DNA of 64,000 nucleotides from Haloprofundus halophilus (GCF_003439925.1 NZ_QQRR01000002.1:868001-932000); one strand, 5' to 3'; positions 1-64,000 are shown, numbered from the stretch's first letter. A program made the numbers and translations. The notes: generated by a model from the letters alone, not told the origin.

Positions 1-72
1 CGAGACGATGTCCTCGCCGAGGTCGGGGTCTTCGACCTCCCGAAGGAGGTCTCGTACGTCGGCTTCGTCCAT
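1..72 (-). CDS. Mrp/DUF59-type Fe-S cluster carrier, N-terminal fragment
   Basis: Only the first 24 codons lie in the window; the gene runs off the left edge. The fragment begins MDEADVRDLLREVEDPDLGE, which matches the start of the DUF59 (MIP18-like) domain. In haloarchaea this domain is fused in front of Mrp/NBP35 P-loop ATPases that carry Fe-S clusters; it also occurs alone in SufT-like proteins. Which of these it is cannot be seen here. An ATG 8 bases upstream is in another frame. An AT-rich TTATTC stretch about 29 bp before the start could be its promoter. It is divergent from the acyl-CoA dehydrogenase-like gene. Confidence 0.7.
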   Translation of the reverse strand, partial: MDEADVRDLLREVEDPDLGEDIVS

Positions 73-268
73 GCCCTCATGGTGGGTCCGTCGCTCGAAT
101 AAGGGTTATGTAAGCGGCGGCAGGCCGCGGCGGCCGAGAAACCTCCATCGCGCTACCGGGGCCGTCACCACGCTATCGAAAGTCGTCGCGTCGTCGAAGT
201 CGTCACCACGCACCGAGAAGTCCGTCACACCGCGGGCTACTAGTACTCACTCTGCGTCACAGTGAACC
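73..268. other. Divergent intergenic region
   Basis: This 196-bp gap separates the divergently transcribed Mrp-type gene and the acyl-CoA dehydrogenase-like gene. The left end holds an AT-rich stretch (gaataagggttatgtaagcg) that probably contains the minus-strand TATA element. A weaker element (ctactagtact) lies about 27 bp before the plus-strand ATG. A GC-rich segment with gcggcggcaggccgcggcggcc lies between them. No ORF here has haloarchaeal protein character. Confidence 0.5.
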
Positions 269-1405
269 ATGCGATTCACTCTCACGAACGAGCAGCGAGC
301 ACTCAGAGACGACGCCCGGGAGTTCGTGGAAACGAACGTCGTTCCGCGGGCCGCCGACCTCGACCGGGACGGTGCGTATCCCGCCTCGATTCTCGACGAA
401 CTCGGCGAGCGGGGCTACGCGGGGCTGACCGTCTCCGAATCGTACGGCGGCCGCGGCGAGGGGATGGTCGAACTGGCGCTCGTCACCGAGGAGCTGTCGG
501 CCGGGCTGATGGCCGTCGCGAGCGCAGTCGCGCTGCACCTCGGCGTCGCCGAAATCGTCGAACGGTTCGGGACCGACGCCCAGAAGGACCGCCTGCTCCC
601 CGACATGGCGAGCTACGACCGCGTCGGCGCGCTCGGTCTCAGCGAGGAGAACGCCGGCAGCGACAAGCGAGGGATAGAGACGACGGCGACGCGGGAGGGC
701 GACGAGTGGGTGCTCGACGGCCACAAGCGGTGGGTGACGAACTACGACGACGCCGATGTCGTGCTGACCTACGCGCGAACCGGCCCCCCCGAGAACGCCC
801 CCCGGAACGTCACCGCGTTTCTCGTCCCTGCCGACGAGTTCGAGGTCGACACCGTCTGGGAGACGCTCGGCGCGAGAAGCGTGAAATCGCCGAAGGTGGC
901 GCTCTCGAACGTCCGGGTCCCGGACGAGCGACGAATCGGCGAGGTGGATGAGGCGCTCGTCCAGCGCGGGAGCGCGACGACCGGCGTCAACGTCCCCGCC
1001 CGCGCCGTGGGTCTGGCCCGCGCGGCGCTCGAAGACGCCGTCGCGTACACGAGCGGGCGCGAGCAGTTCGGCGGGCGAATCGGTGACTACCAGGGCGTCC
1101 GGTGGCGCGTCGCCGAGATGGCTCGCCGCGTCGACACCGCGCGCCTGCTCACGCTCCGGGCCGCGGACTACGCCGACCGCGGCCGCGACGCGACTCGCGA
1201 GTTCGGGATGGCGAAGGTGTACGCCACGGAGGCCGCCGTCGACGTGACGAACGACGCGCTCCAACTCCACGGCGGCGTCGGGTACACGACGGACCGGTCG
1301 GTCGAACGGTACCTGCGCGACGCGCGCCTCCTGACTATCGCCGGCGGCCCGAACGAGGGGCACCGCGACACGGTCGCAGACGCGGTGTACGAGCGCGAAA
1401 CGTAA
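269..1405 (+). CDS. Acyl-CoA dehydrogenase family flavoprotein lacking the usual catalytic Glu
   Basis: This 378-residue protein has full acyl-CoA dehydrogenase length and layout: an alpha-helical N-domain (LTNEQRALRDDAREFVETNV), a middle beta-domain with the substrate/FAD segment GALGLSEENAGSD, and a C-terminal helical domain with REQFGGRIGDYQGVRW and the FAD motif LQLHGGVGYTTD. The family oxidises acyl-CoA thioesters with FAD and passes electrons to ETF. The end reads IAGGPNEGHRD where most members have a Y-E-G-T-x-E motif, so the common catalytic Glu is replaced by Gly. The alternative isovaleryl-CoA-dehydrogenase-type position also seems not to be Glu. Family assignment is firm; the reaction is uncertain. 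The last codons are part of a 23-bp tandem repeat. Confidence 0.88.
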   Translation: MRFTLTNEQRALRDDAREFVETNVVPRAADLDRDGAYPASILDELGERGYAGLTVSESYGGRGEGMVELALVTEELSAGLMAVASAVALHLGVAEIVERFGTDAQKDRLLPDMASYDRVGALGLSEENAGSDKRGIETTATREGDEWVLDGHKRWVTNYDDADVVLTYARTGPPENAPRNVTAFLVPADEFEVDTVWETLGARSVKSPKVALSNVRVPDERRIGEVDEALVQRGSATTGVNVPARAVGLARAALEDAVAYTSGREQFGGRIGDYQGVRWRVAEMARRVDTARLLTLRAADYADRGRDATREFGMAKVYATEAAVDVTNDALQLHGGVGYTTDRSVERYLRDARLLTIAGGPNEGHRDTVADAVYERET

Positions 1406-1451
1406 CGGTGTACGAGCGCGAAACGTAACGGTGTACGAACGCGAAACGTAA
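1383..1451. repeat. Three tandem copies of a 23-bp repeat at a gene end
   Basis: The unit CGGTGTACGAGCGCGAAACG plus TAA occurs at 1383-1405, 1406-1428 and 1429-1451; the third copy has one G-to-A change. The first copy encodes the last residues and stop codon of the acyl-CoA dehydrogenase-like gene (VYERET-stop), so each later copy carries a redundant TAA. This is a local tandem triplication, perhaps from replication slippage. Confidence 0.95.
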
Positions 1452-1568
1452 TTCGGTGAGCACCGACTTCTGCAACCGGCGACGACACTACCCCGCGGCC
1501 GAGGGCGGCGAGCGTCCGCGGCCGCGCAGTAACCGAATGTAGTTACATCCGCGCCGAACGTTCCCGCT

Positions 1569-1578
1569 CATTTAAGCG
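1569..1578 (+). promoter_or_regulatory. TATA-like promoter of moaA
   Basis: The sequence catttaagcg contains TTTAAG centred about 28 bp before the moaA ATG. That is the spacing expected for a haloarchaeal leaderless transcript, and it supports the chosen start. Confidence 0.6.
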
Positions 1579-1601
1579 CGTTCGGACGAACACCACGACA
1601 C

Positions 1602-2561
1602 ATGCTCACGGACGACTTCGGCAGGGACGTCACCGGCGTCCGCATCTCGCTCACGGACCGGTGTAACTTCGACTGCGTCTACTGCCACAACGAGGGGTTG
1701 GGCGACACCCGCGGCCCGATGGACCCCCAGGACGACGAGATGAGCGCCGACGACGTGGTTCGGTTCCTCGAAGTCGTCGAGGAGTTCGGCGTCCGGAAGG
1801 TGAAGTTCACCGGCGGCGAACCGATGCTGCGACAGGACCTCGAAGAGATCATCGAGCGCACGCCCGACTCGATGGAGACGTCGTTGACGACGAACGGGAC
1901 GTTCCTCCCCGGCCGCGCGGAGGACCTGAAGGCGGCCGGACTCGAACGCGTCAACGTCTCCCAGGACGCGCTCGACCCGCAGGCGTTCGCCGATATCACC
2001 AAATCCGGCGCGTACGACCGCGTGATGGAGGGCGTCGAGGCCGCGCTCGACGCCGGTCTCGACCCGGTGAAACTGAACATGGTCGTGTTCGAGCACACCG
2101 CCGGCTACGTCGAGGGGATGGTCGACCACGTCGCCGAGAACGACGGCCTCCAGCTCCAGCTCATCGAGTACATGCCCGAACTGACGGGGAAACCCGAGTG
2201 GAGCATCGACATCCAGCGCGTCCACGACTGGCTCGCCGACATCTCCGACCGAGTCGAACACCGCGAGATGCACGACAGAAAGCGCTACTTCGTCGGGGGA
2301 GGGATGGTCGAAATCGTCGACCCCGTCGGCAACGAGAACTTCTGTGCGAACTGCCACCGCGTGCGCGTCACCCACGAGGGCTACCTGAAGGGCTGTCTCA
2401 ACCGCAACGACGACCTGCGACCGATGGGCGACATGACGAAACCCGAGATCCGCGAGACGTTCCGCGAGGTCGTCGCAAACCGGGTTCCGTACTACGGCGA
2501 GTATCTCGTCCGCGACGAGAGCGACGAGTGGGTGCTCAACGAGAAGTATCTGTCCGCCTGA
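1602..2561 (+). CDS. moaA: GTP 3',8-cyclase MoaA (molybdenum cofactor biosynthesis)
   Basis: This 319-residue radical-SAM enzyme carries out the first step of molybdopterin synthesis: with MoaC it turns GTP into cyclic pyranopterin monophosphate. The N-terminal 4Fe-4S motif CNFDCVYC is at about residues 24-31, followed by the SAM-binding motif KFTGGEP. The MoaA-specific C-terminal cluster ligands are visible as [19 protein letters not shown] at about residues 247-265. Length fits archaeal MoaA. The start sits behind a well-spaced TATA box. It appears monocistronic. A possible remnant of a molybdate-binding Mop domain lies far away at 49.5 kb and is unlinked. Confidence 0.95.
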
Positions 2562-2721
2562 ACGGTCGGCTTCCGGTCTCGCCGTTTTCCGATTCTCCGT
2601 CTCTGGACGACCGAGGCGACGCGCTACCGTTCGCTTCTTCTTCCGATAGCTAATTTCAATTTCGGTGACCAGTCAGCCGCATAGAAACGGCTAAGGTCTG
2701 TGTGTAGAATACTGCAACATC

Positions 2722-3921
2722 GTGAATCTCCGCAGCAACTCGATGGCGACTATCGTCGCCGTCGCCCTCCTGACGAGCGTTCTCGCGGGCCCGCTTCTGG
2801 CCGCCCCCGCGGCCGCAGACGGGACGTTCGTCTCCGTCACCGTGGACAGTTCGACCGACCAACCGGTTCCAGAGAGCGAGTTCGCCGTCACTCCGACGCT
2901 CCGAAACGCCGACGACAGCGACGAATCGTACGTCGTCGACAGCGTTCGACTGCGAAAGACGGCCGCCCGGTCGAGCAAGCAGTACGCCGAACGCACCTCG
3001 CTCGGCCGACTCGACCCCGGTGAGACAATCCGTCCGAATCTGAACGTCACACTGAACGAGACGGGCGCGCAGACGCTGTACGTCCACGCCGAACTCCGTG
3101 GCTTCGACGGCGACACCCGGCGAATCGTCCACCCGCTCGACATCACTGTCCAGCAGCCGCATCCGCAGTTGGAAGTGAGCACCGAGGAGGCGGTGACCGG
3201 TGCCGAACGCCGTATGAACGTCACCGTCGCCAACGGACTGAACGACAGCGTTCGGCAGGTCAAGCTCTCGCTCGCGAGCGAGAGTATCGAGTTCCGCGAG
3301 GCCGACCGCGTCGCCGCGACGCTCGGAGCGGGCGAGACGAGAACGTTCACCTTCGCCGCCACCGCCGACACCGGCGAGAAGACGCCGATGCGCGCAGTGC
3401 TCACCTACACCGACCCCGACGGCGAACGTCGCCGCAGCGCCGAGACGTTCGACGCCGACTTCCGTCCGCCGGAGAACCCCGGCAGCATCGACCTCACCGG
3501 CGTGAGCGTCGAATCCGACGAGTCGGGAGCGACCGGCGACCGCGTCTCTATCTCGGGCAGTGCGGCTAACCTCGGCGGCGAACGTGTCGACAGCGTCGTC
3601 GTCAGCGTCGTGGACGAGGAGAACGTCGCGCCCGCGCAGCCCCAACCGGAGTACTTCGTCGGCACCGTCGAGTCGAGCGACTTCGTCTCCTTCGACCTCG
3701 ACGCGCGGCTGACGAACAACCGGACTGAGATACCGGTGCGGGTGCGCTACAGCGTCGACGGCGTGACCCAAGAGACGACGACGACGGTGAGTTACGAACC
3801 GGAGACGGCCGGCGACAGCGACCGACCGAACCGGAGTGGAACGTCGCTGCCGCTCTTCGGTGGCCTCGTCGTCGTTCTCGCCGTCGTTGTCGGAGCCGTC
3901 CTCTGGCGACGACGGGAGTAG
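2722..3921 (+). CDS. Secreted, membrane-anchored CARDB/COG1361-like protein of an ABC exporter operon
   Basis: This 399-residue protein starts at a GTG. It has an N-terminal signal peptide (hydrophobic MATIVAVALLTSVLAGPLLA followed by AAPAAADG), several beta-sandwich repeats of the CARDB/S-layer-like type (LEVSTEEAVTGAERRMNVTV; ITLTGV-like blocks later) and a C-terminal membrane anchor (LFGGLVVVLAVVVGAVLW) ending in RRRE. It should therefore face the cell exterior with a single C-terminal helix. It is followed after 6 bp by an ABC ATPase and an FtsX-type permease, an arrangement seen in many archaea. The likely role is an extracellular accessory subunit of that transporter; the substrate is unknown. 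Confidence 0.75.
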   Translation: MNLRSNSMATIVAVALLTSVLAGPLLAAPAAADGTFVSVTVDSSTDQPVPESEFAVTPTLRNADDSDESYVVDSVRLRKTAARSSKQYAERTSLGRLDPGETIRPNLNVTLNETGAQTLYVHAELRGFDGDTRRIVHPLDITVQQPHPQLEVSTEEAVTGAERRMNVTVANGLNDSVRQVKLSLASESIEFREADRVAATLGAGETRTFTFAATADTGEKTPMRAVLTYTDPDGERRRSAETFDADFRPPENPGSIDLTGVSVESDESGATGDRVSISGSAANLGGERVDSVVVSVVDEENVAPAQPQPEYFVGTVESSDFVSFDLDARLTNNRTEIPVRVRYSVDGVTQETTTTVSYEPETAGDSDRPNRSGTSLPLFGGLVVVLAVVVGAVLWRRRE

Positions 3922-3927
3922 TCGTCG

Positions 3928-4698
3928 ATGAACACAGATTCGACGACGGACGCGGCGGACGAAGGGAGGACGACGGTGGACGCGAGGGGCGCGACGGTGG
4001 ACGTGAGGGACGCGGCGATGGACGCGACAGCGCGCGTCATCGACGGCAGCGACGTAGTCAAAGAGTATCGGACGGGTGCCGAGACGCTCCGCGCGCTGAA
4101 GGGAATCGACTTTCACATCGACCGCGGGGAGTTCGTCTCCATCGTCGGGCCCAGCGGGAGCGGGAAGTCGACACTCCTGAACGTTCTCGGACTGCTCGAC
4201 GTGCCTACGTCTGGCACCGTGACGGTCGACGGTAACGACGTGTCGACGCTGTCGGAGACGGCCGCGACGCGCCTGCGAAAGCGCGTCATCGGATTCGTTT
4301 TCCAGAGTTTCTACCTCATCCCGACGCTCACCGCCGTGGAGAACGTCGAGGTCCCCCGACTCTTGGACCGTAAACCGAAGGAGACCGCCGCGCGAGCGAC
4401 GGACCTCCTCGAACGAGTGGGTCTCGGCGACAGACTCGACCACTACCCGAACGAACTCTCCGGCGGGCAGAAACAGCGCGTCGCCATCGCCCGGTCGCTC
4501 GTCAACGACCCGGCTATCGTCCTCGCCGACGAACCCACCGGAAATCTCGACAGGGAGACCGGCGACCAGATTCTCGACGAGTTCGACCGCATCACCGACG
4601 AGGGCGTCGCCGTCGTCACCGTCACCCACGACGACTACGTCAGCGAGTTCGCCGACCGGACGGTCGAACTCGTCGACGGGAGGCTCTCAGATGTTTGA
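3928..4698 (+). CDS. ABC transporter ATP-binding protein, MacB/LolD type
   Basis: This 256-residue ATPase drives the adjoining permease. Walker A is GPSGSGKST, the Q-loop region is [18 protein letters not shown], the signature is [15 protein letters not shown], Walker B is [12 protein letters not shown], and the switch His is in VTVTHDDY. These motifs place it in the LolD/MacB/FtsE class that works in lipoprotein or peptide export or in mechanotransmission. The first 30 residues are repetitive (two copies of a VDARGA/VDVRDA-like block), so the true start may be the Met at residue 31 (position 4018). Its end overlaps the permease start by 8 bp. Confidence 0.93.
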
Positions 4699-5827
4699 GT
4701 CGCTGTGGCGGCGGTTCCCGGTCGTCCTGATGGCGCGACGGAATCTGACGCGAGCGCGGACGCGCTCGGCGCTGGCCATCGCCGCCATCGTCATCGGCGT
4801 CGTCGCCATCGCAACCCTGGGAATCGCGGGCGTCGCGTTCAAAGACGCCCAGTTCGAGACGCTCGGCTCCATCGGCAGCGACCTCCAAGTGTTCGCCGGC
4901 GAGGACGACGACGACGGCTACCTCACCGACGCCGACCTACGCCAGATGGAGCGCGCGACCGGCGACGCCGAACTCGTCCCGATGAAACAGCGCAACGCGA
5001 ACCTCGCGGTCGGACGGTCCGACGGGTCGGTGACGGTGTACGGGGTGGCCGACCCCGACGAGTTGTACACGGTCCGCGACGGGGCGATTCCGGGCAACTG
5101 GCGACGCGGGGCGCTCGTCGGCGCGACGCTCGCCGACCGCTACGGCCTCGAACCCGGAAACAAACTCGAACTCGACGGCGAGACGTATCGTGTCGCCGCC
5201 GTACTCGAAGACGAGGGCCAAGCGGCGGTCGCCAGTCCGAACGAGGCAGTGGTTCTCCCGCGGGCTACCTTCGACTCCGAAGGCTACGCACAGGTCGTCG
5301 TCCGCTCCGACGACGTCGAGGCGGCGAACGAGTCGGCGATGGCCATCCGCGACGCGTTCAACGGGCGCGAACAGCAGGTCAGCGTCTTCGAGCGCGGCGA
5401 GGTCTCCGAGCAGATCGACCAGGCGTTCGCGCAGGTCAACCTCTTTCTCGTGGGGTTGGGTGCGATCTCGCTGGTCGTCGCCGGGGTGAGCATCGCCAAC
5501 GTGATGCTGATGAGCGCCATCGAGCGACGCGAGGAGATCGGCGTGCTCCGCGCCGTCGGCTACGAGCGAGGCGACGTGCTACGCATCATGCTGACCGAGG
5601 CGACGCTGCTCGGCGTCGTCGGGGCACTGCTCGGCGTGCTCGTCAGTCTCGGGTTGGGATTAGTCATCAACGATGCGCTGCTCGGCGACCCGCTGGCGTT
5701 TACGGCCGAGGGACTTCGTTACGCGCTCTCGGGGTTCGTCTTCGGCGTCGCCGCCAGCGCGCTGGGCGGTCTCTACCCCGCGTGGAAAGCGTCGCGGCAG
5801 CGACCCGTCGACGCGCTCCGCGGGTAG
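4691..5827 (+). CDS. ABC transporter permease, MacB/FtsX family
   Basis: This 378-residue permease has the MacB layout: one N-terminal membrane helix (ARTRSALAIAAIVIGVVAIATLGIAGVAF), a periplasm-like extracellular MacB_PCD domain of about 200 residues, and three C-terminal helices of the FtsX domain, including the conserved VSIANVMLMSAIERREEIGVLRAVG segment. It overlaps the ATPase gene, which indicates translational coupling. With the upstream secreted protein it forms a three-gene export or surface-stress system. There is no clue to substrate. Confidence 0.93.
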   Translation: MFESLWRRFPVVLMARRNLTRARTRSALAIAAIVIGVVAIATLGIAGVAFKDAQFETLGSIGSDLQVFAGEDDDDGYLTDADLRQMERATGDAELVPMKQRNANLAVGRSDGSVTVYGVADPDELYTVRDGAIPGNWRRGALVGATLADRYGLEPGNKLELDGETYRVAAVLEDEGQAAVASPNEAVVLPRATFDSEGYAQVVVRSDDVEAANESAMAIRDAFNGREQQVSVFERGEVSEQIDQAFAQVNLFLVGLGAISLVVAGVSIANVMLMSAIERREEIGVLRAVGYERGDVLRIMLTEATLLGVVGALLGVLVSLGLGLVINDALLGDPLAFTAEGLRYALSGFVFGVAASALGGLYPAWKASRQRPVDALRG

Positions 5828-5896
5828 TTTTGCGTCGGTTTCCCGTCTTCGATACGGCCGACAGAACCAGTCGTCCGCCCGTAAACCCGTTGCACC

Positions 5897-6577
5897 TCAC
5901 TGACTCTCGACGAGCGTCTGGAGCGACTCCTCGGGGACCGCACCCTGGGCGGTCCGTCCCCGGTAGAGGAAGGAGGGGATACCGGTGACGTTCTCGCGTT
6001 CGGACTCTTCGAGCGCTTCCTCGAGGTGTCGTCGGTGCGCCGAGTCGTCGAACACCGACCGGACCGACGCCGGGTCGATACCGGCGGCACCGGCGATGTC
6101 GACGAGTGTCTCTTCGTCGCCGATATCCTCGCTGTCGCGCCACAACGCCGAAAACAGCCACCGGTGAACGGTCCCGAAGCGGTCGGGGTGCTCGTCCTGA
6201 ACGTACAGGGCCAACTGCTGTGCTTTCTTCGAGTCGACGGTTCGATATCTCGGCGAGGAGAGATTCATCTCGACGCCGTAGCGGCCCGCCAACTCTTCGA
6301 CGGCCGACCACGGCGCGCCCAGCGACTCCTCGACGTCCACCTCCCGGCGGAGCGTCCCGTCGGAGTCGCGATACGGTTCGCGGAGGTCGAACGGCCGCCA
6401 CTCCACCGAGAGCGACGGGAGCCCTCTGTTCTCGCGGCCGGTCAGATAGTTGGACAGAACTTCAGTGCCGAGATAACTGAACGGACAGACGTAGTCGGCG
6501 TACACGACGAGCGAATCGTCGGTTCGAACACTAGTCGGGGGACCTACACCGTTCTCACTACCCTCGATATCTCGCAT
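5897..6577 (-). CDS. DsbA/FrnE-like thioredoxin-fold protein with a single active-site Cys
   Basis: This 226-residue protein begins its fold with LVVYADYVCPFSYLG, the N-terminal signature of the DsbA/FrnE/2-hydroxychromene-2-carboxylate isomerase superfamily. The cis-Pro motif is at VTGIPSFLY near the C-terminus, with the all-helical insertion between. The CxxC is reduced to CPFS, so the second cysteine is missing. That fits isomerase-like, glutathione- or thiol-dependent members better than a classic disulfide oxidase. No signal peptide is visible, so it is probably cytoplasmic. It is convergent with the ABC permease gene, and its promoter lies in the large gap to its right. Confidence 0.82.
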   Translation of the reverse strand: MRDIEGSENGVGPPTSVRTDDSLVVYADYVCPFSYLGTEVLSNYLTGRENRGLPSLSVEWRPFDLREPYRDSDGTLRREVDVEESLGAPWSAVEELAGRYGVEMNLSSPRYRTVDSKKAQQLALYVQDEHPDRFGTVHRWLFSALWRDSEDIGDEETLVDIAGAAGIDPASVRSVFDDSAHRRHLEEALEESERENVTGIPSFLYRGRTAQGAVPEESLQTLVESQ

Positions 6578-7056
6578 GTTGCCATCCAGGTACTACCTTC
6601 GTAAGTACCCACGCCCCAATCAGCGCCGAAATCGAACAGTATCGTCCGGTTCGAGCGAACAAACGTGGGTGAGAACGCCACCCAGTTGTGGAGTTGCCAA
6701 TCGGGCACGACGGTTCGGTCGAAAGATGGTCTGTGACCGCCTCCGAAGCTATAGTCCACACAGAAATCGAACATGTCAGGGAACAGTTCGGCGGTCGGAG
6801 CTCGAACGTTGGGCGTCCATCGCTCGGGCGGGCCTCCGGGTCCCGAAACTACAGGCCGAGGCGGTAAGACGTATAGGCGACAGTTTAATGGGGCGGTCCC
6901 CCGAGAATGGGAGTTGGTAGCTACCACCGCACTCGCTCGTCAGACGACCGACCGTCGTCCGCTCCCCCGATTACGCCGGCGAGTCCGGGCGGGCGGGCGG
7001 ACGCCGCGTTCACGCGACGCGGTGTGTCACCGAAACCCACGTTCCCGACCCTTTCG
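6578..7056. other. Largest gene-free stretch: AT-richer spacer
   Basis: About 480 bp separate the DsbA-like gene from the promoter of the tRNA-Ser/ribosomal operon. The left 200 bp are visibly less GC-rich than the flanking genes. A minus-strand frame stays open over most of it (6544-6927) but its translation is rich in Trp and Phe, not acidic, and resembles no family I know, so I do not call a gene. A perfect 12-bp palindrome TGGTAGCTACCA lies at 6915-6926, and gttTAATgg at about 6890 could be a promoter. It may hold decayed mobile DNA or an ncRNA; neither is shown. Confidence 0.4.
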
Positions 7057-7057
7057 T

Positions 7058-7069
7058 GACGTTTAAGTA
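7058..7069 (+). promoter_or_regulatory. Promoter of the tRNA-Ser / ribosomal superoperon
   Basis: The element gacgTTTAAGTA matches the strong haloarchaeal TATA consensus used for rRNA and tRNA genes. The expected start near 7090 leaves a ~60-nt leader before the tRNA. Since only 17 bp separate the tRNA from rps13 and no other TATA box lies between, the same promoter may serve the ribosomal genes. Confidence 0.6.
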
Positions 7070-7150
7070 CCGTCCACGGGTTACTCCGAGTGCAGTCACT
7101 GTAGGGGCGCGAAGTCCCGAGTCCGGAAGGGCGACGATACGACAAACAGG

Positions 7151-7233
7151 GTTGCGGTAGCCAAGTGGCCCAAGGCGCTGGGTTGCTAACTCAGTGGCGT
7201 CATGCCTCCGGGGTTCGAATCCCCGCCGCAACG
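7151..7233 (+). tRNA. tRNA-Ser (anticodon GCT)
   Basis: The cloverleaf folds fully. The acceptor GTTGCGG pairs with CCGCAAC and is followed by discriminator G. The anticodon arm is CTGGG-TTGCTAA-CTCAG, giving anticodon GCT (codons AGC/AGU). A long variable arm typical of tRNA-Ser is present (about TGGCGTCATGCCT), and the T-arm is CGGGG-TTCGAAT-CCCCG. CCA is not encoded. It lies 17 bp before rps13, so it is probably co-transcribed at the head of the ribosomal operon. Confidence 0.97.
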
Positions 7234-7250
7234 CTCATCCACATTCCACT

Positions 7251-7775
7251 ATGAGTGCAGAAGAACCACAGGACGGCTCGACCGAAGAGGAGGAGGAGAA
7301 CCTCCGATACTTCGTCCGCATCGGGCAGACGGACCTCGACGGGACGAAGACGGTCGAGCGGAGCCTGACAGAGATGAACGGTATCGGCAAGCGCACCGCG
7401 CGCATCGTCGCCGAGACCGCGGGTGTCGACCGAACCGCGACGTTCGGTCGCCTCGACGAGGAGGACATCGACGCCGTCGTTTCGGCCGTCGAAAACCTCG
7501 CAAACGAGGTTCCCCCGTGGCTCACTAACCGGCAGAACGATTTCTACACCGGTGAGACGACGCACCGAATCGGTAACGACCTACAGCAGAAACGCCGCCA
7601 CGACATCAACCGGATGCAGATGATAAACTCCTACAAGGGTATCCGGCACCAGCGCGGCCAGAAGGTCCGCGGCCAGCGGACGAAGTCCACCGGCCGCACC
7701 GAGGGAACCATCGGCGTCAACGTCGAAGCCATCCGCGAGGAAGCGGAAGCAGAGGAAGGCGGTGACGACGAATGA
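7251..7775 (+). CDS. rps13: 30S ribosomal protein uS13
   Basis: This 174-residue archaeal S13 sits in the head of the small subunit and contacts tRNA and the large subunit. The helix-two-turn-helix region is TEMNGIGKRTARIVAETAG, and the basic C-terminal RNA-binding segment is YKGIRHQRGQKVRGQRTKSTGRT. The N-terminal acidic tail (SAEEPQDGSTEEEEE) and the C-terminal [12 protein letters not shown] are halophilic extensions. The open frame extends upstream into the tRNA; the ATG chosen is the first after the tRNA and matches the family start. The end overlaps rps4 by 4 bp. Confidence 0.98.
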   Translation: MSAEEPQDGSTEEEEENLRYFVRIGQTDLDGTKTVERSLTEMNGIGKRTARIVAETAGVDRTATFGRLDEEDIDAVVSAVENLANEVPPWLTNRQNDFYTGETTHRIGNDLQQKRRHDINRMQMINSYKGIRHQRGQKVRGQRTKSTGRTEGTIGVNVEAIREEAEAEEGGDDE

Positions 7776-8299
7776 GTACCGGCAAGAACACCAAGTCCTA
7801 CGAGACGCCGAACCACCCGTACCAGGGCGAACGCATCGCCCGCGAGGGCGACCTGCTCGGCCGCTACGGACTGAAGAACAAGGAAGAACTGTGGCGCGCG
7901 CAGTCGGAACTGCGCTCGTTCCGCCGCGAGGCCCGACGCCTCCTCGGCGACGCACAGGGCGACATCGACGAGGCCGGCATCGAGGGCGCGGAGTTCCTCG
8001 ACCGCCTGCGCCGACTCGGCATCCTGAACGACTCCGACGACATCAGCGAGATCCTCTCGCTGGACGTCACCGACCTGCTCGAACGCCGTCTCCAGACGGT
8101 CGCCTACCGAAAAGGCCTCGGCAACACGCCGAAGCAGGCGCGACAGTTCATCACCCACGGCCACGTCACCGTCGAGGGCGCACGGGTCACCGTCCCCTCG
8201 AAGAAGGTCGAGGTCGGCGAAGAGTCCACCGTGAGCTTCGAGGAGAACTCGCCGCTCGCGGACGAACTACATCCTGAGCGCGCAGAGGGACAAGAATGA
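7772..8299 (+). CDS. rps4: 30S ribosomal protein uS4
   Basis: This 175-residue archaeal S4 binds 16S rRNA early in 30S assembly. It has the N-terminal [19 protein letters not shown] typical of archaeal and eukaryotic S9/S4, and the S4 RNA-binding domain in the second half ([28 protein letters not shown]). The ATG overlaps the rps13 stop (ATGA), and its own stop overlaps rps11, consistent with translational coupling within the alpha-type operon rps13-rps4-rps11-rpoD. Confidence 0.98.
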
Positions 8300-8685
8300 G
8301 CGAAACCAGTGAAGAGACGTGGGGCATCGCCCACGTGTACGCATCGTTCAACAACACGCTCATCACCATCACCGACCAGACCGGTGCCGAGACCATCGCT
8401 AAGTCCAGCGGTGGGACCGTGGTGAAGCAGAATCGTGACGAAGCGTCGCCGTACGCGGCGATGCAGATGGCCGAAGTCGTGGCCGAGGAGGTCAGGGCGG
8501 CGGGCATCGACGGCGTTCACGTCCGCGTTCGCGGTCCCGGCGGGAACCTCAACAAGTCCCCCGGCCCCGGCGCGCAGGCAACTATCCGAGCGCTCGCCCG
8601 TGCCGGACTCGAAATCGGCCGCATCGAAGACGTGACGCCGATTCCGCACGACGGCACGCGCGCTCCCAAAAACCGTAGGTTCTGA
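8296..8685 (+). CDS. rps11: 30S ribosomal protein uS11
   Basis: This 129-residue protein of the 30S platform lines the mRNA exit path. Typical motifs are [19 protein letters not shown] at the N-terminus and [19 protein letters not shown] in the middle, followed by [18 protein letters not shown] at the end. Length and sequence are standard for archaea. It overlaps rps4 by 4 bp and is followed after 5 bp by the Rpo3 gene. Confidence 0.98.
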
Positions 8686-8690
8686 AAACG

Positions 8691-9440
8691 ATGGCAGACG
8701 AGTTCGAGGTCGAGTTCATCGAACGCGAAGAACGGTCGGCGCGGTTCGTCGTCCGTGGGCTGACGCCCGCGATAGCCAACGGCATCCGCCGCGCGATGAT
8801 CACCGACGTCCCGACGCTGTCCATCGACACCGTCCGGTTCGTCGAAAACTCGTCGGTGATGTTCGACGAGATGATCGGACTTCGACTGGGCCTCGTGCCG
8901 CTGACGACGCCCCTCGACGACTTCGAGGTCGGCGACGAAGTGACGCTGGCGCTCGACGTCGAAGGACCGGCGACGGCGTACTCCGGCGACATCGAGACCA
9001 GCGACGAGCTGGTCCAGCCCGCCGACGAGAACATCCCCATCATCGAACTGAAAGAGGGCCAGCGCCTCGAGTTCGAGGCCGACGCGGTCCTCGAAACCGG
9101 CAAGTCCCACGCCAAACACCAGGGCGGCGTGGCCGTCGGCTACCGACACCTGCAGAAGGTCGAGGTCGTCGGCGACGCCGGCGAGTTCGACGAGGAGGAG
9201 CCGAACATCCTCCGGGGCGTCATCGAGACGGAGGAGGGCGAACTCGTCGCAACCGACGAGTTCGACAACGACCTCACGAACCGTTACCCCGGCAAGGAAG
9301 TCGAGGTGACGGACGTCCCCGGCGCGTTCGTCTTCCACGTGGAGACGGACGGCTCGTTCAGCGCCGACGAACTGCTGCTGCGCGCCATCGACTCCATTGA
9401 CGCGCGCGCGGCGGAACTCGAAGACGCGGTCGCGGTCTAA
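8691..9440 (+). CDS. rpoD: DNA-directed RNA polymerase subunit Rpo3 (D)
   Basis: This 249-residue alpha-like subunit is part of the Rpo3-Rpo11-Rpo10-Rpo6 assembly platform of archaeal RNA polymerase. The dimerisation motif is [25 protein letters not shown], and [17 protein letters not shown] is characteristic. The central ferredoxin-like insertion has no Cys cluster, so no 4Fe-4S centre is expected. Genes for Rpo10 and Rpo6 follow within 2 kb in the same operon. Confidence 0.97.
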
Positions 9441-9634
9441 GCAACTAGTACAGATGACCCCCTCAACCACGCACCGACGTTCGCTTCGGTCGCTTCAGCG
9501 GCGCCACTGCTCCGGTGGCGCCTCCGAGGCCCGACGAGCGACGGTGCTGTCGGCAGACGCGGCGACGACCCTCGGGTCGGCGGCGCGTCGGACCGAAAGT
9601 GGTTTGAAGGGGCGGAGAGAACACCAAATCGCGT
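9441..9634. other. Spacer with a GC-rich hairpin and tRNA promoter region
   Basis: This gap lies between rpoD and the tRNA-Leu. At 9500-9522 it holds a perfect inverted repeat, GGCGCCAC-TGCTCCG-GTGGCGCC, able to form an 8-bp hairpin with a 7-nt loop. No T-run follows, so it may be a processing or attenuation structure rather than a terminator. The sequence gtggtttgaagg about 25-30 bp before the tRNA could be a weak TATA element. Confidence 0.45.
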
Positions 9635-9719
9635 GCAGGGATAGCCAAGTTTGGCCAACGGCGCAGCGTTCAGGGCGCTGTCTCATAGGAGTCCGCAGGT
9701 TCAAATCCTGCTCCCTGCA
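9635..9719 (+). tRNA. tRNA-Leu (anticodon CAG)
   Basis: The acceptor GCAGGGA pairs with TCCCTGC and is followed by discriminator A. The anticodon arm CAGCG-TTCAGGG-CGCTG gives anticodon CAG (codon CUG, the main Leu codon in haloarchaea). The T-arm is GCAGG-TTCAAAT-CCTGC, and there is an extended variable arm as expected for tRNA-Leu. It is embedded between the Rpo3 and eL18 genes in the same direction, so a polycistronic precursor would need RNase P and tRNase Z processing. Confidence 0.97.
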
Positions 9720-9746
9720 CTCCCCTTCTCAGGAGGTTACTTCATC

Positions 9747-10100
9747 ATGAGTAGCAAGACGAACCCGAGACTCACGAGTCTCATCGCCGAGCTAAAGGCG
9801 GTTTCGCGCGACGCTGACGCCGCAGTCTGGCGTGACGTCGCAGACCGCCTCGAAAAGCCACGGCGCACCCACGCGGAAGTCAACCTCGGCCGCATCGAGC
9901 GGTACGCGCAGGAAGACGAAACCGTAGTCGTCCCCGGCAAGGTGCTGGGGAGTGGTGTGCTGCAGAAGAACGTCACGGTCGCAGCCGTCGACTTCTCGGG
10001 CACCGCCCGCAAGAAGATCGAACAGGTCGGTGACGTGCTGACGCTCGAACAGGTCGCAGAACAGAACCCCGAAGGATCCAACGTCCGGGTGATTCGATGA
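9747..10100 (+). CDS. rpl18e: 50S ribosomal protein eL18
   Basis: This 117-residue archaeal/eukaryotic-type large-subunit protein is related in fold to bacterial L15. It reads [25 protein letters not shown], then [24 protein letters not shown], both typical of L18e. The ATG is preceded by a clear Shine-Dalgarno sequence (aggaggt at 9731-9737), unusual among these mostly leaderless or coupled genes, and needed because the gene follows the tRNA directly. It overlaps rpl13 by 4 bp. Confidence 0.97.
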
Positions 10101-10534
10101 GCTACGCCGAATTCGAAGCCGACGTCATCGTCGACGCGCGCGACTGCATCATGGGTCGCGTCGCCAGCGAGGTAGCCCAGCGCGCGCTCGACGGCGAGCG
10201 CGTCGCGGTCGTCAACGCCGAGCGCGCGGTCATCACCGGACGCGACGAGGACGTGATGAGCGTCTACCGGAAGCGCGCGGAGGTCGGCTCCGACCGCGGT
10301 CCGTACTACCCGAAGCGTCCCGACCGGATCTTCAAGCGCGGCATCCGCGGCATGCTTCCGTACAAGACGCCGCGCGGCCGCGAGGCGTTCGAGAACGTCC
10401 GCGTCTACCTCGACAACCCGTACGACGAGGACGGCGAAGTGCTCGACGGCACGTCGCTGGACCGACTCTCGAACATCAAGTTCATCTCCCTCGGAGAGAT
10501 CTCCGAAAAACTAGGTGCTAACGTCACATGGTAA
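10097..10534 (+). CDS. rpl13: 50S ribosomal protein uL13
   Basis: This 145-residue early-assembly protein of the 50S subunit binds 23S rRNA. Recognisable blocks are [20 protein letters not shown] at the N-terminus and the archaeal [24 protein letters not shown] segment. It overlaps both eL18 (upstream, 4 bp) and uS9 (downstream, 7 bp), giving the usual archaeal rpl18e-rpl13-rps9 run. Confidence 0.98.
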
Positions 10535-10926
10535 CCAACACGAGCGGTAAGAAGAAGACGGCCGTCGCCCGCGCCACCGTGCGCGAGGGCGAGGGTCGCG
10601 TACGAATCAACTCCCGGCCCGTCGAGCTGGTCGACCCGGAAATCGCTCGCCTGAAGATGCTGGAGCCGTTCCGCATCGCCGGCGACGAACTCCGCGACGA
10701 CGTCGACATCGACGTGCGCGTCAACGGCGGCGGCTTCAGCGGGCAGGCGGACGCCACCCGCACGGCCATCGCCCGCGGACTGGTGCAGTACTTCAACGAC
10801 GCCGAACTCCGCGACGCGTACATGGAGTTCGACCGGTCGCTTCTGGTCAACGACGTTCGCCAGTCCGAATCCAAAAAGTGGGGCGGCCCAGGCGCTCGCG
10901 CCCGCTACCAGAAGTCCTACCGCTGA
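10528..10926 (+). CDS. rps9: 30S ribosomal protein uS9
   Basis: This 132-residue protein has the diagnostic basic C-terminal tail [14 protein letters not shown], which reaches the P-site tRNA on the small subunit. The N-terminal [23 protein letters not shown] and the [21 protein letters not shown] block confirm the family. It lies between rpl13 and rpoN in the operon. Confidence 0.98.
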
Positions 10927-10938
10927 GGTGACCCAACC

Positions 10939-11133
10939 ATGATGATACCCGTCCGGTGTTTCACGTGCGGCAACGTCGTCGCCGAACACTGGGAAGAGTT
11001 CAAAGCGCGCGCCCGCGAGGGTGACGAAGACCCCGCCGAAGTTCTCGACGAACTCGGCATCGAGCGGGCGTGCTGCCGGCGGATGATGGTGTCGCACAAA
11101 GACCTCGTCGACGTGGTGGCCCCGTACCAATGA
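10939..11133 (+). CDS. rpoN: DNA-directed RNA polymerase subunit Rpo10 (N)
   Basis: This 64-residue zinc-binding subunit bridges Rpo2 and Rpo3 in the polymerase assembly platform. The atypical zinc site is complete: CFTCGN at residues 7-12 and the adjacent CC pair at about 45-46 ([11 protein letters not shown]). Length is standard. Its stop codon overlaps the rpoK start. Confidence 0.97.
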
Positions 11134-11306
11134 TGCAACAGTACAATCGGTACGAGAAGGCGCGAATCCTCGGCGCACGAGCGCTGCAGATCAGCTACGG
11201 TGCGCCGGTGCTCGTCGAATCGAAACAGAGCGAACCGATCCTCATCGCGGCCGAGGAGTACGACGCCGGCGTGCTGCCGTTCACCGTCCGGCGGGGAGAG
11301 ACGTAG
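11133..11306 (+). CDS. rpoK: DNA-directed RNA polymerase subunit Rpo6 (K)
   Basis: This 57-residue omega-like subunit clamps Rpo1. It begins [20 protein letters not shown] and continues [22 protein letters not shown], the conserved RpoK core. A second in-frame ATG lies one codon upstream (11130); I chose 11133, which forms a TGATG overlap with rpoN. The gene is followed directly, with no spacer, by enolase. Confidence 0.95.
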
Positions 11307-12512
11307 ATGACGCTCGTCACCGACGTTCGGCTCCGCCGCGTGCTCGACTCGCGGGGCAACCCGACCGTCGAGGCCGACGTGCTCACCGAGTCCGGCGGCT
11401 TCGGCCGCGCGGCCGCGCCCAGCGGCGCGTCGACCGGCGAGTACGAAGCCATCGAACTGCCCCCGAGCGAGGCGATCGCGTCGGCGCGCGACCGCGCGCT
11501 CCCGCGACTCGTCGGCGAGGTGTACGCCGGCAACCAGCGCGAAGTCGACAACGCGCTCCGCGCCGCCGACGGCACCGACAACTTCTCCGAGATCGGTGCC
11601 AACAGCGCCGTCGCCATCTCGATGGCGGCCGCGAAAGCCGGCGCCGACGTGCTCGGTGCGCCGCTGTACCAGCACCTCGGCGGCGCGTTCCGCGGCGAGG
11701 AGTTCCCGACGCCGCTCGGGAACGTCGTCGGCGGCGGCGAACACGCCGCCAAAGCGACGCACATCCAGGAGTTCCTCTCCGCGCCCGTCGGCGCGCCGAG
11801 CATCGACGAGGCCGTCTTCGCCAACGCCGCGGTCCACGCGCGCGTCGCCGAGATTCTCGACGACCGAGACATCGCCGCCGCGAAAGGCGACGAGGGCGCG
11901 TGGGCACCCGCCGTCGACGACAGCGAAGCGTTCGAAATCGTCGACGAGGCCGTCTCCGACGTCGAAGACGACCTCGGCTTCGAGATTCGGTTCGGCCTCG
12001 ACGTCGCCGCCGCGGAGCTGTACGACGAGGACGACGACGTCTACCGCTACGGCGACGAGGAGCGCTCGACCGACGAGCAGATAGATTACATCGCCGACCT
12101 CGTGAACGAGTACGACCTCGTCTACGTCGAGGACCCCCTCGACGAGAACGACTACGAGGGCTTCGCCGAGCTCACCGACAGAGTCGGCGACCGGACGCTC
12201 GTCTGCGGCGACGACCTGTTCGTCACCAACGTCGAGCGCCTGCAGACGGGTATCGACGAGGGCGCGGCCAACAGCATCCTCATCAAGCCGAACCAGATAG
12301 GAACGCTGTCGGACGCCTTCGACGCCATCGAACTGGCGACGAAGCACGGCTACGACTCCGTCATCTCGCACCGCTCCGGTGAGACGGAGGACACGACCAT
12401 CGCACACCTCGCCGTGGCGACGGCCGCCCCGTTCATCAAGACGGGCGCGGTCGGCGGCGAGCGAACTGCCAAACTCAACGAACTCATCCGCATCGCGGAC
12501 GACGCAGTATGA
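11307..12512 (+). CDS. eno: Enolase (phosphopyruvate hydratase)
   Basis: This 401-residue glycolytic and gluconeogenic enzyme interconverts 2-phosphoglycerate and phosphoenolpyruvate. Visible are the N-terminal [11 protein letters not shown], the acid-base region GDEGAWAP, metal ligands around YVEDPLDE, the catalytic Lys in [11 protein letters not shown], and [18 protein letters not shown] near the end. Its place between rpoK and rps2 is the ancient archaeal arrangement. It overlaps rps2 by 4 bp. Confidence 0.98.
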
Positions 12513-13297
12513 CCGAAAACGACAACGAAGCACTCGAGACCGCCGAGGAGGAGATCGAGGAGGAAGCCACCGGCGAGGCCGGTGCCGAACCCGAGGTCGA
12601 CCCCGACATCGAGGCGGACGACGACTTGCCCGCCGAGGGAGCCGACGAGGCCCCCGAGGCCGAAGAAGAAACAGACGACGGTCCGATGTTCGACGAGGAT
12701 GTCATGCCCGACGACGAGGCGGACCTCCTCATCCCCGTGGAGGACTACCTCCAGGCGGGCGTCCACATCGGGACCCAGCAGAAGACCAAGGACATGGAGC
12801 GGTTCATCCACCGCGTCCGCGACGACGGTCTCTACGTCCTCGACGTCAGCCAGACCGACAAGCGCATCCGCACGGCCGCGGACTTCCTCGCCAACTACGA
12901 CCCCGAGCAGGTGCTCGTCACCTCCTCGCGTCAGTACGGTCGGTTCCCGGCCGAGAAGTTCGCCGACGCCATCGGGGCGCGCGCCCGCACGGGCCGCTTC
13001 ATCCCCGGCACGCTGACGAACCCCGACTACCGCGGCTACATCGAACCGGACGTCGTCGTCGTCACCGACCCCATCGGCGACGCTCAGGCCGTCAAGGAGG
13101 CCATCACGGTCGGCATCCCGGTCATTGCGATGTGCGACTCGAACAACCAGCTGTCGAACGTCGACCTCGTCATCCCGACGAACAACAAAGGTCGCCGCGC
13201 GCTGTCGGTCGTCTACTGGCTGCTCGCCAACGAGACGCTCGACCGCCGCGGCACCGACACCGTCTACGCCCTCGAAGACTTCGAGGAAGGCATCTGA
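12509..13297 (+). CDS. rps2: 30S ribosomal protein uS2 with a long acidic N-terminal extension
   Basis: This 262-residue S2 sits on the back of the 30S head. The conserved archaeal core starts near residue 75 ([29 protein letters not shown]) and runs to [22 protein letters not shown]. The first ~70 residues are almost entirely Asp, Glu, Ala and Gly, an extension much longer than in non-halophilic archaea and probably disordered. Translational coupling to eno (ATGA overlap) supports the long start. Confidence 0.97.
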
Positions 13298-13373
13298 GCG
13301 GCCCGATTTCGACGACGAGATTCCCGTTCCATTTTCCGACGATTCTAAGCCGATAGCGGCACCTATCGAACGC

Positions 13374-13892
13374 ATGGACGATCCGCCGCCCGGCCGGACG
13401 ACCGAAACAGCCGAGAGCCGACAGCGGTGGGGCTGGTCCGGCCACGGCGAGGGCGTGAAAGTCGAGAAAGACGCGGTCGGACTGTTCCTCGACGACGTGG
13501 CCTACGCGTTCGCGGACATTTCGGTGTCGGCGCTCCCGGCGATACTCGCGGTGTACATGCTGGGCGACATCCGCCCGTTCGGCGCGAGAACCGCCACGCT
13601 GGTCGCGTGGCTGACGATGGTCGTCGTCGCGGCGGTCATCCGCGGCGGCTGGGTGACGCCGCTCGGCTCCGACGTTCCGGGGTGGGTGACGCTCGCGCCG
13701 TCGCTCGTCCTCCTTCGTTTCCTCTACTTCAACGCCGCGCTCGCGCTCGCGGGGTACGGCGGCGCGGCGATATCCGGCGAACTCGGACTCCCGCTCGAAT
13801 CCGTCGGCTTCGCGTTCGTGGTCGGTGTTCTCTCCGCGGCGCTGTTCCCGCGTCTCGCCGAGGACGTTTCGCGGCGGCTCGCCGACTCGTAG
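13374..13892 (+). CDS. Integral membrane protein of unknown function
   Basis: This 172-residue protein has a hydrophilic N-terminal segment of about 45 residues followed by four or five hydrophobic stretches (for example VSALPAILAVYML, ATLVAWLTMVVVAAVI, GWVTLAPSLVLLRFLYFNAALALAGYG, VGFAFVVGVLSAALF). I do not recognise a family. The ATG is supported by a TTCTAAG element about 28 bp upstream. It follows rps2 in the same direction and could be a conserved haloarchaeal neighbour of that operon; function unknown. Confidence 0.75.
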   Translation: MDDPPPGRTTETAESRQRWGWSGHGEGVKVEKDAVGLFLDDVAYAFADISVSALPAILAVYMLGDIRPFGARTATLVAWLTMVVVAAVIRGGWVTPLGSDVPGWVTLAPSLVLLRFLYFNAALALAGYGGAAISGELGLPLESVGFAFVVGVLSAALFPRLAEDVSRRLADS

Positions 13893-13896
13893 GGAG

Positions 13897-14736
13897 TTAG
13901 TCGATGACGCCGACCGACCCGTCGAGACGCGGCGCGTCGAACCAGGCGACCGACGAGTCGCCCCAGTTCTCCGAATCCGTCAGCGCGTACGTCGCCGCCG
14001 CCTCCTCCAGGCTCTCGGTCCCGAGGAGATACGCGCACGGTCCCGGTCCGAGCTCGGCGAGTCGACGCGCCAGCGACGACGTTTCGCCACTCGGTTCGGC
14101 GAAGAACACCGGCTGACCGGGGACGCGCGACAGCGACCACTCCCTCGGGCTGCCGTCCAGGGGTTCGGCCGACGGAAATCGGTAGAGTTGACGGAATAAC
14201 TCGCTCGCCTCGCCCACGTCGTGAACGCCGAGGACGACGGCCGCGACGCCGGTGAGCGGGCCATCGGCGACACTCGGCGTCGGGGTCACCCGCCGAGATT
14301 TCGGCGTCCGGTCGGCGATGGCGAACGGCAGGAGTTCCCGCTCTCGCCCGTCGCCGGCGAACAGCATGTCCCACTCGACGACTGTGCCGTCGTCGCGCTC
14401 TCGACTCGCCGTCTTCGGCCCGTCGACCGACGCGCCGGCGTCGATGAGACGCTTGGCCTCCGTCGCGGGGTTCTCGACTTCGATACACCACGCCGTCGGC
14501 CCCCCGTCGGCGGCGATGTACTCGGGCCAGAAGCCCGCCGCTTCGGCACTGGTACCGGGCGTCGTCGAGATGAGTTCGAGGTAGGAGTCGTCGTCGAAGC
14601 CGAGCACCGACATGTGTGTCGTGCCGGTGCCGTGGACGCCGCCGTACTCCGGCGTGAGGCCCACCGAGTCGAACGCCGCGACGAGCGAATCGAGATCGGT
14701 GCCGGCGAACGGGACGTGGTCGAGCGTGAGTCGCAT
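13897..14736 (-). CDS. VOC superfamily (glyoxalase-like) protein
   Basis: This 279-residue protein has two vicinal-oxygen-chelate modules. The N-terminal half starts MRLTLDHVPFAGTDLDSLVAAF and contains GGVHGTGTTHMSVLGFDDDSYLELI; the second half is GVAAVVLGVHDVGEASELFRQLY. It resembles the Glyoxalase_3/VOC_3 group of uncharacterised proteins. The start was placed at the Met 21 codons inside the longest frame because a CGTATTTCC element lies 27 bp before it, as expected for a leaderless start, and the family begins here. Substrate unknown. Confidence 0.75.
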   Translation of the reverse strand: MRLTLDHVPFAGTDLDSLVAAFDSVGLTPEYGGVHGTGTTHMSVLGFDDDSYLELISTTPGTSAEAAGFWPEYIAADGGPTAWCIEVENPATEAKRLIDAGASVDGPKTASRERDDGTVVEWDMLFAGDGRERELLPFAIADRTPKSRRVTPTPSVADGPLTGVAAVVLGVHDVGEASELFRQLYRFPSAEPLDGSPREWSLSRVPGQPVFFAEPSGETSSLARRLAELGPGPCAYLLGTESLEEAAATYALTDSENWGDSSVAWFDAPRLDGSVGVID

Positions 14737-14824
14737 GGGCCACGTGAGTTCCGTGCCGGGAAATACGTTCGTGCGGCCCGCGAGACGGCGAACGCTCAAG
14801 CGTGCGGCGTCCCTCCGTGAACGT

Positions 14825-15583
14825 ATGCGTGGATACGAGGAGGCGGCGACGCTTTCGACCGGTCACACCGTCTCGCTGCCGTTGCGGTGCGAGGCAGACG
14901 TCGCGGGGGCGACGTTCACCGCGCGATGGGAGCGACTCCGCTCCGTGGTTCCCGACGGACTGAGCCCGGTTCGCGTCGCGCCGCGGTCGGGTCTCGTCGT
15001 TCTCGCCGGCGTTCGCTACCGGTCGGTGGAGGGGTTCGACCCCTACGAGGAGTTCGCCGTCGTCGTGCCGGTCGTCCGGCGGACGGGCAGTCGCCGGAGA
15101 GCGACGCGTCTCGGGGTCGGAGCCGTAACCGAAATCGGCGGCTACGTCCACGCGCTGCCCGTGACGACCGAGGCGTCGAAGGTGCTCGGGAGAGAGGTGT
15201 GGGGCTACCCGAAGACGGTGGCCGATATCTCGGTCGTCGACGCCGACGGCGGGATGCGAGTGAGCGTCGAGACAGAGGGAGCGACGGCGACGACCCTGGT
15301 GGTTCGAGAGGGGCGGACGGTTCCGGTCCCCCTCGACGCTCGGGCGACGAGTTACAGCGTCCACGACGGCGTCCTCTCGCGAGCGTCGGTCGACCTGCTC
15401 GGGGAGGGACGCGCCGGCGTCGGCGGCGCGCGACTCGAAATCGGAAACGGCCCGCTGGGGACGACGCTCGGCGGGTTAGGAGTCGGGCGAGCGGTCGCCC
15501 GGTTCGTCGTACCTCGCCTGAAGGCACACGTCCACGCGCCGACGCCCTCGCCCGAACGAGAGCGAGTCGCTGACGACGCCTGA
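14825..15583 (+). CDS. Acetoacetate decarboxylase-like protein
   Basis: This 252-residue protein belongs to the acetoacetate decarboxylase fold. The segment VLGREVWGYPKTVADISV corresponds to the family's active-site motif with the Schiff-base Lys (here in YPKT), and the upstream beta-cone strands (RSGLVVLAGVRYRSVEGFDPYEEFAVVVPV) fit. Many haloarchaeal relatives are uncharacterised and may be aldolase-dehydratases rather than decarboxylases. A CTCAAGC element about 26 bp upstream supports the ATG. It is divergent from the VOC gene. Confidence 0.78.
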   Translation: MRGYEEAATLSTGHTVSLPLRCEADVAGATFTARWERLRSVVPDGLSPVRVAPRSGLVVLAGVRYRSVEGFDPYEEFAVVVPVVRRTGSRRRATRLGVGAVTEIGGYVHALPVTTEASKVLGREVWGYPKTVADISVVDADGGMRVSVETEGATATTLVVREGRTVPVPLDARATSYSVHDGVLSRASVDLLGEGRAGVGGARLEIGNGPLGTTLGGLGVGRAVARFVVPRLKAHVHAPTPSPERERVADDA

Positions 15584-15597
15584 CTCGATTCGCATAC

Positions 15598-15605
15598 CCT
15601 TAAGC
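15598..15605 (+). promoter_or_regulatory. TATA-like promoter of mvk-ipk
   Basis: The sequence cccttaag is centred about 27 bp before the mevalonate kinase ATG, predicting a leaderless mvk-ipk transcript. Confidence 0.55.
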
Positions 15606-15628
15606 GGACTCTCTCTCTCTGTTCGCCC

Positions 15629-16678
15629 ATGACCGTTTCGAGCGCCCCGGGCAAGGTGTATCTCTTCGGGGAGCACGCCGTCGTCTACGGCGAACCCGCG
15701 GTGCCCTGCGCCATCGAACGCCGGGCGACCGTCACCGTCGAACCGCGAGACGACGACCGGATTCGCGTCGAGGCGCAGGACTTGAGCCTCGACGGCTTCA
15801 CCGTCGAGTACGGACAGTCGCCGGGTGAACGCCCGGACGTCGACGTGCCGACGCCGCTCGTCGAGGCGGCGACCGGCTACGTCGACGCCGCCGTCGAGCA
15901 GGCGCGCGACGCCGTCTCCGACTCCGGCGCGGGGTTCGACGTCACCATCGAGAGCGAGATTCCGCTCGGTGCTGGGCTCGGCTCCTCGGCGGCGGTGGTG
16001 GTCGCGAGTATCGACGCCGCGACGCGCTCTCTCGGCGTCGAACTCGACTCACGGGAGATAGCCGAACGGGCCTACAGAGCCGAGTACGAGGTCCAGGACG
16101 GACAGGCGTCGCGGGCGGACACGTTCTGCTCGGCGATGGGCGGCGCGGTCCGCGTCGAGGGCGACGACTGCCGGACGATAGACACCCCGAACCTCCCGTT
16201 CGTCGTCGGCTTCGACGGCGGCGCGGGCGACACCGGCGCGCTGGTCGCGGGCGTCCGCGAACTGAAGGAGCGCTACGGCTTCGCCGCCGACACCGTCGAG
16301 ACTGTCGGCGACATCGTCCGTCACGGCGAGTCGCTGCTCACGGACGCCGAGGGCACGGAGGCCGACGAGGAGCTCCTGGAAGAACTGGGCGAGCTGATGA
16401 ACTTCAACCACGGGTTGCTGGAGGCGCTCGGCGTCTCCTCGCGGTCGCTCGACAACATGGTGTGGGCGGCGCGGAGCGCGGGCGCACACGGTGCGAAACT
16501 GACCGGCGCGGGCGGCGGCGGCTGCATCGTCGCGCTCGACCCGACGCCGGAGACGGAGACGGGTCTCCGCTTCACACCCGGCTGCGAGGACGTGTTCCGC
16601 GCGGAGTTGGCGACCGAAGGCGTCCGTCTAGAGGCCGAGAACGGCGGCGACGCGCCCGCCGAGGGGACGGCCGAATGA
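15629..16678 (+). CDS. mvk: Mevalonate kinase
   Basis: This 349-residue GHMP kinase phosphorylates mevalonate, the entry step of the archaeal isoprenoid pathway that feeds ether-lipid synthesis. The N-terminal APGKVYLFGEHAVVYGEPA, the ATP-binding motif PLGAGLGSSAAVVVA, and the C-terminal KLTGAGGGGCIVAL motif are all present. Length is normal for haloarchaea. The next gene, isopentenyl phosphate kinase, overlaps by 4 bp, so the two steps are translationally coupled. Confidence 0.97.
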   Translation: MTVSSAPGKVYLFGEHAVVYGEPAVPCAIERRATVTVEPRDDDRIRVEAQDLSLDGFTVEYGQSPGERPDVDVPTPLVEAATGYVDAAVEQARDAVSDSGAGFDVTIESEIPLGAGLGSSAAVVVASIDAATRSLGVELDSREIAERAYRAEYEVQDGQASRADTFCSAMGGAVRVEGDDCRTIDTPNLPFVVGFDGGAGDTGALVAGVRELKERYGFAADTVETVGDIVRHGESLLTDAEGTEADEELLEELGELMNFNHGLLEALGVSSRSLDNMVWAARSAGAHGAKLTGAGGGGCIVALDPTPETETGLRFTPGCEDVFRAELATEGVRLEAENGGDAPAEGTAE

Positions 16679-17436
16679 CGACCGTCCTCAAACTCGGCGG
16701 GAGCGTCGTCACCGACAAGGACACGCCCGAAACCGTCGACGACGAGGCGCTCGCCGCCGCCGTCGACGCCATCGCGGAGTCGGGTGTCGAACGGCTCGTC
16801 GTCGTCCACGGCGGCGGGAGTTTCGGCCACCACCACGCCGCCAACTACGGCGTCAGCACGACCGAGGGAACGGCCGACGCGACGGGCGCGCTCGCCATCC
16901 ACGCCGCGATGAAGCGTCTGAACGACGCCGTCGTCTCCCGGTTGCAGTCGCGGGGCGTCCCGGCGCTGCCGGTCCACCCGCTGTCGGTCGCGGCGCGGCG
17001 AGACACCGACGAACCCGACCGGAACGGCGCGTCGCTCTCGCTCCCGCTGGACTCGACGGAGACGCTGCTCGGCGAGGGGTTCGTCCCGGTACTCCACGGC
17101 GACGTGGTCGCGCACGCGGGCCGCGGCGTCACCGTCGTCTCCGGCGACGAACTCGTCGTTCGACTCGCCGACGGCCTCGGGGCCGGCCGGGTCGGCCTCT
17201 GTTCGACGGTGCCCGGGGTCTACGACGAGAACGGAGTCGTCGTCGACGAGATTCGGTCGTTCGCAGATGTCGAATCGGCGCTCGGCGGGAGCGAGTCGAC
17301 GGACGTCACTGGCGGGATGGCCGCCAAAGTCCGGGCGCTGTTGGCGCTGGACGCCCCGTCGCACGTGTTCGGTCCGGACGGTGTCGGACCCTTCCTGGCG
17401 GGAGAGTCGCCGGGGACGAAAATCGACGGTCGGTGA
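16675..17436 (+). CDS. ipk: Isopentenyl phosphate kinase
   Basis: This 253-residue amino-acid-kinase-fold enzyme converts isopentenyl phosphate to isopentenyl diphosphate in the archaeal (modified) mevalonate pathway. It shows the N-terminal KLGGSVVTDKD, the HGGGSFGHHHA segment containing the IPK-specific His, the GDVVAHAGRGVTVVSGDEL loop and STDVTGGMAAKVRALL near the end. The ATGA overlap with mvk fixes the start; the longer open frame upstream is a shadow of mvk. Confidence 0.96.
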   Translation: MTTVLKLGGSVVTDKDTPETVDDEALAAAVDAIAESGVERLVVVHGGGSFGHHHAANYGVSTTEGTADATGALAIHAAMKRLNDAVVSRLQSRGVPALPVHPLSVAARRDTDEPDRNGASLSLPLDSTETLLGEGFVPVLHGDVVAHAGRGVTVVSGDELVVRLADGLGAGRVGLCSTVPGVYDENGVVVDEIRSFADVESALGGSESTDVTGGMAAKVRALLALDAPSHVFGPDGVGPFLAGESPGTKIDGR

Positions 17437-17524
17437 GCGGTTTTCCGAGTCAGTAGCTGCGACGCTATTGGCGGGTACAGGCGGAAAAAGCAGGGTTTCG
17501 AGCGAGCGTCCGACGTGTCTCCGC

Positions 17525-17659
17525 TCAGGCTTCGAGACCGAGTTTCGTCAACTCCTCGTCGGTGTGTTCCTCGCGGAGTTCGTCCTCGTCGTGTTCTGCC
17601 AGCAACTCGCGGCGCTCGTTCTCGCTCAGTTCGTCGATGGTAGTGAAGTGGTGGCACAT
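17525..17659 (-). CDS. Small conserved-looking acidic protein starting MCHHF
   Basis: This 44-residue protein starts MCHHFTTIDELSENERRELL and continues with a charged, helical sequence (AEHDEDELREEHTDEELTKLG). Small haloarchaeal proteins with this MCHHF opening are familiar to me, but I know no function. The Cys-His-His start could bind a metal; that is inference. A longer in-frame start exists 20 codons upstream but adds an atypical sequence. It lies between ipk and a transporter gene on the opposite strand. Confidence 0.65.
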   Translation of the reverse strand: MCHHFTTIDELSENERRELLAEHDEDELREEHTDEELTKLGLEA

Positions 17660-17732
17660 AGCACGAGAAGGTTGGTCGGTGACGGGTAAGTGGGTTTCGT
17701 GCTCCGAGCGGCGTGACACTCACCGTCGGCAA

Positions 17733-18674
17733 TCAATCGGACCGCGAGTCGGCCGACCCCGCCCGGTCCCGGCGTCGGTCGAGCGCCGCCGCGATACTGT
17801 CGGACTTCACCAGCAGGAACGCGACGAAGACGCCGAGAAAGCCCACGACCGTCGTCCCGTCGAGCGTCTCCTGCAGCACGAAAAAGCCGAACAACGCCGC
17901 GAAGGGCGGTATCGCGTACTCCAACAGCCCGGCCTGAATCGGCCCGATGCGGTCGAGCAGGCGGAAGTAGGCGAAGAACCCGGCCGCGCCGGGAATCAGC
18001 GCGAGGTAGACGAGCCATCCGAGCGCGTCGGTCGTCGCTGAGGAGAGTGCGGCCGGGGCGAGTGACTCGCCCGGGAGCGCGACGGTCGCGAGCGAGAGGA
18101 GCGCGGCACCGACGAGGAGCGTCCACGCCTGCAGCGAGACGGGCGAGAGCGTCGCGTCGTCCTCGCGGGTGAGGACGGCCCCGAGCACCCACGCGACGGC
18201 GGAGGCGAGCACCAGCCCTGCACCGACGCTCGCCGACAGGTCGTTCGGGTCCAACTGGGCCATGAGGACGACGCTGAGAAAGCCGACGAGAATACCGACC
18301 GCACCCGTCACCGAGAGGCTGTCGTCGTGCCGTGTGAGGCGTGCGAACGCCGGCGTTGCGACCGGAACCAGCCCGAGGAGCGTCGCGGCGAGCGCGGCGG
18401 AGACGTACTGCTGACCGGCGAAGAGCAGGGCGTGGTGGAGGCCGATGTTGAACGCGCCGCCGGTGAGAATCGGGAGCCAGTCGCCGCGTCCGTTCGGCAC
18501 CCAGCTCTTTCGGGCGGCGAAGACGACGACGAAGAGGGCGAGCGCCGCCAGCGAGAACCGGAGCGCCGCCAGCGTCACCGGGGGAAACGAGTCGAGCGCC
18601 GCCTTGGTGGCGACGAACGCGGTCCCCCAGACGGCGGCGATGCCGACGAACAGCGCGGCGTCGTTGCGGCTCAC
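17733..18674 (-). CDS. EamA/DMT-family transporter
   Basis: This 313-residue membrane protein has about ten hydrophobic helices in two EamA repeats (repeat 1 from FVGIAAVWGTAFVATKAALDSFPPVTLAALRF; repeat 2 after GLVLASAVAWVLGAVLTRED). Drug/metabolite transporters of this family export or import small metabolites; the substrate cannot be read from sequence. The start codon is GTG. It lies 21 bp downstream of the MBL hydrolase gene on the same strand and probably shares its transcript. The end is Arg/Asp-rich (RRRDRAGSADSRSD). Confidence 0.9.
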   Translation of the reverse strand: MSRNDAALFVGIAAVWGTAFVATKAALDSFPPVTLAALRFSLAALALFVVVFAARKSWVPNGRGDWLPILTGGAFNIGLHHALLFAGQQYVSAALAATLLGLVPVATPAFARLTRHDDSLSVTGAVGILVGFLSVVLMAQLDPNDLSASVGAGLVLASAVAWVLGAVLTREDDATLSPVSLQAWTLLVGAALLSLATVALPGESLAPAALSSATTDALGWLVYLALIPGAAGFFAYFRLLDRIGPIQAGLLEYAIPPFAALFGFFVLQETLDGTTVVGFLGVFVAFLLVKSDSIAAALDRRRDRAGSADSRSD

Positions 18675-18695
18675 TACCTGCGGTTTCGGCGGGGT

Positions 18696-19499
18696 CTATT
18701 CAGGGATTTCGAATCGCAGACCGTCGCGGGCGATTCGCACGTCGCCGTCGAACTGCGCCTCGACGCTGTCGAGCATCTCCCGGTGCTTTCCTTCGGTGTG
18801 CGGGTAGAGGTGAGTGAGGTAGAGACGGTCGACGTCGCGGCCGGCGAGCGCCTCGCCCAACTGCGTCGGCGTCGGGTGGTTCGACACGTCGACCTCGTCG
18901 GGGAAGGAGCAGTCGTGCGCGAGCACCCGGGAGCCGTCGGCGAAGTTCGCGAGCCCTTCGAACGCCTCCGAGTCGCCCGAGAAGGTGAACGCGTCGCCGA
19001 ACCGGTAGGCGAGACACGGTACCGAGTGGCGGGTCTCGTGCGCTTCGACCGAGTACCCGGCGACCTCGAACGGTTCGTCGGCGGCGACCTCGCGGACGGC
19101 GAGGTCGACTCGGCCCTCCAGGTAGTCGAAGGCGGTCAGCAGGTCGTCGACGAGCGATTTCGTCCCCGGCGGACCGACGACCTCGAGGTGTTCCTCGCCG
19201 GCGAGCCAGCGGGCTTTCAGGAGCGCCAGGAGGTCCGAGACGTGGTCGAGGTGGTGGTGGGTGAGGAGCACGGTGGCGACGCCCTCGTAGCCCACGTCGG
19301 TCTGACTGAGGCGGTGGAGGACGCCCGCGCCGCAGTCGACGAGCAGGGGTCGTCCGTCGGGTTCGCCGCCGTCGGCTCCGCTCCCGTCGGCGCCGTCGCC
19401 GTCGCTATCCCCGTCGACGCTCGGTTCGAGCAGCAGTCCGGTCTGAACGCGGTCCGGAAGCGGCATCGCGCTCCCGGTGCCGAGGAAGGTGACGCGCAT
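18696..19499 (-). CDS. MBL-fold metallo-hydrolase, RNase Z-like
   Basis: This 267-residue protein has the RNase Z-type metallo-beta-lactamase fold: MRVTFLGTGSAMPLPDRVQTG at the start, the metal motif LTHHHLDHVSDL, FSGDSEAF, LAHDCSF, and the C-terminal HIS ligand in LYLTHLYPH. An acidic insertion (DGDSDGDGADGSGADGGEPDG) sits near residue 35. True RNase Z has an exosite arm that I do not see, so this is more likely an arylsulfatase- or phosphodiesterase-like member. It is followed by the EamA gene and preceded by the phosphatase gene. Confidence 0.87.
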   Translation of the reverse strand: MRVTFLGTGSAMPLPDRVQTGLLLEPSVDGDSDGDGADGSGADGGEPDGRPLLVDCGAGVLHRLSQTDVGYEGVATVLLTHHHLDHVSDLLALLKARWLAGEEHLEVVGPPGTKSLVDDLLTAFDYLEGRVDLAVREVAADEPFEVAGYSVEAHETRHSVPCLAYRFGDAFTFSGDSEAFEGLANFADGSRVLAHDCSFPDEVDVSNHPTPTQLGEALAGRDVDRLYLTHLYPHTEGKHREMLDSVEAQFDGDVRIARDGLRFEIPE

Positions 19500-19559
19500 A
19501 CCGAGACGGTCGCGCTACACCCCGAAAGTGGTTCGGGCGGAGAGCCGGAGAACGGACCG

Positions 19560-20621
19560 TCAGTTCTCGGGCAGCAAGTCGTCGAGAGTCGCCCGCGGGT
19601 TGCGGTAGCGGCCGAGGACCGACCCGTGGAGTTCGCCGTTCGTGGCGAGCACGTTCCCCCGCAGGACGGTCTGGACGTCGTCGTCGCCGCGGAAGTCGGT
19701 GACGCGGCCGCCCGCCTCCCGGACGATGAGCGTCCCGGCGGCGACGTCGACCGGTTTCAGCGCCCAGCAGGAGAACGTGTCGAACGCGCCCTCCGCGAGC
19801 AGCACCATGTCGACCGCGGCGGCACCGAGCTGCCGGATGCCGAGCGACTCCGCGACGAACTCTCTGAACAGGAGCAGGTAGCGCGGGTCGATGGCGCTCG
19901 CGCCGCTGTAGAAGCCGACCGAGTTGAGCGACTCCTCGATGGTGGAGACGTTCGTCACCGACAGCGGAACCACCGACTCGACCTGCGTCGGGTTCCCGCC
20001 GGTGTCCTCGAACTTTATCGCCCCCTCGCCGGCGACGGCGGCGTACACCTCGTCGCGCGGCGAGTAGTAGACGAGGCCCGCGTGGAGTTCGCCCTCCCTG
20101 ACGACGGCGATGGAGACGCAGAAGTGCGGGATGCCGCGGACGTAGTTGGTCGTCCCGTCGAGCGGGTCGATTATCCAGACGAAGTCGCCCGAGCGCGTGC
20201 CGCCCTGTTCCTCGCCGAACAGCGCGTGGTTGTCGTCCTCGAACTCGTCGCCGAGTTCCTCGCGTATCCGCTGTCGGATGGCCCGCTCGGCGTTTCTGTC
20301 GACCTCCGTGACGAGTTGCTGGGGGGCCTTCGTCTCGGCGGTCTTTATCTGTCCGAACTGTTCGTCGTGGATCGCCGCCGCCTCGCGGGCGGCCAGCAGC
20401 GCGATTCGGAGGTAACGGTCCTCCAGTACCGCGCCGTCGGTCTGCTGTCTGGGAACCGCCGACTGGCCTCCGCGGCGGCCGAGCGCGCTCGCGACGTCGC
20501 TCCATCCCGCCGCGCCGCCGACGCCGGCGGTCGCGCCGGCCGCACCGAGCGCTTTCAGCGTGCGTCGTCGGTTCCTGTCGAGTTCGCCGTCGGTTCCGTG
20601 GTCTCGATTCGGTTCGCGCAT
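19560..20621 (-). CDS. Tat-exported inositol monophosphatase family protein
   Basis: This 353-residue protein carries a twin-arginine signal (RNRRRTLKALGAAGATAGVGGAA) and a complete inositol-monophosphatase/FBPase-like domain: FGEEQGG and the metal motif WIIDPLDGTTNYVRG, then AAAVDMVLLAEGAFDTF and KPVDVAAGTLIVREAGG in place of the usual W-D-x-x-A-G. Ordinary family members are cytoplasmic Mg-dependent sugar or inositol phosphatases, so export is unusual. The start was set at the Met 13 residues before the Tat motif; a TTAATTA element lies about 35 bp upstream. Confidence 0.85.
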   Translation of the reverse strand: MREPNRDHGTDGELDRNRRRTLKALGAAGATAGVGGAAGWSDVASALGRRGGQSAVPRQQTDGAVLEDRYLRIALLAAREAAAIHDEQFGQIKTAETKAPQQLVTEVDRNAERAIRQRIREELGDEFEDDNHALFGEEQGGTRSGDFVWIIDPLDGTTNYVRGIPHFCVSIAVVREGELHAGLVYYSPRDEVYAAVAGEGAIKFEDTGGNPTQVESVVPLSVTNVSTIEESLNSVGFYSGASAIDPRYLLLFREFVAESLGIRQLGAAAVDMVLLAEGAFDTFSCWALKPVDVAAGTLIVREAGGRVTDFRGDDDVQTVLRGNVLATNGELHGSVLGRYRNPRATLDDLLPEN

Positions 20622-20759
20622 GACACGCGGAAACGTACCGCGCCGAGCACTGTAATTAACGTCCATGATAGTACGTGCAGCGCCGCGGCGCGGCGACGGC
20701 TGGAGGCGTCGGAGACGTACGGCACAACCCACTTACCCCCTCGGTTCTCAGAAGAATCA

Positions 20760-23576
20760 ATGAGTGGTCGGGAGCTGTTGGCGGCGTCGGGTGTCGATTT
20801 CGACGCCGAGGCGGTGACCATCGAGGACGAGTCGGTGCTCGACCTGTTGGAGCCGGCGGTCCGAGAGTGGTGGGTCGACCAGTTCGGCGAGTACGTCCCC
20901 GGCAACGGCGGTTTCTTCACCCCGCCGCAGCGCGAGGCGGTGCCGCTCATCCACGAGCGGGAGAACGCGCTCATCTGCGCGCCGACGGGTTCCGGCAAGA
21001 CGCTGGCTTCCTTCACCGCCATCATCGACGAACTGTTCCGGCGGGACAGAGAGGAGGAAGCGGGGCTAAAGAACTCGGTGTACTGTCTGTACGTCTCGCC
21101 GCTGAAGTCGCTCGCGAACGACATCCACCGGAATCTGGAGGTCCCGCTGGAGGGAATCACCGAGCGGATGGCCGACCGCGGCGTCGACGCCGAACTCCGC
21201 CACGCCATCCGCCACGGCGACACCGACTCCGCCGACCGGCAGAGGATGCTCGAAGAGACGCCGCACATCCTCAACACGACGCCGGAGACGCTCGCCATCC
21301 TGCTGAACTCGCCGAAGTTCAAGGAGAAACTCCGGACGGTGGAGTACGTCGTCGTCGACGAGATTCACAGCCTCGCGGAGAACAAGCGCGGGACGCACCT
21401 GTCGGTGTCGCTCGAACGGCTCGAAAACATGACCGAGTCGTCGCCGACGCGCATCGGCTGTTCGGCCACCGTCGAACCGCTGTCGACGATGGCGGAGTTC
21501 CTCGTCGGCGAGGAGGACGGCGAGCCCCGAGAGTACGAGATCGTCGACACGCGGTTCGTCCGCGAGTTCGACGTTCGACTGGAGTGTCCGACCGACGACC
21601 TCGTCGACACGCCGCGGCAGGAGGTCCAGGAGCGGTTCTACGACCGCCTGCACGAACTCGTCACGTCGCACACGAACACGCTCGTGTTCACGAACACCCG
21701 GTCGGGCGCGGAGCGAGTACTGCGGAATCTCCGAGAGAGGTCTCCGAAGACCTTCGACGAGTCGAACTCCGGGTGTCACCACGGGTCGCTCTCGAAGGAC
21801 CGGAGACAGGAGATAGAGCGACAGCTGAAAGCCGGCGAACTGGACGTGGTGACGACGTCGACGAGCCTCGAACTCGGTATCGACATGCCGCACGTCGACC
21901 TCGTCGTGCAGGTCGGGTCGCCGAAGTCAGTCGCCTCGCTGCTCCAGCGCGTCGGCCGCGCGGGCCACCGCCTCGGACAGACGGTTCGAGGGCGCGTCGT
22001 CGCGCTGGACCGCGACGAACTCGTCGAGTGCGCGGTGATGCTCAAGAAGGCCGAGGAGGGGTTCGTCGACCGGGTGTTCGTCCCCGAGAACGCCTACGAC
22101 GTGGCGAGCCAGCACGTGTACGGGATGGCGATAAACGGGGTGAAGCGCGAGGCGGAGGTGAAGGCGACGCTCCGGCGGGCGTACCCGTACCGCGACTTCT
22201 CCGAGGCGGAGTGGGAGCGGTTGATGGCGTATCTCACCGCCGACTACGCGGGGCTCGAGGAGAAGAACGTCTACGCGAAAATCTGGCGCGACACCAACGA
22301 CGCGCCCGACGGAGGTGAGCGATCCGACGGATCGCGAACGTCGTCGGACGATCCGTCCGACGAAAATCACCACTACGAGGAGTTCGACGTGGGCGAACCG
22401 CTAATCGGCAAACGCGGGCGGTTGGCCCGCGTCATCTACATGACGAACATCGGCACGATTCCGGACTCCTTCACCTGCGACGTGTACGTCCGCGGGTCGA
22501 AGGAGTGGGTCGGCAATCTGGACGAGAACTACCTCGACACCCTCGAGAAGGGCGACGTGTTCGTCCTCGGCGGGTCGAACTTCGAGTTCAGCTACCGCCG
22601 CGGCTCGAAAGTGTACGTCGACCCCACGTCGTCGCGGCCGACGGTCCCCTCGTGGTTCTCCGAGCGCCTGCCGCTGTCGTACGACCTCGGCCGCGAGATT
22701 CTGGCGTTCCAGGGCGAACTGCTCGCGCGGTTGGCCAGCGGCGGCCGCCCCGGCGTCCGCACGTGGCTCCGCGAGTTCCCGATGGACGAGAACAGCGTCC
22801 GCGCCGTCGCCCGGACGTTCGACGAACAGGTCCGCTACGGCGGCCCGGAGACGGTGAGCACCGGCTCTCGGCTCGCCGTCGAGGAGGTGCTCGACAGGGA
22901 CGAGTACCGCCGCAACTTCTACGTCCACTCGAACTACGGCCGGAGGTTCAACGACGGCCTCTCGCGTCTCGTCGCCGCCCGCTGCGCCCGGCGCTCGAAC
23001 GCGAACGTCAAAGTCGCCGTCGCCGACAACGGCTTCACCGTCTCGATGCCGCTGAATCGGAAGGTGGACGTAGCGGACGCGATTCGGTCGTTGGACCCCG
23101 AGACCGTCCGCGAGGAGCTCCGACGGGCGCTCACGGGGACGGACCTCCTGAAGCGCTACTTCCGAATCAACGCGACGCGCTCGCTGATGATTCTGAAGCG
23201 GTACAAGGGGTACGAGAAGACCGCCGCCCAACAGCAGGTGTCCTCGGAGATGCTGCTGTCCTTCGCGCAGGACCTCGACGCCTTCGCCGTGATGGAGGAG
23301 ACCTACCGGGAGATAATCGAGGACAAACTCAACGTCGCCGGAATCGCCGAGGTGCTTCGGGGGGTACGGGCGGGCGACGTGAGCGTGACCCACCGAGAAC
23401 TGTCCTCGCCGTCGCCGCGGGCGTTTGGCCTCGCCACGCTGATGGCCAGCGACGTGGTGCTCGCCGAGGACGAGTCGGCGGTCCTCAGGGAGTTCCACGC
23501 GCGCGTCCTCGACGAACTGGGCGAGGACGACGAACTCGAGCGACTCCGCTCGGACGCCACCGGAACCGACGACTGA
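20760..23576 (+). CDS. Lhr-type large ATP-dependent helicase
   Basis: This 938-residue superfamily 2 helicase belongs to the Lhr group, which unwinds DNA and DNA:RNA hybrids in repair. Motifs: Q-motif region FTPPQREAVPLI, Walker A APTGSGKT, DEIH box VVVDEIHSL, motif III GCSATVEP, then motifs IV-VI including STSLELGIDMP and QRVGRAGHR. The C-terminal half is the long Lhr-specific winged-helix/Lhr-core region. A low-complexity linker with palindromic DNA lies near residue 520. The frame stays open far upstream, but only from this ATG does the protein resemble the family; CACTTACCC about 27 bp upstream fits a leaderless start. Confidence 0.94.
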   Translation: MSGRELLAASGVDFDAEAVTIEDESVLDLLEPAVREWWVDQFGEYVPGNGGFFTPPQREAVPLIHERENALICAPTGSGKTLASFTAIIDELFRRDREEEAGLKNSVYCLYVSPLKSLANDIHRNLEVPLEGITERMADRGVDAELRHAIRHGDTDSADRQRMLEETPHILNTTPETLAILLNSPKFKEKLRTVEYVVVDEIHSLAENKRGTHLSVSLERLENMTESSPTRIGCSATVEPLSTMAEFLVGEEDGEPREYEIVDTRFVREFDVRLECPTDDLVDTPRQEVQERFYDRLHELVTSHTNTLVFTNTRSGAERVLRNLRERSPKTFDESNSGCHHGSLSKDRRQEIERQLKAGELDVVTTSTSLELGIDMPHVDLVVQVGSPKSVASLLQRVGRAGHRLGQTVRGRVVALDRDELVECAVMLKKAEEGFVDRVFVPENAYDVASQHVYGMAINGVKREAEVKATLRRAYPYRDFSEAEWERLMAYLTADYAGLEEKNVYAKIWRDTNDAPDGGERSDGSRTSSDDPSDENHHYEEFDVGEPLIGKRGRLARVIYMTNIGTIPDSFTCDVYVRGSKEWVGNLDENYLDTLEKGDVFVLGGSNFEFSYRRGSKVYVDPTSSRPTVPSWFSERLPLSYDLGREILAFQGELLARLASGGRPGVRTWLREFPMDENSVRAVARTFDEQVRYGGPETVSTGSRLAVEEVLDRDEYRRNFYVHSNYGRRFNDGLSRLVAARCARRSNANVKVAVADNGFTVSMPLNRKVDVADAIRSLDPETVREELRRALTGTDLLKRYFRINATRSLMILKRYKGYEKTAAQQQVSSEMLLSFAQDLDAFAVMEETYREIIEDKLNVAGIAEVLRGVRAGDVSVTHRELSSPSPRAFGLATLMASDVVLAEDESAVLREFHARVLDELGEDDELERLRSDATGTDD
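22320..22363. repeat. Two adjacent palindromes inside the helicase gene
   Basis: CGATCC-GAC-GGATCG at 22320-22334 is followed by a perfect inverted repeat at 22341-22363 with 10-bp arms TCGTCGGACG/CGTCCGACGA around ATC. Both are translated as a Ser/Asp-rich linker (ERSDGSRTSSDDPSDE) between helicase domains. The preceding ggTGAGCG and following GCGAACG resemble short GAGCG-GCGAAC palindromes seen at gene ends, for example after rpl11 in this window. Confidence 0.85.
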
Positions 23577-23618
23577 GACGCGAAAAAGAGCGTACTCGGC
23601 GAACCGCGGGGTACCGTC

Positions 23619-24125
23619 TCAGACCTCGTACTGCGGAATCGCCGCGTAGCGGTTGTAGAGATAGCCGAGGACGTAGCCGTACACCCAGTGGGCGACGAGC
23701 GTGAGCACGAGGTAGCCCGCCAGCGTCGCGCCCGTCTGCTCGGAGTAGAACGCGATGGCGAACCCCGTCCAGACGATGGTCGCGTAGGAGACGCCGCGGC
23801 GCGCGAGCGTCTTTCCGGGCAGGAACACCGCCAGCGAGACGAACAGCAGCGGGAGCGTCGTCATCCCGCCCCCGACGAAGATGAACGACCCGATGAGGAA
23901 GCTATCGCCGAGCATCACGATCTCGGCCAGCCCCGCGAACGCCGCCGGTTCGAGCACGCCCAAGAGGATGCCGACGACGAGTATCGGCGTCATCGCGACC
24001 ATCCCGCCGAATCCGGCTCCGGCGGCGACGGTCACCATGTCGAGACTCAGTCCCGCCTCCTGGTCAGGGGTCTCCTGGGTTACGCCGGTGTCTGTCATCG
24101 CCGGATTATCCGAGCCGTTCGACAT
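23619..24125 (-). CDS. Membrane protein of unknown function
   Basis: This 168-residue protein has an acidic, Thr/Gln-rich N-terminal segment of about 25 residues and then four to five membrane helices (VAAGAGFGGMVAMTPILVVGILLGVL, FLIGSFIFVGGGMTTLPLLFVSLAVFL, SYATIVWTGFAIAFY, YLVLTLVAHWVYGYVLGYLY). It is similar in style to small haloarchaeal DUF6789-like membrane proteins, but I cannot confirm membership. The start was moved nine codons in from the longest frame to MSNGSDNP because a GCTTTTGC element lies 27 bp upstream. It is convergent with the Lhr gene. Confidence 0.72.
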   Translation of the reverse strand: MSNGSDNPAMTDTGVTQETPDQEAGLSLDMVTVAAGAGFGGMVAMTPILVVGILLGVLEPAAFAGLAEIVMLGDSFLIGSFIFVGGGMTTLPLLFVSLAVFLPGKTLARRGVSYATIVWTGFAIAFYSEQTGATLAGYLVLTLVAHWVYGYVLGYLYNRYAAIPQYEV

Positions 24126-24233
24126 ACTCCGATAGTAGGATGCGCGGAGCAAAAGCGTTCGCGCGAATTCGAGTACGAGAGACTGTCGTGAGCGGATTAC
24201 ACTCTCGTGCGGGACACGAACGAGACGCCGTTC

Positions 24234-26951
24234 TCACCGCGCCCAGTCGAGCATCCGGGCGTAGAAGGCGTCGGAGCCCAGCGCCTCGGCGTCGCCGACG
24301 AGCACGAGCGACTTCTTCGCCCGCGTGAGCGCGACGTTCACCCGGCGGTAGTCCTCGAACAGCGGCCCGTCCAACTCGCCGGTGGCGACGAAGGAGACGA
24401 CGATGACCTCCTCGCTGGAGCCCTGGAATCGGTCGACGGTGTCGACGGTCACGTCGAGGCGCTTCGTGAGTTCGGCGACCTGCGCGCGGAACGGCGCGAT
24501 GACGCCGATATCGTCGGGGTCGACGCCCGCCGCGACGAACGACTCGACGACTTCCGCGACCCGATCGGCTTCCGTCGGGTTGGCGTTGCCCTCCCTTCGA
24601 CCGTCGGGGTCGACGAACGAGACGCCGCCGCGGAGTTCCTCGGGGAGCCTCGACTCGTCGACGCCCGGCAGGTCCGAGAGCCGCTGGGCTGCCACCTCGC
24701 CCGTCGCCGGGCGGAGTTGACCGTCGTAGAACTCGGTCGAGGAGAACGCCTGAATCCGCTGGGCCATCCGGTACTGGCGGTCGAGCATCACCGACGCCTC
24801 CGGGTAGGCGTCGATGAGGCGCTCGAACAGCGACTTTTGGAGGTCGTTCTCTGCGCGGACGACGGGCGGCAGTTGCTCGTGGTCGCCGACGAGGACGAAC
24901 CGCTCGGCGAGGTTGAGCGCCGCGAGCGTCCCCGGTTCGGTCAGTTGCGACGCCTCGTCGACGAGCGCCGCGTCGAACGCCTGCTCACGGAGGATGCGCG
25001 ACCCGCAGGAGGCGGTGGTGGCGGCGACGACGCTCGCTCCGTCGAGTTCCGCCGCACGCTCGTTCGGGTCGCCGTCGCGCACGAGGCGGAGGTCCTGCAT
25101 GTCGTCGCGGACGCCGTTCTCGGTACCGACCCTGACTATATCCTCGAACCCTTGCTCGCGCAGCGCTTCGAGCGCGTTGTCGACGGCGCGGTTCGTGAAG
25201 GCGGTGAGCAGCACTCGGTCGCCTCGCTCGACCAGCGCGCGAATCGTCCGGGCGATGGTGTACGTCTTCCCGGTTCCCGGCGGTCCGTGGACGAGCGCGC
25301 AGTCCTCGGCGTTCACCGCTACGTTGACCGCCGCGTTCTGCGCCTCGTTGTTGTCGATGTACGTCGTCTCGTCGTCTCGGAACTCGGGTTCTCGGCGGCC
25401 GAACAGGACGTCTTTTCGCTCTTCGTCGCCCTTCAACAGCGCGTCGTGCAGTGCCGTGAGCATCCGGTCGACCGAGAGGTCCGAGGGGTACACGTCGAGT
25501 CGGCAGAGGTCGACGGGTTCGTCGGCGGTGACGACGACTTCGTCGCCGAGCGTCCGGATTCGGCACAGTTCGGCGTGACCCGCTACGGGGTCGCCGTCGG
25601 AGGCCAGCGCCACGTCGCCCTCGCGGAGTTTCGAGACGGCGTCGTCGGTCTTCCTCGCGCGGAGTTCCCAGCGTCCGCCCGGCAGTTCTCGGCGGTCGAG
25701 CGGTTCGAGACCGATAACCGCCCTGTCGTCGTCCGCGCGTTCTTCGGCCGTCTGCTCCCACAGCTTCCGGTACTCCTCGTGCGTCTCGCGGCGCTCCTCC
25801 TCGATGGCGTCGTAGAATCGCCGGAAGTAGTCGAGTTCGTCGTCGGGGAGCGCCGTGCCGATCTGCCCGGCTTTCGAGCGCTGGTTCAGGCGGCCGGAGA
25901 CGACCATGCAGGTGTCCTGCTCGAAGCAGTACTGACACTTCGCGTCGGCCTCGAACCCGGTCGGCACGTCGCCGTGGTACTCCATCGCCGCGATTTCGTT
26001 GCGGGTGCGGACGACGAAGTCGAGCAGGCCTTTGCCGATGGAGAAGTCCTTCGCGGGCGAGAGGTCGCCCGTCTCCTCGGAGCGGTCCAGCGCCGTGTTC
26101 TTCGTGTAGAGAAGCGTGCCAGTATCGACGGGGACGCCGCGTTCTTCGAGCAACAGCGCGTAGCAGGCCGCCTGAATCTTGTCCTGGAATCTGGGGTCGC
26201 GCTTGAGGTTCTTGCCCGTCTTGAGTTCGACGGGCGACCCGCGTCGGAGCGCGTCGGCGCGACCCTTCACGCCGAAGGTGGGGCTGATGAGGGTGTACTC
26301 CGAGCGCCACTCGTCCTCCATGGGACTACCGTCCCACTCCGGTGAGACGTCTGCCGACGTCTCGCCGTCAGTGAGCGTCCCCTGCGCCAGCCAGCCCTCG
26401 ATGGCGGCGGCGTTTCTCCGGACTTCGTCCTCCACCTCTTTTCGCTCGCGGCCGAGCAAGCCGAGCTGGAGCCCCGCCTCGGCGACTCTGTCCGAGATGG
26501 CGTCGTCGAGGTCGCAGCCCCGGAGCAGATCGCCGAACACCTCGTGGACGATGGTCCCCTTCACCACGGGGTAGTTCAGTGGAATGCCCGAGAGCTTGTT
26601 CAGGTAGTACATCCGCGGACACTGCACCCACGAGCGGATGTCGGTCACGTTGACGAGGAAGCCGGGTTCGAGGACGACGTAAGAGTCAGAGCCGGTCGTG
26701 TAGCTCACCTCGCCTTGGTACTCGTTCGGCTCCGCCTCCGTCAGCAGCAGTTCCATCCCTTCGTCGGCGTGCTCGGCGGTGTGGGTCCACTTCCCCCACA
26801 GCGTCACCGTCACCGACTCGTCGCCGTCGAGGAGCGTCTCGGCGTTCTCGTCCGTCGGTCGGACCGAGAGGTCGGCGACGTTGCGCTCGCCGTACTTCGT
26901 CTCGACCGTCCGGGGACCGTCGACGGCGACGATGTGGCCGCGTACGTTCAC
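24234..26951 (-). CDS. Dna2-like nuclease-helicase
   Basis: This 905-residue protein combines an N-terminal segment that may be OB-like, a RecB/Cas4-type PD-(D/E)XK nuclease with putative Fe-S Cys ligands (VQCPRMYYLN near residue 105 and CQYCFEQDTC near 330), and a C-terminal SF1B helicase. Walker A is GPPGTGKT, motif II is LVDEASQL, and motif VI is VALTRAKKSLVLVGD. Eukaryotic and archaeal Dna2 cleave flaps and resect ends. The start is the GTG of VNVRGHIV; CTGAAAAACC (TTTTTCAG on the coding strand) 27 bp before it supports this over upstream Met codons, whose sequence looks non-coding. Confidence 0.9.
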   Translation of the reverse strand: MNVRGHIVAVDGPRTVETKYGERNVADLSVRPTDENAETLLDGDESVTVTLWGKWTHTAEHADEGMELLLTEAEPNEYQGEVSYTTGSDSYVVLEPGFLVNVTDIRSWVQCPRMYYLNKLSGIPLNYPVVKGTIVHEVFGDLLRGCDLDDAISDRVAEAGLQLGLLGRERKEVEDEVRRNAAAIEGWLAQGTLTDGETSADVSPEWDGSPMEDEWRSEYTLISPTFGVKGRADALRRGSPVELKTGKNLKRDPRFQDKIQAACYALLLEERGVPVDTGTLLYTKNTALDRSEETGDLSPAKDFSIGKGLLDFVVRTRNEIAAMEYHGDVPTGFEADAKCQYCFEQDTCMVVSGRLNQRSKAGQIGTALPDDELDYFRRFYDAIEEERRETHEEYRKLWEQTAEERADDDRAVIGLEPLDRRELPGGRWELRARKTDDAVSKLREGDVALASDGDPVAGHAELCRIRTLGDEVVVTADEPVDLCRLDVYPSDLSVDRMLTALHDALLKGDEERKDVLFGRREPEFRDDETTYIDNNEAQNAAVNVAVNAEDCALVHGPPGTGKTYTIARTIRALVERGDRVLLTAFTNRAVDNALEALREQGFEDIVRVGTENGVRDDMQDLRLVRDGDPNERAAELDGASVVAATTASCGSRILREQAFDAALVDEASQLTEPGTLAALNLAERFVLVGDHEQLPPVVRAENDLQKSLFERLIDAYPEASVMLDRQYRMAQRIQAFSSTEFYDGQLRPATGEVAAQRLSDLPGVDESRLPEELRGGVSFVDPDGRREGNANPTEADRVAEVVESFVAAGVDPDDIGVIAPFRAQVAELTKRLDVTVDTVDRFQGSSEEVIVVSFVATGELDGPLFEDYRRVNVALTRAKKSLVLVGDAEALGSDAFYARMLDWAR

Positions 26952-27090
26952 TACGAGGCTCTGTGCCCCGTGTCTGAAAAACCCTGTCGGTCGCCGGGAA
27001 AAACCGGAGTACCGAAGGGGTCGCCGAACCGAGAGTCGGGTATGTGCGACGCGAGCGAAGGTAACGACGGGTACGAGGCGGACGACACCG

Positions 27091-27501
27091 ATGAGTGAAC
27101 CGGAGCGCACCGACCGGAGCGCAGATGCCGGCGAAGCGAGAGCGGATTCGGACGCTCGAACGGCCGGCGACGACGAGACGGCCCCGCAGTTCGGCCGGAA
27201 GTGGCGACTGCTGCTCCTGGGGATGCTCGGCTTCGTCGCCGTGACGACGGTGCTACAGTTCCAAGTCGAGGGTACGAGCGCGCTCCCCGAGATAGTGGTG
27301 AGCCTCTACGTCGTCGCCGTCGTCGCCTACGGTGTCGTCGCGGACGCGATGCAGACCCGCCGGTTTCGCATCGCCCTCTACGCCGGGGCCGTCGCGTGGG
27401 GCGCGGTCAGACTCGTAGAGGGCGACACGTCTCTCGTCACCTACGCGCTCCTGGGAATCGGCGCGTTCCTCCTGACGAGGGAACTGACGTTCGCGGACTG
27501 A
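27091..27501 (+). CDS. Small membrane protein of unknown function
   Basis: This 136-residue protein has a hydrophilic N-terminus of about 40 residues rich in Asp, Ala and Arg, then three or four membrane helices (LLLLGMLGFVAVTTVLQF, IVVSLYVVAVVAYGVVADAM, IALYAGAVAWGAVRL, LVTYALLGIGAFLL). No family recognised. It is divergent from the Dna2-like gene. An out-of-frame 18-codon ORF overlaps its start, which I do not consider a gene. Confidence 0.68.
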   Translation: MSEPERTDRSADAGEARADSDARTAGDDETAPQFGRKWRLLLLGMLGFVAVTTVLQFQVEGTSALPEIVVSLYVVAVVAYGVVADAMQTRRFRIALYAGAVAWGAVRLVEGDTSLVTYALLGIGAFLLTRELTFAD

Positions 27502-27558
27502 TACCGAACCGGACTGTCCGACCGACACACTCATTCGAGCGGCACGCCAACGCGACCC

Positions 27559-28110
27559 ATGCGCGTCAGAGCGTGGCGGGACATCCTCGAAGAGGTGACC
27601 GCCGACGGTAGCGACGGCGAGGACTGGCGAGCGGTCGCCGGACGTCGCCGCGAGGGCGTCGGCGAGGACCTCGTGCTCGGACACCCGAACCGGGGCGTCT
27701 ACTTTCTGAAGACGTACGCGAAGAACCCCTACGAGCTCCGCGGCGTCGGCGCGCGGGTCGCCCGCCGCGTCGACGACGGCCTCGAACCGCTGCTGCCGAA
27801 CCGCGAGAGCGCGGGACGGTTCGCCGTCCAGAACCCGCCGGAGGACGACGAGCACGCGAAGACGATGGCCAAGCGCGTCCGGGAGACGGTCCGGGTCCAC
27901 GGCGACGCGCCGACGACGCCGGACGACTTCTTCACCGACCTGATGGAGGCGCTCGACAGCCCCGCGTTCGGCCCGATGGAGTTCGACCCCGAGGAGCGCC
28001 CCGACTCGCTGGACGCCTTCGGCGACGAGTTCGAGGAGGCCGAGCGCCTGCTCGACGCCGAACTCGACGACCTCGTGGACGAAGACGAGGTCGGCCGCGG
28101 GTTCCAGTGA
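27559..28110 (+). CDS. Conserved-looking acidic cytoplasmic protein, unknown function
   Basis: This 183-residue soluble protein begins MRVRAWRDILEEVTADGSDG, contains a compact middle section (GEDLVLGHPNRGVYFLKTYAKNPYELRGVGARVARRVDDGLEPLL) and ends in an acidic helical tail (DEFEEAERLLDAELDDLVDEDE). Composition is typical of a genuine haloarchaeal protein: acidic, with few Lys and no Cys. I do not recognise a domain or catalytic motif. It lies between two small membrane-protein genes in the same direction; no functional link is implied. Confidence 0.75.
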   Translation: MRVRAWRDILEEVTADGSDGEDWRAVAGRRREGVGEDLVLGHPNRGVYFLKTYAKNPYELRGVGARVARRVDDGLEPLLPNRESAGRFAVQNPPEDDEHAKTMAKRVRETVRVHGDAPTTPDDFFTDLMEALDSPAFGPMEFDPEERPDSLDAFGDEFEEAERLLDAELDDLVDEDEVGRGFQ

Positions 28111-28149
28111 GCGGTACGCCGGAGGGGCGCGGCCGGCGACAGTGAGTAG

Positions 28150-28159
28150 CGTTAAAACG
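28150..28159 (+). promoter_or_regulatory. TATA-like promoter pointing at an 18-codon leader ORF
   Basis: The sequence cgttaaaacg contains TTAAAA centred 26 bp before the ATG at 28181. That is the exact spacing of a leaderless haloarchaeal start, but 82 bp before the start of the recognised membrane-protein gene. Confidence 0.6.
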
Positions 28160-28180
28160 CCTCCGCGCCCTGGCATCCGT

Positions 28181-28237
28181 ATGAACCGTTTCGACGCGAG
28201 GCGTTCGACCGGCGACTGCGGAGGCGGACGCGACTGA
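28181..28237 (+). CDS. Putative 18-residue leader peptide
   Basis: The peptide is MNRFDARRSTGDCGGGRD. Its ATG lies 26 bp after a TTAAAA promoter element, and its TGA overlaps the ATG of the following membrane-protein gene (TGATG at 28235-28239). It is short and basic, unlike most halophilic proteins, and may exist only to couple or regulate translation of the next gene. Confidence 0.4.
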   Translation: MNRFDARRSTGDCGGGRD

Positions 28238-28452
28238 TGGTCGGTCCGAGCCTCTCGGACGACGAGCGCGACGCCGCCTCCTTTCGACTGAAACTGTTCT
28301 TCGTCCTCCTCGTCGGCGCGTCCGGCGGCCTCATCGCCCTCCAGGTCGACCCGACCCCGGTGGAGCTCGCGCTCTCGATTCTCGGCGGGCTTCTCCTCGG
28401 CTGGCTGTTGCTGGTGTTTCTCGTCCGCTCGTTCCGACAAGAGCCGCGGTGA
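28237..28452 (+). CDS. Small two-helix membrane protein
   Basis: This 71-residue protein has a short charged N-terminus (SLSDDERDAASF) and two membrane helices, LKLFFVLLVGASGGLIALQV and ELALSILGGLLLGWLLLVFLV, ending in RSFRQEPR. It looks like a conserved small haloarchaeal membrane protein; function unknown. The start overlaps the stop of an 18-codon upstream ORF, which suggests translational coupling. Confidence 0.7.
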   Translation: MVGPSLSDDERDAASFRLKLFFVLLVGASGGLIALQVDPTPVELALSILGGLLLGWLLLVFLVRSFRQEPR

Positions 28453-28644
28453 CGGCAGTCGTCGTCCCCGTTCGTTCTCGCCTCTCTCGCTCTCACGGTT
28501 CCGCTTACTTCCGCCTCTCTCGTCTACTCTCGTCTCCGCGAGGTCGATTACGCACCGGGGGGCGAGTTACGACTACCGACCGAGTACGTTATTTTGAAAC
28601 CGCGTCAACCTGCAAAACATTAATGAGGTAGCATTTCCTCACGA

Positions 28645-31600
28645 ATGTTAGTCATGCAACGGAGACAGTTCCTGCAGGGTGTCGCTGCGACCGGTACCGT
28701 CTCGCTGGCAGGCGTTCCGCGGGCTACGGCGGCGGGCACCGCCCCGGGTGCGCCGGGGTCGGACTCGTTCTGGACGACCGGCGAGAAGTACGGCGTCGGC
28801 ACCGTCGCCGACCACGGCGACTCCGACGCTTCCCACGTGTGGTTCACGCTGACCGAGGGCGCGCTGACCGAACCGCGCTTCCCCCGCGTCGACCTGATGT
28901 GCCTGCGCTCGGTCGACGTGGTCGTCGCCGACGGCGACGGCTACGTCGCGCGGACGTACAACGTCGACCGCACCGACGACGACACCGGCGCGGACCCCGT
29001 CGAACGGCGAACCGAACGCGTCGAGGACGACGCGCTGTTGTTTCGGCAGACGGTTTCGGCCGTCGACCGCGACTGGACCGTCGAACTGGAGTACGCCGCC
29101 GCCGCCGAGAACGACGCCATCCTCGCCGACGTGTCGTTCGAGTCGAGCGCCGAGTACGACGTGTATCTGCTCGTCGACGCCGCGCTCTCGAACAGCGGGG
29201 TGGCCGACACGGCGCTGGTCACCGACTCGGACGCGCTCGCCGGCTTCGACACCGACGACAACGACGACGAGGCGGTCATCCTCGACGAGGACGGCGACCC
29301 GTACAACGTCGCTTCGGCGGTCGTCTCCGACTCGGGCTTCGACTGGACCACCGTCGACTTCGTCGGCGGCGACAGCCTCTCGCCGCTTCTGACCGACGGC
29401 GACGACGCGACGCGCTACGACCGCGCCGAGGACGGCAACGTCGCGCTCGTCGGTCGCCTCGGGACGGGCGTCGACTCGCTCTCGGAGACGGTGGCGCTCG
29501 GCTTCGCGGAGGGCGGCGAGGAGGGCGTCGCCGACGCCGAGTCCGTCGCCCGAGCGTCGCTCGCCCGCGGCTACGACGCGGTCCGCGCGGACTACGTCGC
29601 CTCGTGGCGCGACTACGTGCCCGACCCGCCGGCGTGGCTCGACGCCGACCTCGCCTCGCAGTATCGCGCGGCGGCGATGGAGCTGAAAGCCGTCGACGAC
29701 AAGACGTTCGCCGGTGCGGGGCTGGCGAGCCCCTCGGTGCCGTGGGGCGTGGCGGTGAACGCGAACGAACCGCGGGACTACGGCTACAACTACGTCTGGG
29801 CGCGCGACCTCTACCAGGTGTTCACCGCGTATCTCGCCGCCGGCGACGTCGACAGCGCCCTCGAAGCGACCGAGTACATCTACGAGTACCAGCAGGACGA
29901 GCGGGGGTTCATCCCGCAGAACACCTACATCGACGGGCGGACCCGCTGGGGCGGCGAGCAGATGGACAACATCTCCTTCCCGCAGGTGATGGCGTACCAG
30001 CTCGCGGAGCGCCACGGCATCGACTTCTCGGCGGCGAACTACGACTACGAGAACGTCCGCCGCTCGGCGAACTACGTCGCCGACAACGGTCCCGAGAGCG
30101 CCCAGGAGCGCTGGGAGGAGGAGTCGGGCTACTCGCCGTCGACCATCGCCGCCGAGATCGCGGGGCTGGCCTGCGCCGCGAGCCTCGCCGACGACGAGGG
30201 GCGAGCGGCCGACGCGCTCGTCTGGCTGGCGCTGGCCGACGACTGGACCGCGAACGTCGAGGCGTGGACCGCCACAGAGACCGGGACGGACGAACACACG
30301 CGGACGCCGTACTACTTCCGCGTCAACGACGACCGCGACCCCGAGGACGGCGCCGACCGCGGCCTCGCCAACGGCGGCCCGACGCTCGACGAGCGCAACG
30401 TCGTCGACGCGGGCTTCCTCGAACTCACGCGACTGGGAATCAAACCGTGGGACGACGAGGTGATTCGCAACTCGCTGGCCGTCGTCGACGACACCATCCG
30501 CGTCGAGACGCCGAACGGCCCCGGTTTCTACCGGTACAACGGCGATGGCTACGGCGAGCAGGGACCGAACGACGAGAACTATCCGCGCGGCGCGCCGTGG
30601 TCGCTCGACAACGCCGGCAAAGGTCGGCTGTGGCCCATCTTCACCGGCGAGCGCGCCGAGTACGAACTGCTCGCGGGCGACGAAGACCCCGCTGCGCTGC
30701 TCGACACGATGCGGGGGTTCGCCAACGACGCTGACATGATTCCCGAGCAGGTGTGGGACGTGCCCGAACCCACCGACTACAACTGGGAGTTCGGCGAGGG
30801 CACCGGGTCGGCGACGCCGCTGTCGTGGAGCATGGCGCAGTTCGTCCGCCTCGCGCACGGCGTCGACGCGGGCGAACCCGTCGAGACGCCCGCGTTCGTC
30901 CGGCAGCGGTACGTCGAGGGTGAGACCCCCGAATCGCCGTCGCTGTCGGCGTCGATTCCCTCGACGACCGACGGGGAGACGGTCCGCGTCGAGGGCGACA
31001 CCGACGGCGCGACGGTCGTCGTCCGGACGCCGGTCGAGAGCGTCGTCGCCGACGGCGGGTCGTTCGCCGTCGACGTGGCGGTCGACGACGGCCAGAACGC
31101 CGTCACCGTCGTCGCCGGCAGCGACGCAGACTCGCTGGTCGACACCGGGACGGCGGTCGTCCGCGAGACGGTGACGCGCGTCGCCGTCGGCGACCCGGTG
31201 GCGAGCTTCGACGACCCCGAAGGCGACGACGACGGTCCGGGCGGCTACGTCTACCCGACGAACGAGGCGTTCGTCGACGGCGCGTTCGACCTCCGGCGCG
31301 TGGAACTGTTCGAGACCGACGACCGCTACCAGTTCCTCGTCACGCTCGACGAGCTGACGGACCCCTTCGGCGGCGACGCCGGCTTCTCGCTGCAGACGTT
31401 CCACGTCTACCTGCGCGCGACCGGCGAGGGAGCCGACGGCGGTTCGACGGAGACGCGCGAAGGCGTCGACGCGGCGCTCGAAGCGCCGCACGACGCGCGC
31501 ATCGTCGTCGAGGGGTTCACCGGGGAGTTCTCCCCGCGCGTCGAAGCCGCCGACGGCAGCGTCGTCACCGAGGACGTCGACGTCGTCGCCTACGCCGACG

Positions 31601-32247
31601 CGGACGCCGTGAAGTTCGAGGTGCCCAAGTCGGCGGTCGGCGACCTCGCGGAGCGGGAGTTCGCGCCGGTCGTGCTCGGTCAGGACGGGTTCAGCGTCGG
31701 TCGAATCCGCCCCGTCGTCGCCGAGGCGGGCGGCTACGTCTTCGGCGGCGGCGAGAACGACGACAGCAACCCGAACGTTCTCGACCTGCTGACGCCCGAG
31801 GGCGTCTCCCAGTCGGCGGCGCTGGCCTACGACGACGGCCCGGCGGAGATTCCGTACGTCGCCGTCGAGTCGGGACTCGTCGCCGAGCGCGTCGCAGTCG
31901 AGGTCGAGTCGACCGTCGCCCCCGAGTCGAGGGGCGTGATTCCGGTGTCGGTCGAGAGCGACGCGACGCTCGACCCGGAGACCGTCAGGTTCGGCACGTC
32001 GGAACGCGTCGACGACGGTGAGGGCGCAGCGCCGGCGCACGGCGGGCACGAAGGCGGAAGATACCACTTCCGGACGCAGGAGACCGGCGTCGGCGCGGAG
32101 ACGGAGACGCTCGTCCTCGTCGGCGAGACGGACGACGGCACGCCGGTTCGCGGCGAGGCGACGGTCCGCGTCGTCGGTGGTCGCGGCAACGGCGGTCGCG
32201 GCAACGGCGGCAACGACGACTCGAAGGGGAAACCGGGCGGCAACTGA
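28645..32247 (+). CDS. Tat-exported GH15 glucoamylase/glucodextranase-like protein
   Basis: This 1200-residue secreted enzyme begins with a twin-arginine signal (QRRQFLQGVAATGTVSLAG). A beta-sandwich N-domain (from SDSFWTTGEKYGVGTVADHG) precedes an (alpha/alpha)6 GH15 catalytic domain from about residue 330: YNYVWARDLYQVF, RWGGEQMDNISFPQV, the acid-containing WEEESGYSPSTIAAEIAG, and EQVWDVPEP near the second catalytic Glu. The C-terminal part resembles the glucodextranase surface/binding module (PVASFDDPEGDDDGPGGYVYPTNEAF). It should release glucose from external alpha-glucans. TTAAT about 23 bp upstream fits the first ATG; a Met three codons on is the alternative. Confidence 0.9.
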   Translation: MLVMQRRQFLQGVAATGTVSLAGVPRATAAGTAPGAPGSDSFWTTGEKYGVGTVADHGDSDASHVWFTLTEGALTEPRFPRVDLMCLRSVDVVVADGDGYVARTYNVDRTDDDTGADPVERRTERVEDDALLFRQTVSAVDRDWTVELEYAAAAENDAILADVSFESSAEYDVYLLVDAALSNSGVADTALVTDSDALAGFDTDDNDDEAVILDEDGDPYNVASAVVSDSGFDWTTVDFVGGDSLSPLLTDGDDATRYDRAEDGNVALVGRLGTGVDSLSETVALGFAEGGEEGVADAESVARASLARGYDAVRADYVASWRDYVPDPPAWLDADLASQYRAAAMELKAVDDKTFAGAGLASPSVPWGVAVNANEPRDYGYNYVWARDLYQVFTAYLAAGDVDSALEATEYIYEYQQDERGFIPQNTYIDGRTRWGGEQMDNISFPQVMAYQLAERHGIDFSAANYDYENVRRSANYVADNGPESAQERWEEESGYSPSTIAAEIAGLACAASLADDEGRAADALVWLALADDWTANVEAWTATETGTDEHTRTPYYFRVNDDRDPEDGADRGLANGGPTLDERNVVDAGFLELTRLGIKPWDDEVIRNSLAVVDDTIRVETPNGPGFYRYNGDGYGEQGPNDENYPRGAPWSLDNAGKGRLWPIFTGERAEYELLAGDEDPAALLDTMRGFANDADMIPEQVWDVPEPTDYNWEFGEGTGSATPLSWSMAQFVRLAHGVDAGEPVETPAFVRQRYVEGETPESPSLSASIPSTTDGETVRVEGDTDGATVVVRTPVESVVADGGSFAVDVAVDDGQNAVTVVAGSDADSLVDTGTAVVRETVTRVAVGDPVASFDDPEGDDDGPGGYVYPTNEAFVDGAFDLRRVELFETDDRYQFLVTLDELTDPFGGDAGFSLQTFHVYLRATGEGADGGSTETREGVDAALEAPHDARIVVEGFTGEFSPRVEAADGSVVTEDVDVVAYADADAVKFEVPKSAVGDLAEREFAPVVLGQDGFSVGRIRPVVAEAGGYVFGGGENDDSNPNVLDLLTPEGVSQSAALAYDDGPAEIPYVAVESGLVAERVAVEVESTVAPESRGVIPVSVESDATLDPETVRFGTSERVDDGEGAAPAHGGHEGGRYHFRTQETGVGAETETLVLVGETDDGTPVRGEATVRVVGGRGNGGRGNGGNDDSKGKPGGN

Positions 32248-32283
32248 GCGACGCTCCGTCGCGTCGCGCGACTCGGCCCGCCG

Positions 32284-34503
32284 CTACTCCGCGACCTCGA
32301 ACGACGCCTCGTCGTCGCCGACGAACACCCGGTACTCGCCGGACTCGACGACGCGACCCTCGCGGGGCTTGTAGAAGCCGAACTCCTCGGCCGGAATCGA
32401 CACCGTGAGCGACGCCGACTCGCCGGGGTCGACCGACACCTGCCCGAAGCCGACCAGCCAGCGCTCGGGGCGGACGCGCGAACTCACCTCCTGGCGGGCG
32501 TAGACGTGGACCGTCTCGGTGCCCGGTCGGTCGCCCGTGTTCGAGACGGTGGCCGTCACGTCGAGTTCGCCTTCCTCGCCGATTTCGGCGCGCTCGACGG
32601 CGACCTCGTCGTACTCGAACGTCGTGTAGCTCAGTCCGTGCCCGAACTCGTACAGCGGGTCGTACGACGGCGGGTGCTCGTCGTCGCCGATGGGCCGCGG
32701 GTGCGCGAGGTAGTCGTGGTGCTGCGGCAGGTCGCCGGTCGACCGCGGCACCGAGATGGGGAGTCGCCCCCGCGGGTCGTTCTCGCCGAACAGCGTCTCG
32801 GCGACGGCGCGGCCGCCCTCGGTGCCGGGGTAGTAAGCCATCAGCAGACCCGCGGCGTTGTGGTCGAGCCACTCGACGGCGAGCGGGCGGCCGGTGACGA
32901 GCACGCCGACGACCGGCGTCCCGGTCTCGTGGACGCGGCGGGCGAGTTCGCGCTGGGCTTCCGACAGCCGGAGTTCCGAGCGCGTCGGCCACTCGCCGGT
33001 CTCGACGCCCGCCTGCGCGGCGGGGCCGAACTCGTGGAGGTACCAGCCCTCGCCGAGCGCCAACACCGCCACGTCGGCCTCCGCCGCCTTCTCGGCGGCG
33101 GCATCCAAATCGAGCGTCTCGTTGAGCGTCGCTCCCTGTTCGTAGGTGACGCTCGCGCCGTGGTCCTCGCTCTTCGCGCGGAGCGCCTCCAGAATCGTCT
33201 CGCCCGCGGCGTCGTCGGCGTCGAGGACGCTCCACCCGCCGAGTTGGTGGACGATGTCGTCGGCGTTCGGCCCGCCGACGAACACCTCCTCGTCGCCCGA
33301 CAGCGGGAGGACGCCGTCGTTTTTCAGCAGCGTCACGCTGGCGCGGGCGGCCTCGCGCGCCAGCTCGCGGTGGTCGTCGGTGCCGACCGAGTCGCTCGCC
33401 TCGTCGGCGTCGACGTAGGGCTCTTCGAAGAGGCCGAGTTCGAACTTTTGTTCGAGGACGCGGCGGACGCTCGCGTCGAGCGTCTCCTCGTCGAGTTCGC
33501 CGGCTTCGACCAGCGAGGCGAGGTTCTCGGCGTGTTCGACGCTGCCGACGGAGGCCACGTCGAGTCCGGCGGCGTGCGCCTGTCGGACGGCGTCGCGCTG
33601 GTTCTTTGCCGTTTTGTGGTCGTCGGCGAGCTGGCGAACGCCGTTCCAGTCGGAGACGACGTGACCCTCGAACCCCAGCTCGTCGCGGAGCAGGCCGGTG
33701 AGAACCCGGCGGGAACTGTGGGAGGGCTCGCCGTCGACGGAGTTGTAGCTCGGCATCACGGAGTCGACGCCCGCGTCGAGCGCGTCCTCGAACGGTCGGA
33801 CGAACGTGTTTCGGAGCTTGTACTCGGAGACGTCGACGGGCGAGGCGTCCTCGCCGCGCTCGGGTTCGCTGTACGCCGGGAAGTGTTTCGCCGTGGCGAG
33901 GACCGGTTCGTCGCTCTCCTGGTAGCCGCGAATCTTCGCCGCGGCCATCGTCGCGCAGAGCAGCGGGCTCTCGCCGAACGTCTCGAAGATGCGCCCCCAT
34001 CGGGGCTCTCGTCCCACGTCGCAGGTCGGCGAGTAGTTCTGGTGTGCGCCGGTTCGGCGCATCTCCTTCGCGGTGATTTCCGCACCGGCTTCGATTAGCT
34101 CGGGGTCCCACGTCGCCGCAGCGCCGAGTCCGTTCGGGAAGACGGTGGTGTCGGCGACGTAGGCGTGGCCGTGGACCGCGTCGACGTTCAACAGCAGCGG
34201 AATCCCGAGTCGCGTCTCCTCGCGGGCGACGCGCTGGAGGTCGTTCGCTATCTCGGCGACTTCGGTCGGGTCGGTCGCCAGCGGCGCGGCCCAACCGAAC
34301 GGCGCGGCGACGCCGAGGTGGTGGTTGCGGACCGCGTCCGCGATGTCCTCGAACGTCTGCGCTTCGCGGAGGTGGCCGCCCCACGTCCCGGCGAGTTGGC
34401 CGGCCTTCTCCTCGACGGTCATCCGGTCGAGGAGGTCCGAAACGCGCTCGGCGGTGTCGAGTTCCGGTCGTCGGTACGGCGGCGTCTCGTCGTCGTCACT
34501 CAT
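32284..34503 (-). CDS. Glycoside hydrolase family 3 beta-glucosidase
   Basis: This 739-residue protein has all GH3 parts: the N-terminal TIM-like domain with NVDAVHGHAYV and the nucleophile segment GHVVSDWNGV, the alpha/beta sandwich domain with LLKNDGVLPLS and the ALGEGWYLHEFG loop, and a C-terminal fibronectin-III-like domain (VTATVSNTGDRPGTETVHVYARQ). It hydrolyses terminal beta-glucosides; xylosidase activity is possible. No Tat or Sec signal is visible, so it probably works in the cytoplasm. It is convergent with the secreted GH15 gene, giving a local carbohydrate-use pair. Confidence 0.93.
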   Translation of the reverse strand: MSDDDETPPYRRPELDTAERVSDLLDRMTVEEKAGQLAGTWGGHLREAQTFEDIADAVRNHHLGVAAPFGWAAPLATDPTEVAEIANDLQRVAREETRLGIPLLLNVDAVHGHAYVADTTVFPNGLGAAATWDPELIEAGAEITAKEMRRTGAHQNYSPTCDVGREPRWGRIFETFGESPLLCATMAAAKIRGYQESDEPVLATAKHFPAYSEPERGEDASPVDVSEYKLRNTFVRPFEDALDAGVDSVMPSYNSVDGEPSHSSRRVLTGLLRDELGFEGHVVSDWNGVRQLADDHKTAKNQRDAVRQAHAAGLDVASVGSVEHAENLASLVEAGELDEETLDASVRRVLEQKFELGLFEEPYVDADEASDSVGTDDHRELAREAARASVTLLKNDGVLPLSGDEEVFVGGPNADDIVHQLGGWSVLDADDAAGETILEALRAKSEDHGASVTYEQGATLNETLDLDAAAEKAAEADVAVLALGEGWYLHEFGPAAQAGVETGEWPTRSELRLSEAQRELARRVHETGTPVVGVLVTGRPLAVEWLDHNAAGLLMAYYPGTEGGRAVAETLFGENDPRGRLPISVPRSTGDLPQHHDYLAHPRPIGDDEHPPSYDPLYEFGHGLSYTTFEYDEVAVERAEIGEEGELDVTATVSNTGDRPGTETVHVYARQEVSSRVRPERWLVGFGQVSVDPGESASLTVSIPAEEFGFYKPREGRVVESGEYRVFVGDDEASFEVAE

Positions 34504-34588
34504 GAGTGACAGTAGCGAGAAGAGCGTGAAGAACGTTCGTGCATCGACGGCAGCGTCGGTGGCGAGTCGCGGAGGCGAGAGTCGGCTC

Positions 34589-35545
34589 TCAGGCGTCGAC
34601 GCGCGCCAGCCACAGCCCGGGGTCGTCGAGTTCCTCGTCGGTCGGGAGGTTCTCCGGTTTCTCCCAGACTTTGCTGGCGGCAGCGACGCCGCGGACCTCG
34701 GCGACGGATTCGAAGAAGCGCGCGCCGCGCTCGTACTGACGGCGCTTGAGTCCGAGGCCGAGGAGGCGTCGCGCGAGTTGCGCCAGCGGACCGCCGCCGC
34801 GACGGCGCGCGTCGAGTTTCCGCCGGAGGTCCTCGTAGTCGTCGTCGAACGCGCGGTCCATCAGCAGTTCCGCGTAGCCCTCGACGGCCGTCATCGCCGT
34901 GTCGAGTTCGCGGAACGCCTCGCGGTCGATGCTCCCCTCGGTGAGCGCGTCGACGCCGCGCTCCATCCGGGATTCGAGGTGGCCCGAGAGCCACGGGGCC
35001 GCGCCGAACTCCGCGGCGTGCGACACCTCGTGGAACGCGATCCAGCGGCGAAAGCGCGGGTAATCGACGTTCAACTGGTCGGCGACCTTCCGGATGTTGG
35101 GGTGGACGAAGTAGAGGCCGTGGTCGTCGTCGCCCTCCGCGAGGAGGAGCGGGTCGTACTGGCCGAGGACGTTGCTGCCGAGAAACGAGAGCATGAACGA
35201 CATCGTCCCGGTGTTGAGCGTGCGGGCGACGCCGGGAAAGATACCGTCGGCGCGCTCCTCCAGCGGGCGCATCACGCGCTCGAACGTGCGGATGTTGGCG
35301 TCTATCCAGTGGTGGCGGTTCTGGACTTCGATGGCCTCGGGGAGTTCGAACTCGACGTCGCCGACCGTCCGGAGGCGGCTGCGAGCGTCGCGCACGTCCT
35401 CGGCGTAGCCCGTTCGTTCTGCCGTCGAGAGGTCGAGACTGCCGGGGTCGGTGGCGGCTTTCGCGGCGTCTGCGACCGCGTCCCAGTCGATAACGCCCGT
35501 TCCGGACGCACCCGCGACGGCCCGGACGCTACGATAGAGATTCAT
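34589..35545 (-). CDS. DUF2342 zincin-like putative metalloprotease
   Basis: This 318-residue protein has the zincin motif FHEVSHAAEF (H-E-x-x-H) within RWIAFHEVSHAAEFGAAPW and a downstream candidate third ligand region (MTAVEGYAELLMDRAF). This is the pattern of the DUF2342 family, annotated in actinobacteria and haloarchaea as coenzyme F420 biosynthesis-associated or zinc-dependent metalloprotease. The C-terminus holds a basic helix (LARRLLGLGLKRRQYERG). No signal peptide is visible. F420-related function is by family annotation only; no F420 genes are nearby. Confidence 0.82.
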   Translation of the reverse strand: MNLYRSVRAVAGASGTGVIDWDAVADAAKAATDPGSLDLSTAERTGYAEDVRDARSRLRTVGDVEFELPEAIEVQNRHHWIDANIRTFERVMRPLEERADGIFPGVARTLNTGTMSFMLSFLGSNVLGQYDPLLLAEGDDDHGLYFVHPNIRKVADQLNVDYPRFRRWIAFHEVSHAAEFGAAPWLSGHLESRMERGVDALTEGSIDREAFRELDTAMTAVEGYAELLMDRAFDDDYEDLRRKLDARRRGGGPLAQLARRLLGLGLKRRQYERGARFFESVAEVRGVAAASKVWEKPENLPTDEELDDPGLWLARVDA

Positions 35546-35628
35546 ACGGGTACTCTGTGGGCACGGCAGAAAACGCTTCGTGTGAGGGTGTCGCGCCGGC
35601 GGGAACGTCTCGCCGGCGACGCCTTCGC

Positions 35629-36063
35629 TCAGGCTTCGTCGCTGAGTTCGTCCAGCTCTTCGAGTTCGTCGAAACCGGCGTCGTCGCCCATCAGGCTCTT
35701 GGCGGCCGCCGCGATGACGACGATTAACACGAGCGAGAGGAGCAGTTTACCGCCGTTACCGGAGTCGCTCGCGTCCTCGTCCGCCTCCTCGGTGGCGTCC
35801 GACGCCGACTCGTCGCGCGCCTTGCGCTCGCGGTTCTCCACGTCGGCGGCCGTCTCTATCTGGTCGACCGCGTCGCTGGTGCCGCCGTCGCTCGTGGCCC
35901 CTCCGCGTTTGCCGAGTAGTTTCGAGACTGTTCCCTTCGCCCCGGTCGAATCGCCCTGTTCGTCGGCGTCGCCTTTCTCGCCTGTGAACATGGGTGCGGT
36001 ATTGGTGGGGCTGAAGCTGAATCCGTCGTGCAAGTGAACCTCGAATAGTGTGAAGTCTCCCAT
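35629..36063 (-). CDS. Single-pass membrane protein of unknown function
   Basis: This 144-residue protein is mostly acidic and low in complexity (Asp, Ser, Glu, Thr), with one membrane helix near the C-terminus (KLLLSLVLIVVIAAAAKSLMG) and a short acidic tail (FDELEELDELSDEA). The true start may be the Met at residue 25 (MFTGEKGDADEQ, position 35991), as the first 24 residues differ in composition. No family recognised. Confidence 0.6.
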   Translation of the reverse strand: MGDFTLFEVHLHDGFSFSPTNTAPMFTGEKGDADEQGDSTGAKGTVSKLLGKRGGATSDGGTSDAVDQIETAADVENRERKARDESASDATEEADEDASDSGNGGKLLLSLVLIVVIAAAAKSLMGDDAGFDELEELDELSDEA

Positions 36064-36257
36064 AGCTGTAGATAATCCGACGAGGACGAACTTAGACGTT
36101 GTGGCGGGCCAGATGGGGGTCGCGCGAACCGAAATCGCACATCGTCGGTTTCGAGTCCGGTGTGTGACCGACGGACACGGAACGCGGCCGACGACAGTTC
36201 TTCGGTTCCCCGCCCACCCCGCCTCCCGCGTGTGACGCCCTCACACCGTCTGCGGCC
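36064..36257. other. Divergent spacer before rpl11
   Basis: About 195 bp lie between the minus-strand membrane-protein gene and the rpl11 promoter. I see no ORF with haloarchaeal composition and no RNA gene here. Confidence 0.4.
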
Positions 36258-36279
36258 GAAAGACAATCGTTAAAAGTCG
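36258..36279 (+). promoter_or_regulatory. Promoter of rpl11, identical over 22 bp to the zinc-finger gene promoter
   Basis: GAAAGACAATCGTTAAAAGT plus CG is found here and, base for base, at 40649-40670. TTAAAA is centred 26 bp before the rpl11 ATG, so the mRNA should be leaderless. The upstream GACAATCG part is probably the BRE/activator region. Confidence 0.75.
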
Positions 36280-36298
36280 CCGCGGGAATATTCGGGAT

Positions 36299-36793
36299 AT
36301 GGCTGGAACTATCGAAGTGCTCGTCCCCGGCGGGCAGGCCAACCCCGGACCGCCGCTCGGCCCGGAACTCGGCCCGACGCCGGTGGACGTGCAGGCCGTC
36401 GTACAGGAAATCAACGACCAGACCGACGCGTTCGACGGCATGGAAGTCCCCGTCACCGTCGAGTACGAGGACGACGGCTCGTTCGAGATCTCCGTCGGTG
36501 TGCCGCCGACGACGGCGCTCATCAAAGACGAGGCGGGCTTCGACTCCGGCAGCGGGACGCCGCAGTCGGAGTTCGTCGCCGACCTCTCCGTCGAGCAGGT
36601 CAAGAAGATCGCCGAGCAGAAGAGCACGGACCTGCTGGCGTACGACGTGAAGAACGCCGCCAAGGAAGTCGGCGGCACCTGCGTCACCCTCGGCGTCACC
36701 ATCGAGGGCGAGGACGCCCGTACGTTCAAGCAGCGCGTCGACTCCGGCGAGTACGACGACGTGCTCGCCGAGCAGAGCGAAGCGAGCGCTTGA
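36299..36793 (+). CDS. rpl11: 50S ribosomal protein uL11
   Basis: This 164-residue protein binds the GTPase-associated centre of 23S rRNA at the base of the P-stalk. The N-terminal MAGTIEVLVPGGQANPGPPL and LGPTPVDVQAVVQEIN are typical, and the RNA-binding C-domain ends with KEVGGTCVTLGVTIEGEDART. It is transcribed separately from L1-L10-L12, 330 bp downstream. A hairpin overlapping and following the stop may be its terminator. Confidence 0.98.
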   Translation: MAGTIEVLVPGGQANPGPPLGPELGPTPVDVQAVVQEINDQTDAFDGMEVPVTVEYEDDGSFEISVGVPPTTALIKDEAGFDSGSGTPQSEFVADLSVEQVKKIAEQKSTDLLAYDVKNAAKEVGGTCVTLGVTIEGEDARTFKQRVDSGEYDDVLAEQSEASA

Positions 36794-36815
36794 GGCGTGA
36801 GCGGAGCGAACGCCT
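36793..36815 (+). terminator. Hairpin at the end of rpl11
   Basis: AGGCGT at 36793-36798 pairs with ACGCCT at 36810-36815, with an 11-nt loop GAGCGGAGCGA. It starts within the stop codon. No strong T-run follows directly. It may be a terminator or one of the GAGCG/GCGAAC-type short palindromes. Confidence 0.4.
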
Positions 36816-37026
36816 GAGTGTGCTCGCGGAAGAACAGACGGCGTAGTTCCACTTCACGCCCTTTTCGCGCAGTTAGAGAGAGAGCAGCAGCGCGATTGAA
36901 ACGACCGAACGGCACAGGTTCACGCGGTCGCCGTCTCCGACCACGGTCTGACGGACGACGTCGAGCCCCTCCGAACGGCCGCTATCGACTGCGAACGCCT
37001 CACACGCGCCGACTCTCGCTTCGACG
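36816..37026. other. Spacer between rpl11 and rpl1
   Basis: About 210 bp contain no convincing ORF. A T-rich patch (gcccttttcgcgc near 36860-36870) may mark transcript ends of rpl11. The remainder is GC-rich and featureless until the rpl1 TATA box. Confidence 0.4.
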
Positions 37027-37035
37027 CTTTTAAGT
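37027..37035 (+). promoter_or_regulatory. TATA-like promoter of the L1-L10-L12 operon
   Basis: The sequence cttttaagt contains TTTTAAG centred at about 37031. The predicted start near 37057 coincides with the base of a leader hairpin and gives a leader of about 65 nt before rpl1. Unlike rpl11, this operon is therefore not leaderless. Confidence 0.6.
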
Positions 37036-37054
37036 CCGCGATGACCCACCTTCC

Positions 37055-37082
37055 AGTGAGACAGGCAGACGCCTGTTTCACT
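37055..37082 (+). promoter_or_regulatory. Leader hairpin of the L1-L10-L12 mRNA, candidate L1 autoregulatory site
   Basis: AGTGAGACAGGC at 37055-37066 pairs with GCCTGTTTCACT at 37071-37082 around an AGAC loop: 12 bp with one G-U. It sits at the predicted 5' end of the transcript. L1 is known to repress its own operon in archaea by binding a leader or early-coding structure that mimics its rRNA site, and a halobacterial L1 leader site has been proposed. Whether this hairpin is that site is inference. A Shine-Dalgarno (ggaggtg) lies just before the rpl1 ATG. Confidence 0.55.
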
Positions 37083-37122
37083 GACCCGTAGGAGCAGTTC
37101 CTGCGTACTACGGAGGTGAATA

Positions 37123-37764
37123 ATGGCAGACGACTCTATCGTACAAGCGGTCTCTCGCGCGCTCGACGAGGCACCGGCTCGCAACTTCAGCGAGACGGTC
37201 GACCTCGCCGTTAACCTGCGCGACTTAGACCTCAACGACCCATCGAATCGTGTCGACGAGAGTATCGTCCTTCCGTCCGGAACCGGCCAGGACACCCAGA
37301 TTGTGGTGTTCGCCACGGGAGAGACGGCGCTCCGCGCCGAGGACGTCGCAGACGACGTTCTCGACGGAAACGACCTCGAAGAGCTCGGTGACGACTCCGA
37401 CGCCGCCAAGGACTTGGCGGACGAGACGGACTTCTTCGTCGCCGAAGCCAACATGATGCAGGACATCGGTCGCTACCTCGGTACCGTACTCGGTCCCCGA
37501 GGGAAGATGCCGACGCCGCTGCAGCCCGACGACGACGTCGTCGAGGTCGTCAACCGAATGAAGAACACGGTCCAGCTTCGCAGCCGCGACCGACGCACGT
37601 TCCACACGCGCGTCGGCGCAGACAGCATGTCCGCCGAGGAGATCGCGGACAACATCGACGTCATCGTACGTCGCCTCGAAGCCGACCTCGAGAAAGGCCC
37701 GCTGAACATCGACAGCATCTACGTGAAGACCACCATGGGCCCCTCCGTGGAGGTGGCCGGATGA
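37123..37764 (+). CDS. rpl1: 50S ribosomal protein uL1
   Basis: This 213-residue protein forms the L1 stalk, which guides deacylated tRNA from the E site, and serves as translational repressor of its own operon in archaea. Conserved segments are [40 protein letters not shown], and the C-terminal [13 protein letters not shown]. The start has an SD sequence and a structured leader. It overlaps rpl10 by 4 bp. Confidence 0.98.
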
Positions 37765-38807
37765 GCGAGAGCGAATCCGTCCGCAAGACGGAGACGATCC
37801 CGCAGTGGAAACAGGACGAGGTCGACGAACTCGTCGACTTCGTCGAGAACTACGCGTCGGTCGGTGTCGTCGGCGTCACCGGCATTCCCAGCCGCCAGCT
37901 TCAGAACATGCGGCGGGAACTGCACGGCAGCGCCGCCGTGCGGATGAGCCGCAACACGCTGCTCGTCCGCGCGCTCGAGCAGGTCGACAGCGGCTACGAG
38001 GACCTCGTCGAGCACATCGACGGACAGGTCGCGCTCGTCGGCACGAACGACAACCCGTTCGGGCTGTACAAACAGCTCGAAGCGTCGAAGACGCCCGCTC
38101 CCATCAACGCGGGCGAAATCGCGCCCAACGACATCGTCATCCCCGAGGGTGACACGGGTGTCGACCCGGGTCCGTTCGTCGGCGAACTCCAGCAGGTGGG
38201 CGCGCAAGCGCGCATCATGGACGGCTCCATCAAGGTGACCGAGGACTCCACCGTCCTCGAAACCGGCGAGGAAGTCAGCGCCGAACTCGCGAACGTCCTG
38301 AACGAACTCGGCATCGAGCCGAAGGAAGTGGGGCTGGACCTGCGCGCCGTCTACTCCGAGGGTACGCTGTTCGACCCCGAGGACCTCGACATCGACGTCG
38401 ACGAGTACCGCGCGGACATCCAGTCCGCCGTCTCGGCGGCGACGAACCTCTCGGTCAACGCCGTCTACCCGACGACGCAGACCGCGCCGACGCTCATCGC
38501 CAAAGCGACGAGCGAGGCGAAGGCCGTCGGCATCAGCGCCGCTATCGCCGAACCGGACCTCGTGCCGGACCTCGTCGCGAAGGCGGACGCGCAGCTCCGC
38601 TCGCTCGCGGCGCAGATCGACGACGAAGAGGCGCTCCCGGAGGAACTGCGCGGCGTGGAAGCGCCCGCAGCGCCCGCCGAGGAGTCCGCCGAGGAGGAAT
38701 CGCCTGACGAAGAAGACGCAGACGCCGACCAGGCGGCCGAGGAAGACGCCGACGACGACGACGACGACGACGACGGCGGCGACGCACTCGGCGCGATGTT
38801 CGGCTAA
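37761..38807 (+). CDS. rpl10: 50S ribosomal protein uL10 (P0 stalk protein)
   Basis: This 348-residue P0-type protein anchors the L12/P1 dimers of the ribosomal stalk. The RNA-binding N-domain includes [32 protein letters not shown]. The spine helices that bind L12 dimers follow, and the C-terminus ends in an acidic hinge ([26 protein letters not shown]) and ALGAMFG, the factor-binding tail. It is the second gene of the L1-L10-L12 operon. Confidence 0.98.
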
Positions 38808-38831
38808 TCAACACTAACGGAGAACACAACA

Positions 38832-39161
38832 ATGGAATACGTTTACGCAGCTCTCATCCTGAACGAAACGGGCGAAGAAATCAACGAAGACAACGTCACC
38901 GCGGTGCTCGAAGCCGCCGGCGTCGACGTCGAGGAATCCCGCGTCAAGGCGCTCGTCGCCGCGCTGGAGGACGTCGACATCGAGGACGCCATCGAGACGG
39001 CCGCCGCGGCACCCGCCGCCGCGCCCGCCGGTGGCTCCGCCGACAGCGAAGAACTCGACACCGTCGACGAAGACGAGGCCGAGGAAGACGAGGCCGAAGC
39101 CGAAGAGGACGAAGAAGACGACGAGGCCTCCGGCGAGGGTCTCGGCAACCTGTTCGGTTAA
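38832..39161 (+). CDS. rpl12: 50S ribosomal protein P1 (L12)
   Basis: This 109-residue archaeal P1 stalk protein recruits translation GTPases. The N-terminal dimerisation domain is [20 protein letters not shown] with [22 protein letters not shown]-like helices. An Ala/Gly-rich hinge and an acidic run lead to the C-terminal EGLGNLFG, matching the factor-binding tail of L10. A ggag motif precedes the start. A T6 run about 50 bp after the stop may terminate the operon. Confidence 0.97.
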
Positions 39162-39197
39162 ACCGGACGCGTCAGCCGACTCCGCCGCCTCGCTTCG

Positions 39198-39219
39198 ACG
39201 ACTACATCCCGCGTTTTTT
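39198..39219 (+). terminator. T-rich terminator candidate after rpl12
   Basis: A run of six T (gcgTTTTTTgg) lies about 55 bp after the rpl12 stop. T-runs terminate archaeal transcription without a hairpin. No strong stem is seen here. Confidence 0.4.
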
Positions 39220-39288
39220 GGCCACTCGACCGGCGAGCGACCGCTCACTCTCGCACACACCGCGTTCGTCAGCCGAGCATCACGCGAC

Positions 39289-39298
39289 CGTTTAAATC
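39289..39298 (+). promoter_or_regulatory. TATA-like promoter of the TctA-like permease gene
   Basis: The sequence cgtttaaatc contains TTTAAAT centred about 28 bp before the ATG at 39323, which predicts a leaderless transcript separate from the ribosomal operon. Confidence 0.6.
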
Positions 39299-39322
39299 CG
39301 AAGACGGGACCAACTCACCGGG

Positions 39323-40597
39323 ATGGACCCGCTCGCGGTCGGACTCGTCCCCTCAGTTCGCCCGACGCTCGCGCTCGCGCCGACGGCGGAGTTACTGCTG
39401 TTCGCCGTCTGCGGCGTCTGCCTCGGCACCGTGAGCGGACTCGTACCGGGCGTCCACGCGAACAACTTCGCGCTACTGCTGGCGGCGGTCGGCCCGACGC
39501 TTCCGGGGTCGCAGACCGCCGTCGGTGCGGCGATTCTCGCCGCCGGCGTCGTCCACACGTTTCTCGACGTGGTGCCGGCGCTCGCGCTCGGCGTTCCCGA
39601 CCCGGCGATGGCGGCGACGGCGCTACCCGGTCACCGCCTCGTCGTCGCCGGCCGAGGGCGGGAGGCGCTCAGACTCTCCGCGTTGGGTAGCGTACTCGCC
39701 GTCGCGCTGGCGGTACCGCTCGCGCTGCCGGTGACGTGGCTGATGACGGAGGCGTATCCGGTCGTCCGGGCGTACCTTCCGGTCGTTCTCTCGGCCGTCG
39801 TCTTGCTCCTGTTCGTCACCGAACCGTCCCGTCGTGCGGCGCTCGCAGGCGCGTTCTGTTTCGTCCTCGCGTCCGCTCTCGGCGTCTCGACGCTCGATCT
39901 GGAACCCGAGGCACCGCTGGCGCTCGGCGGGATGCTCGCGCCGCTGTTCTCGGGGCTGTTCGGCGCGCCGGTGCTACTCGACGCGTTCGACGGTGCAGGC
40001 GTCCCGCCGCAGGACGACGCGGCGCTTGCGCTCTCCGGTCGGGAGGTCGGCTGGACCGCCGGGGCCGGGTCGCTCGCGGGCGCGTTCGTCGGATATCTAC
40101 CGGGCGTATCGGCTGCTGTCGCGTCGGTGCTGTCGCTGCCGCTCGTGCCGGACGTCGACGACGAGGGCGCGCGCGAGTTTCTCGTCGCGTCGAGTGGTGC
40201 CAACACGTCGAACACGGTTTTTGCGCTGTTCGCCCTCGTCACGCTCGGGACGCCGCGGACCGGCGTGATGGTCGCACTCGAAGACGGCGGCGGTGGCGTC
40301 GGTGCGGGGGCCCTCCCCGCGCTGTTGGCGACGACCGCTCTCGCTGCGCTCGCGGGGTTCGTGCTCGTCGTGGTCGTCGGCGACAGCTATCTCCGCGTGG
40401 TCGGGCGGACGAACTACGCCGTCGTCTCGGCGACGATACTCGTTCTCCTGGTCGCGCTCTCGTGGCTGTTCGCCGGTCTCGTCGGCGTCGGGGTTTTCGT
40501 CGTCGCCTCGCTCGTGGGCCTCGTTCCGGTGCGACTCCGTACGCGGCGCGTCCACCTGATGGGCGTCCTCGTCGGTCCGCTCGTTCTGGGCGTTTGA
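39323..40597 (+). CDS. TctA-like (DUF112) permease
   Basis: This 424-residue membrane protein has about ten helices and the TctA-type signature CLGTVSGLVPGVHANNFALLLAAV in the first helix pair, mirrored later by GAFVGYLPGVSAAVASVLSLPL. Bacterial TctA is the large membrane subunit of tripartite tricarboxylate transporters, with a small TctB and an extracytoplasmic TctC. Neither partner is adjacent here, as is common in archaea, so the substrate and mechanism are unknown. Ser-Gly-Ala-Asn-Thr (ASSGANTSNTVFALFAL) is a likely substrate or ion site. Confidence 0.82.
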   Translation: MDPLAVGLVPSVRPTLALAPTAELLLFAVCGVCLGTVSGLVPGVHANNFALLLAAVGPTLPGSQTAVGAAILAAGVVHTFLDVVPALALGVPDPAMAATALPGHRLVVAGRGREALRLSALGSVLAVALAVPLALPVTWLMTEAYPVVRAYLPVVLSAVVLLLFVTEPSRRAALAGAFCFVLASALGVSTLDLEPEAPLALGGMLAPLFSGLFGAPVLLDAFDGAGVPPQDDAALALSGREVGWTAGAGSLAGAFVGYLPGVSAAVASVLSLPLVPDVDDEGAREFLVASSGANTSNTVFALFALVTLGTPRTGVMVALEDGGGGVGAGALPALLATTALAALAGFVLVVVVGDSYLRVVGRTNYAVVSATILVLLVALSWLFAGLVGVGVFVVASLVGLVPVRLRTRRVHLMGVLVGPLVLGV

Positions 40598-40648
40598 GTC
40601 GCATCCGCACACCGTCCGGCGGTCTGCGGCGGGCGACGAACCGGGAAT

Positions 40649-40670
40649 GAAAGACAATCGTTAAAAGTCG
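40649..40670 (+). promoter_or_regulatory. Promoter of the zinc-finger/aEF1-beta operon
   Basis: It is identical over 22 bp to the rpl11 promoter (36258-36279). TTAAAA is centred 26 bp before the zinc-finger ATG, which predicts a leaderless transcript. Matching fragments further upstream (CACACCGTC and TCTGCGGC) suggest a wider shared origin. Confidence 0.75.
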
Positions 40671-40689
40671 TCGCCGGGTTTGTCTGGGT

Positions 40690-40869
40690 ATGAGCCAGTC
40701 GGAACAGCGACAGGAGCGACAGTGCGTCTCCTGTGGCATCAACATCGCCGGGATGAGCGCGGCGTCGTTCAAGTGCCCGGACTGCGGGCTGACCATCTAC
40801 CGATGCGCGAAGTGCCGCAAACAGAGCAACCTCTACGAGTGCCCGGACTGCGGGTTCATGGGGCCGTAA
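40690..40869 (+). CDS. Small zinc-finger protein with four CPXCG-like motifs (HVO_2753 type)
   Basis: This 59-residue protein reads [20 protein letters not shown] and contains four Cys pairs: CVSCG, CPDCG, CAKC and CPDCG, enough for two zinc sites. The architecture and neighbourhood match the Haloferax volcanii microprotein HVO_2753, a structurally studied zinc-finger protein linked to swarming and biofilm formation. The strong leaderless promoter confirms the start. The aEF1-beta gene begins 2 bp after its stop, so the two are co-transcribed; a role near translation is possible but unproven. Confidence 0.93.
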
Positions 40870-40871
40870 TC

Positions 40872-41138
40872 ATGGGGAAAGTCGCAGCCAAGATGAAAGT
40901 CATGCCGCAGAGCCCCGAGATCGACCTCGACGAACTGCAGGAGCGTCTCGAAGACGCGCTGCCCGAGGGCGGGAAGATCAACGGCTTCGAGCGCGACGAA
41001 GTTGCATTCGGTCTCGTCGCCCTCCTGCCGACGGTCATCGTCCCCGACGACGCCGGCGGCACGGAGGCCATCGAGGAATCGTTCAGCAACGTCGACGGCG
41101 TCGAGAGCGTCGCCGTCGAGAACGTCGGTCGCATCTAA
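40872..41138 (+). CDS. aef1b: Elongation factor aEF1-beta
   Basis: This 88-residue protein is the nucleotide-exchange factor for aEF1-alpha. It reads [20 protein letters not shown] and contains [26 protein letters not shown], ending in [12 protein letters not shown], the typical archaeal EF-1-beta fold. It is cotranscribed with the zinc-finger gene just upstream. Confidence 0.96.
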
Positions 41139-41140
41139 GA

Positions 41141-41153
41141 CCCACCTTTTTAC
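41141..41153 (+). terminator. T-run after aEF1-beta
   Basis: The sequence cccaccTTTTTac lies within 15 bp of the stop codon of the aEF1-beta gene and is a plausible archaeal poly-T terminator. Confidence 0.45.
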
Positions 41154-41530
41154 TGCGGAGGGTGCGCTCCGCACACCCCCGCTTGCAAAAATCTGGACTA
41201 GAAAGCCGTTCGTGCGGCTTGACGGTCCCGCTCGCGGTCCGGATTCTCGTTCGCCGGCAGCACCGCTACGAGCGACCGCTACCGTCCACAGCGACTACCG
41301 TACTGCGACGAACGCTTATCAGCGAAGACGGGGCCAGACATCCCATGCGCTGACGAGTCGTCACGGAGCGGTCGAGGCGGGTGCACGGCGCGCCGCTCCG
41401 CGAGTCGTGGGAATCGGTGTGCCGTCTGTTCGCCACCAGAGCCCGAGGTTCGTTCGAGTCGAGCGTTCGAAGAGTGGTGTCTGTCCGGGAGACGTCCACT
41501 ACCTGGAAGTCGACAGCGAGCGTCGAGTGA
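41154..41530. other. Gene-free spacer with a possible orphan promoter
   Basis: About 375 bp have no ORF of haloarchaeal character on either strand. CGCTTATCAGCG near 41310-41320 is spaced about 27 bp before ATGCGCTGA at 41345, a start followed by one codon and a stop; it could drive a small RNA antisense to the 3' part of the membrane-protein gene to the right. This is weak evidence. Confidence 0.35.
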
Positions 41531-41842
41531 CTACGCCTCTCCGACCGCGTCGCGTTCTCCGTACTCCTTCAGTGCGACCCCGGCGAGGACGCCGAGTCCT
41601 CCTCCGACGCCGATGCCGAAGATCAGCAGTTGTCCGCCGAACGCCGGGAACAGCGCCGCGAGGGCGAGTCCGAGCATCGAACCGAGGAGCAGTCCGATGA
41701 CGACGCCGAATCCGAACATCTCGGCTTTGGCGCTCGAATCCCACCTGGCGTGGACGTCGCCCGGTTCGGTTGGTGACGATTCCGACTGTGCTTCGGCGTC
41801 GGGAGTCAGCGAGTCTGTGAGTGAGGTTGTCTCTTGTACCAT
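41531..41842 (-). CDS. Small two-helix membrane protein
   Basis: This 103-residue protein has a Ser/Thr/Glu-rich N-terminal half (MVQETTSLTDSLTPDAEAQS) and two membrane helices: MFGFGVVIGLLLGSMLGLALAALF and LLIFGIGVGGGLGVLAGVAL. It ends in a charged tail. The start at MVQETT is chosen because CTTATACC lies 26 bp upstream, typical of a leaderless start. No family recognised; a bacterioopsin- or transporter-linked role is not suggested by the context. Confidence 0.7.
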   Translation of the reverse strand: MVQETTSLTDSLTPDAEAQSESSPTEPGDVHARWDSSAKAEMFGFGVVIGLLLGSMLGLALAALFPAFGGQLLIFGIGVGGGLGVLAGVALKEYGERDAVGEA

Positions 41843-41863
41843 AAGGAAGTGTACGAGTTTCAT

Positions 41864-41871
41864 GGTATAAG
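41864..41871 (-). promoter_or_regulatory. TATA-like promoter of the small membrane-protein gene
   Basis: CTTATACC on the minus strand is centred 26 bp before the ATG at 41842 and decides that start over an upstream Met that would lie next to the box. Confidence 0.6.
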
Positions 41872-41981
41872 GTAACGCGGAACGTATCGCGTTAGCGTAC
41901 GTACTCGCAGTACGGACCGATATCGAGGAAGGAGGGTGTACTTCGACGTATCGCACCCTTCGGTGCCGACAGCAGATTGCG

Positions 41982-43148
41982 TCAGTCGAGCGCCGCGTCG
42001 AACGCCTGCTGGAAGTCGGCCTTCTGGTCGTCGACGTGTTCGATGCCGACGCTGACGCGGATGAGACTGTCGGTGAGGCCGGCGGCGACGCGCTCCTCGC
42101 GCGGAATCGCGGCGTGGGTCATCGGTGCGGGCTGTTCGATGAGACTCTCGACGCCGCCGAGGCTCTCGGCGAGCGTGAACACCTCGGTGTTCGAGACGAC
42201 CGCGCTCGCCTGGTCGAGCGTGCCGTCGAACTCGAAGCTGAGCATGCCGCCGAAGTCGTCCATCTGCGAGGCGGCGACGTCGTGTTGCGGGTGCGAGTCG
42301 AGTCCCGGGTAGTAGACCCGGTCGACCGCCTCGTGGTCGTCGAGCCACTGAGCGAGCTCGCGGGCGTTGTCGCAGTGGCGGTCCATCCGGACGGGGAGCG
42401 TCTTCGTCCCGCGGAGGACGAGGAAGCAGTCGAACGGACTCGGCGTCGCGCCGACGCTGTTCTGATAGAACCCGAACCGCTCGTCAAGTTCCTCGTCGTC
42501 GGTGACGAGCGCGCCGCCGACCACGTCGGAGTGGCCGCCGAGATACTTCGTCAGCGAGTGGCTGACGACGTCCGCGCCGTGTTCGAGCGGGCGCTGGAGG
42601 TACGGCGTCGCGAAGGTGTTGTCGACGGCGCAGAGCGCGTCGTTGTCGTGCGCGATGTCGGCGAGCGCCGCGATGTCGTTGACGCGCATGAGCGGATTCG
42701 TCGGCGTCTCGACCCACAGCAGCTTCGTCTCCTCGCGCATCGCGCCGGCGACGGCGTCGTGGTCGGTGGTGTCGACGAAGTCGAACTCCACGTCGTACTG
42801 CTCGTACACCTGCGTGAAGATGCGGTGGGTTCCGCCGTAGACGTCGTCGCCGGTGACGACGTGGTCGCCGGATTCGAGCAGGTTCATCACGGTGTTTATC
42901 GAGCCCATTCCCGAGGAGAAACACCGGCCGTGCGCGCCGCCTTCGAGGCTGGCGAGGTTCTCTTCGAGGGCCGTCCGCGTCGGGTTGCCCGTCCGCGAGT
43001 ACTCGTAGCCGCGGTGCTCGCCCGGCGCGTCCTGTTCATACGTCGAGTTGGCGTAGATGGGCGTCATCAGCGCCCCCGTCTCGGAATCGGGTTCCTGTCC
43101 GTCGTGAATCGCGCGCGTCTCGATTCGTGGCTCCGAACTGTCGTCCAT
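41982..43148 (-). CDS. Cystathionine gamma-synthase/lyase family PLP enzyme
   Basis: This 388-residue Cys/Met-metabolism PLP enzyme has all family motifs: TPIYANSTYEQ, SRTGNPTRTALEENLASLEGG, CFSSGMGSINTV, the PLP Asp region CAVDNTFATPYLQRPL, and the Schiff-base Lys in HSLTKYLGGHSD. It ends with SLGGVESLIEQPAPMTH and LIRVSVGIE. These enzymes run transsulfuration (cystathionine synthesis or cleavage) or methionine gamma-lysis, and sequence alone does not separate them. A methionine synthase pair lies 4 kb away. The Met in MDDSSEPRIETRAIHDG is the start; longer frames are shadows of rpl21e. Confidence 0.93.
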   Translation of the reverse strand: MDDSSEPRIETRAIHDGQEPDSETGALMTPIYANSTYEQDAPGEHRGYEYSRTGNPTRTALEENLASLEGGAHGRCFSSGMGSINTVMNLLESGDHVVTGDDVYGGTHRIFTQVYEQYDVEFDFVDTTDHDAVAGAMREETKLLWVETPTNPLMRVNDIAALADIAHDNDALCAVDNTFATPYLQRPLEHGADVVSHSLTKYLGGHSDVVGGALVTDDEELDERFGFYQNSVGATPSPFDCFLVLRGTKTLPVRMDRHCDNARELAQWLDDHEAVDRVYYPGLDSHPQHDVAASQMDDFGGMLSFEFDGTLDQASAVVSNTEVFTLAESLGGVESLIEQPAPMTHAAIPREERVAAGLTDSLIRVSVGIEHVDDQKADFQQAFDAALD

Positions 43149-43206
43149 ACGGAGGTCTGTTCGTACGGGCGTGTTACTCTTACTCTTCCGCGGCGCGGGA
43201 ACGTGT

Positions 43207-43216
43207 CTTTTATAAT
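43207..43216 (+). promoter_or_regulatory. TATA-like promoter of the rpl21e-rpoF operon
   Basis: The sequence cttttataat matches the TATA consensus. It is centred about 33 bp before the rpl21e ATG, giving a leader of only a few bases. Confidence 0.6.
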
Positions 43217-43244
43217 CCGACCGTGAGTAACCCACTCCACGACC

Positions 43245-43538
43245 ATGCCGAGTTCGAACGGTCCACTCAAGGGAAGCACGAGAGGCAAGCTGACGAACCA
43301 TCCGCGAGAGCGCGGGACCTCCCCGCCGCAGCGCGCGATTCAGGAGTTCGAGGAGGGACAGAAAGTCCACCTCAACATCGACCCGAGCGTCCGCAAAGGT
43401 CGATTCCACCCGCGTTTCAACGGCCACACCGGCGAAGTCCTGGGTAAACAGGGCCGCGCGTTCAAGGTCGAGATCAACGACGGTGGAAAGGCGAAGACGG
43501 TCATCACCCGTCCGGCGCACCTCCGCGCGCAGAAGTAG
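43245..43538 (+). CDS. rpl21e: 50S ribosomal protein eL21
   Basis: This 97-residue archaeal/eukaryotic ribosomal protein reads [20 protein letters not shown] and contains [41 protein letters not shown], a typical SH3-like core. It starts the conserved archaeal run rpl21e-rpoF-DUF655-ksgA. Confidence 0.97.
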
Positions 43539-43539
43539 G

Positions 43540-43896
43540 ATGACGATATTCAAAGAGAAGCTCGACGAGGAGTACCTCACCATCTCGGAGGTAAAGCCGC
43601 TGCTCCAAGAGGTCGAAGCGGAGCGAGCGGCCGACGAGGAGCGCGAGCTCCGCTACGAGTTGGCGCGTTCTATCGAGCACGTCAATCGCTTTGCGGTCCT
43701 CGACCCGGAGGAGTCGCGCGAACTCGTCGAAGAGCTGCTCGAACTGGAGAAAGTCGACGAACAGACCGCGTTCAAGATCGCCGACCTTCTCCCGCAGGAC
43801 CGCAACGAACTCCGCGCCGTCTACGCGCAGCAGCGCTACGCGCTCTCCGGCGACGAACTCGATGACATTCTCGACATCGTCGCCAAGTACGCGTAG
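43540..43896 (+). CDS. rpoF: DNA-directed RNA polymerase subunit Rpo4 (F)
   Basis: This 118-residue subunit forms the stalk of archaeal RNA polymerase with Rpo7. It starts MTIFKEKLDEEYLTISEVKPLL and has the HRDC-like C-terminal domain KIADLLPQDRNELRAVYAQQRYALSGDELDDILDIVAKYA. It lies one base after the rpl21e stop, as usual in archaea. Confidence 0.95.
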   Translation: MTIFKEKLDEEYLTISEVKPLLQEVEAERAADEERELRYELARSIEHVNRFAVLDPEESRELVEELLELEKVDEQTAFKIADLLPQDRNELRAVYAQQRYALSGDELDDILDIVAKYA

Positions 43897-43937
43897 CCGG
43901 CCTATTTTTAAATAGCCCGTCACCGTACACGTTCGTT

Positions 43938-44534
43938 ATGTCTGGTTCCGAACGCGGTGACGACGAAGCCGAGAGTCGACCGCAGTACGCAGTCGTCCTC
44001 GACTACCTCCCGTACGGGAGGTCGGACGACGACCGCCCGAGGTACCAGAAACAGCCGATAGCGTACGCGCTCGGCGAGAAACAGTTTCGGCTCGTCGAGC
44101 TCACCTTCGACGACGACGCCGACGTGAGTATCGGTGACCGCGTCGCCATCGAACCGAACTCGGCGCGAGAGCACATCCAGCGCATCCGAACCGTCGAGTA
44201 CGGTGACCTCTCGAACAGCGCGGTCAACGAACTGGAGTACGTCGTCGCCGACATCATCGACGGCGACGAGGAGCGCTTCGTCGAGTTCTACAACGACGCC
44301 CAACCCATCACGATTCGCCTCCACCAGTTGGACCTTCTCCCCGGCATCGGCAAGACGCTGCGAAACAACATCCTCGAACAGCGGAAACGACAGCCGTTCG
44401 ATAGCTTCGAGGACCTCCAAGAGCGCGTCTCGGGTCTCCACCGACCCAAGGAGGTGCTCGCGGAGCGAATCATCGAGGAGCTCCGCGACGAGGACCTGAA
44501 GTACAAGGCGTTCGTTCGCCGGTCGAACGGCTGA
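43938..44534 (+). CDS. DUF655 RNA-binding-type protein
   Basis: This 198-residue protein has an N-terminal OB-like/S1-type half (VVLDYLPYGRSDDDRPRYQKQPIAYALGEKQFRLVEL) and a C-terminal helix-hairpin-helix half (LDLLPGIGKTLRNNILEQRKRQPFDSFEDLQERVSGL). This is the archaeal DUF655 family, always near rpoF and ksgA; a nucleic-acid-binding or rRNA-processing role is inferred from domains. A TATA-like TTTTTAAATAG sits about 29 bp upstream within a short palindrome. Confidence 0.9.
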   Translation: MSGSERGDDEAESRPQYAVVLDYLPYGRSDDDRPRYQKQPIAYALGEKQFRLVELTFDDDADVSIGDRVAIEPNSAREHIQRIRTVEYGDLSNSAVNELEYVVADIIDGDEERFVEFYNDAQPITIRLHQLDLLPGIGKTLRNNILEQRKRQPFDSFEDLQERVSGLHRPKEVLAERIIEELRDEDLKYKAFVRRSNG

Positions 44535-44543
44535 GAGCGTCAG

Positions 44544-44573
44544 CGGCCCCTCACCGAACGCCGCAAGGGGCCG
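44544..44573 (+). other. GC-rich hairpin between the DUF655 and ksgA genes
   Basis: CGGCCCCT at 44544-44551 pairs with AGGGGCCG at 44566-44573 around a 14-nt loop: 8 perfect base pairs. It lies just after the DUF655 stop and before the ksgA TATA-like element. No T-run follows, so it could be a processing site or a weak terminator. Confidence 0.5.
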
Positions 44574-44627
44574 AGAACCGCGGACCGGAACGGGAACTTT
44601 ACCCACGTCGGGCGTGAAAGCCGCCCA

Positions 44628-45500
44628 ATGACTGGGTCGGACGGAGAGTCCCACAGTTCGCAGCGACGCAACCCGGACGCCCTGATTCGACGGGCCGGCG
44701 TCCGCGGCGACCCCGACCACGACCAACACTTTCTGGTCGACGACCGCGTGCTCGACCGCATCCCCGACTACCTCCCCGAGGGGACCGACACGAGCCACGT
44801 CCTCGAAATCGGCGGCGGTCCCGGCGCGCTGACCGACCGGCTGCTGGCCGTCGCCGAGCGCGTGACCGTCGTCGAGCGCGACCCGACGTTCGCCGCGTTT
44901 CTCGAACGGGAGTTCCGCGAGGAGGCCGAAGCGGGTCGGTTGACGGTCGTCGAAGGGGACGCGCTCAACGTCAACCTCCCCGAGTTCACCGCCTGCGTGG
45001 CGAACCTCCCCTACGGCGTCTCGAGCGAGATTGCGTTCCGACTGCTGCCGGAGAAGCGGCCGATGGTACTGATGTTCCAGAAGGAGTTCGCCGACCGGAT
45101 GGTCGCCGAACCCGGCACTCCCGAGTACGGCCGCCTCTCGGTGAGTACGCAGCACTACGCCGAAGCGGAGCTTGTCGAACCCGTGCCGCCGACGGCGTTC
45201 TCCCCGCCGCCGGCCGTCGACAGCGCCATCGTCCGCCTGACGCCGCGCGACCCCGACTACGACGTCGACGACGAACAGTTCTTCCTGGACTTCGTGAAGG
45301 CGGTCTTCACCCAGCGTCGCAAGACGGTCCGAAACGGCATCCGGAACACGGCACACATCTCGGGGTTGTCGGACCCCGACGCCGTCGTCGACGCCGCGCC
45401 CGAAGAACTGCTTCGCAAGCGAGCGGGGAAGGTGACGCCGGAGGAGTTCGCCGAACTCGCCGCCATCGCGTCCGAGTTCCGCAGGGGTGGCGATGGATAA
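44628..45500 (+). CDS. rsmA: 16S rRNA dimethyladenosine transferase KsgA/Dim1
   Basis: This 290-residue SAM-dependent enzyme dimethylates two adjacent adenosines near the 3' end of 16S rRNA, a late 30S check. Motifs: DQHFLVDDRVLDRI, the SAM motif VLEIGGGPGALTDRLL, the acidic motif VVEGDALNVNLPEF, and the catalytic NLPYGVSSEI. The C-terminal helical domain has AVFTQRRKTVRNGIRNTAHI. AACTTTACC about 30 bp upstream may be its promoter. It overlaps the MscS gene by 14 bp. Confidence 0.97.
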   Translation: MTGSDGESHSSQRRNPDALIRRAGVRGDPDHDQHFLVDDRVLDRIPDYLPEGTDTSHVLEIGGGPGALTDRLLAVAERVTVVERDPTFAAFLEREFREEAEAGRLTVVEGDALNVNLPEFTACVANLPYGVSSEIAFRLLPEKRPMVLMFQKEFADRMVAEPGTPEYGRLSVSTQHYAEAELVEPVPPTAFSPPPAVDSAIVRLTPRDPDYDVDDEQFFLDFVKAVFTQRRKTVRNGIRNTAHISGLSDPDAVVDAAPEELLRKRAGKVTPEEFAELAAIASEFRRGGDG

Positions 45501-46671
45501 CGCGTGGGTCCTCGTCGCGGAGGAACCGAGTTGGCGGGGACTGATTCCGTGGTTGGCGAACGCCGAACCGTACCCCGAGGCGCAGATTCTCGTCACAATC
45601 GTCATCTCGGTGGCGCTGCTCGCGTTCAGACGCGGCGCGCACGAGTGGGCCGAGGACCGAGGGTGGAACGCTTCGGAGCTGTTCGTCTCGGGCGTCGTCG
45701 CGCTCGTCTCGACTATCGGCATCGTCGTCCTCGTCGGAACGTGGGGTCTGACGAGGGAGCTACGGCGAGCGTACGCGACCCTCGACCTGACGCAGATGCT
45801 CCCGAAAGTCGCGCTCGCGTTCATCCTCATCGGGGCCGCCTACGCGCTGACCGGGTTCATCGGCCGCCTCATCCAGCGACTCGCCGGGACGAGCGACATC
45901 ACCGAACACCAGCGCGAGATCCTCTTTCGGCTGACGCAGGTCGGCATCTACTCGCTCGTCGGGCTGGTCGTCATCGGCCTCATGACCAACGACATCGGCA
46001 ACCTGTTGGTCGGTGCCGGCTTTCTCGGCATCGTCGTCGGGATGGCCGCGCGCCAGACGCTCGGGTCGGTGCTGGCGGGGTTCGTGTTGATGTTCTCGCG
46101 CCCGTTCGAGATCGGCGACTGGGTCGAAATCGGCGACAGCGAGGGCATCGTCACCGACATCTCCATCGTGACGACCCGACTCCAGACGTTCGCGGGCGAG
46201 TACGTGATGATACCCAACGACGACGTGAGCGCGAAACCCATCGTCAACCGGACCCGGAAAGGCCGACTCCGCATCGAAGTCGACGTCGGTGTCGACTACG
46301 ACGCGGACGCGGACCACGCCGCCGAAGTCGCGCACGAAGCCGTGAAGGGTCTCGACGACGTGCTGACGGTGCCGTCTCCGCAGGTCGTGCTCAAGGAGTT
46401 CGGCGACTCGGCGGTCATCCTGGGCGTCCGCGTCTGGATAGACAACCCCAGCGCGCGCCGCAAGTGGCGCACCCGGACGGCGGTCATCTCGGCGGTGAAG
46501 TCCGCCTACGAGGAGGAGGGTATCGACATCCCGTTCCCGGTGCGCGAACTGATGGGTCGGGGACCGGCGGGCGGTCTCGAACTCGCCGGAGAGTCGCGGT
46601 CGATGCAGGCCAGCGCCGACGGCGGCGAGAGCGCCGGCCCGAGAGAGAACGGCGGGGGTGAGAACCAGTGA
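45487..46671 (+). CDS. MscS-family mechanosensitive channel
   Basis: This 394-residue protein has four membrane helices, the last being the MscS pore helix region VGAGFLGIVVGMAARQTLGSVLAGFVLMFSRPFEIGDWVEI, followed by the beta domain (YVMIPNDDVSAKPIVNRTRKGRLRIEVDVGVDYDAD) and the cytosolic alpha/beta cage. Such channels release solutes during hypo-osmotic shock, a real hazard for halophiles. Start alternatives are Met 1 or Met 3 (45493). It overlaps ksgA upstream and the methyltransferase gene downstream. Confidence 0.93.
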   Translation: MAMDNAWVLVAEEPSWRGLIPWLANAEPYPEAQILVTIVISVALLAFRRGAHEWAEDRGWNASELFVSGVVALVSTIGIVVLVGTWGLTRELRRAYATLDLTQMLPKVALAFILIGAAYALTGFIGRLIQRLAGTSDITEHQREILFRLTQVGIYSLVGLVVIGLMTNDIGNLLVGAGFLGIVVGMAARQTLGSVLAGFVLMFSRPFEIGDWVEIGDSEGIVTDISIVTTRLQTFAGEYVMIPNDDVSAKPIVNRTRKGRLRIEVDVGVDYDADADHAAEVAHEAVKGLDDVLTVPSPQVVLKEFGDSAVILGVRVWIDNPSARRKWRTRTAVISAVKSAYEEEGIDIPFPVRELMGRGPAGGLELAGESRSMQASADGGESAGPRENGGGENQ

Positions 46672-47300
46672 ACGACGACGAGGAACAACCGGAGACGACC
46701 CGCGACTCGCTGGCCGACCGACGCGGCGTCGAAACCCACGTGTATCAACCGGCGGAAGACTCGGGGCTGCTGGCGAAAGCCGCGGTCGAACACGCCCGCG
46801 GGCGGACGCTCGAAGTCGGCACCGGGTCGGGCTGGGTCGCCGCGAAAGTCGCCGCCGAGACCGACGCCGACGTCGTCGCCTCCGACCTCAACCCCCACGC
46901 CTGCCGGCAGGCGAAGGCGCGGGCGGACGACCTGCGAGACGAGGGGGGAGACGGGTTCGACGTCGTCCGCGCTGACCTCTTCTCGCCGTTCGCCGACGGC
47001 GCGTTCGACACGGTGCTGTTCAATCCTCCCTACCTCCCCACCGACCCCGACAACGAGTGGGGCGACTGGATGGAAGTCGCGCTGTCGGGCGGCGAGTCCG
47101 GCCGAGAGCTCATCGACCCGTTCGTCGACGGTGTCGGTCGAGTGCTCGCCTCGGGCGGGCAGGCACTCCTGCTCGTGAGCAGTCTCTCGGGCTACGACGA
47201 GGTGGTCCAGCGCGCCGAGAGCCGCGGATTCGACGTCGACGTCGCCGCCGAGGAGTCCTACCCCTTCGAGACGCTGTCGATTCTCCGACTCGTCGGCTGA
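46668..47300 (+). CDS. HemK2/Mtq2-type release-factor glutamine methyltransferase
   Basis: This 210-residue class I methyltransferase has VYQPAEDSGLL at the N-terminus, the SAM motif LEVGTGSGWVA and the catalytic NPPY (FNPPYLPTDPDNEW). This is the archaeal/eukaryotic N6AMT1 (HemK2) group, which methylates the GGQ Gln of release factor 1. The GTG start overlaps the MscS stop (GTGA). The eukaryotic enzyme needs Trm112; no such gene is visible nearby. Confidence 0.9.
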   Translation: MNDDEEQPETTRDSLADRRGVETHVYQPAEDSGLLAKAAVEHARGRTLEVGTGSGWVAAKVAAETDADVVASDLNPHACRQAKARADDLRDEGGDGFDVVRADLFSPFADGAFDTVLFNPPYLPTDPDNEWGDWMEVALSGGESGRELIDPFVDGVGRVLASGGQALLLVSSLSGYDEVVQRAESRGFDVDVAAEESYPFETLSILRLVG

Positions 47301-47333
47301 CTCGCGTCGGACCGTCGCGCCGAGATAACTCTT

Positions 47334-47378
47334 GGGCATTTTCTTCATTAGCAAATATTAAGCGTCGGCATTTCTTAG
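47334..47378 (+). promoter_or_regulatory. Promoter region of the metE pair with direct repeats
   Basis: AAATATTA (47353-47360) is the TATA-like element about 30 bp before the metE1 ATG. It is flanked by direct repeats GGCATTTTCTT (47335-47345) and GGCATTTCTT (47367-47376). The second lies between the TATA box and the start site, where a repressor would block transcription. Methionine-dependent control is an inference from position only. Confidence 0.45.
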
Positions 47379-47387
47379 CCACGAGTG

Positions 47388-48410
47388 ATGACCGAACTCG
47401 TAGCCACGACGCCGGGGCTGTATCCGTTGCCCGACTGGGCGAAACAGCGGCTCTCGGAGTTGAAAGGCCACCAGAAAGGCGACCTCATCAGCGGCGACGA
47501 GGGGCCCGAAATCATCGACGCGTACGAGCAGGCGCGCGAAGAAGTCGTCGCCGACCAGCGGGACGCGAACCTCGACCGAGTCGTCGAGGGGCAGCTCCGC
47601 TGGGACGACAACCTCGCGCACCCGCTGACCGTCCACGACAGCGTCGAGACGGGCGGCATCGTCCGTTACTACGACAACAACAACTTCTACCGCGACCCGC
47701 GAGTCGTCGACGAACTCGGCTTCTCCGGCGACGTGGCGGCGGAGCTGAAAGCGACGACGGAGCTGCTCGACGGCGACGACTCGCTGCAGGCGGTCCTGCC
47801 CGGTCCGTACTCGCTTTCCGACCTCGCGACCGACGAGCACTACGGCGACGAGGCGGCGTTCCTGGACGCCGTGGCCGAGTTCCTCGCCGGCGAGGTCGAG
47901 GCGTTCCCCGAGCACGAGACGCTGTTCTTGCTGGAGCCGTCGCTCGTCGAGAACGCGCCCGGTGACGGCCTCGACGCGCGAGCGAGCGAGGCCGTCGACG
48001 CAGTCGCCGCCGCGACGGACGCCGACGTGGTCGTCCACAGCTACTGGGGCGCGCTGGAGGAGAAAGTGTACGCGCACCTGATGGACGCCGACGTCGACGC
48101 CATCGGCTTCGACGTGGTGTCGGGCGACCGCGACCAGACGTTGTACAACGTCAACGAGTACGGTACGAAAGACAGCGTCGCGCTCGGCCTCGTCGACGGC
48201 CAGAACACGCTCGTCGAATCGCCGGAGACCGTCCGCGACCGCATCGAGTGGGTGCAGGACCAGATTCCGGCACAGGAGTTCGACGCCGTCTACGCGACGA
48301 GCAACACCGAGCTGTTCTACCTGCCGGTGAACAAGTATCGAGAGAAGCTGACCGCGCTGGCCGAGGGCGTCGCCCTCGCTCGCGGCGAGGAGACGGAGGT
48401 ACAAGCATGA
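47388..48410 (+). CDS. MetE-like protein 1, lacking the zinc ligands
   Basis: This 340-residue protein has the MetE/UROD TIM-barrel fold typical of cobalamin-independent methionine synthase (GLYPLPDWAKQRLSEL, then VLPGPYSLSDLATD). At the positions of the catalytic zinc site it reads HSYWGAL instead of H-x-C, and TSNTELFYLPVNKY instead of the D-C-G-L motif, so zinc binding is lost. The following gene, overlapping by 4 bp, keeps the ligands. The two may form a split enzyme in which this partner plays the part of the N-terminal half. The ATG is preferred over an adjacent GTG. Confidence 0.87.
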   Translation: MTELVATTPGLYPLPDWAKQRLSELKGHQKGDLISGDEGPEIIDAYEQAREEVVADQRDANLDRVVEGQLRWDDNLAHPLTVHDSVETGGIVRYYDNNNFYRDPRVVDELGFSGDVAAELKATTELLDGDDSLQAVLPGPYSLSDLATDEHYGDEAAFLDAVAEFLAGEVEAFPEHETLFLLEPSLVENAPGDGLDARASEAVDAVAAATDADVVVHSYWGALEEKVYAHLMDADVDAIGFDVVSGDRDQTLYNVNEYGTKDSVALGLVDGQNTLVESPETVRDRIEWVQDQIPAQEFDAVYATSNTELFYLPVNKYREKLTALAEGVALARGEETEVQA

Positions 48411-49480
48411 GCCGAGACGCCGACAACAGAGCGCAGTTCCACCCCGAGAACCACGAGAACGACCACTTCCTCCTGACGACGGTCGTGGGGAGTTATCCGA
48501 AGCCGAAGTGGCTCAACCGCGCGAAAGACCTCTCGGAGGACGAGGAGGCGCGCTTCGACGCCGACAACCTCGCGGAGGCGTACGACGACGCCTCGGAGGT
48601 CATCACCCACGAGCACGAGCGCGCCGGACTCGACACCGTCGTCGACGGCGAGATGCGCAGAAACGAGATGGTCGAGTTCTTCGCGCACCGCATCGACGGC
48701 TACGAGTTCAACGGCCCGGTCAAGGTGTGGGGCCACAACTACTTCGACAAGCCGAGCGTCGCGAGCGAGGTCGAGTACGACGAACCGTGGCTGGTCGACG
48801 AGTTCGAGTTCACCCGCGACGTCGCCTCCCGGCCGGTCAAGGTCCCCATCACGGGGCCGTACACGCTGGCTAACTGGTCGTTCAACGAGGCGTACGAGAA
48901 CGAGGAGGAACTCGCGTACGACCTCGCCGACCTCGTCAACCTCGAAATCGAGAAACTCGTCGAAGCGGGCGCGCGCTACGTCCAGATAGACGAGCCCGCG
49001 CTGGCGACGACGCCCGACGACCACGCCATCGTCGGCGAGTGTCTCGAACGCATCGCCGACGGCATCCCCGACGAGGTCCGCATCGGCCTGCACGTCTGCT
49101 ACGGCGACTACTCGCGCATCTACCCCGAACTCAACGAGTTCCCCATCGACGAGTTCGACGTCGAACTCTGCAACGGCGACTACGAGCAGATAGACGTGTT
49201 CACCGAACCGGAATTCGAACCGGACCTCGCGCTCGGCGTCGTCGACGCGCACACCGCCGAAGTCGAACCCGTCGAGGAGATAAAAGAGAACATCAAACAG
49301 GGGCTGAAGGTCGTTCCGCCGGAGAAACTCACCATCTCGCCGGACTGCGGGCTCAAACTGCTGCCGCGCGACATCGCCTACGGCAAGATGGAGAACATGG
49401 TCACGGCGGCCCGCGAAGTCGAGGCGGAACTCGACGCGGGCGAAATCGATCTCGACGCCCCCGTCCCGACCGCCGACTGA
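48407..49480 (+). CDS. metE: Methionine synthase, cobalamin-independent (MetE C-terminal type)
   Basis: This 357-residue catalytic protein transfers a methyl group to homocysteine. The N-terminal LLTTVVGSYPKPKWL and ITGPYTLANWSF are typical. The zinc site is visible as IGLHVCYGDY (His, Cys) and ISPDCGLKLLPRD (Cys). Short archaeal MetE proteins of this kind cannot use methylfolate as the long bacterial form does, and the true methyl donor in archaea is debated. It is translationally coupled to the zinc-less paralogue (ATGA overlap). Confidence 0.92.
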   Translation: MSRDADNRAQFHPENHENDHFLLTTVVGSYPKPKWLNRAKDLSEDEEARFDADNLAEAYDDASEVITHEHERAGLDTVVDGEMRRNEMVEFFAHRIDGYEFNGPVKVWGHNYFDKPSVASEVEYDEPWLVDEFEFTRDVASRPVKVPITGPYTLANWSFNEAYENEEELAYDLADLVNLEIEKLVEAGARYVQIDEPALATTPDDHAIVGECLERIADGIPDEVRIGLHVCYGDYSRIYPELNEFPIDEFDVELCNGDYEQIDVFTEPEFEPDLALGVVDAHTAEVEPVEEIKENIKQGLKVVPPEKLTISPDCGLKLLPRDIAYGKMENMVTAAREVEAELDAGEIDLDAPVPTAD

Positions 49481-49514
49481 CGCGCCGCTCCGATTTCGAT
49501 TTACGGTTAGGCGT

Positions 49515-49586
49515 CATCATCACGTCGGTCGCTTTGACGACGGCGTCGACGGAGTCGCCCTCCGAGAGTCGGTTGCGTGCGCTGAG
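49515..49586 (-). pseudogene. Remnant of a Mop/TOBE molybdate-binding domain
   Basis: The minus strand reads LSARNRL directly followed by SEGDSVDAVVKATDVMM. Intact Mop domains of haloarchaea begin with an LSARN motif and end with an L-x-E-G-D-x-V-x-A-V-V-K-A-T-D-V-M motif, separated by about 40 residues. Here the middle is missing, and both joined parts carry RL, so a deletion at a short repeat is likely. No start codon or full domain remains. Lies between the metE and ZIP-like genes. Confidence 0.5.
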
Positions 49587-49752
49587 TGTCGTGCAGGATG
49601 TGTGCCACGAGCAGCCGCAAAGCGTTCGCCGCAACCGGACGAGCGAAAAGCGGACGGAGATTGAGACGGTCGACGCGGCGCCCTTTTGCTGCCGTTTCGG
49701 AGCGACCTGAGTGGGGGCTGCGTCTGCAGGCCGGAACGGTCGCGGCGCGCCG
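49587..49752. other. Spacer next to the Mop remnant
   Basis: About 165 bp lie upstream (on the minus strand) of the Mop remnant, before the end of the ZIP-like gene. The reading frame that carries the remnant stays open, but its sequence is not haloarchaeal in character. I see no other feature. Confidence 0.35.
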
Positions 49753-50592
49753 CTACTTCGCGACGTCGTGACTCTCATCTCCGGGAATCTGCCCGGAAGA
49801 TACGACGACACCGGACCCGGCGTCGTCGGTCGCGACGTGTGTTTCGCGCTGGCGTCCGACTCCGTGAGGGTCTGTTCCGTGCGGGCCGACTCCGTGAGAG
49901 TCTGCTCCGTGCGAGTGTCTGGCGGTGTGTACGCCGACCGTTGCGAGGACGCCGCCGCTCAGACTGAGCGCGACGACACGCACCGCCGGCGGCAGCACCG
50001 CGACCGCCGCGCCGCCGCCGACGGCTCCGAGGACGAAAACCGCCTGAACCGCGAGAACGGCGGCGACGGCCCGTCGGCGGCTTCGCGCGCCGTAGAGAGC
50101 GCCGACGGCCGCGGTCTCCCCGGCGGCGTGGAGCGCGAGCACCAGCGCGCCCGCGACGCCGACGACCACGTCGGTGGCCGCGGCGGCGGCGAGGAGCCCC
50201 CCTTCGAGCCCCCGGTGGACGAGAACCGCTCCGAACGCCGCGTCGCCGTCGACTTCGCGACCCTCGCGCCGATACAGCAGGGCGGTCGCCGCCGCGCCGC
50301 CGGCGCTACCGCCGAGAAGCCCGAAAAGCGGGTCGTCGAAGAGGGCGACCAGGACGGCACCCCCGCCGAGGAGAACGAGCAACGCCGCGAGCATTCGAGT
50401 CGGCAGTCCCGATGCGGCCGCGCGACGCGCGACGGCGACGCCCGACACGCCGACGGGAGCGGGGACTGCGAGGACGGTGACGACGACGGCGACGACCGTC
50501 GCGGCGGCGACGACCGCGAGAGCGGCGGGTCGGTCGCGGGTTCGGACGCGACCGGAACGACTGTCGGGGAACCGACGGCGGTTCCGGGTCAC
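49753..50592 (-). CDS. ZIP-like metal transporter with a His-rich C-terminal tail
   Basis: This 279-residue membrane protein has about seven hydrophobic stretches. Two helices carry ZIP-type metal motifs: VHRGLEGGLLA (H-x-x-x-E-G) and LALHAAGETAAVGAL (H-x-x-x-E). The C-terminal tail is His-rich (HSHGADSHGVGPHGTDPHG), a common metal sensor or chelating region. Family membership is inferred from these motifs, not from strong similarity. The GTG start overlaps the ferredoxin stop (GTGA); a GTG two codons earlier is possible. Last gene of the SBP56 operon. Confidence 0.65.
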   Translation of the reverse strand: MTRNRRRFPDSRSGRVRTRDRPAALAVVAAATVVAVVVTVLAVPAPVGVSGVAVARRAAASGLPTRMLAALLVLLGGGAVLVALFDDPLFGLLGGSAGGAAATALLYRREGREVDGDAAFGAVLVHRGLEGGLLAAAAATDVVVGVAGALVLALHAAGETAAVGALYGARSRRRAVAAVLAVQAVFVLGAVGGGAAVAVLPPAVRVVALSLSGGVLATVGVHTARHSHGADSHGVGPHGTDPHGVGRQRETHVATDDAGSGVVVSSGQIPGDESHDVAK

Positions 50593-50906
50593 CGCCACGG
50601 GTTCTCCGTTAGTTCGGCCTGCACGTCGGCTCCGACCGCGAGACGGCAGTCCGTGCGCGGTTCGGCGACGCAACAGAGCACGTATCCCCGCCGGCGCTGT
50701 CGCTCCTTGAGCGCTCGCGGCGGACGACGGTACTCGACCTCGCCCGCTCGCAACCGGCCGGTACACGTCCCGCACGCGCCGGTCCGACAGCCGAACGGGA
50801 GCGCGACGCCCGCACGCTCGGCCGCGGTCAGGACCGTCTCTCCGGGTTCGGCGTCGACGGTCGCTTCCCTCCCGTCGCGCCAACCCAGCGTAACTCTCGC
50901 GGTCAC
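50589..50906 (-). CDS. Plant-type [2Fe-2S] ferredoxin
   Basis: This 105-residue protein has the [2Fe-2S] motif CRTGACGTC (C-x4-C-x2-C) and the distal Cys in YVLCCVAEPRTDC. The motif spacing is that of plant-type ferredoxins. It lacks the haloarchaeal acidic N-terminal domain of the main ferredoxin and is unusually rich in Arg, so it is probably a dedicated electron carrier for a partner. It starts with GTG one base after the SBP56 stop and overlaps the ZIP-like gene, so all three are coupled. Confidence 0.9.
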   Translation of the reverse strand: MTARVTLGWRDGREATVDAEPGETVLTAAERAGVALPFGCRTGACGTCTGRLRAGEVEYRRPPRALKERQRRRGYVLCCVAEPRTDCRLAVGADVQAELTENPWR

Positions 50907-50907
50907 A

Positions 50908-52356
50908 TCATATCCACACGTCGCTGGTGCAGTCCGTGTCCGGCCAGCGGATCTCGTGGGCGCGCGCCGGTCCGGCGGGCATCTCGCCGAAGTCGACGAG
51001 GAACTCCTCGTCGAGCGTCATCGTCCCCTTCCGGGGATCGACGTCCGCCTTCAACATCACCGACCCGCGCTCGGCCTCCTCCGGGAAGAACTGGTTGTCC
51101 CACGTCGAGTACAGCGACGTGGTGAAGTACAGTCGCTCGCCGTCGACCGACAGCTGGAGCATCTGCGGCCCGGCGGCGAGTTGGCGGTCCGCGACCGGGG
51201 CCTCCTCGCCGAAGAGACCGCCGACGGCGAGCGTGTCGACCAGCCGCGGATGCATCGGGTCCGAGACGTCGTACATGTGGGCCTCGCCGTGGAGCCAACA
51301 CGAGAGGAAGAGGTATCTGTCGTCCATCGAGAGGAGGAGGTCGGTGATAACCCCGGGGGCGGGGTCGTCCATCCCCTCGGCCTCCCGCGGTTCGATGTCG
51401 ATGACTTTCTCGGCCGCCCACTCGCCGTCGCGCTCGTAGGCGTAGAAGACGTTCGACGAGAGCGCCGCGCCGACGAACGCGCCGGCCCCCTCCGGCGAGT
51501 GGAAGAACCGAACTTCGAGCGGAAGGTGACCCTCTTCGCCGAGGTCGAGCGTCTGTTTCACCGTCCGGTTCTCCCAGTCCCAGACGTGGATGCGACGGCC
51601 GTAGTTGCCGGCCTCGACGTCAGCCGGGTCGAAGCCGGGCTGGTACGTCTTCGGAGCGGCCCACTCCGAGGAGATCATCACGTTGCGCCGGGGTTGGTAC
51701 CAGAAGTCGTAGTTCATCTCTATCTGGTCCGGCGACTCCCAGCGACCGACGATGTCGAACTCCTCGTTCAGTTCGAGGAACCCTCCCGGGAGTTCGCCGT
51801 CGGCGTTGCCGAGCATGCTCACGATAATCGTGCCGCCGGGCGCGCAGTGGACTGTGTGGGGCGCGGAGAGGTCGTACTCGAACACCTCCTCCGGTTCGAT
51901 CACTTTCGTGATTTCGGGGTGTCGCGGATCATCGGTGTCGACGATGTGGATCCGCGAAGAGCGCTGGCCCGGGACGACGAGATACCGTCGGTCGAGTCCC
52001 TCGACGTGGCAGGAGGACGAACAGGCGTTCCAGCCGAAGTGGTGGAGCTCGTCGCCCTTGTTCGGCATCTCCATCCGGTCCGTGACCTCGCCGTACGTCG
52101 CCGAGTCGGGGTCGAGGTCGACGACCGCGAGGAAGTCCGGCGCGTCGACGTCCGTTCCGACGTAGAGCGCCGGAACGTAGGCGACGGTCTCGGGTTCGGA
52201 TTCCTCGATTGCGGCCTGCGGGGTCGCATAGCCCGGACCGCGGTGGTCGTGGTGGTCGTGGTGGTCGTGGTGGTCGTGGTGGTCGTGGTGGTTGTGGTGG
52301 TCGTGATCTGCGTGATGGTCCTGCGCCGAATCTTGTGGTTTGTTAGCACTCCCCAT
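50908..52356 (-). CDS. SBP56/methanethiol oxidase family protein with a poly-His-Asp N-terminal tail
   Basis: This 482-residue beta-propeller protein has the SBP56 hallmarks: HHFGWNACSSSC (one Ser more than the metazoan C-S-S-C), PHTVHCAPGG, YDFWYQPRRNVMISSEW, HLPLEVRFFH, GPQMLQLSVDGERLYFTTSLYSTWDNQFFP and a C-terminal AHEIRWPDTDCTSDVW. Family members oxidise methanethiol to formaldehyde, sulfide and peroxide, and the bacterial enzyme needs copper. Residues 13-40 are a run of His-Asp-His units, a probable metal-loading tail. No signal peptide is visible. A GAGTTAAGAAA promoter 27 bp upstream gives a leaderless start. Confidence 0.92.
   Translation of the reverse strand: MGSANKPQDSAQDHHADHDHHNHHDHHDHHDHHDHHDHRGPGYATPQAAIEESEPETVAYVPALYVGTDVDAPDFLAVVDLDPDSATYGEVTDRMEMPNKGDELHHFGWNACSSSCHVEGLDRRYLVVPGQRSSRIHIVDTDDPRHPEITKVIEPEEVFEYDLSAPHTVHCAPGGTIIVSMLGNADGELPGGFLELNEEFDIVGRWESPDQIEMNYDFWYQPRRNVMISSEWAAPKTYQPGFDPADVEAGNYGRRIHVWDWENRTVKQTLDLGEEGHLPLEVRFFHSPEGAGAFVGAALSSNVFYAYERDGEWAAEKVIDIEPREAEGMDDPAPGVITDLLLSMDDRYLFLSCWLHGEAHMYDVSDPMHPRLVDTLAVGGLFGEEAPVADRQLAAGPQMLQLSVDGERLYFTTSLYSTWDNQFFPEEAERGSVMLKADVDPRKGTMTLDEEFLVDFGEMPAGPARAHEIRWPDTDCTSDVWI
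52239..52311. repeat. 9-bp tandem repeat encoding the His-Asp tail
   Basis: About eight near-perfect copies of ggtcgtggt lie in a row; on the coding strand they read CAC-GAC-CAC and encode HDH units. One copy has a T-for-C change. The array can expand or shrink by whole codons, so tail length may vary between strains. Confidence 0.93.
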
Positions 52357-52379
52357 AAGTGGAGGAACCTCTCACGCTT

Positions 52380-52387
52380 TCTTAACT
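52380..52387 (-). promoter_or_regulatory. TATA-like promoter of the SBP56 operon
   Basis: GAGTTAAG on the minus strand is centred 27 bp before the ATG of the SBP56 gene. It predicts a leaderless tricistronic mRNA. Confidence 0.6.
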
Positions 52388-52460
52388 CATTTGCCAGCTT
52401 CGCCTGTACATCCCGAATGAGGGATTTTCAGGGGTATCAGCCTCCGTTTCGTCCTGAACG

Positions 52461-53051
52461 TCACGTCCGTCGTTTGTCCCGCTCCGAGGCCCACCGAACC
52501 CCCGCCCCGAGGAGAGCCGTCAGCGGGAAGTCGAACCTCGGCTCCTCTCTCTTCCAGTCGACGACCCACTCGCCCCTCGCGTCCCTTCTGACGGGGACTT
52601 CGGTCCCCAAGAGCTCCGAGAGGTCGCTCGGCGGGACGCCGTACCTTCGAAGGACCGCTTCGAGTCTCGACCCCCCGTCGAGTCGCGCGGGGAGCGGGAA
52701 CCACTCGCTGACGACGGGGCGGTCGGGCGTCGGAATCGCCACGTCGACGCGAACGCCGTCTACCGGGTTTCTGGCGTACGCCGCCGGGCTTCGGCCGGGG
52801 CGGCGGCGCTCCGGTTCGACGGCGCGGACGACACCTGCGTCGACGTGGCGTTCGAGCGCGAGCGATTCGAGGTGACGCTCCACGTCGCCGAGGCTTCGAC
52901 GGTCCGGGACGACGGTCGTCGTTCTCGCGGTGAGCGCGCTCGCGACTCGTGCGAGCAGGAGCGCACCCGTCAAGACGACGAAGACGTACCCGACGAAGAC
53001 GACGACGAGGAGTATCGCGAACAGGACGAACAGTTGTGAGATGTCGACCAT
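52461..53051 (-). CDS. Single-pass membrane protein of unknown function
   Basis: This 196-residue protein begins with a strong membrane helix (LFVLFAILLVVVFVGYVFVVLTGALLLARVA) and continues as a soluble, charged domain (LGDVERHLESLALERHVDAGVVRAVEPERRRPGR; later VVSEWFPLPARLDGGSRLEAVLRRYGVPPSDLSELLG). I recognise no domain. It lies upstream of the SBP56 operon on the same strand but has its own spacing, so co-transcription is unclear. Confidence 0.7.
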   Translation of the reverse strand: MVDISQLFVLFAILLVVVFVGYVFVVLTGALLLARVASALTARTTTVVPDRRSLGDVERHLESLALERHVDAGVVRAVEPERRRPGRSPAAYARNPVDGVRVDVAIPTPDRPVVSEWFPLPARLDGGSRLEAVLRRYGVPPSDLSELLGTEVPVRRDARGEWVVDWKREEPRFDFPLTALLGAGVRWASERDKRRT

Positions 53052-53237
53052 GGGTGACCTTCCGGCGGCGTGGTGTCGCCGCTGATTCAGGCTGAGAGAA
53101 GAGGGCCGTGCGCATATCGCTTTGCGCGCGACGATTGAACTCTCCCGGGTTCGGGAGACTCAAGCAGTCGAGACGAACGAAAACGAGCCGAGTACGGCGG
53201 TCGCTCGGCGGTCGGAAAGCGAGAGAAAACGCGGAGA

Positions 53238-53717
53238 TTAGTGGTCTTCGTCTTCGTAGAGCCACTGCTCGTCGACGCGTTCGTAGTCGAGCAGTTCCTC
53301 GTCGTCGAAGAACAGGCTGATTTCGCGTTCGTTCGCGCCCTCGTCCTCGTGGTCGGAGCCGTGGATGACGTTCCGGCCGAGGTCGAGGCCGAAGTCACCG
53401 CGGATGGTGCCCGGCGCGGAGTCGGCGGGGTCGGTCTCGCCCATCATGCGGCGGACCTGTCGGGTCGCGTCCGCGCCCTCCCAGACCATCGCGAAGACGG
53501 GTCCGGAGGTGATGAACTCGACGAGGCCGTCGAAGAACGGCTTGCCCTCGTGCTCGCCGTAGTGTTCGTGGGCGAGCTCCTCGTCGATCTGCATGAACTT
53601 CCCGGCGACGAGTTTGAGGCCGCGGTCCTCGAATCGGGAGACGATGTCGCCGATGAGGCCGCGCTGGACGCCGTCGGGTTTGACCATCACGAACGTTCGC
53701 TCGTCGTGGTGGCTCAT
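53238..53717 (-). CDS. ndk: Nucleoside-diphosphate kinase
   Basis: This 159-residue enzyme balances NTP pools by transferring phosphate through a phospho-His. The N-terminal [19 protein letters not shown] and the active-site [10 protein letters not shown] are present. It is somewhat longer than bacterial Ndk (about 140) through an acidic halophilic C-terminus ([23 protein letters not shown]). It overlaps rpl24e by 4 bp at the end of the rpl7ae-rps28e-rpl24e-ndk operon. Confidence 0.97.
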
Positions 53718-53896
53718 TCGGCCCCTCCGCCGGCTTCGGTCCACTCCAAGTCGCGGGATTCGCGGCCGAGGTCGGCGTTCTTCTCGCACTTCGAGGAGCA
53801 GTAGTGGATGACGGTTCCGTCGGTGCGGACGAACATCGTCCCCGTTCCGGGTTCGATGTCCGCGCCGCAGTAGTCGCAGTCTCGGTTCTGTGGCAT
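53714..53896 (-). CDS. rpl24e: 50S ribosomal protein eL24
   Basis: This 60-residue zinc-finger ribosomal protein has [21 protein letters not shown] and [23 protein letters not shown], giving four Cys for one zinc. The longer open frame upstream is a shadow of rps28e; the Met in [11 protein letters not shown] is the start. It is translationally coupled to ndk. Confidence 0.97.
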
Positions 53897-53900
53897 TGGC

Positions 53901-54125
53901 TTACTGGCCTCCGATGGAGTCCGCGTCACGCTGGGTCTCGCGGAGCTGAAGCACGTCGCCCTCTCGGACGGGACCCAACACGTTGCGCGTGATGATGCGG
54001 CCCTGGTTCGAGCCTTCGCGGATGCGGCATTTGACCTGCATGGCCTCGCCGTGCATCCCGGTCTTGCCAACGATCTCGATGACCTCCGCGGACGTCGAGT
54101 CGTTGGTACTCTCTTCTGCGCTCAT
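53901..54125 (-). CDS. rps28e: 30S ribosomal protein eS28
   Basis: This 74-residue archaeal/eukaryotic-type protein has an acidic N-terminus ([14 protein letters not shown]) and the S28e core [47 protein letters not shown], ending in [13 protein letters not shown]. It lies between the eL8 and eL24 genes. Confidence 0.97.
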
Positions 54126-54131
54126 GGTCGC

Positions 54132-54494
54132 TTACTGCAGGTCCTCGACCTTCGAGGCTATGTCTTCGACGTCCTCGTCGGCCTCGCCGGCGTCGACGAT
54201 GGCGGCGGCAGCGCTGCCGACTTCGAGACCGGCCGCGTGGCCGATGTCGTCCTGCGTCTCGACGAAGATGTACGCGATGCCCTTCTCGTCCGCGAGTTCG
54301 GGCAGGTGCATGACGATCTCCTCGGGGGAGACGTCTTCGGCGACGTAGACGAGGTCGGCGTTGCCGCGCTCGATGGCTTTGGTCGTCTCGTTGGTTCCCT
54401 TCTTTACCGTACCGGTGTCTCGGGCGACCTCGAGCGCTTCGAGAGCGCGCTCGGCGAGGTCGGCCGGAACTTCGTAATCAACGTAAACTGGCAT
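54132..54494 (-). CDS. rpl7ae: 50S ribosomal protein eL8 (L7Ae)
   Basis: This 120-residue protein binds kink-turns in 23S rRNA, box C/D and H/ACA guide RNAs and RNase P RNA. It contains [45 protein letters not shown], the conserved L7Ae core. The start [19 protein letters not shown] has an SD sequence (GGGAGGTGA) about 10 bases upstream. The leader, about 90 nt, carries a C-box-like UGAUGA and a long hairpin, which may be an autoregulatory kink-turn. Confidence 0.97.
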
Positions 54495-54518
54495 TGGTTG
54501 TTCACCTCCCTGTTCGTA

Positions 54519-54570
54519 GGCTCGCGCCCCACACCAGATGGTCGGTCCCTGATGGCGTGGGGCTTCATCA
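54519..54570 (-). promoter_or_regulatory. Candidate kink-turn in the rpl7ae leader
   Basis: In the mRNA, GGUUGAUGAAG (containing UGAUGA at 54570-54565) is followed by a 10-bp stem GCCCCACGCC/GGUGUGGGGC with an 18-nt loop (54563-54526) and then GCGAGCC (54525-54519). The GA-containing strands opposite each other beside a helix resemble a kink-turn with C-box-like and D-box-like (GCGA) halves. L7Ae autoregulation through a leader kink-turn has been reported in archaea; the fold here is inferred by eye. Confidence 0.4.
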
Positions 54571-54607
54571 ACCTCGAACAGGTTGTACACTCCTGTAACG
54601 TAGCACC

Positions 54608-54617
54608 CCATAAAAGC
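54608..54617 (-). promoter_or_regulatory. TATA-like promoter of the rpl7ae operon
   Basis: The minus strand reads GCTTTTATGG. TTTTATG centred at about 54612 predicts a start near 54585 and a leader of about 90 nt, unlike the leaderless mRNAs that dominate the window. Confidence 0.5.
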
Positions 54618-54770
54618 GCTTTCAAAGCGTACAGGCCGTGGTAGGCCTGCGCATGGCGATTTTCAGAAACGAGAGAGAAACACGTTTGACAGGAACCGAG
54701 CGAGTGACGAATCGGTCTGAACCGCCGCCCAGACGAAATCACCATTACCCGTAAGCGACCAGTACGGACG

Positions 54771-57053
54771 ATGGACGTGGCCGCCCTCGCCGACCGCCTC
54801 CGCGCCGAGGCCGAGCGTGCGAACGAACGCCGGCTGCTCGTACTCGCGGGCGACCGCGACGCCGGCACCGACGCCGCTTACACCGCCCTCGACGCCGCCG
54901 GAATCCCCGACGAGGACGTAACCTTCGTCACCTCGCGCGAGGGGTTCAGATTCGAGCGCTACGCGCCGAACCGCGCTTCGAACCTCCTCGGCCGGACGCG
55001 AAAAGCCGTCGTACTCGACGCCCACGAGAAGTTCTCGCCGAACGCGCTCGGACAGGTCGTCGGTGCCGTCGACGGCGGCGGTCTCCTCGTCCTCCTCGCC
55101 CCGCCGCTGTCGGTGTGGCCCGAGCGCCGCGGCTGGTTCGACGACCACCTCGCGGTGCCGCCGTTCGACCTCGACGACGTGGGGACGCGGTTCCGGGCGC
55201 GACTCGTCGGGACGCTCCGCGAGCATCCGGGGATCGCAGTCGTCGACGTCGATTCCGGGACGGTCGAACGCGACGGCCTCACCGACCCGTGGCCCGCGCG
55301 ACCGCACGACCCGCCGGAGACTCCCGAGAACGCGGCCTTCCCCGAGGCCGTCTACGAGAGCTGCCTCACCGACGACCAGGCCGACGCCGTCGCCGCGCTC
55401 GAAGCGCTCGCCGACCCCGGCCACGCCGTCGTCGTCGAAGCCGACCGTGGACGAGGCAAGTCGAGCGCCGCGGGCATCGCCGCCGGTGCGCTCGCCGCCG
55501 AAGGGAGAGACGTGCTCGTCACCGCGCCGGCGTTCCGGAACGCCCGCGAGGTGTTCGTCCGCGCCGCCGCAGTCGTCGAGTCGATGGGCTGTCGGGCCGA
55601 CGCCGGCGACGACGACCGGCGAATCGAGACGGTCACCGGCGGGCGAGTGCGGTTCGTTCCACCCGTCGACGCCGTCGACCGACTCGGAGAGGCAGATGGC
55701 GACGGCGACCACGGCGGCGACAACCCGGACGTCGTGCTCGTCGACGAGGCGGCGGCGTTCCCCGTCCGCCTGCTCTCGAACGTTCTCGACGCGCCCGCCG
55801 TCGGCTTCTTCACCACCGTCCGCGGCTACGAGGGCGCGGGCCGCGGTTTCTCGGTGCGGTTCCGCGACCGACTCGACGACAGCGAGTTCGAGGTGTCGGA
55901 CGTGACGCTCGCGGAGCCCATCCGCTACGCCGGGGGCGACCCGCTCGAACTCTGGGCGTTCCGCGCGCTGCTGCTCGACGCCCGCCCGCCGGTCGACCAA
56001 CTCGTCGCGGACGCGACGACCGAATCGGTCGAGTACCGCGCGTTCGACCCCGACGACCTGCTGGCCGACGAGCATCTCCTTCGGGAGGTGTTTGGCCTGC
56101 TCGTACTCGCACACTACCGAACCGAGCCGAACGACCTCGCGCGGTTGCTCGACGCGCCGAACCTCTCGGTGCGGGCGTTGCTTCACGACGGCCGCGTCGT
56201 CTCCGTCGCGCTGCTGGCCCGCGAGGGCGGGCTCCCGGAGTCGACTCGGCGCGAGATGTACGAGGGCCAGCGCGTCGCGGGCAACATGATTCCCGACGTG
56301 CTGACGAGTCAGCTCAGAGACGAAGAAGCGGCGTCGCCGGTCGGTTACCGAGTGCTCCGCATCGCGACGCACCACGCCGTCCGCTCGCGCGGCCTCGGCT
56401 CTCGGCTGCTCGCCGACGTTCGAGACGAGTTCGACGAGAGCGCCGATTGGCTCGGCGTCGGCTACGGGGCGACGCCGGAGCTGCTCTCGTTTTGGCGCGA
56501 GAACGGCTACCGGACGGTCCACCTCTCGACGACGCGAAACGACACCAGCGGCGAGTACTCCGCGGTCATGTTGCATCCGCTCTCGGCGTCGGGTCGGGCG
56601 CTCGCGGAACGACACTCGCGGTGGTTCCGAGACAGGGCGGTCGGCGTCCTCTCGGACCCGCTCCGGGACGCCGACGCCGACGTCGTTCGGGCCACGCTCG
56701 GTGCGACCGGTTCGGGTGTCGACCCGACGCTCTCCGACCACGAGTGGCGCGTCGTCGTCGGCGCATCGTACGGACCGGGCCTCTACGTCGCCGCCCCCGG
56801 AGCGTTTCGGCGTCTCGCGCTCGCCCACCTCGTCGAGGGCATCGTCGACCTCTCGCCCCGCGCGGAGCGTCTGCTCGTCAGAAAAGTGCTTCAGAGCCAC
56901 CCGTGGGACGTCGTCGCCGACGAACTCGACTACGTCTCGACTGGGCAGTGCATGCGGGCGCTCGGTGCGGCGTTCCGGCCGCTGGTCGACCGTTACGGCG
57001 CGGACGAACCGGTCGTCGCCGAGGAACGGACGCGTTTCTCCGACGGTTCCTGA
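54771..57053 (+). CDS. tmcA: tRNA(Met) cytidine acetyltransferase TmcA
   Basis: This 760-residue enzyme makes N4-acetylcytidine (ac4C) in RNA using ATP and acetyl-CoA. N-terminal DUF1726 domain, then a RecD-like helicase module (Walker A EADRGRGKSSAAG, Walker B VLVDEAAAFP), a GNAT domain (RIATHHAVRSRGLGSRLLADVRDEF) and a C-terminal tRNA-binding domain. NAT10/TmcA homologues modify tRNA and, in some archaea, rRNA and mRNA widely. A CCATTACCC element about 26 bp upstream supports the start. Divergent from rpl7ae. Confidence 0.95.
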   Translation: MDVAALADRLRAEAERANERRLLVLAGDRDAGTDAAYTALDAAGIPDEDVTFVTSREGFRFERYAPNRASNLLGRTRKAVVLDAHEKFSPNALGQVVGAVDGGGLLVLLAPPLSVWPERRGWFDDHLAVPPFDLDDVGTRFRARLVGTLREHPGIAVVDVDSGTVERDGLTDPWPARPHDPPETPENAAFPEAVYESCLTDDQADAVAALEALADPGHAVVVEADRGRGKSSAAGIAAGALAAEGRDVLVTAPAFRNAREVFVRAAAVVESMGCRADAGDDDRRIETVTGGRVRFVPPVDAVDRLGEADGDGDHGGDNPDVVLVDEAAAFPVRLLSNVLDAPAVGFFTTVRGYEGAGRGFSVRFRDRLDDSEFEVSDVTLAEPIRYAGGDPLELWAFRALLLDARPPVDQLVADATTESVEYRAFDPDDLLADEHLLREVFGLLVLAHYRTEPNDLARLLDAPNLSVRALLHDGRVVSVALLAREGGLPESTRREMYEGQRVAGNMIPDVLTSQLRDEEAASPVGYRVLRIATHHAVRSRGLGSRLLADVRDEFDESADWLGVGYGATPELLSFWRENGYRTVHLSTTRNDTSGEYSAVMLHPLSASGRALAERHSRWFRDRAVGVLSDPLRDADADVVRATLGATGSGVDPTLSDHEWRVVVGASYGPGLYVAAPGAFRRLALAHLVEGIVDLSPRAERLLVRKVLQSHPWDVVADELDYVSTGQCMRALGAAFRPLVDRYGADEPVVAEERTRFSDGS

Positions 57054-57090
57054 GCGGTACGCCGAAGAGGGGCGTCCGCGTACGGAGAGT

Positions 57091-57573
57091 ATGATCGAAC
57101 CGCTCGGATGGCTCGCGCTCGCGCTGTTGGTGCTCGGCGTCGTCGGCAGCGTCGCACCGTTGTTGCCGGGCGCGCTCACGTCGCTCGCGGGAGTGTACCT
57201 CTACTGGTGGTCGACGGATTACGGAGAACCCGGCCTCCTCGCGGTGGCGGGCCTCACTCTCGTCGGCCTCACCGCGATGATTCTCGACTACTTCGCCGGC
57301 CCTATCGCCGCCCGGTACGGCGGGGCGTCGACGGCGACGACGCTCGTCGCGGCAACCGTCGGCTTTCTGGCGTTCTTCGTCGCCGGGCCACCGGGCATCC
57401 TCCTCGGCGTCGCCGGAACCGTCTTCGCGCTCGAATTCTACCGGAATCAGGACGCGAACGCGAGCTTCAGGACCGCGCTGTTCGCGACGGCCGGCGTGTT
57501 GGCGTCGGCGGCCGTGCAGGTCGTGTTGACCCTCCTGATGCTCGTCGCGTTCGTCCTCGTCGTGTTTCTCTGA
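57091..57573 (+). CDS. DUF456 family membrane protein
   Basis: This 160-residue membrane protein has about five helices and the DUF456 pattern: ALALLVLGVVGSVAPLLPGALTSLAGVYLYW, a central LTLVGLTAMILDYFAGPIAARYGGAS, and Gly-rich helices (GFLAFFVAGPPGILLGVAGTVFALEFYR). Function of the family is unknown. The start follows the TmcA stop by 37 bp. Confidence 0.85.
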   Translation: MIEPLGWLALALLVLGVVGSVAPLLPGALTSLAGVYLYWWSTDYGEPGLLAVAGLTLVGLTAMILDYFAGPIAARYGGASTATTLVAATVGFLAFFVAGPPGILLGVAGTVFALEFYRNQDANASFRTALFATAGVLASAAVQVVLTLLMLVAFVLVVFL

Positions 57574-57742
57574 GGCCGTGTCGGTGCGAACGTTCAAATA
57601 CGAAAACGGGACCAACGACCGGCGTGCGCTGACCTTCGCTCCGGACCGGTTCGCGGTTGCGCGACACGGCGGTCCGGAGCCCGCGAGTCGAAACCGGTCG
57701 TGTCGCCTGCTCGCCTCCGATTCGACCCTTCGAGCCGCCCGC
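57574..57742. other. Convergent spacer with a possible orphan promoter
   Basis: About 170 bp lie between the DUF456 gene and the end of gltX. The sequence gttcaaatacg near 57593-57602 resembles a TATA box but has no ORF 25-30 bp downstream; it could drive RNA antisense to gltX. Otherwise nothing is seen. Confidence 0.3.
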
Positions 57743-59458
57743 TTAGTCGTGGCTGAAGTACGTCACCGCCTCACCGTCACCCTGCGAGTCGACGCGAACG
57801 AAGCCGACGCGCTCGAACTGGACCACGTCGTCGACGGCGGCGTCGCCGAAGTCGGGTTCGGCGTGACCCGTCACGTCGCCGCCCATCGTCCGCATCGTCA
57901 CCGAGACGTTCTCGTCGGCCGGGACCCAGTGAACCACGTCGACGCCCTCGTCGCGCACGACGTCGATGTCGTCGCCGACGTATTCGAGCGCGTCGCCCTC
58001 GAAGCGGACGCAGCCGTAGCCTTTCAGCCAGACGCGCTCGCCGTCGTTCGGAAGGTCGCCCTCTTCGACGAGCACCGCGTCTCCGGCCGGGACGGTCCGT
58101 CGGCCGCGCTCTTCGTGGTCGGGGTGAATCGGCGGTCGACCGGCGTCGGGGCCGCCGGAGAGCGGCAGTTCGACGCCGTCGCGGACGAAGAAGTACCGCG
58201 GCGCCTCGTCGTCGACGAGCGCCCGGTTGTTCGCGTAGACGGTGCTCATCGCGAGGTCGACGTTGCTCGTGGAGGTGCCGAGACCGACCATCGATTCGAC
58301 GATGGCCTCCCCGCGGATGCCGCGCCGTCGAAGGCTCTTGATGGTCGGCGCGCGCGGGTCGTCCCAGCCGTCGAGTTCGCCCTCGTCGATGAGGCGCTTG
58401 ATGGTCGAAGTCGACATCTTGACGCCGTACTCGTCGATCTGGACGTGGCCCCAGTGGACGACTTCGGGGTACTCCCAGTCGAAGTAGTCGTAGACGAATC
58501 GCTGGCGCTTCGCGGAGTCCTGCAGGTCGATGCCGCGGATGATGTGGGTGACGCCCGTCAGGTGGTCGTCGATGCCGGACTGGAAGTCGAGCATCGGCCA
58601 GAGACGATACTCCTCGGCCTCCTCGCGGGGGTGCGGCGTGTCGATGACGCGGAAGGCGACGAAGTCGCGCAGCGCGGGGTTCTTGTGCTCGATGTCGGTC
58701 TTGACGCGAAGAACCATCTCGCCCGAGTTGTACTCGCCGTCGACCAGCGCCTCGAACTCCCGGAGCGTCGTCTCGGGGTCCTTGTCGCGGTGCGGGCACG
58801 CCTCGCCGGAGTTCTTCAGTTCCGAGAACGCCTCCCCCGAGCAGGAGCAGGTGTACGCGCCGCCCTTCTCGATGAGCCGTCGGGCGTGGTCGTAGTAGAC
58901 GTCGAGGCGGTCGGAGGCCCGAAGCACCTCGTCCGGTTCGAAGCCGAGGTAGTCGATGTCGTCCAAGATAGCGTCGTAGGCGTCCAAGTCGGGGCGCTTC
59001 GTCTCGGGGTCGGTGTCGTCGAAGCGGACGATGAACGAGCCGTCGTACATCTCCTTGTACGTCCCGATGACCGCGGGCATCCGCGCGTGGCCGATGTGCC
59101 ACGGGCCGTTCGGGTTCGGCGCGGCGCGCATCCGAACCTCGTCGTACGCGTCGACGTTCGGGAGGTCCGAGAGCGCTCGGTCGTCTTCCTCGTCTTCGCT
59201 GTCGAGTTCGTCAAGCAGGTCGGGTGCGAGTTCGCCCAGTCGCTCGCGGCGCTCGGCGTGGTCCATCCCGTTGACCTCGGCGACGACGCCGCCGACGACG
59301 CCGGGTATCTCGCCGCCGTGCGGGCGGAACTCGGGATTCTCGCCCATGAGCGGGCCCATCACCGCGCCGACGTCGGCGTCGCTCTCGTACTTCACTGCGT
59401 TGAACAGCGCGTGCTTCTCGGCTTCCGCCTGCACGCGAGTCCGAAGGTCGTCGTCCAT
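57743..59458 (-). CDS. gltX: Glutamyl-tRNA synthetase (archaeal type)
   Basis: This 571-residue class I synthetase charges tRNA-Glu and, in most archaea lacking GlnRS, tRNA-Gln too (converted by GatDE). HIGH motif: PNPNGPWHIGHAR; KMSKS motif: VKMSTSTIKRL. The C-terminal beta-barrel anticodon domain is of the archaeal/GlnRS type. The ~100-residue N-terminal helical domain is typical. The start follows a GTTTTTACC element by 28 bp (leaderless). It follows idsA in orientation but the GTG-started gene on the other strand lies between, so it has its own promoter. Confidence 0.96.
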   Translation of the reverse strand: MDDDLRTRVQAEAEKHALFNAVKYESDADVGAVMGPLMGENPEFRPHGGEIPGVVGGVVAEVNGMDHAERRERLGELAPDLLDELDSEDEEDDRALSDLPNVDAYDEVRMRAAPNPNGPWHIGHARMPAVIGTYKEMYDGSFIVRFDDTDPETKRPDLDAYDAILDDIDYLGFEPDEVLRASDRLDVYYDHARRLIEKGGAYTCSCSGEAFSELKNSGEACPHRDKDPETTLREFEALVDGEYNSGEMVLRVKTDIEHKNPALRDFVAFRVIDTPHPREEAEEYRLWPMLDFQSGIDDHLTGVTHIIRGIDLQDSAKRQRFVYDYFDWEYPEVVHWGHVQIDEYGVKMSTSTIKRLIDEGELDGWDDPRAPTIKSLRRRGIRGEAIVESMVGLGTSTSNVDLAMSTVYANNRALVDDEAPRYFFVRDGVELPLSGGPDAGRPPIHPDHEERGRRTVPAGDAVLVEEGDLPNDGERVWLKGYGCVRFEGDALEYVGDDIDVVRDEGVDVVHWVPADENVSVTMRTMGGDVTGHAEPDFGDAAVDDVVQFERVGFVRVDSQGDGEAVTYFSHD

Positions 59459-59480
59459 TACCGGCGGGTTTCGTCCGCCC

Positions 59481-59490
59481 GGTAAAAACA
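59481..59490 (-). promoter_or_regulatory. TATA-like promoter of gltX
   Basis: TGTTTTTACC on the minus strand is centred about 28 bp before the gltX ATG and sets the start against an upstream in-frame alternative. Confidence 0.55.
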
Positions 59491-59559
59491 GCCGTGGATT
59501 GCCCGCAGCGTCGACCACGACACCGGTCCGAGAACGTGACACTCGGCGGTAGCAACAAG

Positions 59560-59568
59560 CCTATATGA
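59560..59568 (+). promoter_or_regulatory. TATA-like promoter of the DUF5658-like gene
   Basis: The sequence cctatatga is centred 26 bp before the GTG at 59590, predicting a leaderless transcript starting with GTG. Confidence 0.55.
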
Positions 59569-59589
59569 CGTCCCGAGCGAGGCCTCGGC

Positions 59590-59952
59590 GTGAACGCTCG
59601 GTCGTGGCTCTCGCTCGACGGGACGCCGGTCACCGAGCGACGCTTTTACTGGGCGTGGATCGCGGCAGCGGCGGGTTACGGCGTCGGCGACGTGGTGACG
59701 ACCATCGCCATCGTCGCGTTCGCCCCGGGCGTCGTAGAGGGAAATCCGGTGATGGGTGCGAGCATCTCGTCGTTCGGGTTCGCCGGACTCGTCGGGCTGA
59801 AACTCGCCGTCTTCGCGCTCTGTCTCGCCGTCAGTCAGTACGCCGCCCGCGTCGGTGACCCGGTGGTTCCGTACGTGCTTCCCGGTCTGCTCGCCGCGGT
59901 CGGGGCGGGGCTCACCGGCTACAACGTCTGGTCGATGGTGCAGTTCGGCTGA
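59590..59952 (+). CDS. DUF5658-like small membrane protein
   Basis: This 120-residue protein has four membrane helices and, in the first, GYGVGDVVTTIAIVAFAPGVVEGNPVMG, which resembles the G-D-x-x-T-T...E-x-N-P signature of the DUF5658 family. Function unknown. The GTG start is supported by a TATA box at the right spacing. It sits on the plus strand between two minus-strand genes, gltX and idsA. Confidence 0.75.
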   Translation: MNARSWLSLDGTPVTERRFYWAWIAAAAGYGVGDVVTTIAIVAFAPGVVEGNPVMGASISSFGFAGLVGLKLAVFALCLAVSQYAARVGDPVVPYVLPGLLAAVGAGLTGYNVWSMVQFG

Positions 59953-59991
59953 CGGAGCGCAAAAAAGCGCCGAGAGAACCGGAGCGACGTC

Positions 59992-61038
59992 TCAGTAGCC
60001 GCGCGTGATGAGGTAGTCGGCGATGTCTTCGAGGAGCCCTCGCGCCTCGTTGTCCGGCAGCACCGACAGTCGTTCTTTGCTCTGCTCGACGAGGTCTTCG
60101 GCCATCTCGCGGGCGTACTTGATGCTGCCCACGGTTTCGAGTTCCGCGACGGCCGCGTCGATGTCCGCCTCGGTCACCTCGTCTATCGACTCGGTGTCGA
60201 CGAGAGCGGCGATGTCCACGTCGTGTTGGCGCGCGTGCAGCGTGATGAGCGTCTCCTTCTCCTCGACGAGGTCCGACCCTCGCTGTTTACCGAGCTCCTC
60301 GGAGGGGACGGTGAGGTCCAACACGTCGTCCTGTATCTGGAACGCGCAGCCGGCGTCGATGCCGTACTGGTAGAGCGCGTCGACGACGTCCTCGTCGGCA
60401 CCCATCAACACGGCGGGCGTCGACGCCGCCGCCCCGTACAGTACCGCCGTCTTGTACTCGATCATCTCCAGATACTCGTCGGGGAGGATGTCGTTGCGGT
60501 GCTCGAAGGAGACGTCGAGCGCCTGACCTTCGCAGATTCGCGTGCAGGTCGTCGCGAGCAGTCGAGTCGCTTCGAGACCACGCTCGGGTTTGGCACCCGT
60601 GTCCGTCATGAGTTCGAACGCTTTCGAGTAGAGCGTGTCGCCGGCGAGGATGGCCGTCTCCGTGTCGTACGCCGCGTGTACTGCCGGAACGCCGCGGCGT
60701 AGGTCGTCGTCGTCCATGATGTCGTCGTGGATGAGCGTGAACGACTGGATGACTTCGAGACCGACGGCGGCGCGCATCACGTCGACGTCGCCTCCGTCGA
60801 GCGCCGGGAACTCGCGGTACTCCCTCGACAGCGGCGACACGTCCGCGAGCGCTTCGGCGGCCAAAAGCGCGACAGCGGGACGGAGACGCTTGCCACCCGC
60901 CTCCAAGAGGTAACGCGTGGCTTCGTAGAGGCGCTGTGGTTCGGCCATGGGCACCTCCTCGTCGATGGCCTCGTTGACGAGCTCGCGTCGCTCGCCGACG
61001 GCGGCCAGTACCCGCTCTTCTGTCGCGTTCGATGACAT
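59992..61038 (-). CDS. idsA: Geranylgeranyl (polyprenyl) diphosphate synthase
   Basis: This 348-residue enzyme condenses IPP units to GGPP for archaeal membrane lipids and carotenoids. The first Asp-rich motif is LIHDDIMDDDDLRRG; the second is FQIQDDVLDLT. GGKRLRPAVALLAAEAL is the IPP-binding segment. Its ATG overlaps the RNase J stop (TGATG), so it is coupled to RNase J. It uses the product of the mvk-ipk pathway encoded about 43 kb away in this window. Confidence 0.96.
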   Translation of the reverse strand: MSSNATEERVLAAVGERRELVNEAIDEEVPMAEPQRLYEATRYLLEAGGKRLRPAVALLAAEALADVSPLSREYREFPALDGGDVDVMRAAVGLEVIQSFTLIHDDIMDDDDLRRGVPAVHAAYDTETAILAGDTLYSKAFELMTDTGAKPERGLEATRLLATTCTRICEGQALDVSFEHRNDILPDEYLEMIEYKTAVLYGAAASTPAVLMGADEDVVDALYQYGIDAGCAFQIQDDVLDLTVPSEELGKQRGSDLVEEKETLITLHARQHDVDIAALVDTESIDEVTEADIDAAVAELETVGSIKYAREMAEDLVEQSKERLSVLPDNEARGLLEDIADYLITRGY

Positions 61039-62390
61039 CACTGGACCAGCTGAATCATGTTCCCGTTGCTCGTCACGTGCACGTCCCGGCCGAGCGTGTA
61101 GCCCTGCGACTCACAGAGGCTGACGTACGGCGCGAACCCTTTGAGGTTCTGGTGGGCCGGAATGACGTGCTGGGGCTGCAACGCGTCGAGCATCGTGTAG
61201 TGGCCCTCCTCGCGGAGGTGGCCCGAGACGTGGATGTCGTCGTAGATGCGCGCGCCCTGCATCTTCAGGAGCTTCTCGGACTGGTAGCGCTGACCCTCGT
61301 TGGTCGGCTCCGGGATGACGCGGGCCGAGAAGATGACCTTGTCGCCGTCTTCGAGTTCGTACGGCGTCTCGCCGCGGCCCATTCGGGTGAGCATCGCGCG
61401 CGGTTCGCCCTGGTGACCCGTGACGATGGGCAGGAAGTTCTCCTTGCCCTCCTTCATGATGCGCTTGAACGTGCGGTCGACCGACTTGCGGTGACCGTAC
61501 ATCCCGAGGTCGTCCGGGAAGTCGACGAAGTTCAGGCGCTCCGCGGTGCCGGAGTACTTCTCCATCGAGCGACCGAGGAGAACCGGCTGGCGGCCGATGT
61601 CCTTGGCGAACTCGACGAGGCTCGTGACGCGAGCGATGTGGCTGGAGAACGTCGTGGCGACGATGCCGCCGTCGTAGTCCTCGACGGAGGTCATCACGTC
61701 TTTGAGGTGGCGACGAGCGACGGACTCGGAGGGCGTGCGGCCCTTCCGACCCGCGTTCGTGCAGTCCTCGATGTACGCGAGGACGCCGTTGCCCTCGCGG
61801 CCGATCTCGCGGAAGCGCTTCATGTCGATGGGGTCGCCGATGACCGGCGTGTGGTCCATCCGCTTGTCGAGACCGTAGACGATGGCACCCTCCGGCGTGT
61901 GGATGACCGGGTTGATGGCGTCGATGATGGAGTGGGTGACGTTGACGAACTCGAGTTCGACCTGGCCGGAGTCCCCGATGGACATCGTCTCGCCGGCGCT
62001 CATCTTCACGAGGTCGTTGTTGACGTTGAACTTGTTCTCGCCTTGGACCTGCTGTTTCACCAGTTCGATGGTGAACGGGCTGGCGACGACGGGCGCGTCG
62101 TAGCGGTGGGCCAGTTTCGAGATGGCGCCGATGTGGTCGAGGTGGCCGTGCGTCGGCACGATGGCCTGCACGTCTCCTTCGAGGTCGCTCATCACGCGGT
62201 CGTCCGGGATGGCCCCCATGTCGATGAGGTCCAGGCTGTGCATCTTCTCGGTCTCGACGTTGTCGTGGATGAGAACCTGCGAGAGGTTCAGACCCATGTC
62301 GAAGACGACGACGTCGTTACCGGCGCGGACGGCAGTCATCTGCCGACCGACTTCTTCGTAGCCGCCGATGGTTGCGATTTCGATTTCCAT
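61038..62390 (-). CDS. rnj: Ribonuclease J
   Basis: This 450-residue beta-CASP metallo-beta-lactamase is the archaeal 5'-3' exonuclease of the aRNase J family. Motifs: [15 protein letters not shown] (metal site), TFSSHIARV, the beta-CASP region [21 protein letters not shown], and [14 protein letters not shown]-like [10 protein letters not shown] near the C-terminus. It is the first gene of the rnj-idsA pair and seems to be transcribed with a leader of about 190 nt from the promoter near 62610. Confidence 0.95.
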
Positions 62391-62604
62391 GGTTTATCAG
62401 AGCATTGAAACGCCACGTCCTGTGGCTGCGGTTGCTCACGCAAATCCGAGGGCGTCAGGGGGCCACCGGCCCCGGCGTCTTGCAGCGCGTCGGTCGCTGG
62501 TCCCCGCGTGTGGTCGCGTCCGACCCGATGTCGCGCACGGCACCGCCGCGCGTCGCGTCCACACTTACCCGCGGGCTGTTGGTACTTGTGGGCTACACGC
62601 CGGG
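62391..62604 (-). other. Long leader region of the rnj-idsA mRNA
   Basis: The region between the TATA box near 62610 and the rnj ATG has no convincing ORF. In the RNA it contains a perfect hairpin GGGGCC-GGU-GGCCCC (62473-62459) and short direct repeats. Its length is unusual beside the leaderless genes around it and could allow feedback by RNase J; that is inference. Confidence 0.45.
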
Positions 62605-62605
62605 G

Positions 62606-62614
62606 TATTAAAAA
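62606..62614 (-). promoter_or_regulatory. TATA-like promoter of rnj-idsA
   Basis: TTTTTAATA on the minus strand is an excellent TATA box. The predicted start is near 62583, about 190 nt before the rnj ATG; no closer TATA box is seen. Confidence 0.55.
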
Positions 62615-62769
62615 CTACGTGGGTTAGTCGGCCGAGACCGAAACGGCTCGAATCGGACGGCACGGCCGGTGGAGACGGTCGTCGACCGCCGTCGCTCACG
62701 AGACGACGACACTCGTCTCGTCCACAACGACAACGCCTTTATCACCCCCCTCGCAACGATGGTGACGCA
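62615..62769. other. Divergent spacer before priS
   Basis: This lies between the rnj promoter and priS. cgCCTTTATCAcc near 62735-62745 is the probable priS TATA box, about 27-30 bp before the start. A tiny ATG-GTG-ACG-CAA-TGA overlaps the priS ATG but lies where the transcript is expected to begin. No other feature is seen. Confidence 0.45.
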
Positions 62770-63927
62770 ATGAACCGTCGGACACGAGAGTACCTCCGGG
62801 GCCGCTTCGGCGACTACTACCGGAGCGCGGACCTCACGCTGCCGCCGGCGGCCGAGCGGCGCGAGTGGGGTCACATCCCCTGGACCGCCGGCGGCACGAC
62901 GATGGTCCGCCACCAGTCGCTGCTCGACGTCGGCGACCTGGGCGGCTTCCTCGCCCGCGAGTCGCCGCGGCACGTCTACTTCTCGGCGGCGCGCTACGCC
63001 GACCCCGGAGCCAACGAGATGGACGAGAAGGAGTGGCAGGGTGCGGACCTCGTGTTCGACCTCGACGCCGACCACCTGCCGGGCGTCGACCCCGACGCCG
63101 CGAGCTACGCGGAGATGCTCGCGGAGTGCAAGGAGGCGCTGCTTCGCCTCCTGTCGTTTCTCGAGGACGACTTCGCGTTCTCGGAGCTGGAGATCGTCTT
63201 CTCGGGCGGTCGCGGCTACCACGTCCACGTCCGCGACGAGTCGGTGCGCGAACTCGACAGCGAGGCACGGCGCGAGATTGTCGACTACGTGCGCGCCATC
63301 GACCTCGACTTCGACGGCCTCGTCACGACGCGCAGCGAGCGCGGGACGACCCGCCGCGTCCTCCGGACCGAAGGCGGGTGGGGGAAGCGAACCCACACGG
63401 CGCTGCTGTCGTTCGTCGAGGAGCTCCAGTCGATGGACGACGCGGACGCGAGCGAGCGCCTCCAGGAGTTCGACGGCATCGGCGAGGGACGCGCGAAGAC
63501 GATTATCGGGGCGCTGCGGCGCAACCCCGACGCGATTCGAGCGGGCAACGTCGAGGCCGGCGGCCCCGGTCTCCGCCTGCTCGTCGAGACGGTCGCCGAG
63601 CGAGTCGTCGCCGACCAGACCGCCCCCATCGACGAACCGGTGACGACCGACGTGCGACGGCTCATCCGACTCCCCGGGAGCCTCCACGGCGGGTCGTCGC
63701 TCGTCGTGACGCGACTCGACCGCGAGCAGGTCGAAGGGTTCGAACCCCTCCGAGACGCCGTTCCCGACCGGTTCGCGCGGCGAGATATCGCGGTCGAACT
63801 GGACGAACCGGCAGTCGTCGAGTTCGGCGGGGAAACGACTAAGCTATCAGCGGGAGAGAATACAGTGACGGAGAGCGTCGGCGTCTTCCTGATGACGCGC
63901 GGGGCGGCGGAGAAAGCCAGAGAATGA
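62770..63927 (+). CDS. priS: DNA primase small (catalytic) subunit PriS
   Basis: This 385-residue archaeal/eukaryotic primase subunit synthesises RNA/DNA primers. The metal-binding catalytic motif is VFDLDADHL, with [18 protein letters not shown] as the nucleotide-binding region and [16 protein letters not shown] near the C-terminus. The longer open frame upstream runs through the leader region and is not coding. The GINS gene starts within its stop codon (ATGA), linking primase to the replicative helicase complex. Confidence 0.96.
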
Positions 63928-64000
63928 ACTTAGACGAACTCAGAACGGTCCAGTCGAAAGAGCGCCGAAAGGACGGCCTCCAGCAGCTTCGCGACAGTTT
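63924..64000 (+). CDS. GINS subunit, N-terminal fragment
   Basis: Only 25 codons lie before the window ends. The fragment begins [20 protein letters not shown] and fits the start of haloarchaeal GINS proteins (Gins51/Sld5-Psf1 type), which bind MCM and Cdc45/GAN at the fork. Position directly after priS, overlapping by 4 bp, is the usual haloarchaeal arrangement. Identification rests on this short fragment and context. Confidence 0.75.

Follow-up and report, generated by a model that had tools for sequence, protein, structure and literature searches.

SBP56-family genes of haloarchaea are linked to a gene for a plant-type [2Fe-2S] ferredoxin far beyond chance. In a sample of 100 haloarchaeal SBP56 loci covering eight family codes, a ferredoxin gene lies directly 3' of SBP56 on the same strand in 92, and the two proteins form a conserved, co-evolving core in which the ferredoxin is a dedicated partner of the enzyme.

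The window analyzed in this study is a 64,000-nucleotide stretch of the Haloprofundus halophilus genome (NZ_QQRR01000002.1:868001-932000). In it, a block of three minus-strand genes running from position 52356 to 49753 encodes an SBP56 protein, a [2Fe-2S] ferredoxin and a membrane protein, in that order. The genes and the features within them are:

50908-52356, minus strand: SBP56/SELENBP1-type protein; ATG start, 482 aa; PF05694, E 3.7e-195; PDB 2ECE, E 4e-111; copper and activity residues kept
50589-50906, minus strand: SBP56-associated plant-type [2Fe-2S] ferredoxin; GTG start, 105 aa; PF00111, E 1.3e-19
49753-50592, minus strand: ZIP-fold membrane protein, candidate metal supplier; GTG start, 279 aa; eight predicted helices; BbZIP fold match
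52243-52317, minus strand: His/Asp-rich leader, SBP56 residues 14-38, from the translation; leaders of 100 loci compared
52039-52044, minus strand: His105-His106 (DELHH), predicted copper ligands, invariant in 107 proteins; the His73/74 motif of human SELENBP1 (PMC10362175)
51844-51858, minus strand: HTVHC (His167, His170, Cys171), predicted copper ligands, invariant in the haloarchaeal alignment; the His137/140 motif of human SELENBP1 (PMC10362175)
50929-50931, minus strand: Cys476 near the SBP56 C-terminus; the position of Cys-S-S-CH3 in Rhodobacteraceae cluster 1 enzymes (PMC10936201)
50200-50217, minus strand: HRGLEG (His126-Arg127-xx-Glu130-Gly131), first metal-site motif of the third protein; H126, R127, E130 and G131 invariant in 30 relatives
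50116-50130, minus strand: HAAGE (His155-xxx-Glu159), second such motif; no change at H155 or E159 in 30 relatives
49861-49929, minus strand: His-rich C-terminal tail of the third protein, residues 222-244; confined in the alignment to the genus of the window (window and G144)

A preliminary description of this DNA had claimed three minus-strand genes joined by a 1-bp gap and a 4-bp overlap, and the coordinates and translations agree: a single base (50907) separates SBP56 from the ferredoxin gene, and the ferredoxin stop and the start of the third gene share GTGA (50589-50592). The His-Asp run that it placed at the SBP56 N-terminus is present, with 16 His in residues 14-38, and its small [2Fe-2S] ferredoxin is borne out by a match to the Fer2 domain PF00111 (70 bits, cut-off 21) and by the Cys pattern C40-x4-C45-x2-C48...C79. 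Located 5' of SBP56 are a nucleoside diphosphate kinase gene and apparent ribosomal protein genes, with a short membrane-anchored gene (52461-53051) in between, and on the 3' side the three-gene unit is convergent with two methionine-synthase-like genes. These methionine synthase neighbors are conserved in only a few loci.

The SBP56-ferredoxin pair

The four cluster cysteines (C40, C45, C48 and C79) are invariant in 51 relatives of the ferredoxin. SBP56-linked ferredoxins have the domain and cluster Cys spacing of plant-type [2Fe-2S] ferredoxins such as that of Thermosynechococcus, but they differ in their constant SBP56 neighborhood and in a conserved C-terminal extension that ends in NP(F/W) and with which no plant-type ferredoxin in the PDB aligns. 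An extra cysteine, C87, was considered as a hallmark of the group and dropped because the Thermosynechococcus ferredoxin has it too.

SBP56 was found in 137 of the 392 haloarchaeal genomes sampled. The ferredoxin start was no more than 60 bp from the SBP56 stop in every one of the 91 loci measured, and when the comparison was reversed, 115 of the 123 closest ferredoxin relatives in the 392 genomes adjoined SBP56. These counts, the 92 of 100 loci and the bacterial loci described below rule out chance neighborhood or the compactness of haloarchaeal genomes as an explanation. The other eight of the 100 loci carry SBP56 and a ZIP-like gene without a ferredoxin. On the SBP56 tree, which includes seven of them, they form a single clade, and the locus nearest to it (L112) encodes a shortened ferredoxin that lacks cluster cysteines one to three. 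Because the clade is monophyletic and its nearest relative has a truncated ferredoxin, the absence looks like one loss event. Several of the ferredoxin-less genomes also have a second SBP56 locus with a ferredoxin.

The pair was also found in cyanobacteria (Scytonema, Microseira and a Xenococcaceae), in alphaproteobacteria (Aurantimonas, Pseudorhodobacter), in gammaproteobacteria (a Granulosicoccaceae), and in metagenome-assembled genomes (MAGs) of Acidimicrobiia, of Chloroflexi and of one filed under Bacteroidetes. Public annotation of Phaeobacter and Paracoccus lists a 'selenium-binding family protein' followed by a '2Fe-2S iron-sulfur cluster-binding protein'. In Phaeobacter, CoA-binding, rhodanese and MBL-fold genes come after the pair, and in Paracoccus a gene for S-(hydroxymethyl)glutathione dehydrogenase is found near it; sulfur and formaldehyde genes beside these two bacterial copies fit a methanethiol reaction.

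To lessen selection bias, genomes were drawn from three bacterial classes with the seed genomes excluded. In these class samples, an adjacent ferredoxin was found for 9 of the 11 full-length SBP56 proteins of the GPGY (SELENBP1-like) type and for none of the 31 of the FYPSP and MtoX types; none of the 18 MtoX-type genes had a neighboring ferredoxin of the SBP56-associated kind. Planctomycete SBP56 proteins with a Tat-type signal (RRDFL) have no adjacent ferredoxin, which fits a cytosolic partner, and SBP56 genes of several Nostocales have no adjoining ferredoxin either. Mapped onto the SBP56 tree, a quick tree with a long MtoX branch, linkage requires 7 changes, compared to 36 with shuffled labels. 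Additionally, enzyme and ferredoxin distances are correlated (r 0.87 overall, 0.53 in haloarchaea and 0.78 in bacteria), a value reached in none of 999 permutations.

The SBP56 enzyme and its leader

The SBP56 protein of the window matches PF05694 over its full length (residues 38-482 on profile positions 2-453) with 649 bits against a cut-off of 34, and has Sulfolobus 2ECE as a structural relative. Across 107 aligned SBP56 proteins, no variation occurs at H105, H106, H167, D217, E281 or H467, while H170 is kept in all of them except the five of the MtoX group; the copper-site residues are likewise invariant among 36 aligned haloarchaeal proteins. On the basis of a motif, we take D217 and E281 to be the counterparts of D189 and E252 of human SELENBP1. 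In the human enzyme, copper dependence has been demonstrated, and H73, H74, H137, H140, D189 and E252 are each required for activity (PMC10362175). Rhodobacteraceae cluster 1 enzymes have three cysteines, the last of which bears a Cys-S-S-CH3 intermediate (PMC10936201), and all three cluster 1 motifs (GWNACS, HTVHC, GGDCS/T) occur in the window SBP56. All 33 haloarchaeal proteins compared have a cysteine at the Cys476 position, as do 25 of 26 bacterial ones linked to a ferredoxin, and Trp232 and Trp419 are conserved in ferredoxin-linked enzymes. As a marker of ferredoxin linkage, Cys476 proved only partial: it is mostly Ser in planctomycete enzymes, yet Cys in other unlinked groups.

The window SBP56 shares with the human and cluster 1 enzymes its family, the DELHH and HxxHC copper motifs, the three cluster 1 Cys motifs and an N-terminal soft-metal patch. 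It differs from them in having a His-rich leader in place of a Cys pair, and a ferredoxin directly 3', a partner absent from the literature found on the human and bacterial enzymes. It is probably a copper-dependent thiol oxidase with methanethiol as its most likely substrate. The product of SELENBP1-type enzymes is disputed, being reported as sulfide plus H2O2 (PMC10362175) or as sulfane sulfur without H2O2 (PMC10936201).

Against the MtoX equivalog model of NCBIfam (NF052453), the window protein scored 140.7 bits, far under the cut-off of 650. Hyphomicrobium MtoX belongs to the same superfamily, has equivalents of His105, His106, His167 and His467, and likewise shares its operon with metal or redox partners of its own. 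However, those partners are SCO1/SenC and MauG (PMC5739008) rather than a ferredoxin and a ZIP-fold protein, and MtoX-type proteins are without Cys112, Cys171 and Cys476.

The leader directly precedes the GPGY motif and is His-rich in nearly all of the 100 haloarchaeal SBP56 copies; the His-Asp run of the window is the longest of the series, an enlarged version of a short leader. Many bacterial relatives have CC at the place of the His leader, and human SELENBP1 has an N-terminal Cys5-x-x-Cys8 (PMC10362175). With His-rich sequence in nearly all haloarchaeal copies and Cys pairs in many bacteria and the human protein, the leader seems to be a soft-metal patch open to exchange and not private to the window genome.

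The third gene

The third protein had been described as ZIP-like. Neither Pfam (PF02535 included) nor NCBIfam gave a match for it, and only one of 30 relatives matched PF02535, weakly (E 0.0015). Sequence comparison, whether with Pfam, with NCBIfam or by a profile search of the PDB, was of no help in assigning ZIP membership; the fold search alone gave ZIP. The AlphaFold model of the window protein (pLDDT 75) has eight predicted helices and aligns with BbZIP over 194 residues (Z 14.8, rmsd 3.8). Its eight top PDB matches are all BbZIP, with Z between 12.0 and 14.8, and the next, unrelated match has Z 8.0. The model of a relative, L055 (pLDDT 83), gave Z 9.6-12.3 for BbZIP compared to 7.8 for unrelated folds. 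The modeled fold of the third protein is therefore that of ZIP proteins, so the earlier description holds for the predicted fold and has no counterpart in the family databases.

The HRxxEG and HxxxE motifs sit in two neighboring helices, as in ZIP (Zrt/Irt-like) proteins. Matched by motif spacing only, H126, E130, H155 and E159 correspond to H177, E181, Q207 and E211 of BbZIP, which form its primary transport site; Asn178 belongs to a second metal site (PMC9873690). The window family shares with BbZIP the predicted eight-helix fold and an HxxxEG followed by a second pair four residues apart. It differs in the lack of a significant PF02535 match and in an invariant Arg that replaces Asn178. Most members of the family have a signal-like start, then AHG and a Cys/His loop ahead of HRxxEG. 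In the window protein and its sister genome, these loop ligands are lost and a His-rich C-terminal tail is found instead. Both His-rich tails of the preliminary description are therefore present; the SBP56 leader is near universal in haloarchaea, whereas the tail of the ZIP-like protein is restricted to one genus.

A ZIP-like gene follows in 31 of the 100 haloarchaeal loci, and the family was found in 43 of the 392 genomes, where the gene is annotated as 'hypothetical protein'. Of the strongest 34 ZIP-like matches, 30 adjoin SBP56; the remainder, four in number, are additional copies at a distance of 5-6 kb. A tblastn search of plasmid records with P0003 found no relatives of the third gene, although diverged plasmid copies (L235, L236) exist. 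Conservation of the full three-gene order, which had been proposed as a check, thus holds for the ferredoxin and is optional for the third gene. Likewise, of the dedicated electron and metal partners proposed for a single block, the ferredoxin is dedicated, and the ZIP-fold protein is a frequent but optional companion.

Some alphaproteobacteria, namely Paracoccus, a Rhodobacteraceae MAG and a Rhizobiaceae-group genome, instead have a gene of the PpoB2 copper-chaperone family (PF09948) in third place, again with a 4-bp overlap between the ferredoxin stop and the next start. PpoB2 hands copper to a tyrosinase (PMC2855505). Marinomonas PpoB1-PpoB2 resembles these operons in combining a copper oxidase with an operon-encoded membrane metal-transfer protein. 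The third protein of haloarchaea differs from PpoB2 in its ZIP fold and could not be related to it by sequence: with a model built from three sequences, neither a PpoB2-like protein in haloarchaeal loci nor kinship between the ZIP-like proteins and PpoB2 was found. The fact that two unrelated membrane metal proteins occupy the same position argues that this operon slot is likely to serve metal supply.

Proposed mechanism and alternatives

The explanation we favor, with slightly better than even confidence, is that the locus encodes a SELENBP1-type copper thiol oxidase together with its own ferredoxin and a ZIP-fold protein that supplies metal; the substrate, the metal, its transfer and which way the electrons flow are what we infer. 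A cytosolic SBP56 would oxidize a thiol, likeliest methanethiol to formaldehyde plus sulfide or sulfane sulfur, at a metal held by a His cluster (H105, H106, H167, H170, H467) with D217 and E281. The ZIP-fold protein would supply this metal, and the flexible His-rich N-terminus may gather or receive it. The ferredoxin would trade single electrons with the metal/Cys center. In the favored direction it would give electrons, keeping or loading copper as Cu(I) and clearing an enzyme-bound methyl disulfide or persulfide; alternatively, it may take electrons from thiol oxidation. Once purified from E. coli, human SELENBP1 and the Rhodobacteraceae enzymes work with no ferredoxin added (PMC10362175, PMC10936201), so not every turnover requires the ferredoxin, and it is our judgment on this ground that delivery is favored over an obligatory acceptor role.

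Several observations count against this explanation, namely the activity of those purified enzymes in the absence of ferredoxin, the ferredoxin-less haloarchaeal clade, the Nostocales, the MtoX score, the Arg at the Asn178 position and the usual cargo of ZIP proteins, which is Zn, Fe or Mn and not Cu.

A rather unlikely alternative that still carries some weight is that the ferredoxin serves maturation and not turnover, giving one-time electrons for Cu(I) loading or for making or resetting a cofactor derived from the protein itself, in place of SCO1/SenC and MauG. MtoX, for which a Trp-based cofactor has been proposed, has the latter genes in its operons (PMC5739008) and none of the SBP56-associated ferredoxins in our class samples; recombinant relatives, once made, work without ferredoxin (PMC10362175), and the third genes resemble metal-handling proteins. 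However, enzymes made in E. coli without their cognate ferredoxin are already active. The ferredoxin-linked enzymes do keep Trp232 and Trp419, but the cofactor stays hypothetical, since 2ECE was solved without copper or a Trp-based cofactor (PMC5739008). The His-rich leaders, the ZIP fold and the genus-specific His tail would also suit a metal or selenium stress module, in which the His-leader SBP56 stores or buffers Cu, Zn or Se, the ZIP-like protein moves metal and thiol oxidation is minor. We consider this improbable, since none of the active-site residues varies, the ferredoxin accompanies SBP56 more steadily than the ZIP-like gene does (92 versus 31 of 100 loci), and sulfur and formaldehyde genes lie beside some bacterial copies.

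Those same genes, the rhodanese and MBL-fold genes of Phaeobacter and the dehydrogenase gene of Paracoccus, would be expected if the ferredoxin supplied or took up electrons in the processing of sulfide, sulfane sulfur or formaldehyde in a downstream pathway, with no contact with SBP56. They follow in few of the loci examined, though, and only the enzyme and the ferredoxin make up a constant, co-evolving pair, which makes this reading very improbable. A bolder extension of the favored explanation, which we regard as possible but doubtful, is that SELENBP1-type enzymes are generally ferredoxin-coupled, with electrons passing between the copper/Cys center and a dedicated [2Fe-2S] ferredoxin. The H2O2-forming activity of the purified human enzyme would then be a side reaction without its partner, and other domains of life may match.

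Earlier work established the SBP56 family, its need for copper and the MtoX operon with SCO1 and MauG. The preliminary description knew of no account of such a system in haloarchaea. No report of the ferredoxin pairing or of a ZIP-fold third gene was found in the open-licence literature, an absence that is not proof. The pair is also found in several bacterial phyla and is not a haloarchaeal speciality. A ferredoxin kept with a SELENBP1-like enzyme across archaea and bacteria is a concrete candidate for a missing partner, and it makes the fate of the electrons testable. The SBP56 family splits into types by its accessory genes, with either a ferredoxin or SCO1/MauG. Finally, the candidate function in metal supply is the first role suggested for an unannotated haloarchaeal ZIP-fold family.

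Ferredoxin genes near and apart from SBP56

Two loci have the following unusual ferredoxins beside SBP56:

SBP56 locus L100, 4505-4882, same strand as SBP56 and upstream of it: second, paralogous ferredoxin with the C-terminal end SPW
SBP56 locus L112, 4835-4978, on the minus strand after SBP56: truncated ferredoxin without cluster cysteines 1-3

Many loci of family code f7, and also L067, have a gene for an SPW-ending ferredoxin like that of L100, in the same orientation as SBP56 and upstream of it, so that in these loci SBP56 has a ferredoxin on both sides. The lineage of L112 is sister to the clade in which the ferredoxin gene was lost, and the truncated ferredoxin of L112 is likely a decay intermediate. 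In the cyanobacterial locus L295 it is SBP56 that is reduced, to a C-terminal remnant, and a ferredoxin with the NP tail still lies behind that remnant. The SBP56-type ferredoxin was also found in three genomes for which no SBP56 gene is listed (G106, G268 and G081), though the G081 assembly is incomplete.

A third type of SBP56 (L242-L248, L299-L304 and L237) has the N-terminus PDPxFYPSPRM and is about 40-45% identical to the window SBP56; these loci have no adjoining ferredoxin and no known partner.

ZIP-like and methionine-synthase-like genes

The window ZIP-like protein (49753-50592) is approximately 38 residues shorter near its N-terminus than its counterpart in the sister genome G144 (L046), and the missing residues include AHE and one hydrophobic stretch. 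Four genomes (G293, G257, G367 and G370) have two ZIP-like genes of this family, the second lying 5-6 kb from the first. Convergent with the SBP56 unit in the window is a further pair of genes:

Window, 47385-49480, plus strand: two adjacent methionine-synthase-like genes with MetE domains

Of the 100 haloarchaeal loci, just a few (L046, L050, L054, L079 and L082) have relatives of this pair at a distance of up to about 5 kb from SBP56.

Sulfur genes beside a bacterial SBP56

On a Phaeobacter inhibens plasmid, SBP56 and its ferredoxin are followed by further genes:

L233, 5704-7580: SBP56-ferredoxin, then CoA-binding, rhodanese and MBL-fold genes

It is possible that this series constitutes a route from methanethiol to oxidised sulfur.
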